Shown here piece by piece: positions 1-64,000 of a DNA stretch of 64,000 bases. This stretch comes from Turritopsis dohrnii (Eukaryota; Cnidaria; Hydrozoa; Anthoathecata; Oceaniidae). The stretch spans positions 310,001 through 374,000 of the forward strand of contig BQMF02000056.1 of the NCBI GenBank assembly GCA_027922465.2, in the 5' to 3' direction. Made by a program: the position numbers and the translations under genes. Numbering within the stretch: position 1 is the first letter of the stretch; each line of letters opens with the position of its first letter. A model generated the notes under the pieces. That model saw only the letters and a list, made by a program, of their open reading frames with translations. It did no database searches and had not been told where the DNA came from.

Positions 1-795
1 AGCTACATATGAAATTTCATTAGTAATATGGGATTTGATCCCTGATATCTCATATATTTATTTTCAATATTTAAGATAAGCCAGGAAGAGGCAACAACTT
101 GAACTCCAAAATGCTGTAATTTTGAGATTCTAATGTTGTGGTCCACAGTATCAAAGGCTTTCTCAAAATTAATTAATTAGCACCCCAAAAGTGTCTAGAG
201 GTCTTTTTATCAATTAGTTTATCCCAGTAACAAACTGGAGAACCTTTCTTTTTGAAGACTGAAACAACATCAGAGATTTTTAAGATATCAGAGGAAAAGC
301 CAGAAAGATAGAATGAGCAGGTAATTCCACTATTCAGGAAACATTAAAAGGAAATATGATAGTTCTATCTAAATTTTAATTACTGTCTAACTCAATATAT
401 AAATTGAGTGAACTAGCAGAAGCAAAAGTAATCTTTTAGTTAAAATTTTGAAAAGAAACTTATTAATTCCTTTACACATTAATTCCTTTGAGGGTGCTCC
501 TATATCATGCAAGAAAAATCAAGTGAAAATGGCTATTTGTTTAGAATTGTTTTAACTGGGTTATATGTATGTACAAAGAAGATTAATATTCTAATGATGG
601 TAGAAACTTTGTTATAAACTTAACTCTCAGCTAAATAACTGGTTTGATGATAAAGGATGGGGATCCATTGAAACATAACTTCTGCATAATGCTTTTGATA
701 ATAGCAACTGGATTTGGACTGACTAAATTAATTTGAATAAGTCAAAAGAAGAGCTGCTTATTCCACAAAAGCTAATATTGTTTTTGTGTATATAG
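1..795. other. Intronic or upstream sequence, no exon seen
   Basis: This AT-rich stretch precedes the first recognisable SEC14L exon and is probably the intron between it and the missing first coding exon. No start codon followed by the short basic leader expected of SEC14L1 was found here on the plus strand. Nothing else was recognised. Confidence 0.5.
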
Positions 796-10384
<9,589 letters not shown>

Positions 10385-11305
10385 CATTTTCTGACATATC
10401 TTTAAAAAGGGAAGGAGGGAGGATGATGAATCGAGATGAAGTCAACACGTCTTATCGTCTATTCAATCGACTTTGAACTGAGGGTTGAAAAGGTTTTTTC
10501 TACATACCAGGCACGCTAAGTTCGAGGTTGCTTTTCTATTTCACGTAGTAAGTATCCAACAAAACATACTTACCCGGCATTTTATCACCATGATGAAGAG
10601 CATTTTTATTGAAATAGTGTGTATACTTCTAAAGAAATAGACTCCTTCGTAGATTTTTTCAACAAATTTGCCCACTGGGTAAGATCTAAGCAGAACTTTT
10701 AAAAGGTGGAGGTGAAGGTGAACAATTGATTTCTTGTGGAGGCTGTACGAAAATAGTTTATTTGAAGGGTTTTTCATTCCTAATGTTCTGTGATGTGTTT
10801 TAATATGGAAACATCGCATCGCTGTTTCAATGTTTGTATCCAATGTTGAAATTATTTTTATGATGACGTTACGTTTGTTTTCGTGCTTAATTTTCACGAA
10901 AATGTGACGATAATTTTGTTCACTTTTGATATTTCGCATCTGTTTGTAAAGAGTTCTATCATTGATCGTAACACAATCCAATTTTTTCACAAATTATTGT
11001 ATAGAAATTATCCTGCTTTGAAATCAAAAATATTTGTTCAAGATAACTCATTTTAAAATTGTTACGTTCACTTTTTTTGCTCGTATTTTGTCGCAGTTTA
11101 TTGTTGTCGTGAAAATAACGGCTGTGTCGGAGGTAATGGACCCAAAAATATTATGCAAAAATTATGAGCATTGAAGCGTATAAGTTATTACTTTTTTTAA
11201 TAGAAAACATTATTTAAGATGAACATTATTCACAATTTCAGATTTCCAATCTCGTGCCTAGGGCCTTTGTTTACTTTGTAACTTAACATAGTGGGGGGTT
11301 TGGGG
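10385..11305. other. SEC14L 3' flank, non-coding
   Basis: This stretch lies downstream of the SEC14L stop and probably includes its 3' UTR. One MITE copy lies within it. No coding region or clear polyadenylation signal could be assigned. Confidence 0.5.
10573..10679. mobile_element. CCCAGTGGGC MITE copy
   Basis: It starts CCCGGCATTTT, has the GATGAAGAGCATTTTTATTG and ACTCCTTCGTAG core, and ends GCCCACTGGG. It lies about 190 bp past the SEC14L stop and may be within the 3' UTR. Confidence 0.8.
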
Positions 11306-11590
11306 ATATATTATGGAACGCCGCTGCCATCATAATGTAAACTTACCTAACGAAATTCTGCCGAACACAATAAAGAACACAAAGATAAACGCAGCGAACG
11401 TAATGCAAAATTTTGATAACGTCATGAAAACGTCATGATAACATCATGAAAAATGCGCATCACACAATAATAAACTCTCACAACGTAATGATTGACTCTC
11501 ATAACCTAAAAGTTACATAACGTAATAAAGAATCCACGTAAAGAAAAGAAATTTTGACACATAAGGCAGTAACGGCGTTCCATAATATAT
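11306..11590. mobile_element. Small TIR element with TA flanks
   Basis: The inverted ends ATATATTATGGAACGCCG (left) and CGGCGTTCCATAATATAT (right) are 18 bp long. The non-coding interior is rich in AACGTAAT/AACGTCATGA motifs. The terminal TA dinucleotides would fit a TA target site, as for Tc1/mariner-type MITEs, but the family is an inference. Confidence 0.65.
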
Positions 11591-12615
11591 GGTTGCTTGA
11601 TTTTTTCTTATTCTCCCTTTGAGCTTTGAACATTTCTTTGTCTGAAATTGTGATGACTATTTAAACGTTTTTATATAATGAGATGCAACCTCTTCCCCAA
11701 TGGTCTCATCACCCTTTTTCTAGCATTAACGTTAAGAGGTCATGGGGACGAAGTTGAGTATGATACTGTGGTGATGTTTCGCGATTTTTTTTGTTTTCAG
11801 GATATAGTTTTGTTGTATATCCGGCTCATAATACTGAGAATAAAGTTTTCTATGCAAAAACTTGAGGTTGTGTATATTTTCTGAGATTTTTCTCAGTTTA
11901 GTTTCATGTCAGATAAGATGAATCTAAGAACTTGAATGCTCTGCAAGAGCTGTCCCATAGGCAACGATATAACCTCGCTTCTTCAACTAATGTTACAAGA
12001 AAGTTCCTTTCTACAACTATTTCTTCTTCTCCCTCGGGTTGTTGTTGTTATTGCAGTTGTTGAAGACGGTGCTGTCGAAGAGTAATTTGTGGTCGCTGTA
12101 GTGATAGGCATTGAAAAGATGGATATAGCTCGTTATGCTGAAAAGTGTAGTTGTTTTTGCTTAAACTGCCAGAAGAAGTGAGGTGGGAAGGACTGTTTTG
12201 TTGTTGATGATGACTTTGTTGTCTTGATCCAGCCAAAATACGTTTGAGATAATAGTATTAAGTCTTCAGCTGTGTTGTAAGTACTGGAAAGTCCATCGTC
12301 TTCCACTTCAGAAGAATAGCAACTACTATTCCATTTTTTATTTTGTTGTTTTAAAAATATTTCAAAAATGTTTTAAATATTTGTTTTAAAAATTCTTCTT
12401 GGCCAACAAGGCGATAGTAGATGGTGTGAAAAGATCATGAAAAATAACGAGATTTGATTGGCCAGTCGTCTAACACCAGGTTGTAGTGTGTCCACTTAAA
12501 TGGACTTGAAACATTTTCTTTTACGTTTCGATCATGGATAGTGAGGACGAAATGTTATGTGCTCTTGCTTTGATACTCACGAGGAAAACATAAAGTTTGA
12601 GTTCAACAAATTTAC
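11591..12615. other. Non-coding or decayed sequence downstream of the MADF exon
   Basis: On the minus strand, 12050-12330 has low-complexity Ser/Thr/Gln-rich readable stretches (acidic EVEDDG, then TTAITTTTRGRRRNS) broken by stops and frame changes. These could be remains of the second half of the MADF gene. Nothing else was recognised. Confidence 0.3.
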
Positions 12616-12796
12616 AGGGAAAGGATGGAATAGGGTGTTCATTTCCAAGTTCTTTGTCAAAATTTTCCCACGCGTTTTCAACAATGGTTACATCCTTATA
12701 ATGCTTGGAAGTTTTGTCATATAAACAAGGAAATTTCCGAACGCATTCGGTCAATTCTTCTTGTTCAGTTATATCCAACAAAGCCTTCCTACCCAT
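12616..12796 (-). CDS. MADF-domain protein, first exon or fragment
   Basis: Reading from ATG at 12796, the peptide contains EELTECVRKFPCLYDKTSKH then YKDVTIVENAWENF. This matches the first two thirds of a MADF (Myb/SANT-like) DNA-binding domain: the E-L-x-x-x-V-R-x-x-P-C-L-Y-D helix and the N-A-W helix. A possible donor follows CCATCCTTTCCCT at 12615. The rest of the domain was not found as a clean exon, so the gene may be broken. MADF proteins include transcription factors and proteins carried by Harbinger-type transposons. The repeat-rich surroundings favour the latter, but no transposase was seen. Confidence 0.55.
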
Positions 12797-13172
12797 GCTT
12801 TCAGTTTAGATCATACACACACATACGCTACAACACACTTTCGATCTTTACTTTAGAGTGAGCACAGTTTAAAACATAAGATCTTTTGAAACTGACGTTC
12901 ATTTACGTCACAGTTTGTTCGGTATTCCTTTGAAGTTTGAATTTTTGGTGAAGAACTTAATTTTTTGATTGAAAACATTTTCAATTCATTTCGCAAAAAA
13001 TTGGCGACTTTTTTTTTAGAATAACAAGAGATTACTTTCGCAAATGTGTGTCCACCCACCAGGGCAGGAATTCTTGCGAAAATAATTTCCGAAGACACTT
13101 AGCTTTAACGTCTCAAAATTTTTTGCGTCTCTTACGCCTCAAAAACGTTTACGTCTCAACTATAGCGGAGAA

Positions 13173-13413
13173 ATATACCTTTCCCGTAATTGATTGCGCA
13201 ATATTTTTATCATGCTCTACCTCGTTTTCAATATGCTATACCATGACAACCGAATCTCCCGTGCTCAATCATTAACACTATCACAATCATTACACTAATT
13301 GCTCATTACTGAAATGAGTCCCGTGCCATTCTGTTACCATATCAACCTTTGCGAAAACGAGGCGGAGTATGGTAAAAAAAGTATTGCGCAATCAATTACG
13401 GGAAAGGTGTATT
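13173..13413. repeat. Fold-back repeat with about 60-bp arms
   Basis: The left arm (13173-13229, containing CCTTTCCCGTAATTGATTGC and ending in CCTCGTTTTC) is mirrored by the right arm (13353-13413, beginning GAAAACGAGGCGG). The loop is about 120 bp. It is probably a non-autonomous element or the end of one. Confidence 0.7.
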
Positions 13414-13621
13414 GTCGTCTAAAGATGTTGACGTAACACTGGACATTTCCCCAAAGTGATACCGTCGTCGATATCATGAAGCCTAAAAGACCAATCATTC
13501 TTCTTCCTTTCATACCTATCGATATCTCTGTGGTGCAACGGTTCAAATGAGATCGTATAGTTAGAACCTTCAACGGCGCGTAGTAAAAAAGCTTCGCTGA
13601 TACAGGATTATAATTCGTCAA

Positions 13622-13728
13622 ACTGTCCGACCTCGTTTTGAGTCGATCGTTCTAAGTAGCTTAGTTGCTTAAATATTTTTGTTAATTCGTAGCAAATTAT
13701 CGCATCAAAACGAGGCGGGATAGGACAC
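13622..13728. repeat. Second small fold-back with the CCTCGTTTTGA motif
   Basis: GTCCGACCTCGTTTTGA at the left is inverted as TCAAAACGAGGCGGGATAGG at the right. The same CCTCGTTTT core ends the arms of the fold-back at 13173-13413, so the two are probably related. Confidence 0.5.
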
Positions 13729-14197
13729 TTCATCAAAATATGGGCGTTTATAAAACATTCGAGAAGGGCTATTGAGCAGATGGAACACACAGGGCGTCAT
13801 AATCATATTAGCAGTGACGGTTAGAATTCAAAGTTTCGTATTATGCACATATGTTACAAGTGATATATTGAAGTAAACCCCTAGTATATAAAACTGTACG
13901 AACGGCTTCCGAAGGTGCTTCTTGATGATATATACAGGCATCTTCGTTGCTATTACCTTGAAAAATTGACTATATGGATGTTAGTGCGAAGTGCACGAGG
14001 TGAACAAGTGGTTAATGATTTCGTTGAACTCGCAAAACTGTTCCCAATATACCTTCTTATGGCCTCTAATACTTGAACATGTTAGAGCATGTTATTGAAA
14101 ATATAATTAGCGTAGAATAGACCAACCAGTGTTTCTCCACTGGACGAACGATTGCTCCGTGCGGAAAGACGGAAGCCACTTTGGTAATGTCCATACT

Positions 14198-17100
14198 TTA
14201 AAACATCGAATCGATTTGTTTTGAAAAGTCATCAATATCCGCCATGATATCTGCCATGATGTCATCGGTCTCAGCAAATCTGGAAATAAGTGTTGGAAAT
14301 AAGCAAGCAATGAACATTGACACTTTGTATACTTAATAAAATATTCGGATCGGAAAAAATAGCCGTGTTACAAAATACTTCTTTGATGCTCTATAATTCT
14401 TTATTTCTGTAATTTTTAAAATTTTAAGTAGATGTCAAGTGCTCTAGCCACTAAACCCTCACTCCATTGAAAGTTCCAAAAGCAATTATGACATTGGAAA
14501 CGAGAATGGTTTTGGCATAACTAGAAACAATGGAGAGGTGAAATATTTATTCTGTCAGCAAATCTTCCCAGCTTCGAACTCATTGATAATTATATAACAT
14601 TTATTAGACTCCTCTTGAACGAGTCAGCGTAGAAATGTCTATAGAAATCATAATTTCAATGGAACTTCCAATGGAGATTTCAAAGTCACCACCGTACTGA
14701 CTTTTTGAGGATATTGCCCACTAACATAAGAAATGAAACTCACCCATCGTCAACTTCAACGTCTTTATCGCCAGGTAGTTGAATCGGTAGGACCGTAACA
14801 GCAGGTGGTGGCACAGCGGGCGCTTCCAATTCTACCGTTGGGGGTGGGGGCGGCAAGTTCCCTTCACTATGAGGTTCTGTTAACGATGCATCTGGAGGAG
14901 GCAGCGAAACTTCCAAGTTTGCCGGTGGAGGTGGTAAATCTTGATTGGCATTTGATGATTGCTGCAGCGGTGGGGCGTCATCAGCAGCAGTCGGTGGTGG
15001 TGGGGCGTCATCATCAGCAGTCGGTGGTGGTGGCGGTTTAAATGAGGGCATACGTGGCGAAAGTTCAGTTGCGCTCAAATCTTCTTCTGGAACCAATTCT
15101 TTGATTGAAGGACCCACAGGAGCGGCTGGAGTGACTAAAGAAAAATCCACTTTTGTAACACTTCCGTTTTTTTTATTCGATTAATTTTTGAGTGGATAAA
15201 TTTTCGTGAATGGTCATAAATTCTTTGCAAAATGGCGAAAATAAGCCATAGAAATATTGAACCACATACAGAGTTGCTATCAGTAGTCACTGCTATCATT
15301 GGTCACACACCTTTCTAAGTATAAACGCTATTAAGAAATCTGAAATGATTCCAAAAGATATAAAACATTCAAGGTGAACATATATTTTACGAAAAAAAAT
15401 ATGAAGATATCGAAACCAAGTATATATACGTACCTGTGGAGTTCTCTGACAAACTGCCTGATCTTTTGGGTGGAGCAGGTGGAGGGAGTTTTTTAGCCGC
15501 AACTGGAGGCGCAACCTTCTCTTGACCTTTATCACTGGAATTACTCATTGAGCGTGGTTTGGTGGCTGGTGGAGGTACCGGAGATTTTTTCATTGTGTTG
15601 TGGGACAAGGTATTAGTTGGTGATATTCGTTCATTCCTTCGTTCGGAATATGAGGTTCTTCGTTCTATAGTATTTGTTGGACTCTCTTCATCTTTAGCTT
15701 TTTGTTCTTGTTGTTTGAAGAAGTCTGATAAAGCAAAGAATCACTAGTTGAAGAAAAAGATTTATATACTCATAAGCTATGGTCCGAAAAGTACACATTT
15801 GACATGGACCATAGCGTTTGGCTTTTAGAAAATGGAGTGGAAGAAAAATAATACCTCTAGACTTGGATAAGAAATTTAATACCTCTAGACTTGGATATAA
15901 AAAAAATAATACCTCTAGACTTGGATGATTTCACAACCTCTTCTTGACTTCCCTGTATCAAACCACTTTCCTGATCTGAAACATTCGAAACAGGTCTAGG
16001 TTTTGGTTTTGCAGCAGGTGGAGGAGCACCTTTGGCTGGTTTAGGTGGCACAGGAACTGGTTGTTTCTTTGGTTTACTTGATACCGGTGGTGGTGGGTTT
16101 TGCTTAGCTGTATCAGCTTTCTCCTGCTCTGCACACGATGACATGGGTGTAGGATTGTCAGGGAAAAATTCTTGTACCTCTGTTGTACGAATCTTGTTAT
16201 TAAAACTTGCTGCCCTTTTTACTGGACTTTCTATTGAAGAGAAAAACAAAAAGTAAAAAGCACAAATGTTTCCTTTAAAAATAAACCAACCTAATAACAA
16301 CCATTTGTGGAATTGCGATTACGATGATCATAATCATCAACTGAGCCATTTAAGTTCCCAAGGAAACACATCTTGATTAGATACTTGAAATGGAAATTAT
16401 TTGTTTCATAACCTCCAAAAGGGGCTTACAAAGTGGCACTTGAAGTAAACACTATATGCTACATACAATGTAATATCGAAACTTATTTACATTAGCAATA
16501 TAACAACCTCCTAATTTCAGTCATTAAAAACCACAATAAACAACATTACTTTGATATTGACAATTACATAGCACACAGAACTTTTCATTAGACAATGCAA
16601 TGTAAAACCAAGAATAAAAGAACCACAACAAATTTGTTTCAAATTAAATTCATTGGAAACTTTTCTTAAATTTCTTTTTAGATAGATAGTTCTTCCTTAA
16701 AACCTCAAGACCGAAATAGAAAAAAATTAACAGAAACACAACAGAAAAGTATAAAATCGCTTTCCTGAAAAAAAAGATGACTACTAAAAACAAACCGGTC
16801 AAAATCAACCAAAATCAAAATTATATATGTATCTATTACAACTTACATTCGTACATTAAAAACTCCCTTTCTATCTTTGCTACACAAAATATTTTCAGTA
16901 TCAAAATGTTTGGTGAGCTGTCACCCTGATGTATCAACAGCAAACAGTGACTTCCTGATTAGAAAACAGATAACAATTTCAACCAAGGAGAAAGAAAACA
17001 TAAATCTCAAAAACTGTCCATCTACATCATTTTCTATTTCATCACTTAAATATGTACTCAAGGCATATTATCAATTCTTTCCAGATGTCGTACTTATAAA

Positions 17101-20100
17101 TCAGAATTCCACGCACATATGATTAGAATATAGAAATATTTTCCCGCTTAACTACATCACAACAAAAAAAATCTAACATTAAATTCTCAGAAGGACAACA
17201 TTTTGCTTTCACATTTTTAAATATTTATACGTAGCTAACAGCAGATGTACAAATTGAAGAGAGCAAGCTGTTATATTATGGGAAAAGGCCTCTTTGTTTT
17301 TGTGTTTTAGTTTGATTTTAAAATTATGGTTGTTACTAAGGGTTCCATGATTAGTTTAAAAATGAACTCTCACTAAACACTCATATAACCAAAAATCTTC
17401 TTTTTTTACTTCCAAGGTAATGTATATGTGTGATTTTTTTTCTATCAAATTATATATAAAAAGAAACTAGAGTCATTTGAATAAAAACGATAAATCTTAG
17501 GCAAAAAATACCATATTAACAACTCAATTTTTTGTGTAAAAAACACATCATCACAGGAAATTATTTAAGTAATATTATTTTGTATCAACATGATCAATTC
17601 ACATTAACATGAGAGAAATTGTGACATTGGAAAATTACAAGTTAATAAAATTGTAGAAGTAATTGAAAATATGTGGATGAAGTGCAAAAATACAAGGCAA
17701 AAAAGAGCAGTATATAAAACAGGAAATTGAAGACAATTGATTTTGCTATAAGGATCTCTTGAGCAGTTATTTCTAGATAAAACACCAGGTATTTGCTATC
17801 AGGTATTTGCTTCCAGGAAAACCAAAACAATAACAATGATAATTTAAATCCTTGTAAACATTCATTGAAAGTAGCCATTTTGTTTTAAATTTCGTTTAAC
17901 ATCATTATTGGATCCCTACAACATATTTTAACTTAGAAAGTGCAAAAACACATTCCACAGTCTTTATTTCACAAAAAGATCGATTATTTTTTTCTTCAAT
18001 TTATGATATGCTAAATTTTTCGAAATATAAGTCCTTCCGTATAATGTTTGATTTTTGCTGCATAAACTAAATATTACACCCGCAAGATCAAGTAATAACC
18101 ACCGAGTAAAGCTTGTACATTTTTCATTCATGTTCACACGTAATAACCGTGCTTAAAAGAATGTTTTATTAAACACTTCTATAAAAGGTTAAAATAATTA
18201 TCTTTGATGACTATTAAGATGAGGATTAACAAAGCATTCTACCCTCTTAAAAGACGTCTCGTCAAATAATAAAAAGAAAGCAAAATAAACACACGTGGTG
18301 TATGCCGAACAAAAAATTTTGGTAAACTTCCTCATGTAAACATTTGCCAACAATAAGCTTCGTAATACAACAGAGTTTAAAGGGTGTAACTTTGGGCAGT
18401 CGATGGGCGTTTGGAGTGCGAGGTGGTGCATAGGCGTGGACATAAGAGTGTGACAAGGTTTGGTTTGTTCGAATGAGGTCAAAGAATGTGACAATGGGTG
18501 TTAATCACATGGAAATAAAAACGTTTCTCATGTTAACAACACTGTACATGTGTGGTTCAGCAAAAATATAGGTGGAGGAGAGAGGAAGATGAAGAGTGCT
18601 TTAGGGAATAACGATAATTATAGCACATAAATCAACACGTGACATCATTCACACTTTTGATCTCCTCCTGAGTGTATAATAAAAAGAAGGAGAGAAATGA
18701 CAAAGAAAAGTTTCAACCTTGAACATCATGCAAAACAACATATTTCTTTCGCCAGTCAGGACGAAAAACAAAAAATTTCTTACTTTTAGGAAAAAAATTC
18801 TTTACAGTGAAAAATTGGTTTTAATCACAAAGATGAGAATTTCTGATAATCTACTTATGTGCCGGTGTCAAAAAACACAAAAATTAAATATAATTTGTCA
18901 AAACATTGCACTCTTCTTCGTTATGTCAAGGTGTTTACATAACAGGATAAAGCGAAACTCATTGAGAACGTAATTTCCGCTTCGTTTCATCATTCACAAG
19001 TTGTGTGACGTCATCTTAAAGCAACAATGTAAAATGGCGTGAGAAATTAAAAATAGATTTATCGTACGAATTTTCCATATTTTTCACGCATAACACATTT
19101 CACCAATGGAGAATGAAGTTACGAACATTCAATCAAAAAAAGAAAAAAAACAACAAACAAACTGGTTACTGTTCCCATGACCACGCAACAGTTTCCAGTA
19201 GACACATGCTTCAAACCTGACACAAGCAATGCTTTCACAGAAAATCATGTTTTTCTATAAAAGTATTTTCCTTTCATGAAAATCTGACGAACAATAAAAA
19301 AAACATGTCGAAGCATGCATGTGGTCAAAGAAAAATAAACTAATAAGAGAGTACTTTCAGTTTTAGGAAAGCTTCAAAAAGCAGAGAACAAAAGTAACAG
19401 TGTAACAGTCAATGAAGTTTCAAAAAAATAACAAAACAAAAATAAATAAATAAAGAGATTCAGTACTAGTTCGAATCCTTGATAACTCGAAGTTTTGCAA
19501 CTCGGACAGTTTTCAGGTCCTCCTTTTACTCAATCTGTACTTGCAGTTTCTTCGAGGTTCGAGTTATCAAGAATTGGACTGAGAAGTCAATGTTCTACTT
19601 GTTTAACCCGTCGCAACTGTCAAGTCATAGATATGTGTCGGTACTCTCACGTCGTTAGTGACGGCAAGAACAAACTAGCCGCTTTAGTTTGAGGGTTAGG
19701 AAGAGAGACTTCTACCTGCGACAGCTATATCAAGGACGGCTGTAAGTTCCAATTCATTTAATCTCTGAACAGCTAACAACAGTTTCTTCTGGTGCCCTTT
19801 CTTTTTTACGTCAATCATTTCTAAATCGTTCATGTCGAGGTCTTTTATGAAGTCGATGTCGTCAAAACCGCCTTCGACGAAGTTCGGCTCATACTGTCGG
19901 AGATTTAACTGACCAAGCCAGGATCCCACGTCACGCTACATTGGAAAAAGGAATATCATTTCAACATGGTAGCATAGAGAGGGGAATTCAGCAAAATAAC
20001 ATTTGAAATATTAACCGGTTTGTGATTGGAGAGCTGATCGGTAAAAGGAAGCTTTGCAATTTCTCCCAACAGCTTTTTTCTATGGCCAGCTTTCGTTACC

Positions 20101-23100
20101 CCAATTATATCCAGGTCCTAAGAGATGAATACAAATTTGTAAAGAACGTAAGGACACTACGAAGAAGTGCCTTTCCATTGAAACAGTACGTATATTTGTG
20201 TTGCTTTCTGTAAAAATGTACTCCTCACCAGTGATTTTCTTAGATAGTAAAAACCTTTACAACAACTGTTTAGACAGTATTTTGCCCTGTACAGCGATGC
20301 GGAAGATAATATTTGTGACCGGTGGTTGATGGAATGAATGAATGATCCAGTTCTGTTTACACCCGGAGCCACTTTCCCAGTGGAGATATTCATTGAAAAG
20401 TCTCTGCGAAAGAGCGGATTTCTATTGAAATATACATACTATTCCAATAAAAATGCTCTCCGTCGCAGTGATATTTTATCGGTTTTGCCTACCGGATTAC
20501 TAGCAGCATATCATCTTATTAAGAATACCTTATTCGTACTAATTTGGCGAGCAGAAAATTTGGCGAATTTGGCGTTTTGGGTCTGAAATCGCCAAATTAA
20601 GTGCTCGCCAAATTTATTTTTTTTCGCTCGTCGCCAAATTTAATGCTCGCCAAATTTAATTTTTTTTCGTTCATCACCAAATTAAATGCAATTTTTTCAG
20701 TCACCAAAAAAAAGTAAAAAAAATTGAATACGCCATTTCTAAAGACAAGCTTTGAGACAATATATACGCAATGTGACGGTTTTCCGGAAAAAAATAATTT
20801 CGCCTCTGCGCGTGCGTAGCCTTACGTCAAATATATAGGAAAAACCGTGTAAAAAAAGTTAAATATATCATTGCCTAAATTAGAAGTGGTATGCACAGCG
20901 CCGATTATAATAATTTTTTATCTTTATAAACGTTTGACACGGGCGGGAGCGATGCGTCGTTTTGAGAAATTCAACAGTAAAAAGTTTCCCCGTGTAAAAA
21001 CTTTTTACTGTTGCATTTCTCAAAACGACGCATCGCTCACACCCGTGTCGAACATTTATAGAAATAAAAAGTTATCATAATCGGCGCTGTGCATACCACT
21101 TCTAATTTAGGGAGTGAAATATTTAACTTTTTTTAAACGGTTTTTCCTACATATATTTGACGTAAGGCTACGCAGAGGCGGCACTATTTTTTAATCTAAC
21201 GTCATTATTAAAATGTCGTAAGATTTCAGTTCATCGTGAAAAGAGAAAGAGGTGATTACGAAACATAAAATGTAGATTTTGACACAGACACAAAAAAAAC
21301 CTCATGTCACGATGGATGAAGTGGCTGCTGTGTTTGTTGGTTAAGATGGCGCATAGCAAAGGGCAATAGGTGGGAATTTTGTTCTTTCAGTCTTTAATGA
21401 TAATGGGTGGTAAACAAAGCTGCCTTGGCGTGTAGTGAAAAATAAAAACGCCAAAGGAAATATGAATGACTCTTATAAAACTCGATTACCCAAGCAAATT
21501 TATTCACAGACATCATTTTCGACGACGAAGAATAATAAGCTATATCGATGGTACAATTATATACTAGATTTGTAAATACTACTTGTTGTTGTTTGTATTT
21601 GAAAACATGTTCTCGTTGGTTATTTTAAATTGCTTGTTTTATTTGAATTGTCATTGCCAAATGAACCCATGCAAATTTAAAGAAAATCTTTCCCTTCGCC
21701 AAATTAAATGCTCGCCAAATTTAAGTAAAAATCACCATCGCCAAATTAAATGCTTGCCAAAAAAATCATTTTGGTCCATCGCCAAATTAAATGCTCGCCA
21801 AAATTAGTACGAATAAGGTAATACATACAAGTCTTGAAACAGGCTGGATCAGTTGCAAGTCAACCAGAAGAACCACAATAACTTTCTGGATGGGTTCCCA
21901 GTGGGCAAAATCGTAAAAAAATTCACTGCGATGAAGAGCATTTTCATTGAAATAGTGTGTTTATTTCTTTAGAAATGCACTCCATCGCGTTTACTTTTCA
22001 ACAAATTTGGTCACTGGGGTTATTTGAATACTCCAATAAAAGATCGGTCGATAAGATAGACAAATAGAAATTCAGTGGTTTAAAAATACAAAGGAATAAC
22101 CTCTGGTGTGATAGCATGAATGCTGATCATGTCGAAACCATGAGCGATGAAGTTGTCATAGTAACAGTTCAACTTCATCTCCGCTAACCAGTTCAGCATC
22201 TCATGATCTCGCTAAAATAAAAAAAGAAAACAACTATTTACCAGATATTTATCAGTGAGTAAATTTGTCAAAAAATCACTGCGAAGGAGTGCATTTCTTA
22301 AGAAATATACACATTATTTCAATAAAAATGCTTATCATCGCAGTGACTTTTGACGACGAAAAGAAAACAAACCTTCGACAACCTTGGCGAGGACTGAAGT
22401 TGAAAATTTCCTGAAATAGGAAAAGAAACATTCAAAATGGTACACAAAGCTGTGTATGCATAACTGGGCTTCCAATCGTAAAACAAATCCGTCTGAACAT
22501 ACGATTAACTTTACATACCGTTTTTGTCATGGATACCATTATGGAATTGAAAATTGGGTGATCGAGGTGAACCTGGTGATAAGGAACCTAAACAACAAAA
22601 GTAACCATGGCGACTATTATGTAGATAACATAGGGTAAACAAGCGAAAAATATTTACCTTCGTTCAGAACAGGAGTGTTCTCGTAAACAGCCCGATTTCT
22701 TTGTTTCACACTTGCATTGCTTTGAATTCCTTCAGAGCTGAAGCTCACATTTTCCGTTGTTTCACTCGATTGTCGACGATATTGAGCACTGCCAGGGAGT
22801 GTTAGTGAACGTTTGATTGGTAGCTGTGGAGGAGGGCTATCTTTCGATACGTTTTCGTATATATTGTGTTTTTGATCGACAGTGGAAAAATGAATACGTG
22901 TACCAGTTCCATGAATCTTGTTGCCCCTGACAACACTTTCGTCGTGGCTTTTACTTTTCAATAAGGTTGGGTTTACATGATGGCTTCCAGACGGTATATT
23001 TGCATAAAGTTTGCCATGTCCATCAGTCTGTTCTGCAAAATACACCGTGGAGTAGTTCGTTGGATTGTCTTCATTGTTTTGTTTTGGTGACGATGGAACA

Positions 23101-26100
23101 TTGCCATACTCAAGTTCTGCATACCTTGAGTTTTTAACTGAATCTTGCGAGTTCAATTTAAATCCCTAAACAAAAAGCAGAAGTAGAATTCGTTGTAAAG
23201 GAGGGTTTACACGTAAGATTCTTGAAAAATTTTTCTTTTAAGCTGGTGTTTTTAGGCTTTAAATTTAAATTGTACACTGAAAAGTCAACATGGTCATGAA
23301 TAATTAATGAGTTGAGACGCTGAAACGTGACGCTTGAAACTTAAGATACAAAGTCATCATTACATCATTACATCATAATTATGTTATTACATAGAAAAAC
23401 ATCATTTACTAACCTTTTGCAGTACTTGTGATATCTCTCGCTGAACGGAACTCGACCCAGTTACCGACGTATGATTCTCGCTTTGTGACGATTGCTTAAT
23501 AGACACAGAACGGGTGGGCGCTTTCGGAGGGGAGGATGTCGGGAAAACTTCTTTCAACACTGGATGAATAGACTGATTTCTCTGCGCTGTAGCGCCATTT
23601 TGTAGTACTGGTGTTGCGCCCTGTGGGGGTGGAGCTGGCTGTGAAGGTGGTGATTGAAAACGAGGCTGTTTCTTTTGTTTGAAGCTGCTCATACGAGGCG
23701 GAATGGTACCGGAAGCTGTTTGTGGCGGTGGGGCGTGAATCTCCGCATCATCTGCAACAAGTTATTATCATGTTAAAAAAAATCAAAACTTGGAAGGGTA
23801 AACAACCTAATGGGTAAATTAGTTGAAAAATCACTACGAAAGAGTGCATTTCTATATGCACACCATTTCAATGAAGATGCTCTTCATCGCAGTGATATTT
23901 TGACGATTTTGCCCACAGGGAACACGTAAAGAAGTTAACGAGTTTACTTTTTTTCGTGCATTACCATTTCAAGAACATGGCGAAATATATTGTAGAAGAT
24001 AAGACATACATAAGCTTTGCTCAAGTAATTCCAACAACTTAACACTTTGCTCGCGCATAATAGACATATTCTACTTTAGAATGCCATACTACCATCCATG
24101 TAATATTGTTAAAAAAAACTTCTTTCATCCAAAAAAAAAAATAATCAGCAAAACAAACGTCACGTGATCAATGCTTCCAAAAATGTTTCACAACCTCGAT
24201 TCCAGGAAGATATACAAGAAAGATTCCATGGCGGATAAGAATACTATTTCCACGTGAAAATCAAAACAAATTTAAATTTAAGAAACTGTTGTTTGTTGTT
24301 TTTTTTTTTACTCCTGCAGCATTCCACAGATAGAAGTATGTCTTTCTCTTTTTTTTTGTTTGCAAGGTTACGAGGTTAAGATAAAAGAAAAGCACATTAT
24401 TTATCAGCTAATATAACCAGCCACATGAAACAAAAGTAAATTCTACAACCACTACAATGCTACACAACATTGACACACATCGACACAAAAACAAAGAACA
24501 AAGTTAAAACAATTGTTGAAACCAATTACATCACAAAACATAGCTTATAGATTATGAATGTTAATATGACTAGCTATGTATATATGTTCAAGTGATTTCT
24601 CAAAATATTAATTAGATTTCACAAAAAATACTTTGAGAGTAATAATTAACTGAGGGGAATATATATATATATTGAAACAATTAAAACATGTTAAGTTGAT
24701 TGTGGAGTCCTATTGTTTCAAAAAAATTGCAATCAGAAACTCCACTCTCTTACTGAGCTTTCAAAAAAAAAAAAATCCTGGAAAGTTGTTTTGCCTTTTC
24801 TCTACTTCAAACATTTTGATAATATGACTTCGAAATTCATATAATGCTAGAAGTGAACCACATTACCAGTTCATGAAATCTTATCAAATACTGTTCTTGC
24901 AGGGTTTATATGAATCCATTAATTAGATTGTAAGTTTGAAATCAATAAGAGTGAAAGAATGTTTTACAAGAAAGTTTTATAAGAATGTATGAAAAAAAAA
25001 ACTTACTCTGAGAAAGTGTGACCACTTCAAAGTTACCAATAGGAACAATTCCAACAGGTTGTGGTGGAGGACTGGTAACTAAAACAATGAATGAAATGTT
25101 TGATGAAATAACAGAATCAATTTTTGAGCAAATGCAATCACATAATTCGTGAAGGTCAACTTTGCACCACAGACATCTAATTTTCTACATAAATTCAAAG
25201 AAAATAATCATTTCTACCTGAAGGAATTCTTTTTTCATACTTTGTAGATGCGTTATCACGAGTAACTGAAATGCAAGGTTACAAAAATTATTAACTGATT
25301 GACCACGAGCACATAAATGACAGGACAGATGACAGAATGGTCATACTCACCATGACAGGTGAAGAAAGAGAGTAAACAATCATTTTTAAACATTAGAAAC
25401 AATATTAAAAATAAAACAATGACATCCAGTTTGTTATTGTTTTTTCCTTGGTTTGTTTTTACAATCAATCCATACAAACTAAATTTATTTTCTGATTCCG
25501 TCAATATTATAGTTTACTAATATTTCATGACTTGTTCTTGTTAATTTTATTGATTAGAGCAATTCGTTTGGACAAAAATGTTCAGGGTATATGACAGAAA
25601 AACTAACAAACGACAACACAAAGAACCACTGTTTCACAAATTTCCTCAACTTGTGTGTACAATAACAACATCTCTGTCAGTTATTTACCTGATGATTCAT
25701 TTGAAACAACTGATCCCATAGAGCAAATAGAAGATGTATTCTCACTTCGGTTGATGAGCTGAACAGCCATGGCTGGAAAGTAGCCAGAACGCTCGTGCTA
25801 AAAAAGATTTACTTAGGTCAAGATTTCAAAATGTTATGATTTAAGTAGTAGACACAAAAGTTAAGGTACCTCAGAATTAACAACATATCCCTTCCAACGG
25901 CCATTTTCGTTTTGCTCAATGACCTACATCACAATCATAATCACCATCATTGCTATAACATCTTTTATGAAATGGTTGTTTAAAATTGAAGTGGTAATGA
26001 AACACTTAGAAAGAAAGACTGGTGGAAATGAATTTGATAAACAAGAAAATGATGAAAACATGACTTACAGCAATACTATCACCACTCCTGAATGAAAGGC

Positions 26101-28357
26101 ATGTGTCATCATATTGGTTATTGTAGTCTGACACTGCAATCGCATATTCAACTTTTTCACCAGAAGCTTCTGTAAGTAACAGAAAAACAGAAAACCAATC
26201 TCATTTCATGAAAAATTTCAGTCTTACTCTCTGAAATAAATCCGAAGGACACTAATGGGATAGAAAAAATATAAAAAAAAACTTCCAGCAAAACTAAATG
26301 TTTTTGTTCCTAACACTAATAATTATCATCGCAAAATGCCTTCACACTTTTAGTTCATAATTCCCAAAGAAAATTGTTTATATACTCCGAAGTATTTCTT
26401 TTATCTCCAAGCCGGCACGAGATGCTGTGAATTTGTTTACAAGATCAAGAGCCATCAAGCCATTTTTATTCCCAATATTTACATCAGCTCCAGCCTAAAA
26501 GAAAAATTTAACATGGAATTGAAACAAAAAAAATCACATGATCAAACAAAACAAAACTTGATTGGGACACTAACATCCAACAGCAATCGTACAACATTGG
26601 TTTTTCCATATAAAGCTGCAAGATGAAGTGGAGTGCCATCAGAAGTTTCTTCATTCACATTCGCACCAGCTTGCAACAACAAATGTGCAATGTCATCATG
26701 ACCGCATTTTGCTGACAGGTGCAATGGTGACTTATGATTCTCGTTTGCAGGTGGAGTTATCAGCATGAAGGTGACCTTTTCATCTGTCAGAAGTTCCCGT
26801 ACCGCCTAAACACAAAACAAAATGCAGGACAACTCCAGAGACGAACTTGTAAAATCAAAATATAAACAAACCATCAAAATCATACCGAAGTATGACCAAA
26901 TTGACAAGCCAGATCTAAAGGGGTTTCCATGTTATTGTTACACAAAGATGCATCGGCACGGTAATCCAGTAAAACTTTTATCTGTCATTAAAAAAAACAA
27001 CAACAAACAAACACAGAAATAAAGCAAAAGCAACACCCTTGAAAAACAGAGAAAAAAATATAACTTGGAGACCAAACTTACGCAAGCAGCATATCCATGT
27101 TGAGCAGCAAGATGCAATGCCGTATCTCCGCTCATTGATGAAAGGTTTGGTAAACCATCACTATCGAGTAAAGCTTTCACTGTGCTATCTTTGCCACCCC
27201 AAGATGCCAAATGGATAGGTGTCATTCCTGGAAGCATAGTAGAATTGCTAAAACTTATAATGAAACCAATTTGTTAATCAAAACTAGAATATTCAGAGTG
27301 TATCCTTATCTAGCAAATAGAGATTGTCAATGTTGCTTTTCTCACAATTTCATAGATATAAGATCTCCTTTCATTTTAATAAAACAGTTGCCAAAGTGTG
27401 CATTGCCAAAGATCATCAGCATGTCACCTTTTGTATCCCTGCAGTTCGGATCACCCTCCATTTCAATAATGGCCATAACCATATCAACGTCACCAGATAA
27501 TGCAGCATAGTGCAATGGAGCAAACCTAAGTCACGAAGCATAGGAAAGACAAACCGTTATTATCAAGAAGAAACAGCAGACATTTATATATCAGAAGAAA
27601 AAAGTGATGTGATGATATTAAAGGTTGCAAAATTAGCTTCTGTTGAATTCAATGAAAATAATAATGACTTGATTCACATACCCTTCATGATCTGGAGTAT
27701 TTATGAAGGACTTCTTGTGGCTATGTTTCTCTGTAAGCAAATTTAATTGACAGGTAGTTAAAAATAGACATTATAGACTCCTGTTTGTAAAGAATGACCA
27801 ATTCCTTCATTATAACAAAAATACAAAACCGAAAGACATTAGATTGAAAGGATGCTATTTTTGTATATTGTTGAGTTATATTATCTTGTTTAATAAAAAA
27901 ACATTTTTTTTCAACAACATTTTGGAAACATTTTTCACACCTGTACATTCTCATAGTGCTGGCATGAAAATATTTAAAAATACTAAATCAATTTTCGTAA
28001 TTGCATTTTTCAATAAATGCTTGAGTTAATAAAACAAATTTAGTAAAAGATTAAGTGTTTGTATCACCCAAAAAGATATTCTGTTAAGTTTACATCTATG
28101 AGGATCATAGTTTAATTTAATTTGTGTTTAGATTCATGATCACCAATAAACATCATCAGAGATAGACTATGTCATCATAGTTAAAAACTATTAAAGAATA
28201 AAGAATAATGATACAAATTTTACAAATTCCAATTTCACACAAATAAACACAAAGCAATTTAAAACTTACTGCTTTTACGATATTTATGAAGTGTTTTTCG
28301 TACATACTGTCCATTACCCTCCCTTACTGCATGCAGCAACTCATGTTCTTTGCCCAT
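14198..28357 (-). CDS. CASKIN: CASKIN-type multidomain scaffold, complete
   Basis: Twenty-three coding exons join in frame to 1222 codons plus TAA. High-to-low they are 28357-28270, 27730-27682, 27525-27428, 27227-27082, 26981-26886, 26805-26575, 26494-26386, 26169-26069, 25923-25870, 25797-25689, 25265-25218, 25078-25007, 23751-23414, 23165-22658, 22587-22519, 22410-22373, 22211-22101, 20117-20016, 19935-19716, 16230-15913, 15724-15434, 15134-14744, 14279-14198. The start MGKEHELLHAV matches vertebrate CASKIN MGKDQELLQAV. Ankyrin repeats fill residues 30-272 (PLHYAALSG, PIHLASWGG, ALHLAAQHG, PLHLSAKCGHDD, PLHLAALYGKT). An SH3 domain lies at 275-335 (AVSDYNNQYDDTCLSF, GRWKGY, SGYFP). Two tandem SAM domains lie at about 719-862 (VTKAGHRKKLL, VKKKGHQKKLLLAV). 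A proline-rich tail leads to the conserved acidic C-terminal motif (DIMADIMADIDDFSKQID). Several YxNx/YENx tyrosine sites lie in 22658-23165. CASKINs are CASK-, Abi2- and LAR-binding scaffolds of synapses and cell cortex; that role here is inferred. Confidence 0.95.
15849..15926 (-). repeat. Three tandem copies of a CASKIN splice-donor region
   Basis: On the minus strand ATCCAAGTCTAGAG followed by GTATTA occurs three times, with donors at 15912, 15882 and 15854 (coordinate of G). The first fits the modelled exon end at 15913. Use of the second would add 30 nt in frame (GIIFFISKSR). The third, 28 nt further, would shift frame and meets a stop. Confidence 0.7.
16231..19715 (-). other. Large CASKIN intron, no gene seen
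   Basis: The flanking exons are phase-compatible (G then AA) and no extra exon is needed. The intron is AT-rich with poly-A/T runs and one Tigger-like repeat at 19465-19583. The ORFs in it look random. Confidence 0.6.
19465..19583. mobile_element. Tigger/pogo-like short element (TCGAGTTATC type)
   Basis: AGTTCGAATCCTTGATAACT at the left and GGTTCGAGTTATCAAG at the right are inverted. The same TTCGAGTTATC ends recur at 34864-34964, 41911-42005 and 44781-44884, so this is a small dispersed family. The superfamily is a guess from the terminal motif. Confidence 0.5.
20376..20496. mobile_element. CCCAGTGGGC MITE copy, diverged
   Basis: It starts CCCAGTGGAGATATT and has TCTCTGCGAAAGAG and GCTCTCCGTCGCAGTG cores. 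The right end reads GCCTACCGG. A still more decayed copy may lie at about 20155-20250. Confidence 0.75.
20527..21819. mobile_element. 1.3 kb TIR element with GCTCGCCAAATT subterminal repeats
   Basis: The inverted ends ACCTTATTCGTACTAATT are flanked by AAT on both sides (20524-20526 and 21820-21822), a possible 3-bp target duplication. Both ends carry several copies of TCGCCAAATTAAATGCTCGC-like subterminal repeats, in opposite orientation at the two ends. No transposase is encoded. The element sits in the CASKIN intron between the two halves of SAM1 and contains the 380-bp palindrome. Confidence 0.8.
20801..21180. repeat. 380-bp near-perfect palindrome (fold-back)
   Basis: Arms of about 185 bp mirror around 20990. 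Outer ends are CGCCTCTGCG and CGCAGAGGCG. Inner parts pair AGTGGTATGCACAGCGCCGA with its complement, and CGATGCGTCGTTTTGAGAAA with its complement. Mismatches are few. It is nested inside the 1.3 kb TIR element. Confidence 0.9.
21897..22018. mobile_element. CCCAGTGGGC MITE copy
   Basis: Both ends are preserved (CCCAGTGGGC and GTCACTGGGG). The orientation reads GATGAAGAGCATT first. It lies 82 bp downstream of the CASKIN SAM1 exon in transcript direction. Confidence 0.9.
22253..22359. mobile_element. CCCAGTGGGC MITE copy abutting a CASKIN exon
   Basis: The core CACTGCGAAGGAGTGCATTT and ATCATCGCAGTGAC is intact, but the CCC/GGG ends are eroded. Its right edge is about 13 bp from the CASKIN exon 22373-22410, so it directly flanks that exon's donor. 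Confidence 0.85.
23806..23920. mobile_element. CCCAGTGGGC MITE copy
   Basis: The left end is CCTAATGGGTAAATT and the right end GCCCACAGGG. A short internal deletion removes part of the central TATACACAC region. Confidence 0.85.
23921..25006 (-). other. CASKIN intron, no gene seen
   Basis: The sequence is AT-rich with poly-A runs and an AT-dinucleotide run near 24660. Flanking exons are phase-compatible and nothing else was recognised. Confidence 0.5.
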
Positions 28358-30613
28358 TTTCCAACAAATATTCACACATTATAATTGCAACTTCTTGACG
28401 TCATTAATCAGGTTATTTTGAAGTCACATCATGAACGATAAATCTAATAATATCTATAGATAACAGGCATGAGAATGATGGAGCTTCAAGATTCACAAAA
28501 ATAAACAATCTAAATATTTGTTAAGGAGTACACTGTTGCTTTTAAACAAATATACAATTTGCAAAAAGATTAATACATTCAGTAAATTCAAATGCTTTTG
28601 CACCTTATTTAGCTCCAGCAGATTAGCCAGTGTTTATACATCATTAAAAAAACAAACATTCCCACATTTGGATAAAACAATTTTGGTCTTAACTAACTGA
28701 TGTACTTTGCTATTGAATTGAATTTGAAAGTCCAGAAAGGTTATGGCATTTTGTTCTATATAAAACTAGCAGATAGCATAAAAGCAATTAAGAATCCGAA
28801 GCAATGCACTCTATTACTTCCTAATTACAGACACAGATAATTACGATGGAAAGTCAATTAGCAAACAAACATCAATCAACAATCACAATATTGCATTTAA
28901 CAAAAACTACATAAAAGCCAAACCTGTTGTATTCAAGTCAAGTTAATTCATTTATGTGTCACATCATAATATACAAAATTTATAATGGTATAGGCAAACT
29001 AAATACAAGATTGATACAAAGGACCTCCTAGCCCGCCAGCTGGGAAATAATCTAGCTCTTACTGTTTCTTTATGTAAATAAATAAAAAGGATTGTAATGG
29101 TAATCAAAGTAATAAGTATCAAGATGAGATAAACAACAACATCAAGAAAACAAAGTACTGGCATATATGCACCATTTTTAGAGGCCTAAATATTGAACAC
29201 TCCAGATTAAACTGCAAAGGAATTGATCATGAGGGTGTTTGTACTGAAAGGCTTTTTTACCTCTTGTAGCCAAGTTTGCATAGGTCAAGAATGAATTGAA
29301 TACTGAAAGGAAACAGACATAAAATTAAAGCATTGAAACACTTAAGGCAGTATTTGAAAAACAACAAGATCCAGAAATGTGAATATTTAAAACAGCTGAA
29401 GAAAGGTTTAAAGTTAGATAGGAGAAAGAACAAAGATCTTTTTCTGAAGAGTTAACATACAATACAATAACAAAAGAATGATAACAATCAATATAAAAAT
29501 ACCATTTCTATGTGAAACAAGAGACAGAATTGAAAAACTGGTGTAAAACTTGTGTATTACTGATATCCTGGGGTTCTGGTACAATTTCTTAAGAAGGAAG
29601 AGATTGTATATTCCAAGATGCTGTTGTAACGGATTTTGCATAATATAGAAAGTACAGCAAAGAAAAATTCTCTTTACTTTTCCGATTCCATGATTGAAAG
29701 AAACAAATACCTAATGTTTCAATCTCTTTAATGAAAACCTTGAACATTTTGATGTCTATGTTTTGCAATTACACCAGTAGTTTTTACTAAATTTAACACA
29801 TTTATTTTTGATGAGTTCCAGGCTCTAAAGCATGAATCATCTTGTGGCTGATTTCTTTTCTAGGATCACTTAGTAACAAGATTTACAGTCGAAAATGACC
29901 TTTAAAAGGAATTTTAGTATAAACAGTGTAAAACAACACTCTGTCTATTAAACCAGTATCTTGCCAATAATAACCACTTTTTTAGTCCAAAAGCATACAT
30001 CAGCAGAAAAAATAGGTTTACCATGATAATACATAAGGGAGATGATGACCATTCGTATAAATTAAGAAAAATATCTGTCTGTCGGTGAAATTAGAATAAA
30101 GACAATATTAATAAAATTTAAAGAAAGTGTCAAAAGTCTTTCCACAAGCATGCTTTCCGTTGTCAACAGTTGTATAAATTCATTCCTCGTTTCAGAGTTT
30201 GTTTGCTTTCAGACAATACAATTACGAATCTACAGTCTACAACAACAAAAAGAGAACCCCAACTTTCACAAATACTGGAATGGCTTACATAATGTTCAAA
30301 AAGCATGTATATATCTGTTTCATGTCAAAATTTTGTGTGCTGATTTGACAACTAATATATTTTGTTATTGAACAGGAAATTATCACCATATCAAGAATTC
30401 TCTTTCCGACTTGATCATTCATTTAATGTTTCAACACTATTTATATGCAAATTATCAAGAAAAGAACACATACACTAAAATTTATTTTTACATATAGAGA
30501 GTTATCAATATCAGATCATAGAACAGGATTAAATCATTACGGAACAGTTTTCTTATGAAAAAACAGTAAAGTAAATCCAAATCTAACTTTTCAAGACATT
30601 TTAGCTTCATTTG
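28358..30613. other. Region upstream of CASKIN, no gene seen
   Basis: This would hold the CASKIN 5' UTR and promoter. The ATG at 28357 follows TGTTGGAAA on the minus strand. The remainder is AT-rich. Open frames are short and unlike known proteins. Confidence 0.4.
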
Positions 30614-33240
30614 CTCTTATTTCTTTGCAGGTGTCTCAAGACAGTAAACACCAGTGTCTGTAAAATATTTCCTCAGTACCAATATAATACATCGAGTTTA
30701 CTCGCAAAGCTCTTGACCAACCAAGGTCAGTTTGGTATTGGGGCCTTTGCTGATCTCCAAAAAGCCTTTGACACTATAGATCAAGAAATTTTATGCAAAA
30801 AACTTTTATACTATGGCATTCGCGGCATCACCAACAGGTGGTTAAGGTCTTATCTTTTCCAAAGATCCCGATTTGTCAAAATATTGAACTTTAAGTCTGA
30901 TTCAAAAATCATAAATCATCGCGTCTGTCCTTGGACCTATTATTTTATTTTACATCAATGATTTACCTTTCCTACTTTCCTACTCTGACATCTACCATTT
31001 TGCTGATGATACTAACCTCCTTCAACTTGACAGGTCATTGAAGTCACTGAAGAAATGAATTAACATTGATTTAAAACTTCTTTCTAGTTGGCTTAATGCA
31101 AATAAAATCTCTCTTAATGCCAGTAAAACTGAGTTTATCCTGTTTAGACATAAATCCAAACAAGATGCTGTTACAGGCATAAGGATTTCTGCGAAACCAG
31201 CTGAAGTATGAAAAAAGAAAGACTATGACATTCTTGAAATTTGAAGATTGAATGACTTCTACAATACAACCTCACATTTTTGGTCACACACTCCCTAGGA
31301 ATCCATGAAAGCATAACGGATACATACTATAGATCAAAAATAGATTAAACAAAAATAGAACTATTGTTAATCCTGCTTGAAAATTTGTCAACCTTTGTTC
31401 ATCTCCTGTGGTGATGGCAATTTACCTTTAAAAAAAAGTGTAAATAAGGCTTAAGTAAAAACAACAAAAGATATTACATACAAAGAAAAGAAATATGCGT
31501 AAGGTGTGAATCGTAACCATGGATATGCATTTCATACGACAGTTTTTTTTTAAAAGATACTATGTAAGAGCAAAAAGAAAAAAAGAAATAATTATATAAA
31601 AACACAAAAAATATAAGAAACAAAGTAAAAGCGAGAAATTCATCATTTAAACTTATTGCATCTAATTTACGCCATTCTTTAGAACTGAGTTTGTCCAATT
31701 GGGTAATTTTACTTTTAAAGGAATTTTACTTCATGTATCAACCTGAATGTTTTATTACAACATATTTCTGGCCATACAAATGCAGCAGCTGATTCTCTGT
31801 CTCGTTTGCAGGTCAACAAATTCCGTCTTCTATCTTCTTCTTCCTCTCCAGTTCCATCTGTCATCTGGTCAATATTGATCAACAAGCGGAATTTATTTAT
31901 TTAATAATTTACAACTTCGGGAGAAATAACTGAAGGTCAACTTATATACTATGAATCTACCTACCTAAGCTCTACCAAGCATTTAAAAATGTAGCTTTTA
32001 AAATGTTTTATGAATGACTTCAATGAATTTTGCTAACTGCAAGACAATACCAGCAACAAACCATAAGTTTATTATATATACAAGCTTCGAAATTGGTGAA
32101 TTCTCCATTGTGTTTTTAGTGAGAAATGTCTTTTTCTCGTGAATAAGTGGAAAAACACTAAAATACTTATATATTATAAAGAATGTTTTGGTAGTTTTCA
32201 TGTTATGTTTTGGTAGTTTTCATGTTTGGACAGCAGAAAAAAAACCAAAGCCGGTTTTAATGCATTTCTTGCTTTTGCAGAAATCTAAATTACTGAACTT
32301 TAAACTCAAGGTCAAAATTGGTGGGAGGAAACTACAACCTAGCCAGTTCATTAAATCTTGGTGTGTATCTTGATGAGGATCTCACCTAGAAAAAAAACAT
32401 TCATGAACTTGTGCACCGAGTAAAATCCGTCACTTCCTGCCTGAATCTGTTTTTCTAAATCTTTTCCTCTCATATGCGCTATGGCTGCCAGGCCTGGGCT
32501 TTGCATGAATCTACTAATAATAAACACATTCTCCTTCTTCAAAAAACTGCAGTTCGTCTCATTATTTTTCTTCCATTAGAACTCATCCCTATCCACTCTT
32601 TTCTAAACTCGGTCTACTTTTGATCTTTGATTTCACAAGAACCCTAAAATATCCTTTTCATTCATCAAATTCTCAATCACAAAATTCCTGATCACATTCA
32701 TAGTGCTTTCAATTTATCCAAATTATCCCATGAATACTAGAGGTAAGTCAGCAGGATCTCTATGTAAGCCTAGCATAAACACTACGTTATATGGTATTAA
32801 TTCTTTTACATATCAATATCTTGGTGGAATCTCCTCCAGTCTACCTATAAACACATCAAACCTAGCTTCCCTTTCATAAAACCAATAAAAATCTTGTCAC
32901 TAATTTCTTTCTAAGACACTACTTAACATGTAACTAGCTTCTCACTGTTGGATAAGTATCTCCTTAATCAGGAAACCCTACAGTTTGTTTACTTTTTTTA
33001 CTTATGTTTACCATATATCATTTAATTTATCTTTCTATTTTCTGTTGTATATTATATATATATATATTTGTAACTATATTTTTATTTTGTCTTCTTTTTT
33101 GGAGGTCACCTCCTTTGTTTAGATTTATCTAGTGGGGTGGTCTCCAGTCTTTATTTGTCTCATTAGACTTTGTATTCAATTTTTTTTGTGACAAAAAAAT
33201 ATTATTTTATTCTATTCTATTCTATTATTAAAATAAGTTT
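30614..33240 (+). pseudogene. Decayed non-LTR retrotransposon (LINE) with reverse transcriptase remains
   Basis: The frame from 30700 reads FADLQKAFDTIDQEILCKKL then YYGIRGITNRWLRSYL, the hallmark first part of a LINE reverse transcriptase. After a frameshift near 30955 it continues INDLPFLL and HFADDTNLLQLD, which carries the catalytic F-A-D-D box, then SSWLNANKISLNASKTEFIL with an internal stop before it. Between about 31200 and 32260 the frame is interrupted by unrelated sequence. It resumes with KIGGRKLQPSQFI and further thumb-domain-like fragments to about 32650. The element ends near GTGACAAAAAAA and a TTCTA repeat at 33210-33230. It is clearly non-functional, and its clade is not assigned beyond CR1/L2/jockey-like appearance. 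Confidence 0.85.
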
Positions 33241-34248
33241 TGATTTACAGTAAGATTTATTCTGCTCTTGTTGACATTAATTTTTTTACACTAATTAACC
33301 CTAAATTTGTACATTGAATTCAAACCTTTCAGATGAATCCATGCTTTTAAATTTTCTATTCAAGTACCGTTTATATAATAATCAAGAATTTGACTAAAAC
33401 CCCTAAGAAATTGTCCATTACAATAGAAGAGTAATGGTTCACATATTATAATGTTTTTAAACATAATTGATAATTGCTATAATGCTACAGTGTTAAATCT
33501 TTAATTCCTGCTGTGAACATGCAAGGTAATTATAGATATTCTCTGATATTCTCTGTATACTTCAAGAAGTTTGTTTGATATTTATCTTGTAATACTTGTC
33601 TACATAGTTCTAACATAACATATCTATCCTTTAATTTTGCATGATTCCCAGCCAAAATGGTCTTCATGATAGATCAATTTAGTGTACCTATGTAATGTAA
33701 AACATTTAGGTTTGATAGCTGATTATTAAGACATGAATTCACCACCTTTATAAATCCAAAGGATATTCCTATACTATTATGCATGCAATGAAACACTAAA
33801 TGATTACAAACTTAAAGTTGTAAGAGATAAATTAAAACACTTAAATACATAATTAATAGTATATATAATAAACAAAAAACAGGAGAAGAGGAGGAGGTGC
33901 TCAAAGAAAGGGGCGGGAGAGGTATAAGGTTGCGTTGTTTTGCTCTGTCGATAACGTCCATTTACAAAAATAATCAGAATAAATTATACATAAAAGTAAA
34001 TATAACTCAAATGTTAAGTTAATATTGGACAATTTAAATTCTTTCCGAATTTTCTTTCTGATTTCGTAAAAAAATCAATAATCTGAATCAAAATATACTT
34101 GTAAAGAACACTCGGGTTTGTTTGTGGTTTTCAAACCATGTCTTTTATCTTTATGATGTAGTGCCGACTAAGAACCTAACTTCTACATATCCATTGATAT
34201 TGTATCTGTAGCGACCGAGGTTATGATTTTTCAGAATGCAAATGGAAG
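33241..34248. other. Region upstream of TOM1, candidate promoter
   Basis: The stretch is AT-rich apart from a purine/GC-rich patch at 33880-33925 containing GGGGCGGGAG, a possible GC-box about 330 bp before the TOM1 start codon. A TTTTTCAG at 34227-34234 could be an acceptor of a 5' UTR exon. No coding region was seen. Confidence 0.4.
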
Positions 34249-37200
34249 ATGGCGAGTTTATTTTCCAGTATCAGTCCAGGAGCATTTTCTTCACAGGTTG
34301 GACAACGAATTGGTGAGGATAAATCTGTCCCTTAGCCTATCTTTTATCTCATTTACAAAAGAATTAGTCCTAAATGGCATTTCTTTTGCGTTTGATGCTT
34401 TTAACATTTTTTAGTACGGTGAAATAATGCCTGTTGTGTGTAATGTGAAAGTGCCAGCGCATGTGATTGATGAACAACACTTGATTGAATATTTAAAATC
34501 AAGAAACTTAGTCACTCGATTTAGGGACACTATCATATTGGACTCTGAGTGTCATGAAATTATAAATTATAAAAATCATGATTATAGGGGTTATAGCTAT
34601 AATGATCAAGTAAAATCTGACTTGATGAGTCTCTCTGTTCTGGGGTCGTTACTTAATTATTTTGAAAACATAATATATATTTCAACCCAAATTGTTCTCA
34701 ATTTGTTTTGAGCTTTATGAATTTTATTTCAGATTTCAGCCTCATTTTGTTCTCATTTATAAAACTTCTTAGTAACCAACTTTGCTACGAAAAAGGGGTT
34801 GTTCTTGTGTTTCTCAACTAATGCGCTGTGCAACCAGTTTTTATTTTAGAGAGTGACATAAAGTACAATCCTGATAACTCAAACCCCCATGGGACCGAGA
34901 AAATAGTTTTGACTTATCGGATGTTCGAGTTATCGGGGGTTCTAGTTATCAGGATTCTACTGTATTTAAATTTTACGGTCAAGTTCTTCTTAGTTGCGCG
35001 TAAAACCACGTAGAGGCGTGAGACACTTTTTTCACGATTAGTATACAAGCACGTGGCATTTGACGTAATTTCTTTATGATCATTGCATTGCATCCCCAAT
35101 CGAATGCGGTGTTTTTGGGGAAATATCTCGAGAACCAATAGGGATAAATGACATTTTTTAGGGTCTGCGATACGGGTGATGGGATGACGCAACATTTGGG
35201 CCTAAATTTTGTTTGGTACTGCGGCTATGACGTCATCGAAATCTTTTATTGGCCATATCTCTCTAACGGTTAACCGTAGCAAAACGATCCCATACACTTT
35301 TTTTATCAGTTTTTCAAGCTCTACATCATGGGTACACTTTCCACTTCCAATTTCGTAATTGAAATTTTCCTCACAGGGTTCGCACACGGGAAAGGCGAAT
35401 TTGACACATCCTTTTCGAAGTTAAACTCGGTAAAAAATTTTTACCCGGGTTACTAGTTAGAATTAATTTGTAAACAAAAATATGGTTAAAAATGGTAGCT
35501 ATTCAGTATCAACTTTAGGGATCGTCTCCAAAATATCGATTAAAATTCGCTTAATTTTATCGCTTATGATTTTTTTGTTTAGCGATTGTAAACGAATATA
35601 ATGTGAATCAAATCGTTAGAATATAAGCGATTAAATTTAACCAATTTTCCTATAAGCGAATGTTAATCGATTTGCGTAAGCGATTTTAAGCGAATTGATG
35701 AGTTTGAAAAATACTTTGTTTGGAAACATTTTGTTTTACATGCATGCATGTATATCTCTTGTTTCAGATTCAACCGGCAAAAAGATATAGCTTCTTTGAA
35801 TTTGCCTAGTATTTTGTTTTCATTTTACCGACGTATTAAACAAGGTTTTTTCCGCTTTTTGAAAATCTTATCATGATTGGGTCTATCAGTGGGACAAGAA
35901 AGCTAAATTATAACATCACCCAAGCCAATGTTTTCACCACTGAAACACGAAAGAAACGTTTCAGATTTTGCTCGCGATGCTCACGCTCACTGAAAATATT
36001 TTTCGAAAAGAAAATATAAATAAAAACTAAAAACCGTTGCTATCGCCGTAATAAGAGTCACGAATCGTTATTTTCTAGCGAGCCAAATATATTACGAAAG
36101 TTTCTAAAGTTTTTTTGTTGTTAAACTCGCTGATTTATAAACATACACACATTAGGCATTCAAAATTGCGAAGACTATAATCCGTCTGTATGCATGGCGC
36201 CTGGTGCTAAATTGACAACAAATTACTTAGGCATATTTAGTGATTCTTTGCTGTTGCTAGGGAGAACGACCTCCGTTGCTAAGGTAATTTTGAAATTTCC
36301 TTCGTCATACGAATTCATTTGTTCACCTAACGAAAGAAAATGAAAACATAAGTGGTACCAGTAGGACTCGTTTTCGTGTTATTCAATGAAATTAAAAAGC
36401 ATCTTAGTTTCCAGCTCCCTTTAAAATATGATTTAAATGATTTAAAGAATGACTAACGATGGGTGTCTACACTCAATAATTGCAGGCACGATGTTCCCCA
36501 GTGAATATGTTTCTGATTGGTCAATATTTTGTACTCGTCAGCGAAATTCGTCGGAGTAGACTTGCTCGACGAAGTGAAGAAAGTTTGAGTACCGTGCTTT
36601 ATATGTGAATACCGTCTTGCGAACGTTGAGTCAAAATAGAGTAAATCCTACAATTTTCCATTCTATTAAGGCCTTCCCAATAAATGCAAGATGTTTACAA
36701 AATTGGTAAGGATGTCTACACTCTGAAAAGATGTTGTGATCGCGACTTCAGCATTATTTTGAAAACTCAATGTGACGGATGTATAATTACAGGTAGCACG
36801 CGTTAGTGTTTAATAATGAACTGATTACCTGGTTCTTATTCAGTTAGAGATTCATGTGAAGTGGAAAAGCAATTAAGTGATTAAGTTTAGTGGATTTTTA
36901 TCGATTTTTGCCGATGATAAGCGAATTATAAGCGAAAAATAAACGATTTAAATGATTGAAAATTTGTTTGATAGTTTGTACAAATCGCTTAAATATTAAA
37001 GTAAGCGATTCATTAAGCGCTTTTTCCGAAAATCGCTAGCGTAAATTCGCTAATAAGCGCTTATTATATCGCTTATAATTTGGAGACGATCCCTTAATGA
37101 ATGTGCAGGTTTTTATTATCTTCAAAGGGATTTAATTTGTTTAACAACAGTTAGTAAACAAGACATAAACAAGAAAATGAAAGGCTTTTCTCTAAAATCC

Positions 37201-40200
37201 TGGTCAGCAATACTGGAGCAATTTTGGCCAAATCATCATAATTTGTTTGTTCTTGCATAAATGCATGTAATGGGATGAACATGAGTAATAAATGGTCAAT
37301 TTTACTTCTCAAATAACATTTCAAAGTTTTGATCACTTTAGCAATATAGGCTAAGCCAGCTAGCACAAAACGAAACTGCTTAAAACAACCAGGAGAACAG
37401 GCCAAAAGACCCATTATTTTTCCATTTCTAGAATCTGAGTGCTAAGTTTCTTAAAGAATTAACTTTGCCTTAACAAATACATAACTTTTCAATAATAACA
37501 GATGTGGTCATAGAAAACATTTGAGTCACTGTATCAGGAAATCAGCTAAACTTAAATTTTAGGGAATGAAATCTAAACATATTCTTTGGGAAAAACTAAC
37601 TGTTTGATCAAACATTACACAGCTTCTTTTATACAAGTAATACCAGCAAGGACAATTGTTTGCTCTTCACCAAAACAAAACATGGACAAAAATATTATAA
37701 TATTGTGAATTTAGTGGAGAACAGTGATGCGATGCATGCTCATTTTGCGTTGCATTGTATAATTGATAAAACGTGTGTGGAATCAAATGAAAAACAAATC
37801 ATCGCCATGGCAAAGCAGCTCAACCTACATTTGTTTTTTGCTAAAAAAATGAACGACTGCTGCACAGAATGAATACAGAGGTGATGATAAAATCATAGTC
37901 AACTATTTCATTTGTGATATCAATATCAAAGTTTGAAGAAAAAGTACTTGAATGAAAATAAATATGTTATTCTTGTTAGTAAAGCTCAGTTCAGACCTTC
38001 CTATTATATACCTTTGGTAGTTGTTTGTTCGAAATCATTTTTCGTTTCATGAAATTATAATGAAAAACATTTTTTTTTTGAAGAAACGCATGTTTTTTTC
38101 TACATAAGCTCTTATAAAAAAATTAATTAATTTGCTGGTGTTTTACGATTACACACCCTATTTTCAGCAATTACCACCTTAAAATAAAACTTCTTCAACC
38201 TGTTGAAATTATCTAGATAATTTAATATTGTTAAAGCAAAAGAACGTAAAACTGAATAATAAAACATTGATAATAATCTTTTTGTTGCATTAATGTATGT
38301 TCATAAAGTGTACATTTGATTTGAAGTATGTACGTTACAAATTTTTTGCCGTATGTGAAAAAAATATATTGTGTACGTCAACAAACAAATGCTGTAGAAA
38401 TTTGTCGACCTCTGAATAGTAAGTAAGACGACTGGAGGGTCGAAAGATTTGGCATTATGTTTTTAAGAATAGCATCCCTATAAATAACACCCATTCTAAA
38501 TACATACTCAAGGGTTCATGGGGTTGCAGAGCAGAATTTATAATAAACTCGTTCTGCATAATCCCATGTGTTTTCATACTTTTGCATAGCCTCTCTGTTT
38601 TTGAGCCTGAGTTACACTATCAACGTCATTTTAAGTTTTAAATCATAAATATAGAAATAAGAAAGTTTTTTTGTGCATTTTAGCAGGTGTTATTCCAAGG
38701 CCTCAGTTATTTACATCTCTGGAGAATGTTAGGAATTTCCATCACTCATAATGGGAGTAGAACTGGGATTGCACATGATGCTACCTTTCAGCCACTATAA
38801 CACAAACCCCCAGTCAAGTTGCAGGACAATGCACACTGTTTCTAATGAAGATAGCGCAGAGTAATTTTTTAAGCACAAAATGTATATAAAATCAATTCAA
38901 TAATGTAAGTTGATGCCAAAGGTTTAGCTGTAGCAGTACTTGGCAAAACGCTCTATTATAACATTCTCCCAAACATTTGACAAATCAGGAAAATGAACAA
39001 GCTTTCTTTAAAAAATTAGAAGTGGAAAGCAGCGCTTAAAATAACGGGCGATCACCGATCAATGATCGGCGAGATTCAAAAGACGATCGTCTGGAATGTA
39101 ATTGAGACGATCTATGTGATCGCTGAACATTTACTCATCTCATTTCTTTTTCTTCTTCTCTTACTTCTATTAAGACTTGAAGAAATCAACTAAGTAAATC
39201 TTTATAATAAACAGTTATATTATAGTAGTATTAAATGAATCTATTGGTTTCTGGACATGTTTTGCTTGTGTATTGATGTAACGTGAAAGTCCATTTACAA
39301 TTTATTTTTCGATATTTTTTCTCCTTCCTCGGAATTTCTCGGATCAATTTAAATATAATGCAACGAAAAAAGATAGTTATGCCCTCAGCTTATGTTCGCA
39401 ATATCTATTTTTTGGGGGTATAACATTCAAACTTGGAAACGAAAAATTATTTTTGCTGGTGGTAAGGGAGAGGGAATTAAAAACATACTCCTCTATCTAT
39501 TTGAAGCAAAACATGCTCAACTTAGATTATTCAATTGACAAAATAACTGAGGTATATTACGCCATTATGCAGCAAATACTCTGTTGTTAGGGGGAACGAC
39601 CACCGTTGCTAAGGTAATTTTAAAATTTCTTTTGATATACGTATTCATTTCTTCACCTAACGAAAGAATATGAAAAGGTAAGTGGTACCGGTAGGACTCG
39701 TTTTCATGTTATTCAATGAAATCAAAAAACATCTTAGTTTCCAACTCTCTTTTTTTAACTTTTGGGAAAAAATAAAAAATTTTAAAATCAGACATATGAG
39801 TATTGGTCTTATGGGCGTGAGAACTCGCCAAATCGTGTTTGGGCGTGTGCAGAGGTACGCAAATGTGATCTCACACCTTAGTTATGATCGTTTAAATTTT
39901 CATTGTGATCGCCCGTTTCTTCAACGTAACGATCTTGTGATCGTTGGACTTAAAAACGTTATTTTAAGCGCTGGGAAAGTACACCAAACGAACATTTTAC
40001 TGAGAGGTTGATTAATCATCAACAACAATCACGTCTCTCCCATGATTTGGCTAATAACTTGCATGGGTATACACTTTGGGGTTGTCATATTTCACTTGTT
40101 CGCAGAAATATTTCAATCATCTCAACTCCATTGGAAACCTATTACATGCCGAGGCTTCAAGTTGTAGCATGAACATGAAGCTGAGGAACAACTATTTAAA

Positions 40201-43200
40201 CATTTTTTTGTAATTGGTAACATTTTTGTACAACTATTCACCTCATCAAATTGTACTTGCCAGCCATTATTTTTAAAGTCTTCTATTACGTTGAAATGAC
40301 TGTTCTATTATTATTTATCATAGAGGGTGCAACTGACTCAAGCCTTTCATCTGAAGATTGGACGTTGATCCTTGAAACTTGTGATATAATCAATGAAACG
40401 GATGAAGGGTAGGCTACCAACATTTTTTTTAAAGCATTCTGCTTAATCAAGGCATATGAAAATACTTTTAGAGAATAGCCTGAGAAATCAATCTAACTAT
40501 TGCAAAACACATATTTGTAACACTACCCAGTGGGCAAAAAAATCACTGCAACAGAGACCTTTTTCATTGAAATAGTGACGTGTGGTTCTATAGAAATGCA
40601 CTCCTCTGCAATGACTTCTCAAAACATTTGCCTAGTGGGTATGATCAAAACTAAAACTTTAATTTCGTGTTTTTCTAGACCAAAAGATGCTATCAAAGCT
40701 ATTCGTAAAAGATTGTCGAATCACAAACAATATAAAAGCATTTTATACACGCTAACGGTATAACTTTCGTGTCTTTTACTCAATGTGTGTTTTGATTGGA
40801 TCCTGTGTAACTTTTTTAACTGTTTGGTTCTCAGTTGATTGAAGCGTGCGTCAAAAATTGTGGACCACGCTTTCATAAGCAAATCGCAACCAAGGAATTC
40901 CTCAACGATTTCACAAAACTGCTGGCACAGAAGGTACCACACTTTAGTAATGCCCTATAAAAGATAAGTGAGTTTCAAAGCCATCATTGTCACCTAGACT
41001 TTGGTCAATCCATGGCTTCTAGAATACTATTGGTATTGCATTTGTAACCCCTAGAGAGCCTATCCATGCCTTAGTCCATTACGAATTATTTTAAAAATTC
41101 TTTCTGCCAAACTTTTTTGATATGGCCAGATTTTTTGTGAAATGGTGTTTATATTTCACAGGGTCAACCTAGTAACCTGCCACAGGTGGTACAAGAGAAA
41201 GCGTTATCACTCATTCAAGCGTGGGCTGACGCTTTTCGAAACGCTCCCGAACTCCAGTCCATCCCTCAAACTTACAACTCACTGAGAGCTCAAGGTAAAG
41301 CAAGCTTTTAAGAATTGCATCAAGCTCTTTATAAGATTTGGGAGAACTGGTTTTCTTCTTAATCCACTTGATAGCACACAGTTTTATTTTCAATTCATCA
41401 CATGGTGTTTCTTTTCTTTAAAGGTTATGAATTTCCAGCTCAAAATTTGGATACGCTATCACCTATTTACACACCTAAAAGGGTAAGCATTCCAGTCGGC
41501 AAATTTGTTGAAAAATCAATAAGAAGGAGTGCAATTCTATAGACATGTGCACACTGCGCTTCATCACAGTGACTATTTGACGATTTTGCCTGCTGGGATC
41601 TACATATTGAAGTGTTCTTTGCAAATATAATTCTGTCATATAGGATTAGGTGTTAGAATCATGAGTGTCATACCTATTTTGTTTTTTCTGCATCAAATTT
41701 TGTAAGTTCATTAAGTGATTTAAACTTTTTCATAGTCTGAACTTGCTGGTCCGCCGCCTGCTGAACAACCCAGGGTAGGTGGCAACCGTATTAAGTCATC
41801 GTTAATCTGATAGATAGTGACTCCAGGTTAAGTTTTGTACTTGTCATCCAATTATTGTTGGAAGAAAAGATTTTCTTCTTCTCTTCTCTCTGGTTATTCT
41901 GTTTGCACTAGTTTTACAATCGACCCGCGAAAACTCGAACTATCAGGGAACCGATAACATAGTTCGAGTTATCGAGAAGTTCGAGAAATCCAGTGTTTTC
42001 GAGTTGAAGTTCGGCACGTTCTATTTTACCTTCGATACATTGTTACTGCATTTTCGTTATGTATATAATCGTACTGGTGTATTTTTTTTTTTTTTAATAT
42101 AATTGTTAATATAACCCAGTGGGCAAATTCGTTAAAAAGTCTCTGAAACGAAGTGCCTTTTCACTGAAATTGTGTGTACATTTCTATAGAAAAGTACTCC
42201 TCCGTATTGGTTTTTCAGCAGAATTTGCCTGGTGGGAAGAAGAGTAAAATTTAATTGTTTTTGCGTAGGTGGAGCATTCACGAAATCCAGCTGTCCCCCC
42301 TCAACCCGGACGAGTGCCTGCTTCAAATCCTTTGCGACAACAAAGGGTGAGTGGTCCCATTAACCCCACACCAGAACAGATGGCCAAGTTACGCAATGAG
42401 CTGGACATTGTAGAAGGAAATGTACGCGTGCTGTCAGAGATGTTACTGGAGTTACAACCTGGTCAGGAACAAGCGAGCGATTACACATTACTAGTTGTAA
42501 GTAAATCTTACGTTCTTTGGCTCCGTTCTGTTGCCTTTTAGTATTATGGTATGGAAGCCCAGTGGGCAAAATCGTCAAAATGTCACTGCGACGAAGAGCA
42601 TTTTTATTAAAGTTGTGTGGATATTTCTATATTAATGCACTTCTTCGCAGAGGTTTCTTAAATGTGCCGGCTAGACAGAGGATTCTTTTGAGGCCTGTGT
42701 TACGTTGTATTGAAATGTGATATGTTTTTGTTATCAATGATAGTTTGTTGTGTGACCTTTTGTGTTCTTTTCGTAGGAGTTAAACAAAACGTGCCGTGAG
42801 ATGCAGCAACGTATTGTCCAGCTGGTAGATCGAATTGCTAACGAAGAAGTAACAGGTTGGTTGGGCGTTAGTTGACGTTATATCGTTACTACCGACTTAG
42901 CACCCATGTAGTCTGCCCGTCCGTGGGTTTAAAACGTTGAAAGTAAACGCCCAAAATATTTGGGCGGGAATTTTTTTCTCAAAATGCCTGGATTCGGTTT
43001 TTTTTCCTCTGTATTAAATTGAATTTTTTTTTTTTCAGGTGTGCTCCTTCGTATCAACGATGATTTAAACAACGTGTTCATTCGATACGATCGGTATGAA
43101 CGAAACCGAAAGGGAGTCGTTGAAGAATCCGACAGTTTGAACGTCAGTTTTTATTATACTTCTGAAAAAAATATCCGCCATCATGTTTCTTATTATTTTC

Positions 43201-45220
43201 TCCTATTCTCATGATTTTAGAATACTGTTCCCACGGAAACCGGTAACCAAGCGACGGCCAAGTACGTGTCATTATTTTATGTTCACCCAAAAAGCTCAGA
43301 ACTTTTCTTAAGTCGGGACGGGCGTTTTTTTTTTCGGTTTGTAGTCATGTGGTTAGTAGTTTTCTTGTGTGAGTTGTCGTTGATGTGATCAACCCAGTGG
43401 TCGAGATCGTCAGAAATCACTGCGATGATGAGCATTTCCATATATGTATATGTATATATGTATAGTAATATGTATATTACTATGGAAATGCACACTCCTT
43501 CGCAGAGATTATTCAACAAATTCGCCCACTGGGAAACTATTTAAACCTGACTTTCAGCCAACCATCTCTGATTGATTTCGGCGATTTAACGCCCTCTTCG
43601 ACAACCCGCCCTGCTGAAGATGCCGAATTCGACATGTTCGCTCAATCAAGAAGCAGTACGTTCGCCGACAGTCGTGCTACTGGTTCGACATATGACGACA
43701 ACAGGGAAGAAGTACCTAGTGAAAGTATCTCTCAGGTGATGGCTTCGAGAGGACCCTACCCGCAACAGTTGACGCCACAAGAACCACAACAGCCACAGGT
43801 AACTGAATGGGTTCCTCCGTTTGCGTAGAAAGTATTGCTTGTTTGTTTGCATTTAATTCTCCTGATTAAAGTCATTTCCACAGATCGTTTCATACCCATA
43901 CGTACTGCTTTTATCATTCTTTGAAAAAATCCTACGGGAAAGCCTCTACGTGCACCGCATTTTCTAAACTATGTCCTGTTTATTTCGTAAATGTATCCGC
44001 ACATGAAGTGTTTCCGTATAACGCCATCATCAAAATCATGAAATTCTTCGAGTTGTGGTTAAGTCGATAAGTACAGTCTCGTTTCCGTGATTTCAATAAA
44101 GATAATTACTAGGCGTGATTAATTAAGGTGTGATTAATTGCATAGAAACCAAGTGAATTTTTGTGACTAAAGATTGTGACTGTAAATCCAGAAAAATCTC
44201 TTTCGGCTTCAAAACATCACGTTGGACTCGATATTTCAATACTCTTAATGTTATAACGTTCTTCGCAAAAACGTTCTAGTCCTGCGCTGAATGCTCATGC
44301 CCACAAACAATAATTCCATTTCCTGAAAAATCATTTGTTGTTTTTTTAGGCGAAAACTGTGGAAGATGAGTAAGTAATCTTAATATTTTCTCCAGGGGCG
44401 CAACTTCATACGATCTTATCACAATATGCACGTGGTAAATTGAATTATAAATTCGTGAATAGCGCCCCTTCCTCTTGAAGAACCGCCATCATCTTCGGAT
44501 GGTGGTGCTGTGGCAAAATATTAACACAAATATGCTAAATTTACTATAACCATTCGTTACATAAAACAATTAAGAGATGATTTTAAGAAGCTGAACCGCT
44601 TGATTTTGATATACTATCCATCCCTGATCTATCCATTTGTTGTTGTTGGTTGCGACATGTTTGTTTTCCTTTCAGCATCGAAGATGTCGAAGAATGGTTG
44701 AAAGGAACAGACTTGGTAGGACTCTTGTTACTGAAGTTTTAGCATGACAGCTTAATGTGTTCCTATGTATCTTGTTCTAACTATGTAGACTCTCTAGAAC
44801 TCGAACCTCAAAGGGGAAACTGATTCAGTTCGAATTAAGGAGAGTTCGAGTAATGAAAAGTCGAATTATAGAGAGTCCACTGTATCTCCATTTGACTTTA
44901 GGCTGTGTTCACATGTCACTTCAAGCGTGTGTTCAAATTCCAATATGTTTAATTTGATTGCTTTCTCTATCCTCTGTCAGGCAAAACTCGAAGCGGAAGA
45001 AAGAGAAGCGAGAGAAGCAGCGTTGAAAGCTAGTTTGCCGAAATATACTGTGCAAACAAGTGAGACCAATACTGAAACCATGACCAGTAGTGAGTTCGAT
45101 AAATTCTTGTCAGACCGCGCTTCAGCTGGGTCACAACGTCTGAATCAACAACCAGAACCAGCGAGGCAAATGAACAACCTCGTTGGCGAAAAAAGGTCTG
45201 AAGATATGTATGGACTATAG
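34249..45220 (+). CDS. TOM1: TOM1-type VHS/GAT endosomal adaptor, complete
   Basis: Fifteen exons join in frame to 516 codons plus TAG: 34249-34312, 40324-40408, 40679-40757, 40835-40933, 41162-41294, 41424-41482, 41736-41774, 42269-42496, 42777-42855, 43039-43142, 43221-43261, 43558-43798, 44350-44369, 44676-44715, 44981-45220. Human TOM1 is of similar length (about 490 residues). The start [20 protein letters not shown] fits TOM1 NPFSTPVGQRIEKATDGS. The VHS domain covers about 15-165 ([45 protein letters not shown]). The GAT domain covers about 215-323 ([37 protein letters not shown] helix). A clathrin-box-like [10 protein letters not shown] and conserved tail motifs [17 protein letters not shown] and [12 protein letters not shown] follow. 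The family binds ubiquitin, Tollip and clathrin on early endosomes. An out-of-frame ATG lies 7 nt upstream of the start. Confidence 0.95.
34864..34964. mobile_element. Tigger/pogo-like short element
   Basis: The left end TACAATCCTGATAACTCAAA and the right end CTAGTTATCAGGATTCTACT are inverted, with TTCGAGTTATC in the interior. It lies in TOM1 intron 1. Confidence 0.65.
35518..37093. mobile_element. 1.58 kb TIR element with TTA target duplication (Harbinger-like)
   Basis: The ends GGGATCGTCTCCAAA are inverted (35518 and 37093) and flanked by TTA on both sides. Subterminal repeats of AAGCGATTAA/TAAGCGAATT type are dense in the outer 250-300 bp at both ends. A 3-bp TTA duplication is typical of PIF/Harbinger elements, so this is a plausible non-autonomous member. 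No transposase frame remains. The middle contains a block of about 170 bp (36249-36420) also found in the element at 39030. Confidence 0.8.
37094..39029. other. TOM1 intron 1, AT-rich stretch
   Basis: No exon was identified here. A weak minus-strand tRNA-like segment at about 38690-38805 (TAGTGGCTGAAAGG then CAATCCCAG) may be an old SINE. No other structure was recognised. Confidence 0.4.
39030..39973. mobile_element. 944-bp TIR element with 6-bp flanking repeat (hAT-like ends)
   Basis: The 17-bp inverted ends CAGCGCTTAAAATAACG are flanked directly by GGAAAG (39024-39029 and 39974-39979). CGATC-rich subterminal sequence (GATCACCGATCAATGATCGG at the left) lies at both ends. CAG...CTG termini with a 6-8 bp duplication suggest a hAT-type MITE. 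It has no transposase. Confidence 0.85.
40526..40639. mobile_element. CCCAGTGGGC MITE copy
   Basis: It starts CCCAGTGGGCAAA and ends GCCTAGTGGG, in the TOM1 intron between exons 2 and 3. Its right end is about 40 bp before exon 3. Confidence 0.9.
41492..41597. mobile_element. CCCAGTGGGC MITE copy next to a TOM1 donor
   Basis: It begins (TCCAGTCGGCAAATTTG) only 9 bp after the end of TOM1 exon 6 at 41482, immediately behind the GTAAGC donor. It ends GCCTGCTGGG. Confidence 0.9.
41911..42005. mobile_element. Tigger/pogo-like short element
   Basis: TTACAATCGACC and AACTCGAACTATC at the left are mirrored by GTTCGAGTTATCGAGAAG at the right. It belongs with the copies at 19465, 34864 and 44781. Confidence 0.5.
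42115..42236. mobile_element. CCCAGTGGGC MITE copy
   Basis: It starts CCCAGTGGGCAAATTCG and ends GCCTGGTGGG. It ends about 30 bp before TOM1 exon 8 at 42269. Confidence 0.88.
42558..42673. mobile_element. CCCAGTGGGC MITE copy
   Basis: It starts CCCAGTGGGCAAAATCGTC. The right end (GCCGGCTAG) is diverged. It lies in the TOM1 intron between exons 8 and 9. Confidence 0.85.
43393..43533. mobile_element. CCCAGTGGGC MITE copy with expanded AT centre
   Basis: It starts CCCAGTGGTCGAG and ends GCCCACTGGG. The central TTTCTATAGAAA region is replaced by a (TATATG)n-like expansion, making it the longest copy. It ends 25 bp before TOM1 exon 12. Confidence 0.88.
44781..44884. mobile_element. Tigger/pogo-like short element
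   Basis: TAGACTCTCTAGAACTCGAA at the left is inverted at the right as TTCGAATTATAGAGAGTCCA, followed by CTGTA. It lies in the TOM1 intron before the last exon. Confidence 0.6.
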
Positions 45221-45905
45221 TAACACGCATGCGCAGTGGACACTCGCAAAATTGGAACCGCGCATGGCACAGCTACTGTGTCTGAAATATTTTTTATTTA
45301 AATTTTTTTCACCAAAATGTAATAATTCTTATTATTTTGTAATTATTCATAAAACATTCGTAAAATATACAACTTAGTTCCCCGATGGATTTCATCTTTC
45401 TCTGTCGTCATGGTAACGATAAAAGCGATTTGAAAGCCAGCACTGGAATAGAAGCTTGTCAATATTCCTGAAAGTAAATTTTTCTGACTCAGAACGGTGA
45501 GTCAATATTCGCGATCATTAAAACGCAGGACTCGCGTAAATCCAAGTAAATGACTCGTTTACGAAATAGCCAGATTCTGCAGACCGAGTCAGTTTATCAA
45601 GACACAAACATCAAATGACATCTAGGTTTTGGTTTGATAGTTAACCGGTTGTATGAAGTGTATTTACCAGTCTTATTACGTACATACCAACTTGTAAAGT
45701 ATTGACTTTAGTAGAAAATATCTTTTCCTGAAACCTTGTTCTTTTTGTATGAGTAAACGAGATCAGTGTCGTGATTACGATGATAGAAACACTACAAGCA
45801 AAGGGTGAAGAGCTGGAATAATAGAATGTTATCGGCGAGCGGTGGATGTTATGGTCGGGGTTTGGATGGAATATTTATTAAAATATTTAAAAATGTTAGT
45901 ACATA
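45221..45905. other. TOM1 3' flank
   Basis: This probably contains the TOM1 3' UTR. No further coding exon or clear polyadenylation signal was recognised. Confidence 0.45.
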
Positions 45906-48317
45906 CCCAGTGGGCAACCTCGAACCCAGGGTTTCTTGCCTTTTCGATATACGGATGGCGGCGAAGAAGACCCTGGTCCCGGCTGCTGCGTTCTCTGATT
46001 TCATTGGTTTAGCAGGATTCTCGAATAATTTAAGCAGCGCGTTGTTTATCAAAATGGTAAACGCAGAAGCGAGAATGAAAGTCCGAGCACGTGGTTTGGA
46101 AGAGAAAATTTTATAAATTCATTGTTTTTGGAAAACCATTATATTTTTGTTTTTTCTTAATTGGCGTACATTCCAACTTATCAACCCTTCATCTACATGT
46201 GTTTTTGGACAAACTTGATAGGATAATAATGATTTTAATAAAATATTTTTTAGTTAAAAAAGGCTGGCAGTGTGACTTTTAGTTCTCTGACTAATTTGTG
46301 CCGTTCCTTCCCCATAATTTTCAAGTGGCATATCAGTTGACTGATGAATATAATTTAGTTAAATGTACGAAGAGTTATTGAAAATTACTCCTAAAAAAAG
46401 TCTATTCTCGAAAACCTAGAGTTGGAGATTGTGCAGTCTTACTGTTACTGACAACAGCTTTTTGTTGAAAGTACAATCTGTGTCTGGTGAAAAGAAAATC
46501 TCAATGATATGTGGTGTAAACATACATGTTGGTGACGGCTTTTCAGAAACTATATTCCTTGGAGAAAATCTTAAATCAGAGAAGAGAAGTCAAATTGAAT
46601 AAAGACAAAAATTTTCCATTAAACGAATGTCTGCTGGTTCACCTGAAACCAGCACGTAACCACCTGCAAAATCAATGGTTACTACAATAGAATCGAAAAA
46701 GCATCTTAATTTTGACAAAACACAATCTTCCTTTACAAATTTAAACACCAATAAAAAAGTCAACATACATACATCTGCATATCATAAACACTATGATGAA
46801 ATCATAACTATGTCAATAACACTGATGAAAAAAAAAAATCCGGTCAGCTTTAAATACAAAACAACCATTGGCCATTGTTGGGGTCATTAACGATCATTGC
46901 TCACACATATATACTTTTGGGTATAAAACGAAATATTTTCAAAGAAAACATCAATTTAAAAAGTTTGTGTCAGAAAAGGTTCGCCATCAGTCTTGAAACA
47001 ACTGCATATGAAGGGTTAACACAATTCGATTTTAGTACAACGTCTAATACAGTTTTGCAGCAAAAATGTAAGGTTTGCTGTTACTGGTATATAAAACCCA
47101 ATTAAAAAACAAATATTATGTAAAATAAATAGCTACATTTACATTTTTATAGTTTAGTTTGTAATTGTCATTGATCTTAATTCTGACTTCCTAATTCCAA
47201 AGGTGAAAATAAATAAAGATCATGATTATAACAGTGTAGAATTTTTTGTTTTAGTTTGATCCACAGTAATGTACAGTGTTTTTAATTTAAAAATATTTTG
47301 AACTTGCTTTGACTTACATTCCATATTGTTTGTTATTCTGAATTAGGAACATTGACAGTACTACTTTATTATAAATATTATATAAAGAGCTAGATATCTT
47401 ATTTATATATGAATTATGTTATGTTTAATGTTTGATGATATCCACAAAGCGAAGTCGAAGACCATGTTTTTTATGATAAAAAACCAAAATGCAGTAGAAA
47501 TTTTCAAATAACAATATATTTCTTACCACGACTCGATGCAATGTGTGCTTCACCAATGACCACAGCCACAACATTATATCTTGATATACTTGGCTCCAAA
47601 ATAGTTTTAAAGTTTTTTCATTAAGAGCCCCCTCAGGATGACAGAAAACAATTTAAGCTTTCCCTCCCAGAATCTACGGGGGAAAATGTTATATCATTTT
47701 CTTCCTCATAATTACTACAGTTAACTTCTGAAAAAAATATTATCTGTAACAAATTCTCTTCCTGCATTACTCTTAGGAATACCAATCTTGTTTAAAAAAT
47801 TCATCTGGTTTTCAATGGTCGAATTTAGGGGACTAATAACGATAACTATGTTTGAAATTTTTCTACTTCGTAAAAAGCTAAGAAGCAACTGATAAATCAA
47901 GTTGGTAAAACAGCAATAAATAACATCTCTTTCAAATAACCAATGTTCAAAACAAACAATTTGTTTAGGTTTGAAACAAATATTATCAAGGTTGCACGAT
48001 AACAAAGCAAGTTGCAGCCTTTCAAAAAGCTTCACAACATTTCCATGTTTATTAACTCGTGAACCCTTCTCTTCAGATCTTTCGGTTTGAAATACTTAAG
48101 GTTCGCCGTCTACTTATTATTTTTCACATAATTTATGCAGAACTTGCTTACTCGAAGAAGCAACTATGAAAATGTGGGGCTTACTGAGGCAAATATTGCA
48201 TAAATTAAAATCCACACTTATACTGTTGATTTTGAGCAGCCGGGACCAGGGTCTTCTTCGCCGCCATCCGTATATCGAAAAGGCAAGAAACCCTGGGTTC
48301 GAGGTTGCCCAGTGGGC
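45906..48317 (-). mobile_element. Transposon-like unit with 82-bp inverted ends and RecQ-like helicase remnant
   Basis: The 82-bp sequence at 45906-45987 (starting CCCAGTGGGCAACCTCGAAC, ending GGTCCCGGCTGCT) recurs inverted at 48235-48316 with essentially one difference. The 2.25 kb between is AT-rich and holds a decayed RecQ-like helicase on the minus strand. The outermost CCCAGTGGGCAA matches the termini of the small MITE family, and the right end directly abuts a MITE copy at 48308. Target duplications cannot be separated from that overlap. It is probably an autonomous-element relic. An inverted duplication of another repeat is the alternative. Confidence 0.7.
47721..48035 (-). pseudogene. 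RecQ-like DEAD/H helicase fragment, broken
   Basis: The frame begins ERLQLALLSCNLDNICFKPK and continues QIVCFEHWLFERDV, then LIYQLLLSFLRSRK and ISNIVIVISPLNSTIENQMN. This is the region around helicase motifs I and Ia of RecQ-type ATPases (normally AVLPTGxGKS, then VVSPLNSLxxDQ). The expected P-loop is destroyed. GCTGTTTTACCAAC still encodes AVLPT in a shifted frame, but the glycine-lysine-serine part is missing. The fragment stops soon after motif Ia. Confidence 0.7.
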
Positions 48318-48428
48318 CATATCTTGAAAAAGTTACTGCGATGAAGAGCATACTTATTGTAATAGTGTGTATATTTCTATAGAAATACACTCCTTCGCAG
48401 TGATTTCTCGACAAATTTGCCGACTGGG
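48308..48428. mobile_element. CCCAGTGGGC MITE copy sharing its end with the helicase element
   Basis: It starts CCCAGTGGGCCATATC and ends GCCGACTGGG, with an intact CACTCCTTCGCAGTGA core. Its first ten bases are also the last ten of the 45906-48317 element. Confidence 0.88.
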
Positions 48429-48761
48429 TAGTGACAAGGCAAAAAGAGCACCTGGTAAACGAACTAGGGAATTGAAGAAGTGAGAAAATGGATTTGAAAA
48501 TTGGTGTTGTTATATAGATTTGAGTTACTTCTTGTTATATACAAAGTATTTTCAACAGAATACATATCATTGGAAATATTACGACACAGGTCAAAAACGT
48601 ATCGAAGAGGATTATTAGAAATAGTGTGATCAAAATGGTCAAATCAATGAGTGCAAATTTTCCAAACAATTGAATGACATTGAAAATTTGGCACAAATTA
48701 TAGAACGAACAGTAGTGATGCTGCAAATTTGAGATATGTTTGTACATTTTCGAAAAGAGTA

Positions 48762-48878
48762 CGCAGTGGACCAAATCATTAAAAAGTCAATGCGATGGAG
48801 AGCTTCCTTATGGAAATAATGTGTGTATTTCTATAGAAAATATGAATTCCTTAGCAGTGCATTCAACAAATTATGGGT
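48762..48878. mobile_element. CCCAGTGGGC MITE copy, degraded
   Basis: It starts CGCAGTGGACCAAATC. The core GCGATGGAGAGC and TTTCTATAGAAA is recognisable and the right end is eroded. Confidence 0.7.
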
Positions 48879-50301
48879 TAAAGCGTTTTGAAAACTTGGT
48901 CCCCAAATTTCCCTTCCATCGTCATTTTGTGAAAAACAAACGCTAAACTTGAAGTCATCATAGCCAAATTTATTTATTTCTATTTCTGGACCAGATTATA
49001 ACAAGTGACAGGCAAATTCGAAATCGATGTAATATATAAAATTTTTATTCATAGTGAAGCTTGTTGGAAAGGACACCAGGAACAACAACAAATAGTATAT
49101 AATATGATTTTACAGATATTTAAAATTTATATGTAAATTCTCTGTTCGACTTGATTGGTTGATTTTCAAATACTTGCAAATAATTTTGGCAACAATTGAT
49201 TATACCTTTGGGAAAAGTTATGTTACGAAGTTCTTTCATAAAGGGAAAATATGTAATCATTGTTAAGATTGGAAACGAGGCAAGAAATGACGTCATATAA
49301 GAGTATCATAAACTGAAAGAAGACAACTTCAAAGTTATCCAAAGTTCAGGCCTTGGTCACACGAAACCTTATTTTTGATGCAGTTTGTTACACAAAGTAA
49401 TCTAACAACCGTTTTAATCAACAACCACGTATCAAGCGGTACATAGAATTAACCGTTTTTGCTTGGCTTTTGGAGATAGCACATAATAATTTTACCGGGT
49501 TATAACGAATAAGGAGATAAAACAAGATACTGTCGTTTGAAGAACGTTCGTCGCTTTTTTTGAAGAAAGCTCACGGAGAAAGAACAAAATAATCCTAAAA
49601 CAATCGGGGCTAATTTTTTCAAAAATGGATTTTATATATCTTCAAACAAAATTTTTAAAAATAATGACGACAAAAACTCAATCTAAAAAATTCTATTGAG
49701 TAAACGTACAAGAAGAAATATAAACAAAATTGATGAAAGAAGTATTTCTTGGAAAATATCCATCTTTCAACTCATGGAAAAAATATAACTGCGTTTTTGA
49801 ATAAACTTCCAATACAAAATGAATGGTCTAAAAAAATAAGAAAATGTTCGAAACTCATCATTACAGAAGGACACGAAAATTTCACGAACGCTGATTACAT
49901 TGAGAGATAGTTTAGGTAACAGCAACCCCAGCGGCACATTTGCTAAAAAAAAATCTTTGCGAAGGAGTGCATTTCTGTAGAAATATACACACAATTTCAA
50001 TAAAAATTCTCTCCGTCACAGCGACTTTTCGGCGATTTTGCCGACTGGGACAAGACTAACAACATAAATATTATAATGTGAATAGATTGTCTAGGAGACA
50101 GTCTAAAGTTCTTTATGTGATTCAATACCGGGTTTCCTCTCAATAGAAGTACGTAAGCAGCAGCAAAAACAAATTTGGTATTTTGAAAGATTCATTTCGC
50201 GCTGATGTATTCTTTACCTCTCGAATTTGTTGAAAAGGAAATCCAGCTTAGGTGAATTGGAGAAAAACACCAGGTCTTATGTATGAGAGTTTCGTTAAAA
50301 A
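48879..50301. other. Intergenic, no gene seen
   Basis: This AT-rich stretch lies between the repeat cluster and the 3' end of the minus-strand receptor gene. It contains one MITE copy and no recognisable coding sequence. Confidence 0.45.
49927..50049. mobile_element. CCCAGTGGGC MITE copy
   Basis: It starts CCCAGCGGCACATTTG and ends GCCGACTGGG, with the core GCGAAGGAGTGCATTTCTG intact. Confidence 0.88.
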
Positions 50302-50307
50302 TTTATT
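50302..50307 (-). terminator. Candidate polyadenylation signal AATAAA
   Basis: AATAAA on the minus strand lies about 180 nt after the predicted stop of the receptor gene's terminal exon (50483-50568). Confidence 0.45.
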
Positions 50308-50482
50308 TACAGTTGAACATATTCTGTATACTCTACATAGAAGTATTTCTTTTATAATGATTGTACAGCTAAAGACGTAAAAGACGTTAAAGAATGATTA
50401 TAAAATCGTAAAACTTGATATAACTATAAAAACGTTTTTCCATACAACAGCAAGAGCTGCGTCGTGATCATTGGATTCAACA

Positions 50483-50568
50483 TCATATAAGAACACAACA
50501 TGAGAAGTAGTTGGAGTTGATGGACTCAGATATGATTCTTCGTTGCAACGCAGTGCTATTTACTTGAG
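50483..50568 (-). CDS. Predicted terminal exon of the receptor gene
   Basis: After acceptor CTTCTCCTTAG, 86 nt complete a phase-1 codon and read TQVNSTALQRRIISESINSN, then YFSCCVLI and TGA. The phase fits every intact mini-exon. An AATAAA follows about 180 nt on. It was chosen on splice signals and phase only, so another terminal exon is possible. Confidence 0.45.
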
Positions 50569-53500
50569 CTAAGGAGAAGTAATGCATATCTCATTTTGTC
50601 ATTTTCATCAGTAACACTATAACAATAAATTATAGCAATATTTATATAGACGCCATTACCATTAATAAATAGAATTTCTAAACTTACTTGAAGGACCTTC
50701 AGGTTCAATGTCTACCACTTCTTCGTCTAAAAAATAAACAATAATATTATTGAAGGTCACAATGTTTAGTTTAGTTTTGGAAATGTTCATAGGCAATTTT
50801 TAAACCAATCACACGAAACTATTCCTTTCATGCTCTAGAAACTCGGTGGACTTAGAAAAAGGAAAGCAAATGTTAACACGTTTCTCATCCAATTCTCACC
50901 TTATTCTGAAGATATGGTTCACAATTCTATGCTAATTATCCTAGAGCGTCTCTTACACTGTCTTGGTGATTAGTTGGTTTGTAAATAGAAGCTCTGAACC
51001 TACTTGAAGGACTGTTTTGTTCACTGGCTGTTTGTTTTTCATTTAGGCAAAGAAAATCACCAGATAATAAAAACATTTTAATTGCGATCCTGAAAACGTT
51101 TCTTTAATAATTTCTATGACGATTTTTCAATATCATTTCTTGCACACCCAAGAAGCTGATCAGAATAAGTAAATAGAAATTCTGAACCTACATGAAGAAC
51201 TTTTCTGGTCAATGGCTGTGACTTCTTCGCCCAAGAGATTAAAGGATAAGCTAATTGATGGTGGAAACACTAACAAATGGGATCCTAAAGAAGTTTGTTT
51301 TCAAAAGTTCCAATTACAAAGCATCACTCTATCCACATCCAAGACACTGATGAAGATTAAAAATAGAACTTCGAAACCTACTTAAACGACTTTTCTTTTC
51401 AGTGGCGGTTATTTCTTGGTCTACGAAGTTAAAAGATAATTTAAACAATAGTGGTAGTGTTTTAATTGGGTTTATGAAGAAGTATATCTTTCTATTTCTA
51501 GACCAATTACACGATATCATTTCATAAACACTTTAGGCGTTGGTTATGATAAGTTAACGAATGCTTTCAACCGCCTTATCAGACGTTCAGTTCAGTGGTT
51601 GTCACTTCTTTATTTAGCAGTTTACATATTAATATAGAGGAATAAAATTGTTGGATGATAGAAGCAATTTGATTGTACTCCTGAAGAGGTTCCTTTTAAA
51701 ATCTCCATGAACAAAAGGATGCATCATATCTTATACCATCCAGATGCTTGTTAGTATTGGCAAATAGAAAATCTGAACCTACCGGTCTGGCCAATGGTTG
51801 TGATTTCTTCGGCTAAGAAATTAAACGAAAAAATCATTGATGGTGGAAACACCTACTATGGAAGATTTGTCTTCATATGTCCATTTCAACTACAAATGAT
51901 CATTCTATCCACATTAAAGACACTCATGAAGATCAATTAATAATATTTCGAAACTCACTTGAATGACTTTTCTGTTCAGTGTATGTTATTTCTTCGTCTA
52001 CGAAGTTAAGGGATAATTTAAACAATAATGGAGGCATTTTAATTGTATTCACTTGAGAAGCATATTTAGTATTAGCAAAATGAGAATCTTAATCCGCTGG
52101 TTTGTTCATTAGAAGCTCATTAGTATTAGGAAATAAAAAGTCTGAACCTACCAGCTTGGTCACTGGTTGTACCTTCTCCAACTAACAAATTAAAAAATAA
52201 AATAATTGATGGTATCAAATGGGATCAAATGGGATCCAAAAGAGGTGTGTTATCAAATGTCTAATTCAACAACCATTCATCACTCTATCCACATTCAAGA
52301 CACTGATGAAGATGAAATAATAAAATTTTGAAACCTACTTGAACAACTTTTCTTTTCATTGGATGGCATTTCGTCGTTTAGGAAGTTAGAGGATAACTTA
52401 GACAGTAGTGAAAGCAATTTAATTGAGTTCCTTAAGAAGGATATCTTAAAAGTTCTGCCTCAATTACACAAGATCATCTCTCACGCACTCTAGATTTTGG
52501 TAATAACAAGTTAATAAAAGCTTTCAACTTCCTTATAAGACTTTTCTGTTCACTGCTTGTCACATCTTCATTTATGAGTTTACAGGATAAATGATGGGGA
52601 ATAAAATTGTTGGATGAAAAATAAAATTTGATTGCACCCCTGAAGCGGTTCCTTTTGAAATCTCCATGAAAAAAATGATGCATCATAACTTACACCATCC
52701 AGAAGCTTATTAGTATTAGCAAATAGAAAAACTGAACCTACCGGTCTCGTCATTGGTTGTGACTTCTTCCTCTAAGAAAATAAACGGAACACTAATTGAT
52801 GGTGGAGACACTAACAAATGGGATCCTGAAGAGGTTTGTTTTCAAAAGTTCCAATTACAAGGCATCACTCTATCCACATCTAAGACACTGATGAAGATTA
52901 AAAATAGAACTTCGAAACCTACTTGAACGACTTTTCTTTTCAGTGGCGGTTATTTCTTGGTCTACGAAGTTAAAAGATAATTTAAACAATAGTGGTAGTG
53001 TTTTAATTGGTCTAGAAATAGAAAGATATACTTCTTCATAAATATGAAGAAGTATATCTTTCTATTTCTAGACCAATTACACGATATCATTTCATAAACA
53101 CTTTAGGCGTTGGTTATGATAAGTTAACAAATGCTTTCAACCGCCTTATCAGACGTTCAGTTCAGTGGTTGTCACTTCTTTATTTAGCAGTTTACATATT
53201 AATATAGGGGAATAAAATTGTTGGATGATAGAAGCAATTTGATTGCACTCCTGAAGATATTAGTATTAGCAAATAGAAAATCTGACTTTTCTGTTCACTG
53301 CTTGTAAATGATGGGGAATAAAATTGTTGGATGAAAAATAAAATTTGATTGCACCCCTGAAGAGGTTCCTTTTGAAATCTCCATGAAAAAAATGATGCAT
53401 CATATCTTACACCATCCAGAAGCTTATTAGTATTAGCAAATAGAAAAACTGAACCTACCGGTCTCCTCATTGGTTGTGATTTCTTCTACTAAGAAAATAA

Positions 53501-56500
53501 ACGAAACAATAATTGATTGTGGAAACACTTACAACGGGACCCTGAAGATGTTATTCAACAAATGTCTATTTCAACTACAAATGATCATTCTATCCACATT
53601 CAAGACACTGATGAAGATTAATTACTAAAATTTCGGAACTCACTTGAATGATTTTTCTGTTCAGTGGATGGCAGTTCAAGTAAATCGCATAATTATTTTC
53701 TCCAATTTTACACAATGACAAGCATATGATTTTAAATAGTTTAAAACATTTTTGAAAATTTGTTAAATTTTCTCTTAATTTGGTTTAGATATAACAATTA
53801 TGGACTAAAATATCGCAAATTGCTACCTTCTATGTGGACGTTGTGAAAAATTCGGGGATGGCATGTTTTAAAACTCCATCACATGTTAATTACTCAAATA
53901 AATCTTCTGTGACCGTCCTTTCTGATAAGCTTTAAAGTTTTTGGTTACAAAACCTTTCAATAATAAACATGATCAATTGTTGCTTTGAAAAATGTCAAGT
54001 ACCATTGAGGAAAAAATTTGGCAACAAGAAAATTTGGCGGATTAGGCTTTAACTTATTTTACATTTACGGAGTATTTCTTTCAGTAATTAAACCCCGTAA
54101 ATGTAACGGTTCAATATTGGAAGATATCCAGTTGAAAATGGTCATGTTGCTACAGCACTAAAATTCTCAAGTAAGGAAAAATCTCTCAAGTTTGTACCTG
54201 TGTGCTTTCATACTATATTCAAAAAAAGGAGGAAACACAGTTCCCATCACAGGTAGTTCGGATAAGTGATGCATTACAAGCACATTTATAGTAACAATTG
54301 AATCGATTCTTTCAAGAACATCCCTCCTCTGTTGGCAAATACAAATGATTTCAGTGGAAGTAAAAATTTTGTCCCACAGACATAACCAAGGATTTGTTCA
54401 ATCTCGTCTTGCTGACGATGATTCTGATTGGAACACAAAATCGACGACTTCAATTAGGCGATTCCTACATCGATGACAATTTCAAATGACATTTTGATTT
54501 TAATTAAGCCTTGTTGATGTCATTTGTAAGTAGAAACAATTTAAACAAATTGTAAATATTTTGTCATCATCTAAACGAAATGGCTGCCAAGTTTAGAGAA
54601 AATTTGCAACCGCCAAACTAACATTCCGCCCATTGCAAATACTATTTTCGCAAAGAAAGTTTTGATCATCCTTTTTCACAAGCTTAGAAAATCTTGCATA
54701 CTTACTTATGTTGTTTAACATATCGAACAGGATGCACTGAAGGGAATTTGTCGCTATCGAGTTCGGACTTGGAATTCCTAGTATTTCACTCTCAGTGGAT
54801 GTCGTTTTTTCGTCTACAAAGTTAAAGGATAATTTAAACAATAGTCCAAGCATTTGTGTTCACTTGAGAAGCTTATAGGATTAGCATCACTTCTTCATTT
54901 ATGAGTTTACAGGATGGAAAACAAAATTGTCGGATGAAAAAAAAATATTATTGCACTCCTGAAGCGGTTCCTTTTGAAATCTCCATGAAAAAAGTGATGC
55001 ATCATATCTTACACCATCCAGAAGCTTATTAGTATTAGCAAATAGAAAAACTGAACCTACCGGTCTCGTCATTGGTTGTGACTTCTTCTTCGTCTACAAA
55101 GTTAAAGGAAAATTGAAACAATAGTGGAGGCATTTAAATTGAGATCACTTAAAAAACGTATTAGAAAAATTGAAATTCTCAACCTACCGGTCTGGTGAGT
55201 GGTCGTGACTTCTTCAACTAAAAAATTAAAGGATAAGATAACTTATGGCAGATAAACTTACATTGGAAGCCGAAAGAGGTTTGTCTCCAAAGCCGCACAC
55301 CAATTGCAGAACATTATTCTATCTACTTTGTAGACGCTCGTGAGTATTGCTAAGTATAATTTATGAACTTACTGGAAGGACTTTCCTCTTCACTGGCTTT
55401 CACTTCTTCTTCTATAAAAGAAAACAACAACCTTTGTTTTCAAATTTAGGAAACGTTTGTGTTGAACTTTTTATGGCAATTACACAAGATCTGGAATTAA
55501 TAAATTGAACCAATATCCATACTTTTTTACACAGTCCAGACAGTGATTGGGATTAATAAATGAAAACTTTAAACTTACTTGACGGACTTTTCTGTTCATT
55601 GGCTGCCATTTCTTTGTCTGAAAATGTCAATGGTCAGAAAACATAAAGTGAAAATTCTCGTTAAAAGTTTGTGTACAAATTTCGACGACAACGCCTGATA
55701 TGTTGTTCAAAATTACAAAGATTCTGCTTGGACCAGTCTTTGACCTACTAGTGCATGACAAGTGCCTTGAGTTCTTAAGACAGAAATGCTTATATCTTTG
55801 CTGCAATTTCCCTGATAGGCGTTTAAAGCGCATAGGAAAGGAGTATTAAAATATAACGTGACAAATACTCCGATATGTGTAGCAACAGGTTCAAAAGGTT
55901 CCAATCACAATGCCCCCAGTGGTTAAGCATTTTTTATTAGTCTACAACCACTTTTTGTGCTAGAGGATAACTAACTAGTAAAAAGTTCGAAGACAAATGG
56001 TAGCAGACACCGTTTACATTCAATGTGCAATTAATAAATAAAATCATAAAAAGATTAATTGATCACAATCAAGTTCATTTTGGAAGAACTTCAACGATAA
56101 AATAAAAAGAATATCAATTCTACAAATCAAATCTTCGATTTTTAGAATTTAGCAACCGGCAAATTTGCATAATTAAGTTCGTAAATTTAGGTTCGTAACT
56201 TACAGTACCTACTTGATATCATTATGGAAAGATAAAGCAGCGTCAACATGGTCGTTAAAGTACTCGGATGTCGAATTCCTAGTATTTCACTTTCAACATG
56301 CAATACATCCTCATACAACTTCATCGATTCATCGTACTTGCCTTGATCTTTCAAAACACCGGCCAGGTTCGACTTGGTCGTTAAAGTACTCGGATGTCGA
56401 ATTCCTAGTATTTCACTTTGAAGTTGCAATACATCCTCATACAACTTCATCGATTCATCGTACTTGCCTTGCTGATTCAAAACACCGGCCAGGTTCGACT

Positions 56501-59500
56501 TTATCGTTAAAGTACTCGGATGTCGAATTCCTAGTATTTCACTCCAAACATGCAATACATCCTCACACAACTTCATCGATTCATCGTACTTGCCTTGATC
56601 TTGCAAAACACCGGCCAGGTTCGACTTGGTCGTTAAAGTACTCGGATGTCGAATTCCTAATATTTCACTTTGAACTTGCAATACACCCTCATACAACTTC
56701 ATCGATTCATCGTACTTGCCTTGATCTTTCAAAACACCGGCCAGGTTCGACTTGGTCGTTAAAGTACTCGGATGTCGAATTCCTAGTATTTCACTTCGAA
56801 CATGCAATACATCCTCATACAACTTCATCGATTCATCGTACTTGCCTTGATCTTGCAAAACACCGGCCAGGTTCGACTTGGTCGTTAAAGTACTCGGATG
56901 TCGAATTCCTAGTATTTCACTTCGAACATGCAATACATCCTCATACAACTTCATCGATTCATCGTACTTGCCTTGATCTTGCAAAACACCGGCCAGGTTC
57001 GACTTTGTCGTTAAAGTACTCGGATGTCGAATTCCTAGTATTTCACTTTCAACATGCAATACATCCTCATACAACTTCATCGATTCATCGTACTTGCCTT
57101 GATCTTGCAAAACACCGGCCAGGTTCGACTTTGTCGTTAAAATACTCGGATGTCGAATTCCTAGTATTTCACTTTCAACATGCATTACATCCTCATACAA
57201 CTTCATCGATTCATCGTACTTGCCTTGATCTTTCAAAACACCGGCCAGGTTCGACTTGGTCGTTAAAGTACTCGGATGTCGAATTCCTAGTATTTCACTT
57301 TCAACATGCAATACATCCTCATACAACTTCATCGATTCATCGTACTTGCCTTGATTTTTCAAAACACCGGCCAGGTTCGACTTGGTCGTTAAAGTACTCG
57401 GATGTCGAATTCCTAGTATTTCACTTTGAACTTGCAATACATCCTCAAACAACTTCATCGATTCATCGTACTTGCCTTGCTGGTTCAAAACACCGGCCAG
57501 GTTCGACTTTGTCGTTAAAGTACTCGGATGTCGAATTCCTAGTATTTCACTTTCAACATGCAATTCATCCTCAAACAACTTCATCGATTCATCGTACTTG
57601 CCTTGCTGGTTCAAAACACCGGCCAGGTTCGACTTGGTCGTTAAAGTACTCGGATGTCGAATTCCTAGTATTTCACTTTCAACATGCAATACATCCTCAT
57701 ACAACTTCATCGATTCATCGTACTTGCCTTGATCTTGCAAAACACCGGCCAGGTTCGACTTGGTCGTTAAAGTACTCGGATGTCGAATTCCTAGTATTTC
57801 ACTTTGAACTTACAATACATCCTCATACAACTTCATCGATTCATCGTACTTGCCTCGATTTTTCAAAACACCGGCCAGGTTCGACTTGGTCGTTAAAGTA
57901 CTCGGATGTCGAATTCCTAGTATTTCACTTTGAACTTGCAATACATCCTCACACAACTTCATCGATTCATCGTACTTGCCTTGCTGGTTCAAAACATCGG
58001 CCAGGTTCGACTTTGTCGTTAAAATACTCGGATGTCGAATTCCTAGTATTTCACTTTCAACATGCATTACATCCTCATACAACTTCATCGATTCATCGTA
58101 CTTGCCTTGATCTTTCAAAACACCGGCCAGGTTCGATTTGGTCGTTAAGGTACTCGGATGTCGAATTCCTAGTATTTCACTAACAACATGCAATACATCC
58201 TCATACAACTTCATCGATTCTTCGTACTTGCCTTGATTGTTCAAAACACCGGCCAGGTTCGACTTGGTCGTTAAAGTACTCGGATGTCGAATTCCTAGTA
58301 TTTCACTTTCAACATGCAATACATCCTCATACAACTTCATCGATTCATCGTACTTGCCTTGATCTTGCAAAACACCGGCCAGCTTCGACTTGGTCGTTAA
58401 AGTACTCGGATGTCGAATTCCTAGTATTTCACTTTGAACTTGCAATACATCCTCATACAACTTCATCGATTCATCGTACTTGCCTTGCTGATTCAAAACA
58501 CCGGCCAGCTTCGACTTATTCGTTAAAGTACTCGGATGTCGAATTCCTAGTATTTCACTAACAACATGCAATACATCCTCATACAATTTCATCGATTCAT
58601 CGTACTTGCCTTGATCTTTCAAAACACCGGCCAGCTTCGACTTGGTCGTTAAAGTACTCGGATGTCGAATTCCTAGTATTTCACTTTCAACATGCAATAC
58701 ATTCTCATACAACTTCATCGATTCATCGTACATGCCTTGATTTTTCAAAACACCGGCCAGGTTCGATATGGTCGTTAAAGTATTCGGATGTCGAATTCCT
58801 AGTATTTCACTAACAACATGCAATACATCCGCATACAACTTCATCGATTCATCGTACTTGCCTTGATCTCTCAAAACACCGGCCAGGTTCGACTTGGTGT
58901 TTAAAGTACTCTGATGATTTTTTCCAAATAAAGTTTTTCGCATCTCTTTGATTTTTGTCAACGCTGCTGCAGCCTGTACATAAAATCCCTTGTCGCTTTT
59001 TATTAAACTTTCTTGTTCTTTTACCATCATCGCTGTTGGATGTGATTCCGATAAAAGAGTGTTCACTTGCTTTGTCAAAGTCACTAAGATTTCTTCACTT
59101 TCATGAATTCTGCCAGCTGTTTTCAGTACTTTTGATAATGTGAGTTTGACTTGATAGGTTGCTGGATTTTCATCGCCAAAGTCATCTATACATTCGTTGT
59201 ATACGTGCTGAATTGTTTCAAGTGCTTTTTTGTAATTCCCTCCAAATACATGAAGATCTGTGAGACGTAGTTGCAGCTCTCTTCCAATTTTACTACTTTT
59301 TTGCACCGGATAACTTTCTAGTAATGTCTCCACTTCATTAAAATTAGCGGTGTGGATTGATTTCTTTAATTTCAAGATATCGATCCTTAATCGACACTTG
59401 TTGTCAATTTCCTGGTCGTTCCATATGTGGGTGTCTAAGATATTTTGTAAATCATCAAGGTTTTCGTAAAGTTCAAACAAACAATTACCATACAGATACA

Positions 59501-61364
59501 GTATTTTGGATTGGATATTCACGTTGACTGTTTTTATATTCTTTGGATTGATAAGGTCTTCCATGACCTCTTTGCATTTCCTGTAATCGCCATTCCTGTA
59601 AAATGATTTCGCTTTCATATAGTCAATGTAGATCAGCTCTTCACTTGAAAATGTGAAATTCTTTTTCCAAAAATTTAAGTGATCAACAGAATTTTCGAAT
59701 TGGCCACGATTTAGCAATGTTCGTACTGATCCTTTCACGATGTCGATGATTCCATCAATTCTTCCCATGGCGTTAGTGTTTGACAAAATACAGTGGTAAA
59801 TGTGATTAGACCAGTAATCTCCAAACTGGATATGCTTGTGATTCTGGTTTTCTTCAATGGCATTTCTGCACATGGTTATGACATCGTTAACGGCTCTTTG
59901 CTTCTCCATCGCTGTCATTGACTCTCGAATAACAGATTGCAATAACGAATGGATAGATGTATTTTGATTTTCTTTATCGAATTGTACCAAAGAATATTTA
60001 CGTAGCAAGGCTCTTGCGTCTAGCATATCAAATTCCTCAACATCGTGTAATTTTTGAAGGAAGGTATGACTAATCGATTTCCCGTTGATGATGGACATGA
60101 TGAACGCGATTCGTGTAGCGGTTGGATTTAATTTTACATCGTTTAGTGCCATCTGATATGTGGTCCATATAGTTTTTCTGGTCTTGATCTCATGATTCTC
60201 AGGATCCTTCACCATGATATCAGCATAACATCTTTTAAACTTTTCCACGCATTTCTTAACAGAAGTTCCTGTAGTTTTCATTAACGCAGTAACCAGCTGT
60301 AATGCCAATGGAAGACATCCTACTTGTTCAGCTAACTCTTCATAAGTTTCAGGCGCTTCTCCACTACATCCTGTCTTCAAAATATTTACGGCAGCCTCTA
60401 GTGATAAAACAGGTAATTTCAAATGATCGTAGGATTTACTCCAATGAATGTACTGCGTTGTAATCAATATGTCACCATTATAGCTTTTATTGGGAAGATA
60501 TCGCTTGATTTCTGCAAAATCTTTGACATCATCAAACACAAGCAGGTGGTTCCATTGTGTCAGAAAGTCATACACACGTTTAACCATGACATTTATACTA
60601 ATAGATTCATTATTGCAATCATAGCGTGACAACCCAATTTGCTCCGCGACTCTCAGTAGGTCATACTGAACAGTACTTGAGTTTTCAGCGTTTACAAAGA
60701 TGACGTTGTTGTCGTAGTGTGATTTGAATCTGTGGCAGTAGGCTCTTGCGAGTTCCGACTTGCCCGAACCGGACAATCCGGATATCACTACTCTTTTACT
60801 TCCACTAGTAAATGATTGATGCAGCCAAGAAATCTCACTGTCTCTGCCGTCAAAGTTTTTTACAACATTTGTCAAACCAAATTCTACATTATCAAGATCA
60901 TTGTATATCGGACGGTTCATAACGCGATCTACGTCATCTTGTGTACATCCTAAGTCAAGTAAACTGTTGCAGAAATCTTGGATGAATTTTTGGTAATTTG
61001 GAATCAAACCAGAGTGTGCGTAACTATTCCTCACTTTCTTGAATGTGTCCAACTTGCTTTTGTAGTCATCACTGAGCTGGCAACAGGTTTTCATGATCAA
61101 TATCAGTGCCGTAGCATCCAAAGTGAATACATTAGTTTCCTTGGATGATGGAAACAGCTTCTGCCACTGTACTTTTCCAATGTGACCTTTGTTCTTAAGA
61201 CTTGAAAATTTCTTTAGAGAATTACTGAGGAAGTTGTAGAAATCTTTTGGGTCTTTAGGCACTGCATAGTCATTGTGCATAGTCTCAATGATCTTTTTCA
61301 AGCCACGGCAATATAAGCGGTCAATTCGTCGACGCTGTTTTACTTCATGCGGATTCATTCTTGC
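50483..61364 (-). CDS. HEPN (DZIP3-like) - NB-ARC - TPR receptor-type STAND protein with mini-exon tail; carries an in-frame stop
   Basis: The main exon is 61364-56213. It opens after a strong acceptor (CTCTCTCACAG), and the first ATG is at 61358 (MNPHEVKQRRR), so a 5' exon lies upstream. Residues 1-135 resemble the DZIP3-like HEPN domain (QWQKLFPSS, FTLDATALILIMKTC) with the R-x4-H motif RNSYAH at 110-115. NB-ARC follows: P-loop GLSGSGKS 194-201, Walker B LLVFDD 272-277, LITT 298-301, GCLPLAL 347-353, and IHSLLQ as an MHD-like site. A helical linker leads to 21 TPRs. Codon 1183 (57810-57812) is TAA where sister units have CAA, so the product stops at 1182 residues. The same frame stays open to 56213, ending ATATCAA then GTAGGT, phase 1, which fits the mini-exons below and a terminal exon 50568-50483. 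STAND proteins are oligomerising sensors; an immune role is inferred. Confidence 0.85.
53005..53078. repeat. Perfect 36-bp-arm palindrome
   Basis: The arms 53005-53040 (starting AATTGGTCTAGAAATAG, ending CTTCTTCATA) and 53043-53078 are exact inverted copies separated by AA. The sister segment near 51470-51515 has only the right-hand arm, so the left arm is an inverted duplication specific to this copy. Confidence 0.9.
54706..54813 (-). CDS. Hybrid 108-nt exon: mini-exon start fused to a TPR remnant
   Basis: The acceptor CTTTGTAG and the opening (N)EKTTSTE are mini-exon type A. The frame then continues SEILGIPSPNSIATNSL, clearly a diverged TPR unit (SEILGIRHPSTLTTKSNL), and ends at a strong donor AACATAA then GTAAGT in phase 1. 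It shows a direct sequence link between the TPR array and the mini-exon array. Confidence 0.65.
56244..58917 (-). repeat. 21 tandem 126-bp TPR units (kinesin-light-chain type)
   Basis: Each unit encodes 42 residues of the pattern RHPSTLTTKSNLAGVL, then xxQGKYDESMKLYEDVLxVx, then SEILGI. Units are nearly identical in DNA. Most differences fall at two places: after GVL (KDQ, QDQ, NQQ, KNQ, NNQ, RDQ) and after DVL (HVE, HVV, QVQ, HVR, HVW, QLQ). The 42-residue period matches the tetratricopeptide repeats of kinesin light chains and NB-ARC/TPR proteins. Confidence 0.95.
57810..57812 (-). other. In-frame TAA within TPR unit 9
   Basis: The coding strand reads GATGTATTG-TAA-GTTCAAAGTG where units 4, 8, 12 and 18 read GTATTG-CAA-GTTCAAAG. 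A single C-to-T transition makes the stop. The frame is open on both sides, with 12 further TPR units after it. Confidence 0.9.
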
Positions 61365-61987
61365 CTGTGAGAGAGAAAATACATACAAAAATACAAATAC
61401 ATACTTTCATTATCAGAAGGAAGATCTAATTAAGTCAACGTAGTGCATGAAAAAATCAATAAGAAATGATTTGGATGTAGAGGTATCACGTAAGTGGAAA
61501 ACCTGGCGACTTTCTTGGATCAAACCCCTCTGTATTGGTGCCGTTTACTAAAAGTTAACTGTGTTGCGGAGAATTTCTGAAGTTTGAATTACTTGGCAGT
61601 AAAATTCTAACACACTTAAAAATTTATGAGGACTAGTGATACTATCAAGTTGAAAATCACTGTGTTTCATTGTACTCTTAACTGCAAAAGAATTGCTAAG
61701 CTTCAAAACTCAACAAGATAAATATCAACTAAAGAAATTAGGAAAACTGGAAAATATCGATAATGTACCTTGAAAATGTTATAATTGAAAAAATAGACTG
61801 GAAGTTGGGAAATTTTAACAAAAAGAAATTTCCATCACAATAATTTCTGCATTTTGGTTGCGGTGTTAAAAGTATGGGTGATAGATAATATTGATCTAAC
61901 ATCAAATCGTTAGGTATTGGGTCATAAAGAAGTCTTAATAATAAAACATATTAGCTAAATGATAAATAAAAACATAATAATAAGTAC
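61365..61987. other. 5' flank of the receptor gene, intronic
   Basis: This AT-rich sequence lies immediately behind the acceptor at 61364-61366. No upstream exon was identified here or up to the end of the window. Confidence 0.5.
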
Positions 61988-61989
61988 CA

Positions 61990-63125
61990 GGCATTTCAAC
62001 GTTGGTTGAAAGTTGCAACGTTGTCTAATGTTATTATAACGTTGCGGTAACGTCAGAAGCCAAACGTTGAATAAATGACATTAGAGTAACGTTGAAGTAA
62101 CGTTGGTTTTCAAAGAACCTTAGAACAACGTTCGTTTTAGCCATTGCTGTTGACATGTGTTTTTTCGCCCCGTGGAATTATTTAATGCTTGATTTTTTAA
62201 AACTGGTTTATTTTCGAGAGTTATAACTTGCTGTATCGTATCGTATCGTATCGTATCGTATCGTATTGATCACCCCCTGCTTATCGTATTTGAAGCAAAA
62301 CAATTTGTAAACTTATTAAAAATTGTTCCCTCGAAAAGCTCTTGTACGTGCTGTAAAAAAATAGTAAGTATATTATCTGTTTATTTATCATTAACTTCTA
62401 GCATTAATGAAATTTCGTAAACTAATTGGTTGTTTTGTTAGGGTAAAAACATGTATTTGCATCTTCAGTGATTTTGTTAGTTTGCTTTTAATATTTTGCT
62501 AGAGTATGAAGTGTGGGCAAAAAGCTTTAGTTTACAAGTTGGATGAACGCTGCGTTCTTTATTAGGTTTACAGATTAGAACATACAGATTCATCAAATTT
62601 GAAGTCTAGAGTTTTGTAAGTATTTTATTCTCTTTCGATGCATTTGCAAAAGAAGTTAGAAAAACATCCTTTATTTTAGTTTACGTCTTTTAAACGATTG
62701 GATTTCCCAAGCCATTTTAAGGAAGTCTCCAAAACTTGTAAATATGTTTAATATTGGTGTAGTTGATACGTTGTTTTATACAGAAGCCTCCCCTTCATTG
62801 ATTTTGTGTTTCTATGTTTTATTTTAGGATAGCAAGATTCGTTGTATAACTGTTTATGAAAACCTATGATTCGAAGGAAAGATGATAAATATAGCTACAT
62901 TTTAATTCAACTTGATGTTTTGCTTTCCCTATGATGGCTTTTGTATTAAAGGAAAACATCTAACAACAAAAATAAACAAATAAAGAACGTCATTTTACAG
63001 TAACAGGAAATCCGTGTCAATGACAATAACACTAAACCCTGAAGCATCTACTCGAAGGTGAAACGAAGGTGTTTATCAACATTAGAACAACGTTATTCAA
63101 CAACGTTTCAACGTTGTAATAGGCT
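61990..63125. mobile_element. Possible element with CAACGTT-rich ends
   Basis: The left end (61990-62150) and right end (63075-63125) both carry clustered CAACGTTG/AACGTTGAA repeats, with ACGTTGTCTAATGTT at the left matched in inverse by AACATTAGAACAACGTT at the right. The interior is non-coding and AT-rich and includes a TATCG microsatellite. The boundaries are uncertain. Confidence 0.5.
62233..62267. repeat. (GTATC)n microsatellite
   Basis: About seven uninterrupted GTATC units lie head to tail. Confidence 0.95.
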
Positions 63126-63353
63126 TGAAGAATTTCCGCATCAGCCCTTGAGAAAATTGCTTTAGGCTAATTTTCAAGATATCTGAATGACTTGTACACT
63201 GACTAATAATTTGATACAGTCTGGAATTCATCAAATTACTCCCTTCTTTAATTTATTTAACTTAATCTTGACAGCTTTGCAATTTACAATGATGTTTCGG
63301 GGCCAGAAAAACAGACCACCAATATCTTGCGCATAATGTTTATTCAGGAAAAT

Positions 63354-63850
63354 TGAAGGTTTTTCGAAATTTGGTCCAATTTTAGCCCAAATCATCAAAT
63401 TTTAGTCAAATCTGACAAAATGACTGTCAAATTCCAAATCAGCACCTTTCAAATGTAATCCATGGAAAATTTCATGAAATTTGAAGAACCTTCGAAATTT
63501 GGTCCAAATTTGGCCCAAATTGTCCAATTTTAGCCAAGTCTCACAATGTGACTGCCAGAATTGAAATCAGCACCTTTCAAATGTAATCCATGCAAAATTT
63601 CATGAAATTTGAAGAACTTTCGAAATTTGGTCCAAATTTGGCCCAAATTGTCCAATTTTAGTCAATTCTGACAAAATGGCTGTCAAATTTGAAATCAGCA
63701 CCTTTCAAATGTAATCCATGCAAAATTTCATGAAATTTGAAGAGCTTTCGAAATTTGGTCCAAATTTGGCCCAAATTGTCCAATTTTAGTCAATTCTGAC
63801 AAAATGACTGTCAAAATTGAAATCAGCACCTTGTCTAAATTGCCCAATTT
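63354..63850. repeat. Tandem repeat, period about 128 bp, four copies
   Basis: TTCGAAATTTGGTCCAA recurs at about 63364, 63492, 63620 and 63746, each followed by GGCCCAAATTGTCCAATTTT and ATCAGCACCTTTCAAATG. A truncated fifth copy ends near 63860. It is non-coding. Confidence 0.9.
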
Positions 63851-64000
63851 TAGTCAAACCTGTCCTAAGTTCCTAGCATAGGTCAGTCATTAACAATTCT
63901 GAATAAACAAACAATCCGAAATCCGAACGGACTTTCCGAAAACGACGAAAAACTGTGACAGAGATAAATAGAATGTGTAAACCAAACAATTTCCTACGCT

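Follow-up and report, generated by a model that had tools for sequence, protein, structure and literature searches.

Alternative splicing (Teng 2023, cited in PMC11378527) and exon shuffling (PMC10197012) are reported as sources of diversity in brown-algal NB-ARC-TPR genes, and brown-algal ROCO genes are described as carrying 72-bp phase-2 LRR exons and yielding up to nine transcripts (PMC11378527). The gene family analysed here, from the hydrozoan jellyfish Turritopsis dohrnii, resembles these systems in being of STAND type and in its short same-phase exon arrays, with exon shuffling and alternative splicing described on the algal side. Unlike the algal shuffled exons, which as we understand these accounts encode the sensor repeats, the jellyfish cassettes are 30-39 nt long, lie 3' of the repeats and encode an acidic low-complexity tail, in an animal genome and behind a HEPN effector. 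The nank (NACHT-ANK) genes of the truffle Tuber melanosporum are likewise described as an expanded STAND family with alternatively spliced, frame-neutral microexons (PMC4986451, PMC10197012); these are of 3 bp and are said to vary the sensor domain, whereas the jellyfish cassettes make up a tail, and paralogues differ in how many they carry. For NLRP3 and other human NLRs, frame-preserving repeated LRR exons open to splicing variation without change of frame are reported (PMC6642158), but those modules encode folded LRRs with length peaks at 69-174 nt, while the jellyfish cassettes are shorter, are placed after the repeats and show intron-like evolution.

Among cnidarians, NACHT/NB-ARC receptors with TPRs have been counted in Hydra viridissima (103), H. 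vulgaris (38 or 29) and Acropora (57), and HEPN-NACHT proteins are also recorded (PMC7642931, PMC8260672). The jellyfish family shares with them the STAND core, the TPR sensor, a Dzip3-like HEPN effector and lineage-specific expansion; it is set apart by a core that Pfam assigns to NB-ARC and by its 3' cassette array, and excerpts of those reports make no mention of mini-exon tails. Outside receptors, schistosome micro-exon genes (MEGs) are described as using very small symmetrical exons for protein variation by splicing (PMC4350168). The jellyfish gene has such exons in tandem, but most of an MEG coding region consists of them and MEG products are gland-associated or secreted, whereas in the jellyfish gene they would be the tail of a large STAND protein (525 nt of cassettes against a 5,146-nt main exon). 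Titin changes the length of its PEVK region by skipping in-frame exons. That region is described as an entropic spring (PMC7274174), in a muscle protein unrelated in sequence, and the parallel is in mechanism only. The initial annotation knew of no STAND gene with the present design; this stands insofar as we found none with a mini-exon tail in the literature, but repeated in-frame exon splicing is reported in STAND genes of brown algae and truffle and in human NLRP3. The idea of splice-diversified STAND receptors is thus not new in itself, and it is the mini-exon tail outside the repeats that seems new.

The receptor exon and its mini-exon array

The window (the whole 64,000-nt stretch of contig BQMF02000056.1 under analysis) contains a large exon that, on parsing the sequence, runs 5,146 nt from an ATG at 61358 to a last exon base at 56213 and therefore ends in phase 1. 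Just 5' of the ATG lies a probable splice acceptor, CTCTCTCACAG followed by GCAAGAATG, which would place the exon start at 61364. The features of this exon are as follows.

56213..61358, minus strand: large exon from the ATG to the phase-1 donor (ATATCAA followed by GTAGGT; compared with the paralogue donors), encoding HEPN, NB-ARC, arm and TPR array
61047..61238, minus strand: HEPN_DZIP3-like domain, aa 41-104 (Pfam E 7.6e-7, score 29.4 against a cutoff of 27)
61031-61014, minus strand: HEPN motif RNSYAH, of the RNxxAH type
60225..60803, minus strand: NB-ARC domain, aa 186-378 (Pfam E 1.1e-12)
60779-60756, minus strand: P-loop GLSGSGKS
60545-60528, minus strand: Walker B-like LLVFDD
56249..58916, minus strand: TPR array, 126-nt (42-aa) unit, about 21 copies, 94% matches (TRF), Pfam TPR_10/TPR_12
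57810..57812, minus strand: in-frame TAA, codon 1183, inside the TPR array and 1.6 kb before the donor

With an NB-ARC ATPase, C-terminal superstructure-forming repeats and an N-terminal effector domain, the window gene is, on its domain architecture, a member of a hydrozoan STAND (NLR-like) gene family with a putative immune role. The RNxxAH motif and the P-loop are present in all 11 genes compared, this one included, and the strict hhhhDD form of the Walker B-like motif in only three of them. As R-x4-H, the HEPN motif fits the Rx4-6H catalytic pattern of HEPN ribonucleases and predicts a putative RNase. In the window gene the sensor repeats are not distributed over separate same-phase exons: a single exon holds the whole TPR array.

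Downstream of this exon lies an array of mini-exons, followed by a candidate terminal exon.

55579..55617, minus strand: mini-exon 1, 39 nt, phase 1-1
55373..55411, minus strand: mini-exon 2, 39 nt, phase 1-1
55188..55217, minus strand: mini-exon 3, 30 nt, phase 1-1
55061..55093, minus strand: mini-exon 4, 33 nt, phase 1-1
54706..54813, minus strand: 108-nt exon, phase 1-1, beginning as a mini-exon and continuing into TPR-exon 3'-end-like sequence (...SEILGIPSPNS...)
53459..53488, minus strand: mini-exon, 30 nt, phase 1-1
52923..52961, minus strand: mini-exon, 39 nt, phase 1-1
52742..52771, minus strand: mini-exon, 30 nt, phase 1-1
52152..52181, minus strand: mini-exon, 30 nt, phase 1-1
51959..51997, minus strand: mini-exon, 39 nt, phase 1-1
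51783..51812, minus strand: mini-exon, 30 nt, phase 1-1
51382..51420, minus strand: mini-exon, 39 nt, phase 1-1
51192..51224, minus strand: 14th mini-exon, 33 nt, phase 1-1, acceptor shifted by 6 nt (the family acceptor AG is now GG)
50688..50726, minus strand: last mini-exon, 39 nt, phase 1-1
50997..53677, minus strand: seven broken copies, interspersed (near 53677-53637, 53307-53283, 53200-53156, 52588-52526, 52394-52331, 51630-51586 and 51053-50997)
50483..50568, minus strand: terminal exon, phase-1 acceptor ACTTCTCCTTAG followed by CTCAAG
50302..50307, minus strand: AATAAA polyadenylation signal, about 180 nt past the stop

Thirteen mini-exons have intact AG/GT borders and are open and of phase 1-1 (in order 39, 39, 30, 33, 108, 30, 39, 30, 30, 39, 30, 39 and 39 nt; 525 nt in sum), all but one of them 30-39 nt long. 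Parsing thus bears out the initial annotation on the thirteen phase 1-1 blocks in multiples of three and on the phase of the TPR donor, as the Pfam domains do on the HEPN/NB-ARC/TPR identity. The encoded tail would be acidic (47 acidic against 13 basic residues), rich in Ser, Thr and Glu and of low complexity. The 21 profile matches in the gene comprise the 13 intact exons, the one with the shifted acceptor and the seven broken copies; the 108-nt exon is counted as intact by its borders despite exceeding the length limit of the classification, and one copy with a possible 81-nt reading is scored as broken because its acceptor has no pyrimidine tract. The 108-nt exon aligns locally with the 3' end of the TPR exon at a score of 44 against a shuffle maximum of 23, and is intact in three arrays, those of the window gene, C30 and C579.

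A model of the 39-nt exon, partly built from the window gene's own mini-exons, matched the window 22 times with E no higher than 1, always on the minus strand and always between 50.68 and 55.63 kb. The array holds 16 non-overlapping mini-exon candidates, against a mean of 1.1 and a maximum of 5 in 200 Markov simulations; the same count gave 0-2 in five control stretches and none on the opposite strand of the array.

In the window copy the TAA precedes both the donor and the mini-exons, and the encoded product of the assembled allele stops at 1,182 aa, leaving this allele as assembled without an in-frame route to the tail: expression would yield either a receptor lacking the tail or a message that is degraded. 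The acidic tail that the initial annotation attached to the protein of this copy is accordingly not encoded in this assembly, the TAA having been overlooked. The change that made the TAA also creates a GTAAGT, whose phase (2) differs from that of the mini-exons. The closest paralogue has an uninterrupted exon followed by an array of the same kind, and p02 combines a 1,394-codon frame free of stops with such an array.

Coupling and evolutionary rates among the paralogues

We compared the gene with its ten closest paralogues, retrieved from the same genome. In seven of them the TPR exon terminates at a phase-1 GT donor and in one more at a phase-1 GC donor (8/10 in total); p10 has no donor. Seven (p02, p05-p09 and p11) have intact mini-exons of this family downstream of the TPR exon in the same orientation, p11 only by way of a shifted acceptor, and in eight a stop-bearing relative follows; the profile search found no intact cassette in p03, p04 and p10. 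Two of these genes have damaged frames, p11 with an in-frame TAG ahead of the donor and p06 with a frameshift. The 12 sequences searched gave 66 profile matches, none on the opposite strand; two weak model matches (E 0.005) fall within main exons, those of p06 and p07. BLAST matches begin 10-16 nt 5' of the terminal exon in p03, p04, p05, p08 and p09. Acceptor and phase of this exon are common to six genes, the window gene and five paralogues. A TGA stands at the aligned place in four of the five; it is absent from the window gene, whose reading frame consequently continues to ...SCCVLI.

Genome-wide, 53 mini-exon DNA matches lie outside the window's contig, a count in which one match is the locus of a query itself and some places were hit by two or more queries; 37 of them are within 25 kb downstream of a HEPN/NB-ARC exon on the same strand, at 15 genes. 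One further match (C118) lies downstream of a paralogue fragment, and the contig of the C579 array, which is of the same kind, has no HEPN/NB-ARC or arm match among the matches listed. The joining of TPR exon and mini-exons, which the initial annotation had only inferred, is strongly supported by this recurrence of donors, downstream cassettes and terminal exon in related genes.

Judged by dN/dS (0.26-0.45 over 55 pairs), the HEPN/NB-ARC part is constrained. The mini-exons have a dN/dS of 1.06 and equal the introns in substitutions (63/526 against 524/4192, 12.5%), and so give no sign that their peptides matter. The splice dinucleotides show one substitution and one indel event in 59 positions against the 12.5% intron substitution rate, and no indel event falls in the 526 aligned exon positions, compared with 48 in the 4,192 intron positions, but both tests are biased because the exons on one side were chosen for intactness, and correction for this choice halves the expectations to about 3.7 (border) and 3.0 (indel). 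The window gene's own array has two indel events in 269 exon positions and more substitutions in exons (53/269) than in introns (245/1438). The sequence letters drift freely, with phase and borders retained in live copies. Cassette number ranges from 0 to 14 among the paralogues, and copies in every state from intact to dead occur within the duplicated units.

Proposed design and its alternatives

We consider it probable that the whole layout is that of a STAND family whose phase-1 TPR donor leads into a tail of phase 1-1 cassettes, the splicing, the variable cassette number and the tether role being the conjectural parts. The large exon encodes the HEPN domain, which bears the RNxxAH nuclease motif, followed by the NB-ARC switch and the TPR sensor. 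From its donor, splicing would enter 0 to 14 mini-exons, mostly of 39 or 30 nt, with a stop-bearing mini-exon in many members and a short phase-1 terminal exon in many. As all cassettes are phase 1-1, any number could be included or skipped with the frame unbroken, and their number may differ between transcripts. Since the residues drift at the intron rate, the tail may be an acidic, disordered tether of tunable length. Such a layout could give many receptor tails from one gene, and is found at at least 15 loci of one genome. To our knowledge invertebrates lack antibodies, and the design bears on how a fixed genome gives them variable immune receptors. The family would carry to an animal the splicing of repeated in-frame exons proposed for brown-algal and truffle STAND receptors, with the cassettes in the tail rather than the sensor. 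It also offers a natural record of the birth, exchange and loss of symmetrical micro-exons and, if only tail length or charge matters, a case in which selection for disorder, as opposed to sequence, could be tested.

There is about an even chance that the window copy itself is a decaying gene, inactivated by the TAA, in which the big array, the dead cassettes and the extended terminal frame are relics of relaxed constraint and the array yields no receptor tail; this concerns the window copy alone, and is compatible with the design being real in the family. Besides the stop within the TPR array, it would account for the seven broken cassettes among 21, the absence of the terminal TGA common to four paralogues and the intron-like substitution rate of the mini-exons. 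Against it, 13 cassettes keep intact borders, the stop-free p02 has the same kind of array, and the N-terminal dN/dS against the ten paralogues is 0.32-0.45, so that any loss of function would be recent.

A somewhat weaker, though serious, contender is constitutive splicing, with all intact cassettes always included, one fixed tail per gene and diversity between paralogues only. It fits the anatomy too: the cassette borders are ordinary and consensus-like, and the spread in cassette number among paralogues would already suffice to vary tail length. It sits less well with the dead sites in one third of the window gene's copies, and exons as short as 30-39 nt often have weak definition. A third reading, in which the array would be transcribed as its own unit or be a non-coding duplicated intron and would not be joined to the STAND exon, is highly improbable: the C579 contig and the intron-like evolution of the exon letters would agree with it, but not the same-strand arrays downstream at 15 genes, the phase-1 donors fitting phase-1 acceptors in 8/10 paralogues, the TPR-like sequence within the array or the in-frame terminal exon common to six genes.

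Returning to the proposed cassette tail, the TPR units themselves contain a latent phase-1 GC-type donor, AAG followed by GCAAGT, in nearly every unit of the window gene (20 sites) and at 3 to 37 sites per exon in the nine paralogues counted; in several paralogues the real TPR-exon donor is the same place in the last unit (GC in p08, GT in p09). It is conceivable, if quite unlikely, that the receptor is modular on both sides, with exit at different TPR units and entry at different cassettes, always in frame, in which case one gene would yield a very large set of receptors, varied in the length of the sensor as well as of the tail. Of the 20 latent donors of the window gene, eight lie upstream of the TAA, and through these, if used, the window copy could still reach its tail.

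The p01 gene and its paralogues

The STAND gene of the window (p01) combines the following elements, with residues numbered from the ATG at 61358:

aa 41-104, minus strand, HEPN_DZIP3-like domain (domain search)
aa 186-378, minus strand, NB-ARC domain (domain search)
aa 409-484, minus strand, DUF7779 match (domain search)
57812-57810, minus strand, in-frame TAA at codon 1183 (read from the sequence)

After the DUF7779 match the domain search recovers many TPR units, which in the tandem-repeat analysis correspond to about 21 copies of a 126-nt unit with 94% matches. The main exon extends over 5,146 nt from the ATG to the donor ATATCAA|GTAGGT, and hence ends in phase 1. The TAA lies inside the TPR array, 1.6 kb ahead of this donor; therefore the p01 product as assembled ends at 1,182 aa, within the TPR array. 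Stops well ahead of several introns are expected to elicit nonsense-mediated decay, and the p01 message with the TAA would be a predicted target of this process.

Using the HEPN/NB-ARC part of p01 as query in a protein search of the genome (435,911,712 bases in 891 contigs), we found, among the 90 matches listed, at least 25 other places with at least 58% identity covering most of the query; further matches at 28-49% identity are among those listed from the best candidates scored. The ten best of the 25 places, with 20 kb around each, constitute the paralogue set p02-p11. All 11 genes examined, p01 among them, carry the P-loop and the RNxxAH motif of HEPN; Walker B in its strict pattern is present in 3 of the 11. 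The TPR exon ends in a phase-1 GT donor in seven of the ten paralogues (p02-p07 and p09) and in a phase-1 GC donor in p08; the p11 donor is preceded by an in-frame TAG, and among the ten only p10 yielded no donor at the end of this exon.

The mini-exon arrays and their linkage to STAND genes

The array downstream of the p01 TPR exon has the anatomy described in the initial annotation: 13 mini-exons (cassettes) with intact borders, all open and phase 1-1. A fourteenth works only with its acceptor moved by 6 nt, and seven copies were counted as broken. Fixed rules identify 16 non-overlapping candidates here. In 200 Markov simulations the same rules averaged 1.1 candidates and never exceeded 5; five control stretches gave 0-2 each, and the reverse strand gave none. 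The units are duplicated along with their intron sequence, and the array therefore grew by duplication. It also contains a near-perfect 74-nt palindrome (window 53005-53078; 72 of 74 positions self-complementary), one arm of which, by reading, is missing from the second copy of that duplicated intron near 51.5 kb.

A mini-exon profile gave 66 matches at E <=0.01 across the 12 sequences searched and zero on the opposite strand; the E-values of its own member exons are not independent because it was built on 27 such exons from these loci. A covariance-type model of 22 of these exons gave 50 matches at E <=0.01 in 21 stretches; it has one weak match in p10, and in p06 and p07 two weak ones that fall within the main exon.

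Profile matches, and cassettes intact by the border rule, in each sequence (C579 is a contig with a large array)
p01: 21 matches; 13 intact (+1 shifted)
p02: 11 matches; 9 intact, counting its 108-nt exon
p09: 9 matches; 7 intact
C579 stretch: 6 matches
p05: 5 matches; 2 intact
p08: 4 matches; 2 intact
p06: 3 matches; 2 intact
p07: 3 matches; 2 intact
p11: 2 matches; 1 intact (shifted acceptor)
p03: 1 match; none intact
p04: 1 match; none intact
p10: 0 matches; none intact

In p09 (L035, minus strand), 1941-2046 nt past the end of the TPR exon, two 39-nt cassettes stand only 27 nt apart. This gap is too short for a normal intron, and the pair with its gap forms an open 105-nt phase 1-1 exon, a possible fusion of cassettes; the pair occurs again at +2926.

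The initial annotation had further inferred that the TPR exon is joined to the mini-exons. Five DNA queries (the first mini-exon, two mini-exon types, the stop-bearing exon, and the last mini-exon together with the terminal region) produced 53 matches outside C56, the contig of the window (C56:310001-374000). One of the 53 is the locus from which the stop-bearing query was taken, and some places were hit by two or more queries. For 37 of the matches, a HEPN/NB-ARC exon lies upstream on the same strand no more than 25 kb away; they fall at 15 genes, with 30 listed HEPN/NB-ARC matches as anchors. The remaining 16 comprise one on contig C118, with a paralogue fragment about 1 kb upstream of it, and 15 in the single array of C579:

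C579:234892-241204, plus strand, large array of mini-exons close to the end of the 241-kb contig

Among the matches listed there is no HEPN/NB-ARC or arm match on C579, so the array is an orphan lying close to the end of its contig. Upstream of it is an unannotated 270-aa frame (L041:6-818), taken by eye for a transposase. The join is well supported across the family and is not supported for the p01 allele as assembled.

Towards the downstream ends of these genes, a stop-bearing mini-exon is present in eight of the ten paralogues (p03-p09 and p11), with an earlier stop in p03 than in the other seven. In all eight except p11, a donor-like sequence (AAGTAAGTG or a close variant) comes after it. 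A terminal exon with conserved pyrimidine tract, acceptor and phase is seen in p01, p03, p04, p05, p08 and p09; in p06 and p07 the alignment covers just its downstream part. The p01 frame runs on to ...SCCVLI, an end which resembles a prenylation (CaaX) box, and an AATAAA lies about 180 nt 3' of the stop. A lipid anchor as a family feature was rejected, as the terminal exons of the other five code for only 10-12 residues (e.g. TPVKTTANHL).

Selection on the cassettes and their origin

The first 800 aa are constrained, with dN/dS of 0.26-0.45 across 55 pairs from 11 genes. For the 39-nt exons dN/dS is 1.06, computed on 25 distinct copies that were picked for being open and include a few whose borders are imperfect, and substitutions accumulate at an equal rate in exons (63/526) and introns (524/4,192); neither measure reveals purifying selection on the mini-exon peptides. 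The 59 splice-dinucleotide positions show one substitution and one indel event, against 7.4 changes expected, and indel events number 0 in 526 exon positions, against 6.0 expected, versus 48 in 4,192 intron positions; as one side of each pair was picked as intact, these expectations are about halved, to 3.7 and 3.0. The array of p01 itself has two indel events in 269 exon positions. We lean towards the view that constraint acts on the borders and frame of the mini-exons, as judged from sequence pairs biased toward intact copies. The arrays of p01 and p02 (window 50.5-56.2 kb and C30:485884-489249) are about 16% different versus a dS of 0.49 between their HEPN/NB-ARC exons. These arrays thus appear to have been shared or converted later than the exons that precede them.

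The 108-nt exon, intact in p01, p02 and C579, combines a mini-exon-like start with sequence like that of the TPR exon (the best local alignment matches at 28 of 32 bases and scores 44 versus a shuffle maximum of 23). The TPR exons of p03 and p04 have mini-exon-like ends (TCAA|GTAAGTTT). By eye, the TPR exons of p05-p09 and p11 have their end donors at the AAG|GCAAGT site of the repeat unit, and so do those of p01 and p02, with a 3-nt gap. Together these features indicate sequence exchange between the TPR part and the cassettes, which have one splice phase in common. Codon avoidance was rejected as proof of latent donors: GGC encodes 155 of the 176 internal QG|KY glycines and GGT 2, and two other repeat glycines are equally frozen (GGT 77/77; GGA 171/184), so that the pattern reflects repeat homogenisation and not splice-site selection. 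That the latent sites all have the same phase is a consequence of the 126-nt length of the TPR unit.

Possible function, precedents and other features of the window

STAND proteins are known to switch from a closed to an oligomeric state. We propose that a ligand met by the TPR part would trigger this switch, bringing the HEPN nuclease domains together. The tail encoded by the 13 p01 cassettes has 47 acidic and 13 basic residues, and an acidic, freely drifting tail after the TPR part would fit a disordered tether, in which length or charge, not sequence, would matter. If independent, 13 cassettes would permit 8,192 combinations by arithmetic, and the combinatorial tail suggested in the initial annotation is plausible as a hypothesis.

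That annotation knew of no described STAND gene of this design. STAND receptors with arrays of in-frame exons have been described before: published cases include modular LRR exons in NLRP3 (PMC6642158), codon-sized microexons in truffle nank genes (PMC4986451, PMC10197012), 72-bp LRR exons in brown-algal ROCO genes (PMC11378527) and, in NB-ARC-TPR genes of brown algae, exon shuffling and alternative splicing as diversifiers (as cited in PMC11378527; PMC10197012). Schistosome micro-exon genes (PMC4350168) and cnidarian NB-ARC/TPR and HEPN-NACHT repertoires (PMC7642931, PMC8260672) are likewise on record. A STAND gene with a mini-exon tail was not found in the literature searched, which covered few subscription journals, and within that same scope there is no precedent for a mini-exon array whose product is an acidic, drifting tail lying outside the sensor repeats. 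GTDB contigs, which are exclusively bacterial and archaeal, held no relatives, a protein search with 8,000 candidates scored returned 4 distant TPR proteins, and PDB yielded 42 sequences whose matches fall in the repeats.

A tRNA scan and an Rfam search at gathering thresholds returned nothing. Elsewhere in the window are matches belonging to other genes and a retroelement:

7162-7539, plus strand, CRAL_TRIO exon (Pfam)
26545-27273, minus strand, ankyrin-repeat exons (Pfam)
30605-30958, plus strand, weak reverse-transcriptase match, below Pfam's cut-off

Upstream of p01 lies a 128-bp tandem repeat of 3.8 copies (window 63343-63832).
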